From a bacterium (lineage in GTDB: Bacteria; UBA9089; CG2-30-40-21; SBAY01): a stretch of DNA of 5,591 bases. The DNA is taken from contig JBFLYA010000244.1 of assembly GCA_040757115.1 (NCBI GenBank), forward strand, positions 1 to 5,591, in the 5' to 3' direction. The translations under genes were made by a program, and so were the position numbers. A model generated the notes under the pieces. That model had not been told where the DNA came from and ran no database searches. It saw nothing but the letters and a program-made list of their open reading frames with translations. This document shows, one piece after another, positions 1 through 5,591 of the stretch (the stretch's first letter is position 1; the number at the start of each line of letters is the position of its first letter).

Positions 1-81
1 TTCAAGCAGTCCTGGTCCAAGTTCCTTATGCACCGCAACCGCAACATCAACTATGATTTTCCCGATTTCATTTTCATTCAT
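1..81 (-). CDS. GxxExxY family protein, N-terminal fragment (cut by window edge)
   Basis: Only the first 27 codons are present; the gene continues beyond the left edge. The translation begins MNENEIGKIIVDVAVAVHKE and ends LGPGLLE. The 'VHKELGPGLLE' stretch (residues 17-27) is the hallmark N-terminus of GxxExxY proteins, a small (about 125-130 aa) family related to PD-(D/E)XK nucleases whose role is not established. The ATG at 81-79 is preferred because an AAGGA ribosome-binding-like sequence sits 7 nt upstream, and because family members usually start with a similar short acidic lead. The ribosome binding site lies inside a CACAGAG/GGACACAAAG repeat, the same repeat type that flanks 2446-2658. 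The product is recognised with confidence; its function is not known. Confidence 0.85.
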   Translation of the reverse strand, partial: MNENEIGKIIVDVAVAVHKELGPGLLE

Positions 82-113
82 CTTTGTGTCCTTTGCGTCT
101 CTGTGTGATTATT
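82..113 (-). repeat. CACAGAG-type repeat in the leader of the GxxExxY gene
   Basis: On the minus strand this reads CACAGAG, then ACGCAAAGG, then ACACAAAG, directly before the ATG. It is the same word family as the inverted arms at 2446-2476 and 2629-2658, and it supplies the AAGGA that acts as the likely ribosome binding site. It looks like one end of a repeat unit whose other end would lie beyond the window. Confidence 0.6.
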
Positions 114-132
114 TTTATTAGTCTAACCTTAG

Positions 133-174
133 ATTATACTGCCTATCGGCAGTTTTTATTTTACTGCATTATAA
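133..174. repeat. 42-bp structured repeat, copy 1
   Basis: This is 42 bp long and matches 268-309 at 39 of 42 positions. It begins ATTATACTGCC and ends ACTGCATTATAA, so the ends are imperfect inverted repeats. Inside, ACTGCC (138-143) pairs perfectly with GGCAGT (148-153) around a TATC loop. The same GGCAGT arm can instead pair with the ACTGC near the right end, so two hairpins exclude each other. On the plus strand the first hairpin is followed by TTTTTATTTT, terminator-like, but no plus-strand gene precedes it. The copy lies inside the predicted leader of the GxxExxY transcript. Confidence 0.7.
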
Positions 175-188
175 GTTAGGCTAGTTAT

Positions 189-217
189 AGAGTAGCATAA
201 ATAGAATATTCTGTCAA
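189..217 (-). promoter_or_regulatory. Candidate sigma70 promoter for the GxxExxY gene
   Basis: On the minus strand a perfect TTGACA (217-212) is followed by a 17-bp spacer and TACTCT (194-189), with a TG one base upstream of the -10 (extended -10 form). Transcription would start near 182 and give a leader of about 100 nt that carries the 42-bp repeat copy 1. The same TTGACA/N17/TGc layout is seen upstream of resB in this window, which supports it. No experimental support. Confidence 0.5.
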
Positions 218-267
218 GAAAAATTTTAATATCAAAATTAGAAAATACTGAAAAATAACATCATGGT

Positions 268-309
268 ATTATACTGCCTATTAGCGGTTTTTATTTTACT
301 GCATTATAA
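268..309. repeat. 42-bp structured repeat, copy 2
   Basis: Second copy of the 133-174 repeat in the same orientation, starting 135 bp further on. The three differences all fall in the loop and central arm (AGCGGT instead of GGCAGT). As plus-strand RNA, GCGGU still pairs with both flanking ACUGC arms through one G-U wobble. As minus-strand RNA the same changes give an A-C mismatch. Confidence 0.7.
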
Positions 310-431
310 ATTTTTTCGACCTGTGCAGGTTAGCTTTAAGATTATTATTCTTCCCTTACCTTAAAAATGTCCGAAGGGGAATAAGGAGATAAGGAAGGAT
401 TATAAATTCCCTGGATAATTGGGCAAAAGGT
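310..431. other. Non-coding stretch, no gene seen
   Basis: No reading frame of useful length occurs here on either strand. Small palindromes are visible: ACCTGTGCAGGT at 319-330, and a loose CTTCC/CTTA-rich against TAAG/GGAAG pairing around 349-398. Neither can be tied to a known regulator. Confidence 0.5.
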
Positions 432-618
432 TATGGTTATGAAGTTGGTATGGAAGCCTGCTCCCTGATTTTCATCAGAGCTTGCCCTGAATTCATTTCA
501 GGGGCAGGCTCTGACAGGCTCAGGAGTTAGCTCAGGATGGTTATGCAAAAAGACTAACCCTGGCCTGGCGCCAGGACAGGCTTCATAACCCCTAAACCAA
601 ACCACCCTCCTAACCATA
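432..618. repeat. Compound palindrome with nested hairpins
   Basis: Outer arms: TATGGTTA (432-439) against TAACCATA (611-618), GGTTATGAAG (435-444) against CTTCATAACC (581-590), and GAAGCCTG (453-460) against CAGGCTTC (577-584). An inner hairpin, 477-512, has about 15 paired bases with one bulged G and one T-G wobble. A perfect 12-bp palindrome CCTGGCGCCAGG lies at 564-575. The block ends at the target duplication of the MITE-like element. No coding frame is present. It looks like a mobile or structural intergenic repeat, but its family is not recognised. Confidence 0.6.
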
Positions 619-619
619 G

Positions 620-801
620 TGTCGTGTTGAGTAAGTTTTGCACGGGGTATCATCATATTTCATAACCTGCAAACGGATAATTGGTAACTGGTAATTGGTT
701 AAATAGTTTCGTCATGAGCTCAGCCGAACGGTATTTAATTACCAGTTACCAATCACCAGTTACCAGAATCAAATTTCGTGCGTTATTTGTTCAACACGAC
801 A
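620..801. mobile_element. MITE-like element with TIRs and 4-bp target duplication
   Basis: This is a 182-bp non-coding element. Its ends are inverted repeats: TGTCGTGTTGA (620-630) and TCAACACGACA (791-801) are perfect over 11 bp, and pairing continues with 19 of 25 matches. It is flanked by ATAG on both sides (616-619 and 802-805), as expected of a target-site duplication. The interior holds a perfect 17-bp inverted repeat, 680-696 against 737-753, built of GGTAACTGGTAATT words. A second ACCAGTTACCA follows at 755-765. The centre carries the palindrome TGAGCTCA (715-722). There is no transposase frame, so any movement would need an enzyme supplied elsewhere. It inserted 4 bp past the end of the PP-loop gene. 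The IS family cannot be assigned without a database. Confidence 0.75.
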
Positions 802-809
802 ATAGGTGT

Positions 810-1802
810 TTAGATTCTCAGTCCTTCAATCTCTACCTCATCTATTGGGCAGACATTTAGGATTTCCTCTTTATGTGAGTCCCAAATAACTCTGATTCCA
901 CTTTTGCCTTTATCATCCGAATATCTCGCACAGATAGCGGCGGCTTTTAACAAGTTGTCTGGCTCAATTTGTCCCCGGCAGATGACAATAGGACCTTTAT
1001 AATTGACAACCATAACCTGGACATCATCCTTACCCAATTCAAGAAGCCTTTCATTCTCCTCCTCATTTCTTCCAACAACTACCTTTAATTCTTCTGATAG
1101 TCTAAAATGTCTGCCAATCTTCAAAAACTCAATATCAATCAAGGTTGGAGCATCGGTATGAGTAAGTAAATCCTTCATCTTTTTTGCAAATTCTGGGTCT
1201 GTTAACAGACAGCCACCTGCGGGAGATGGATAATCATTTATCTGTAGCTCTTTTGCCAGCTGAATTTGAGGTTTTCTTGAACGACCAGAAATACTAAGGA
1301 GTTTTTCTCTATCTACCCAGCCTTTTTCTTCAGGTAAGGTTGGTTTGAGCAATTTTGCAGATAAAGGCCGCAATACCAATCCCTCAAGCCCACTTTCGCG
1401 GTCAATTATCTCCATTGCCCTTCGATATTGGGACATAGGTCTTTGCCCAAGGACCTCGCCAGTAACGATAAAGGATGCTTCTGATATGGTCATATATTCT
1501 TTTGCCTTTTTAAGCATTAGAATTCGGCAATCAATGCAGGGGTTTATATTTTTCCCGTAGCCATACTTAGGATTTTTAAGCATCTCCAGATATTCTTTGC
1601 CGAGTTCAAATACCTTTAATTTCATCCCACATTTCTCGGTTACGATTTCTGCAGAATGTGAATAGTCTTTAATTTGATTCCATCGCCAAAATGGGCTAAT
1701 AAAGTTTATCGCCTCAACCTCTATTCCCATCTTGAGTATTATCTCTATGGCGATGGTGCTATCCAATCCCCCGGATAAGAGGGCTAATGCCTTATGTGTC
1801 AT
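810..1802 (-). CDS. ThiI/MnmA-like PP-loop ATP pyrophosphatase with C-terminal NFACT-R-like domain
   Basis: 330 aa from ATG. The N-terminal PP-loop SGGLDST (residues 10-16) binds ATP and, in this superfamily, adenylates a substrate (usually a tRNA base) before sulfur or nitrogen insertion. Cysteines of NPCIDC (89 and 92) and of AGGCLLTDPEF (198) sit where MnmA-type enzymes keep their catalytic cysteine pair; that assignment is inference. GEVLGQRPMSQ (115-125) is also typical. Residues from about 225 to the end (GRHFRLSEELKVVVGRNEEEN) resemble the NFACT-R RNA-binding domain found fused to ThiI-like enzymes, so a tRNA-thiolation role is likely. The substrate base is unknown. An in-frame TTG at 1820 with AGGGG five bases upstream would add six residues. 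ATG at 1802 is preferred because family proteins usually start two or three residues before the KALALLSGG strand. MOSC lies 136 nt upstream on the same strand. Confidence 0.85.
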   Translation of the reverse strand: MTHKALALLSGGLDSTIAIEIILKMGIEVEAINFISPFWRWNQIKDYSHSAEIVTEKCGMKLKVFELGKEYLEMLKNPKYGYGKNINPCIDCRILMLKKAKEYMTISEASFIVTGEVLGQRPMSQYRRAMEIIDRESGLEGLVLRPLSAKLLKPTLPEEKGWVDREKLLSISGRSRKPQIQLAKELQINDYPSPAGGCLLTDPEFAKKMKDLLTHTDAPTLIDIEFLKIGRHFRLSEELKVVVGRNEEENERLLELGKDDVQVMVVNYKGPIVICRGQIEPDNLLKAAAICARYSDDKGKSGIRVIWDSHKEEILNVCPIDEVEIEGLRI

Positions 1803-1835
1803 AAAACCTTCACGCTCCAATATTTCCCCTGAAAA

Positions 1836-1868
1836 TAGCGAATTAGTGAATTAGAGATTAGCGAATTA
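1836..1868. repeat. GAATTAG-word tandem repeat
   Basis: TAGCGAATTA occurs at 1836-1845 and again at 1859-1868, with GTGAATTAGAGAT between. The result is a run of TTAGNGAA-like units with a 7-8 nt period. It has no coding sense and lies in the gap between the MOSC and PP-loop genes. Confidence 0.55.
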
Positions 1869-1908
1869 TCTTGCGTCCGTGCTTTCGCAGACTCATGAGC
1901 GTTTTTCC
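1869..1908 (-). repeat. AAACGCTCATG repeat, diverged copy on the minus strand
   Basis: On the minus strand AAACGCTCATG (1904-1894) matches 5446-5456 exactly. It is followed by a hairpin of the form GTCTGC-GAAA-GCA(CG)GAC (about 1892-1875) with a GNRA-type GAAA loop. CTCATGAG (1892-1899) is a perfect 8-bp palindrome. This appears to be a third, diverged member of the repeat seen at 5298-5336 and 5435-5473. Confidence 0.4.
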
Positions 1909-1938
1909 TTTTCTTACACTACCTGATATGGTGAACGG

Positions 1939-2406
1939 TTACGAGTTGATGAGGATAATCTTATCCCCGGCTTTAATCTTGCCGCCAGATATTACCTCGG
2001 CAAATATCCCTTCTTTTGGCATCACGCAATCGCCTGCTTGATAATAAATGGCACATCTATCATGACAGACTTTCCCGAGCTGACTTATTCTCAAAAGCAC
2101 ATCAGAGCCTATTTTAAGTTGGTTTCCTATTTTTAGCAAAAGTAAATCAATTCCACTGGTAGTGATATTCTCTGCAAAATCTCCTGGACCGACCGCAAGC
2201 CCCATCTGTTTCATCTTTTCAATCGATTCAAGGGCTAATAGGCTTACCTGGCGATGGGATACCTCATTTTTAATATCAGGACTGATATTGGCATGCCCAT
2301 CATCTTTGAGTCCACAATCCTTTATCAGTTGCCAGGCTTGACTAACGGGTTTTTTCCGTTCACCTTTGTTTTTACTGATATTAACTGAAACTACCTGACC
2401 AATCAT
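1939..2406 (-). CDS. MOSC domain-containing protein
   Basis: 155 aa, a stand-alone MOSC domain (the domain of molybdenum-cofactor sulfurase C-termini). Visible family signatures are GLKDDGHA (32-39), HRQVSLL (51-57), GDFAENITT (75-83) and the block at 112-142 with C114, C118 and C127 followed by MPKEGIFAEVISGG. MOSC proteins are thought to bind molybdopterin cofactor or carry sulfur on a conserved cysteine; small stand-alone ones often sit in molybdopterin gene clusters, as here beside mobB and moaA. The ATG is supported by GGAG eight bases upstream. No clear promoter is seen in the 40 bases before it, and a repeat block separates it from moaA. The family call is firm; its exact reaction is not known. 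Confidence 0.92.
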   Translation of the reverse strand: MIGQVVSVNISKNKGERKKPVSQAWQLIKDCGLKDDGHANISPDIKNEVSHRQVSLLALESIEKMKQMGLAVGPGDFAENITTSGIDLLLLKIGNQLKIGSDVLLRISQLGKVCHDRCAIYYQAGDCVMPKEGIFAEVISGGKIKAGDKIILINS

Positions 2407-2445
2407 TAAATCCGCTCCATTTACAAATTAAATTCACCGATTAAT

Positions 2446-2658
2446 AGCCACAGAGTCACAGAGAACACAGAGGGAATATATAACCACGAATGAACACAAA
2501 TACAAAGAGATTTGGAGTGCGAGGCTGTAACCTCACTTCTGGCAAGCCAAAAGGCGAACCTAAAGGTTCGCACTACATTTATGGGATGTCAGAGGTTAAT
2601 TCGTGTGCATTTCTGGCTAATTTCCTTAATTCTCTGTGAACTCTGTGCCTCTGTGGCT
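2446..2658. repeat. CACAGAG inverted-repeat element enclosing a REPIN-like unit
   Basis: The arms are AGCCACAGAG-T-CACAGAG-AA-CACAGAG on the left (2446-2472) and its inverted counterpart on the right (2632-2658), with 24 of 27 positions complementary. Inside the arms are CCACGAAT/ACACAAAT-like words on the left (from 2483) and their loose inverse on the right (2594-2612). In the middle lies the GGAGTGCG hairpin pair. No target duplication flanks it. A short plus-strand frame crosses it but looks like repeat sequence read as protein. Confidence 0.7.
2514..2574. repeat. REPIN-like hairpin pair, copy A
   Basis: It starts GGAGTGCG (2514-2521) and ends CGCACT (2569-2574), as inverted termini. Two hairpins lie between: GAGG-CTGTAA-CCTC (2521-2534) and the perfect seven-base stem GCGAACC-TAAA-GGTTCGC (2554-2571). 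It shares end sequence, length and two-hairpin plan with 5231-5290. This layout is that of two REP sequences in inverted orientation. Confidence 0.65.
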
Positions 2659-2677
2659 GAACGCTTACCAGTTTCTT

Positions 2678-2968
2678 TCAATCCACAATCCGCAACTCCT
2701 CAAACAGTCCTAACTTTACCAGTTCCTCAATAAGATACATCACATCTTTTTTAAGCAATGGCTCACCGCCAGTAATTCGCACCCGTCTAATGCCAAGTTG
2801 AGCCATCAAACCTGCCAGTCGGATTATCTCCTCGTATCTTAAAATCTCCTGATGACTCTTCTTACCTATCTCTTTCCATGATTGACAGTAGATACACTGT
2901 AAATTACACATATCCGTAATAGAAAGACGCAAGTAATTAATCTGACGATGGTAACTGTCTGTAAGCAT
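2678..2968 (-). pseudogene. moaA: moaA, 3'-truncated (GTP 3',8-cyclase N-terminal fragment)
   Basis: 96 codons remain of a protein that is normally about 320-340 aa. MoaA is the radical SAM enzyme that starts molybdopterin synthesis by rearranging GTP. The fragment has the typical start (SYHRQINYLRLSITD), the radical SAM cluster cysteines C21, C25 and C28 (CNLQCIYC) and the SAM-binding GGEP (67-70). The rest of the barrel, the C-terminal second iron-sulfur site and the terminal GG motif are missing. Similarity ends near L92; the last codons are two AATCC(A/G)C words (2680-2693), followed by the CACAGAG element. M20 replaces the arginine usual in the family's DRCN motif. The start has GGTG eight bases upstream, overlapping the mobB stop; the two genes are 7 nt apart. 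It is probably non-functional, unless a misassembly removed the remainder. Confidence 0.85.
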
Positions 2969-2975
2969 AGGTAGT

Positions 2976-3488
2976 TCACCTTCTTATAAATTCTTCTTCC
3001 AGAAAATCAGCTATTTTTGAGTAATCACTCAGTTCAAAGCAGGGTATTTCAAGGTTAAAAGGACAGTCACTTACTACCGCCACGAGATTATCTTTTTCAG
3101 GATTACAGAGCAAACCAGTTTTTTTTACTATCTCCTGGCGAAAGACCTCAATCTTCGGTTTATCCTCAAGTTTATAGCCTTCAGTTAAAATAAGGTCTAA
3201 TTCAGAAAGATACATTCTGCTAATCTCATCGATACTACAGGGATTTTTCAACTTACGGATGAGCATCAATTTATTCTGCCCGGCTAAAACAGTAGTTTGG
3301 GCACCAGCGAGTTGATAGCGATAGGTATCTTTCCCTTCACAGTCAACTTCCCCCTGTTTAATTATATGGCTGTGATGCTTAATTACGCCAATAGCGTAAC
3401 CCCTTTTTCTTAATTCTGGCACCAGACTTTCAATTAAGGTTGTCTTACCACTATTTTTTCTACCAACGATAGAGACTATTGGAATCAT
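2976..3488 (-). CDS. mobB: Molybdopterin-guanine dinucleotide biosynthesis adaptor protein MobB
   Basis: 170 aa P-loop GTPase-like protein that assists MobA in adding GMP to molybdopterin. The Walker A motif GRKNSGKTT spans residues 9-17. The family blocks IKHHSH (36-41), GKDTYRYQLAGA (52-63) and LDLILTEGYK (97-106, the Walker B region ending in the conserved TEGYK) are followed by KPKIEVFR. The length is normal for MobB. There is no Shine-Dalgarno sequence before the ATG; instead a near-consensus promoter ends nine bases upstream, which suggests a leaderless or nearly leaderless message. moaA follows 7 nt downstream in the same direction. Upstream, ccsB ends 42 nt away, so read-through from the ccs operon is also possible. 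Confidence 0.95.
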   Translation of the reverse strand: MIPIVSIVGRKNSGKTTLIESLVPELRKRGYAIGVIKHHSHIIKQGEVDCEGKDTYRYQLAGAQTTVLAGQNKLMLIRKLKNPCSIDEISRMYLSELDLILTEGYKLEDKPKIEVFRQEIVKKTGLLCNPEKDNLVAVVSDCPFNLEIPCFELSDYSKIADFLEEEFIRR

Positions 3489-3497
3489 TGTGAAATA

Positions 3498-3526
3498 AGT
3501 ATAATTGATTTTACTTTATTTGTCAA
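3498..3526 (-). promoter_or_regulatory. sigma70 promoter for mobB-moaA
   Basis: On the minus strand a perfect TTGACA (3526-3521) is followed by a 17-bp spacer and TATACT (3503-3498), one mismatch from TATAAT. The -35 lies five bases after the ccsB stop. Only nine bases separate the -10 from the mobB ATG, which puts the transcription start at about three bases before the start codon. Confidence 0.7.
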
Positions 3527-3530
3527 TAGA

Positions 3531-4271
3531 TTAAAGATATGAGTGCAAACCGGAAACTAAGAAACTGACCCCAAGAAATGTGAAAAGGATAACAAGTAAC
3601 CCGACTATGGCTAAATAGGAAAGAGTCTTTTTGCTTACTCCGATAAACCTCAGATGAAGGAATAAGGCATAGTATAGCCAGGTAATTAAGGCCCAGACCT
3701 CTTTTGGGTCCCAACCCCAGTATCTCCCCCAGGCAAAATATGCCCAGATAGCACCGGAGATGATGCCAAAAGTAAGCAACGGGAAGCCTAATTTAATTAA
3801 ATAAATCGTTACCTCAGAAAATCTTTTCTCTTTATCCTTAAAAAGTGAGACAATAGCAGAAATAGTCGCCAGACTAAAAAAGGCATAAGCCAGAAAACAA
3901 CTACTGACATGAATATGTAGCCAGGGGCTTTGAAGGGCGGGCATAAGTGGTTTTGTCTGCCAGGTAAAGGTTAAACTGGTGATTATTCCAGCCGCGGATA
4001 AAAGTGTTGTCCAGACACCAAGATTAACCCATTGAAACCATTTAAGCCCAACTAACCAGATTATGGGTATCAGCCAGCTTAAAAAAAGCAAAGATTCGTA
4101 GAGATTGGTAAATGGTGGATGACCTGTGTTAATGCTTAAAATAACCAACCCGAGTGTCTGGATAATAAGCCCTGCAGAGATAAGAATTATCCTACCTTTC
4201 TGCTTGAAATTAGGAATTACGGATAAAAGATAAACAATGACAACGACTCCAAATAAGATTTTATCTGGCAA
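3531..4271 (-). CDS. ccsB: System II cytochrome c biogenesis protein CcsB (CcsA/ResC-type, WWD domain)
   Basis: 246 aa polytopic membrane protein, about eight hydrophobic segments. With the ResB partner it moves haem to the outer face of the membrane and joins it to apocytochrome c. The WWD-type haem-binding motif is WGRYWGWDPKEVWALITW (181-198). Likely haem-ligand or path histidines are H121 (HIHVSSCFLAYA) and H243 (GLHSYL at the C-terminus), the pair flanking the WWD segment in the family. The NLYESLLFLSW stretch (56-66) is also typical. The start codon is TTG: it overlaps the resB stop by 11 nt and has a full AAGGAGG seven bases upstream, so translation is probably coupled to resB. No terminator follows; the mobB promoter begins almost at once. 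Confidence 0.93.
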   Translation of the reverse strand: MPDKILFGVVVIVYLLSVIPNFKQKGRIILISAGLIIQTLGLVILSINTGHPPFTNLYESLLFLSWLIPIIWLVGLKWFQWVNLGVWTTLLSAAGIITSLTFTWQTKPLMPALQSPWLHIHVSSCFLAYAFFSLATISAIVSLFKDKEKRFSEVTIYLIKLGFPLLTFGIISGAIWAYFAWGRYWGWDPKEVWALITWLYYALFLHLRFIGVSKKTLSYLAIVGLLVILFTFLGVSFLVSGLHSYL

Positions 4272-5163
4272 AGTAAAACCTCCTTATCAGCCCCAAAAGG
4301 ATAAGAAATGAACCCAGAATGGCTATCTTTGCTCCAGGGTCTTTAACCACCTCAAGACTACTCCAATATTTCTCGACCACCATCTCTTCAAAGTCAAGAT
4401 GAGATAATATTTTCCCTTGCCGATGATGAAAATCCTTGTGTTTGAGAAATAACCATCCATTTTCTTTTAGCGTATCGTCTTTGTAAACGGCAATTTTCAC
4501 GGCAGGGTTCTTAAATTCCGCAGACCTAGAAAATGTTCTACCATCACTGTCGATAGCAAAATCAGGCAAGAAATCAATCAGTTTAAAAGTGAGACCACTT
4601 TCTTCCTCAATAACCTCATCCCCTATTCCCTTAAAGACTATTTTTCCCCGCGGAGAAGCAATCTTTAAACGGACATCAGACAGTTCATAGCCTTGCTGGT
4701 AAAAGTTAAATCCGTTGAAGGAAAGAGGATGGTTAACCAAACTTTCCCCTTTTTTGACTAATTGGTTATTTAAAAATATAGAAATGGTGCTTTTAAATTC
4801 TCTTGGTGTTTGCCCATCATCATAAAACTTAAGGTCAAAGTCATCCAACCTTATTATCAAATTCGTCTCAGGTAGTCTCTGTTTTTCTCCTTCTCTTATC
4901 TCTATCACCTGGCGATAGCCAAAGAGAAGGGTAATTAATGCCCCAGTTAGAATTACCAGGAAACCTGAATGAATCAGCCAGGAAGTCAGGGAGACTTTTT
5001 TTCTCAAAATAAGACAGGTAAGGATAATTCCTGCGGCACAAACTAAAAGCAGGAGGAAAAATGGGGAGTGATAAAATTCCACATCATTCTTAAAACTACC
5101 AAAGATTAAGACACCAACGATAACACCACATAAAACCCCGCTTAGAAAAAATATCTTTTTCAT
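4261..5163 (-). CDS. resB: ResB-like (Ccs1) cytochrome c biogenesis protein
   Basis: 300 aa membrane protein, partner of CcsB in System II. Hydrophobic segments lie at about 4-22, 34-53, 62-82 and 277-294, with a large extracytoplasmic domain (about 85-275) between the third and fourth. H65 in LIHSGFLVILTGAL is the conserved transmembrane histidine proposed as a haem ligand. NHPLSFNGFNFYQQGY (144-159) and DPGAKIAILGSFLILLGL (275-292) match the family's typical blocks. It is shorter than classical ResB (about 400-550 aa) but fits the compact ResB-like form. The ATG has only a weak AAGA before it; a good promoter ends 13 bases upstream, so the leader is very short. It is first in the operon, with ccsB overlapping its end. 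Confidence 0.9.
   Translation of the reverse strand: MKKIFFLSGVLCGVIVGVLIFGSFKNDVEFYHSPFFLLLLVCAAGIILTCLILRKKVSLTSWLIHSGFLVILTGALITLLFGYRQVIEIREGEKQRLPETNLIIRLDDFDLKFYDDGQTPREFKSTISIFLNNQLVKKGESLVNHPLSFNGFNFYQQGYELSDVRLKIASPRGKIVFKGIGDEVIEEESGLTFKLIDFLPDFAIDSDGRTFSRSAEFKNPAVKIAVYKDDTLKENGWLFLKHKDFHHRQGKILSHLDFEEMVVEKYWSSLEVVKDPGAKIAILGSFLILLGLIRRFYFAR
4276..4285 (-). promoter_or_regulatory. Strong ribosome binding site for the TTG start of ccsB
   Basis: On the minus strand AAGGAGG is followed seven bases later by TTG, within the last codons of resB. It is the strongest Shine-Dalgarno sequence in the window and decides the TTG start of ccsB, since the next in-frame ATG or GTG would cut into the first membrane segment or remove it. 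Confidence 0.8.
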
Positions 5164-5176
5164 ATTTTTCTTAATT

Positions 5177-5205
5177 AAGATAGCATAATTACTCTAATTT
5201 GTCAA
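5177..5205 (-). promoter_or_regulatory. sigma70 promoter for the resB-ccsB operon
   Basis: On the minus strand a perfect TTGACA (5205-5200) is followed by a 17-bp spacer and TATCTT (5182-5177), with TG placed as an extended -10 (TGcTATCTT). The ATG of resB is 13 bases further on, leaving a leader of about six bases. Confidence 0.65.
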
Positions 5206-5230
5206 GAGGCAGACCGAGAATTCCTGGTAT

Positions 5231-5290
5231 GGAGTGCGGCGGTATCTTGCTACCGCTTTCGGATAAGGCAAAAGCAATCTTTCGCACTCC
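5231..5290. repeat. REPIN-like hairpin pair, copy B
   Basis: The termini GGAGTGCG (5231-5238) and CGCACTCC (5283-5290) are perfect inverted repeats. Inside are the perfect hairpin GCGGTA-TCTTGC-TACCGC (5239-5256) and a second one, GCAAAAG-CAAT-CTTTCGC (5268-5285), with one mismatch. It shares end sequence and overall design with 2514-2574, while the hairpin sequences differ. Confidence 0.7.
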
Positions 5291-5297
5291 AAAGGCT

Positions 5298-5336
5298 ATT
5301 TTCAGAAGAAACGGACATGAGCCAAGGCTCACAAAG
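5298..5336 (+). repeat. ATTTTCAGAAGAAACG repeat, copy 1
   Basis: ATTTTCAGAAGAAACG (5298-5313) is identical to 5435-5450. After two variable bases and CATG comes a perfect hairpin TGAGCC-AA-GGCTCA (5318-5331), then ACAAAG. The second copy has the same flanks around a different centre. Confidence 0.6.
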
Positions 5337-5369
5337 GGCAATGAAAATGGGAGAAGGACAACCCCCTAA

Positions 5370-5387
5370 CCCCCTTTATTAAGGGGG
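5370..5387. repeat. C5/G5 hairpin repeat
   Basis: CCCCCTT-TATT-AAGGGGG is a perfect seven-base stem, preceded by another CCCCCTAA unit (5362-5369). It has no T-run on either side, so it is not a convincing terminator. The form is that of a short dispersed intergenic repeat. Confidence 0.55.
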
Positions 5388-5408
5388 AATTGCTGAGAGT
5401 TTCTTTCT

Positions 5409-5436
5409 TCCCGAATCCCGAGTCCCGAATCCCGAT
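5409..5436. repeat. Tandem heptamer repeat TCCCGAN x4
   Basis: Four contiguous 7-nt units: TCCCGAA, TCCCGAG, TCCCGAA, TCCCGAT. It is non-coding, and it runs into the second ATTTTCAGAAGAAACG copy. Confidence 0.7.
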
Positions 5437-5473
5437 TTTCAGAAGAAACGCTCATGCCCCCACGGGACACAAA
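5435..5473 (+). repeat. ATTTTCAGAAGAAACG repeat, copy 2
   Basis: This repeats the 16-nt head of the 5298 copy exactly, then CT-CATG, a weaker CCC-CAC-GGG pairing and ACAAAG. The flanks match copy 1 while the centre differs. The head starts within the last unit of the heptamer repeat. Confidence 0.6.
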
Positions 5474-5591
5474 GTCTTATGGTGAAATGTCAAGTAAAAA
5501 ATTAAGTTTTTTTAAAAATATTTTTCTTGACTTATATCCCTAAAAAGGCACAAAAATAGTATGTTCGGATACAAGTGAATTTTTTAAATAT
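5474..5591. other. AT-rich non-coding end with inverted repeat
   Basis: GTCAAGTAAAAAAT (5489-5502) is inverted at ATTTTTCTTGAC (5520-5531), around an AT-rich centre. A TTGACT occurs on the plus strand (5528-5533), but no -10 at an acceptable distance follows. No gene start can be supported before the right edge. The whole 5206-5591 stretch is without a gene. Confidence 0.4.

Follow-up and report, generated by a model that had tools for sequence, protein, structure and literature searches.

Most GxxExxY genes are bracketed by inverted arrays of short repeated units; the units differ among genes, and arrays of the same kind also occur in copies that enclose no gene. We suggest, as a tentative reading to which we give a little under an even chance, that these arrays and genes belong to a class of mobile DNA not described before, found in both bacteria and archaea. 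Here a very small nuclease resembling Cas4 would recognise the arrays at either end of its own gene and would also multiply, in trans, arrays that lack the gene; the specificity for units would have diversified together with the protein, and the IVP four-helix-bundle genes would be a parallel class of like layout.

Inverted arrays around GxxExxY genes

The first-pass annotation of the window (the whole stretch of 5,591 nucleotides analysed here) had proposed that GxxExxY genes travel as cargo between CACAGAG ends. We surveyed 80 GxxExxY loci from a wide range of phyla, including archaeal ones, and scored arms by local alignment of the upstream flank with the reverse-complemented downstream flank (score of at least 14). 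Inverted arms were found at 53 of 78 GxxExxY genes, compared with 7 of 581 other ORFs of the same loci and 11.6% of cross-locus flank pairings; of the seven control ORFs with arms, L111 and L079 are themselves GxxExxY genes, and L114 and L153 resemble PF05635-type genes. A larger set gave arms at 99 of 177 non-own GxxExxY genes, compared with 4.5% for cross-locus arm pairing. In the two surveys, between one third and just under one half of GxxExxY genes fall below the arm cut-off. Bracketing by inverted short-unit arrays is thus borne out for most genes, but CACAGAG is one unit among many, and we rejected it as the defining end because array units differ among GxxExxY genes. In the genome that contains the window (G000) there are 65 matches to PF13366, many of them fragments; full-length copies generally have three to four short units before the start codon and the reverse complement just 3' of the stop codon, and the unit varies with the gene subfamily (CGCAGAG, CGCAAAGGA, GGGGATAA, GGAGAAGAT, ACACGAATT and ACGCAGATGA). 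The cultured Rhodopila globiformis has 11 matches. The gene at L268 is of the CACAGAG type and that at L226 of the CACGAAG type. Among plasmids, 8 of 72,556 records have a GxxExxY match, the DNA of locus L149 had no match when compared with plasmids, and the phage records searched contained no GxxExxY match.

Units match between the two arms of one gene, differ between genes, and track the protein. Indeed, array similarity rises with protein similarity across different genomes (Mantel r = 0.28; the highest of 300 permutations gave 0.15), although movement of a linked gene and array together could yield part of this covariation. Six full-length genes from G000 score 124-162 bits against the family profile (TIGR04256 / PDDEXK_3 PF13366; cut-off 35), and the catalytic-type residues D, ExK and QxxxY are conserved in the family. 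A structural model of the protein (pLDDT 91.6) has Cas4 SSO0001 as its best structural match (Z 9.1, 5.0 Å over 104 residues), with weaker matches to restriction enzymes and Hjc resolvases; among solved structures we found no sequence relative. The predicted fold is PD-(D/E)XK, of the Cas4/RecB type, and the best reading of the protein is as a predicted Cas4-like nuclease.

Gene-less arrays are far more numerous than GxxExxY genes. CACAGAG and CACGAAG pairs reach up to 373 per genome in a set of 40 genomes, with reversed-pattern controls mostly at zero. Thirty-two inverted pairs found without reference to any gene comprised 18 hairpins, 10 gene-less pairs (60-250 nt between the arms), 4 pairs with a GxxExxY gene and none with another gene; on this count, CACAGAG-type arms do not bracket unrelated genes. 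Unit counts are higher where the resident GxxExxY gene has the matching unit (p = 0.04 and 0.005). In the phylum of the window, genomes without PF13366 have 0-2 pairs, whereas 12 of 13 genomes with PF13366 have 7-493 (p = 0.001, ignoring relatedness). Gene-bearing and gene-less elements share identical arms within one genome. Two beta-proteobacteria have gene-less elements with 45-bp arms made up of AACCGCTTTCAA and four CACAGAG units at a spacing of 9-8-9; among 31 beta-proteobacterial elements with AACCGCTTTCAA ends, no target duplication was enriched at any of the sizes tested (2-9), and none of the 31 has IS66 GTAA ends.

The window gene and the gene-less elements beside it

The window takes up the left end of contig C244 of G000. 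Window base 1 is the first base of this contig and lies inside a GxxExxY gene, so that any arm 3' of the stop codon of this gene would fall beyond the contig. The features of the window are as follows:

1-81, minus strand: 5' part of a GxxExxY / PDDEXK_3 gene, 27 codons, truncated by the contig end (ORF and profile match)
82-105, minus strand: upstream inverted-array arm, with CACAGAG (105-99), CGCAAAG (97-91) and CACAAAG (88-82), seen in the sequence; both arms are present in a homologue (L194, genome G007)
121-127, minus strand: GTTAGAC, an integron-type core site at which the copies of the adjoining dispersed repeat all diverge; attC-like sites come after it in L457, L193 and L040
121-330, minus strand: dispersed repeat (platform) with promoter-like TTGACA (217-212), a gap of 17 nt and TACTCT (194-189), facing the GxxExxY gene
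2444-2668, no strand: gene-less CACAGAG element, multicopy in G000 and G005, with arms at 2446-2472 and 2632-2658, a right IS66-type end (TGAACGCTTAC) at 2658-2668 and a decayed left IS66-type end
617-804, no strand: gene-less element of like architecture, multicopy, with outer ends TAGTGTCGTGTTGA.../...TCAACACGACAATA and inner inverted GGTAATT-type arms at 667-696 and 737-766

The gene starts with an ATG at 81-79 on the minus strand (MNENEIGKIIVDVAVAVHKELGPGLLE). Its match to TIGR04256 in a profile search is weak (E = 0.0027, 18 bits, cut-off 35) because only 27 codons lie within the contig. Read on the minus strand, the leader array is CACAGAG A CGCAAAG GA CACAAAG, the kind of array that also makes up the arms at 2446-2472 and 2632-2658. 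The first-pass annotation had placed a CACAGAG repeat with an AAGGA site directly before this gene; the array is there, as is AAGGA (at 93-89, inside the array, 7 nt 5' of the ATG), but the units are mixed and only one of the three is an exact CACAGAG. The upstream array doubles as the leader and in some genes supplies the ribosome binding site; a general role as Shine-Dalgarno source is not supported, since a Shine-Dalgarno-like motif lies within the aligned arm in 16 of 94 genes. The homologue in G007 is 85% identical to window positions 1-108, with an array arm on one side (TCACACAGAGCCACTAAGACACAAAG) and on the other (CTTTGTGTCTTTGTGTCTTTGTGTGAG).

CACAGAG occurs seven times in the whole window, compared with 0.39 expected (a count reached in 0 of 200 shuffles), and six of the seven copies fall within the 213-bp element at 2446-2658, the arms of which are 89% complementary over 27 nt. 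It had been suggested that gene-less elements such as this one are cargo-free versions of the cassette. Gene-less arrays are indeed abundant, but the 213-bp element is not such a version: we rejected it as a cargo-free copy of the window gene because its interior consists of other, nested arrays, and it is a relative of the cassette of the window gene rather than that cassette minus its cargo. True deletion forms are elements of 212 bp and 292 bp with gene remnants.

The CACAGAG elements of about 240 bp (window 2444-2668; L061-L070) are nested, with IS66-type ends, CACAGAG arms, CACGAATGAA-type arms and a GTAGTGCGA stem, and some copies hold further inserted elements. The element at 617-804, with its TAGTGTCGTGTTGA outer ends, has copies that sit within GxxExxY genes in L036 and L462. 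A short sequence at 5358-5391 (CAACCCCCTAACCCCCTTTATTAAGGGGGAATT) recurs many times, almost unchanged, in the majority of the relatives searched.

Carriers and empty sites

Cassettes in G000 appear also to have been taken over by other carriers, namely IS66-type ends with 8-bp duplications and integron cassettes. Among 64 candidates with outer ends of the GTAACCGTTCA type (GTAAC..GTTAC), the 8-bp duplication is perfect in 17 and matches at 7 or more of 8 positions in 18, compared with 0.9 expected. A decayed IS66 transposase lies between such ends in the same genome, which, together with the duplications, makes IS66 in trans the likely mover of these copies; many G000 copies were probably moved in this way. 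Other G000 copies have TTCGACCTGTG-type outer ends, for which we found no source.

The window copy appears to sit at an integron-type site and to be carried by an integron cassette: all copies of the platform part ways at GTTA(GAC), where integron cassettes cross over, and the site in the window has the GTTRRRY core. A script placed attC-like sites behind L457, L193 and L040; the window contig ends within the gene. The same script found no attC at L097 or L033, and L097 looks attC-like by eye. At L457, two attC-like sites stand in tandem, each behind a gene-less array. At 3390-3600 in L097 (Sumerlaeota), a shortened GxxExxY cassette comes after a full one, and the sequence between the two looks attC-like by eye. 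Integron-like platforms occur in many copies (window 121-330; L457-L460, L040, L193), with different sequences after GTTAGAC.

Comparison of orthologous loci revealed empty sites at trpE-trpG and at L015. A GxxExxY element of about 475 bp separates trpE from trpG in two beta-proteobacteria (G025 and G068), and in several relatives the two genes are 9-31 bp apart; the relatives without GxxExxY have no array whatever between trpE and trpG. At L015 in G000, a 511-bp element lies between two copies of GATAGGTG, and the site is empty, with a single copy, in the sister genome G005 (an 8-bp target duplication). The L002 site has a 459-bp form in G000 and a 292-bp internal-deletion form in G005. G005 also has a gene-less array at the position of the window gene; we set aside the idea that this reflects loss of the window gene in place, since both sit at a core of the integron type and could be separate cassettes.

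A candidate mechanism and its alternatives

The explanation that we favour is that GxxExxY genes would belong to very small mobile cassettes that form one family and measure about 450-600 bp. Each would have a gene for a protein of about 125 residues with a predicted Cas4-like PD-(D/E)XK fold, set between inverted arrays of 7-mers like CACAGAG at a spacing of 8-9 nt, or of 8-11-mers. The putative nuclease would recognise the units of its own arrays, and would act in trans on gene-less arrays too, by cutting followed by copying or repair, in the way that RAYT transposases act on REP elements. The bracketing, the diversity of units, their match between arms and with the protein, the gene-less arrays and the presence or absence of elements at orthologous sites are all observations. 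We see an about even chance that, as the best reading of these, the nuclease recognises the arrays and either spreads or maintains them, like RAYT with REP; movement of the gene by the arrays themselves is something we infer. Against this explanation, the cleanest insertions, those with 8-bp duplications in G000, have IS66 ends. The GxxExxY genes below the arm cut-off, the covariation that linkage could produce and the like architecture of PF05635 genes also count against it.

REPIN-RAYT systems combine few gene copies with many gene-less palindromic intergenic repeats (PMC3116915, PMC3733652). GxxExxY is alike in having few copies of a small gene, many matching gene-less intergenic palindromes and matching repeats on either side of the gene, and the beta-proteobacterial elements share the lack of a target duplication. 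RAYT, however, belongs to the Y1 HUH transposases (IS200/IS605 type), and GxxExxY, with its predicted PD-(D/E)XK fold, is RAYT-like in layout without being a RAYT; its arms are multi-unit arrays, in contrast to the single REP hairpins of REPIN-RAYT. Arrays of CACAGAG, CACGAAG, CGCAGAT and CACGGAT are intergenic in many environmental genomes, and our search of the open literature found no account of them; one paper mentions GxxExxY only as the neighbour of a reverse transcriptase. If the arrays could be tied to a single family of small nucleases, the repeats and the scattered occurrence of multi-copy GxxExxY genes would both be accounted for, and the pairing of unit and protein would offer a very small nuclease in many natural specificities.

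An alternative, unlikely in our view, is that GxxExxY genes and their arrays are passengers of IS66-type MITEs, other terminal repeats and integron cassettes. The arrays would then be terminal repeats that have decayed or been captured, and the nuclease would have an unrelated job. This would account for the many G000 copies that combine GTAAC..GTTAC ends with 8-bp duplications, 17 of them perfect: their outermost ends (GTAACCGTTCAGG) and duplications are those of the resident decayed IS66 element, the transposase of which lies between the same ends, as in IS66-family MITEs. It would likewise account for the window copy, which lies directly behind the GTTAGAC core common to the platform copies, with attC-like sites in related copies, as in integron cassettes. 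Elsewhere among the genomes examined, however, the inner arrays bracket GxxExxY without IS66-type ends, and the beta-proteobacterial elements have no target duplication. Moreover, arrays track the protein across genomes; the carriers vary, whereas the array-gene-array core is constant. Unlike integron cassettes, most of the GxxExxY loci seen have no evident attC. Identical arms on gene-bearing and gene-less elements of one genome, insertions without duplication, and the match between arms and protein could also be produced by homing, whereby a GxxExxY endonuclease cuts gene-less palindromic arrays of other origin and the gene is copied into the loop during repair. We regard homing as distinctly improbable, since it leaves unexplained both the multiplication of gene-less arrays and the tracking of GxxExxY by their number, and since the trpE-trpG relatives lack any array.

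A role for the arms in RNA, as an mRNA stem that pairs the 5' leader with the 3' end for regulation or RNA processing, would be in keeping with how closely they hug the ORF (medians of 16 nt upstream and 9 nt downstream) and with the same layout at unrelated IVP genes. We consider this very unlikely. In 15 elements, units agree between the arms (p = 0.0025) but spacers do not (p = 0.99), leaving the spacer bases unpaired and suggesting that the units are protein sites rather than parts of a selected perfect stem; nor would a gene-regulatory stem explain the numerous gene-less copies. The comparison behind the RNA reading is with the 23S rRNA intervening sequence that encodes the S23/IVP protein, a scattered 428-nt element with a small ORF and terminal inverted repeats that is thought to be horizontally transferred (PMC4990558). 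GxxExxY elements resemble it in combining a small ORF with terminal inverted repeats, but the GxxExxY protein is unrelated, the ends are arrays of repeated units and the location is intergenic. PF05635 genes (23S_rRNA_IVP, four-helix bundle) outside rRNA nonetheless have the same array layout, with other units than those of GxxExxY and an unrelated protein, and GxxExxY therefore cannot account in general for arrays of this kind. G000 has 26 PF05635 matches, and among the loci surveyed (L427-L456; for example, L436, L432 and L454) inverted arms were found at 16 of 30 genes, compared with 0.8% of mismatched flanks.
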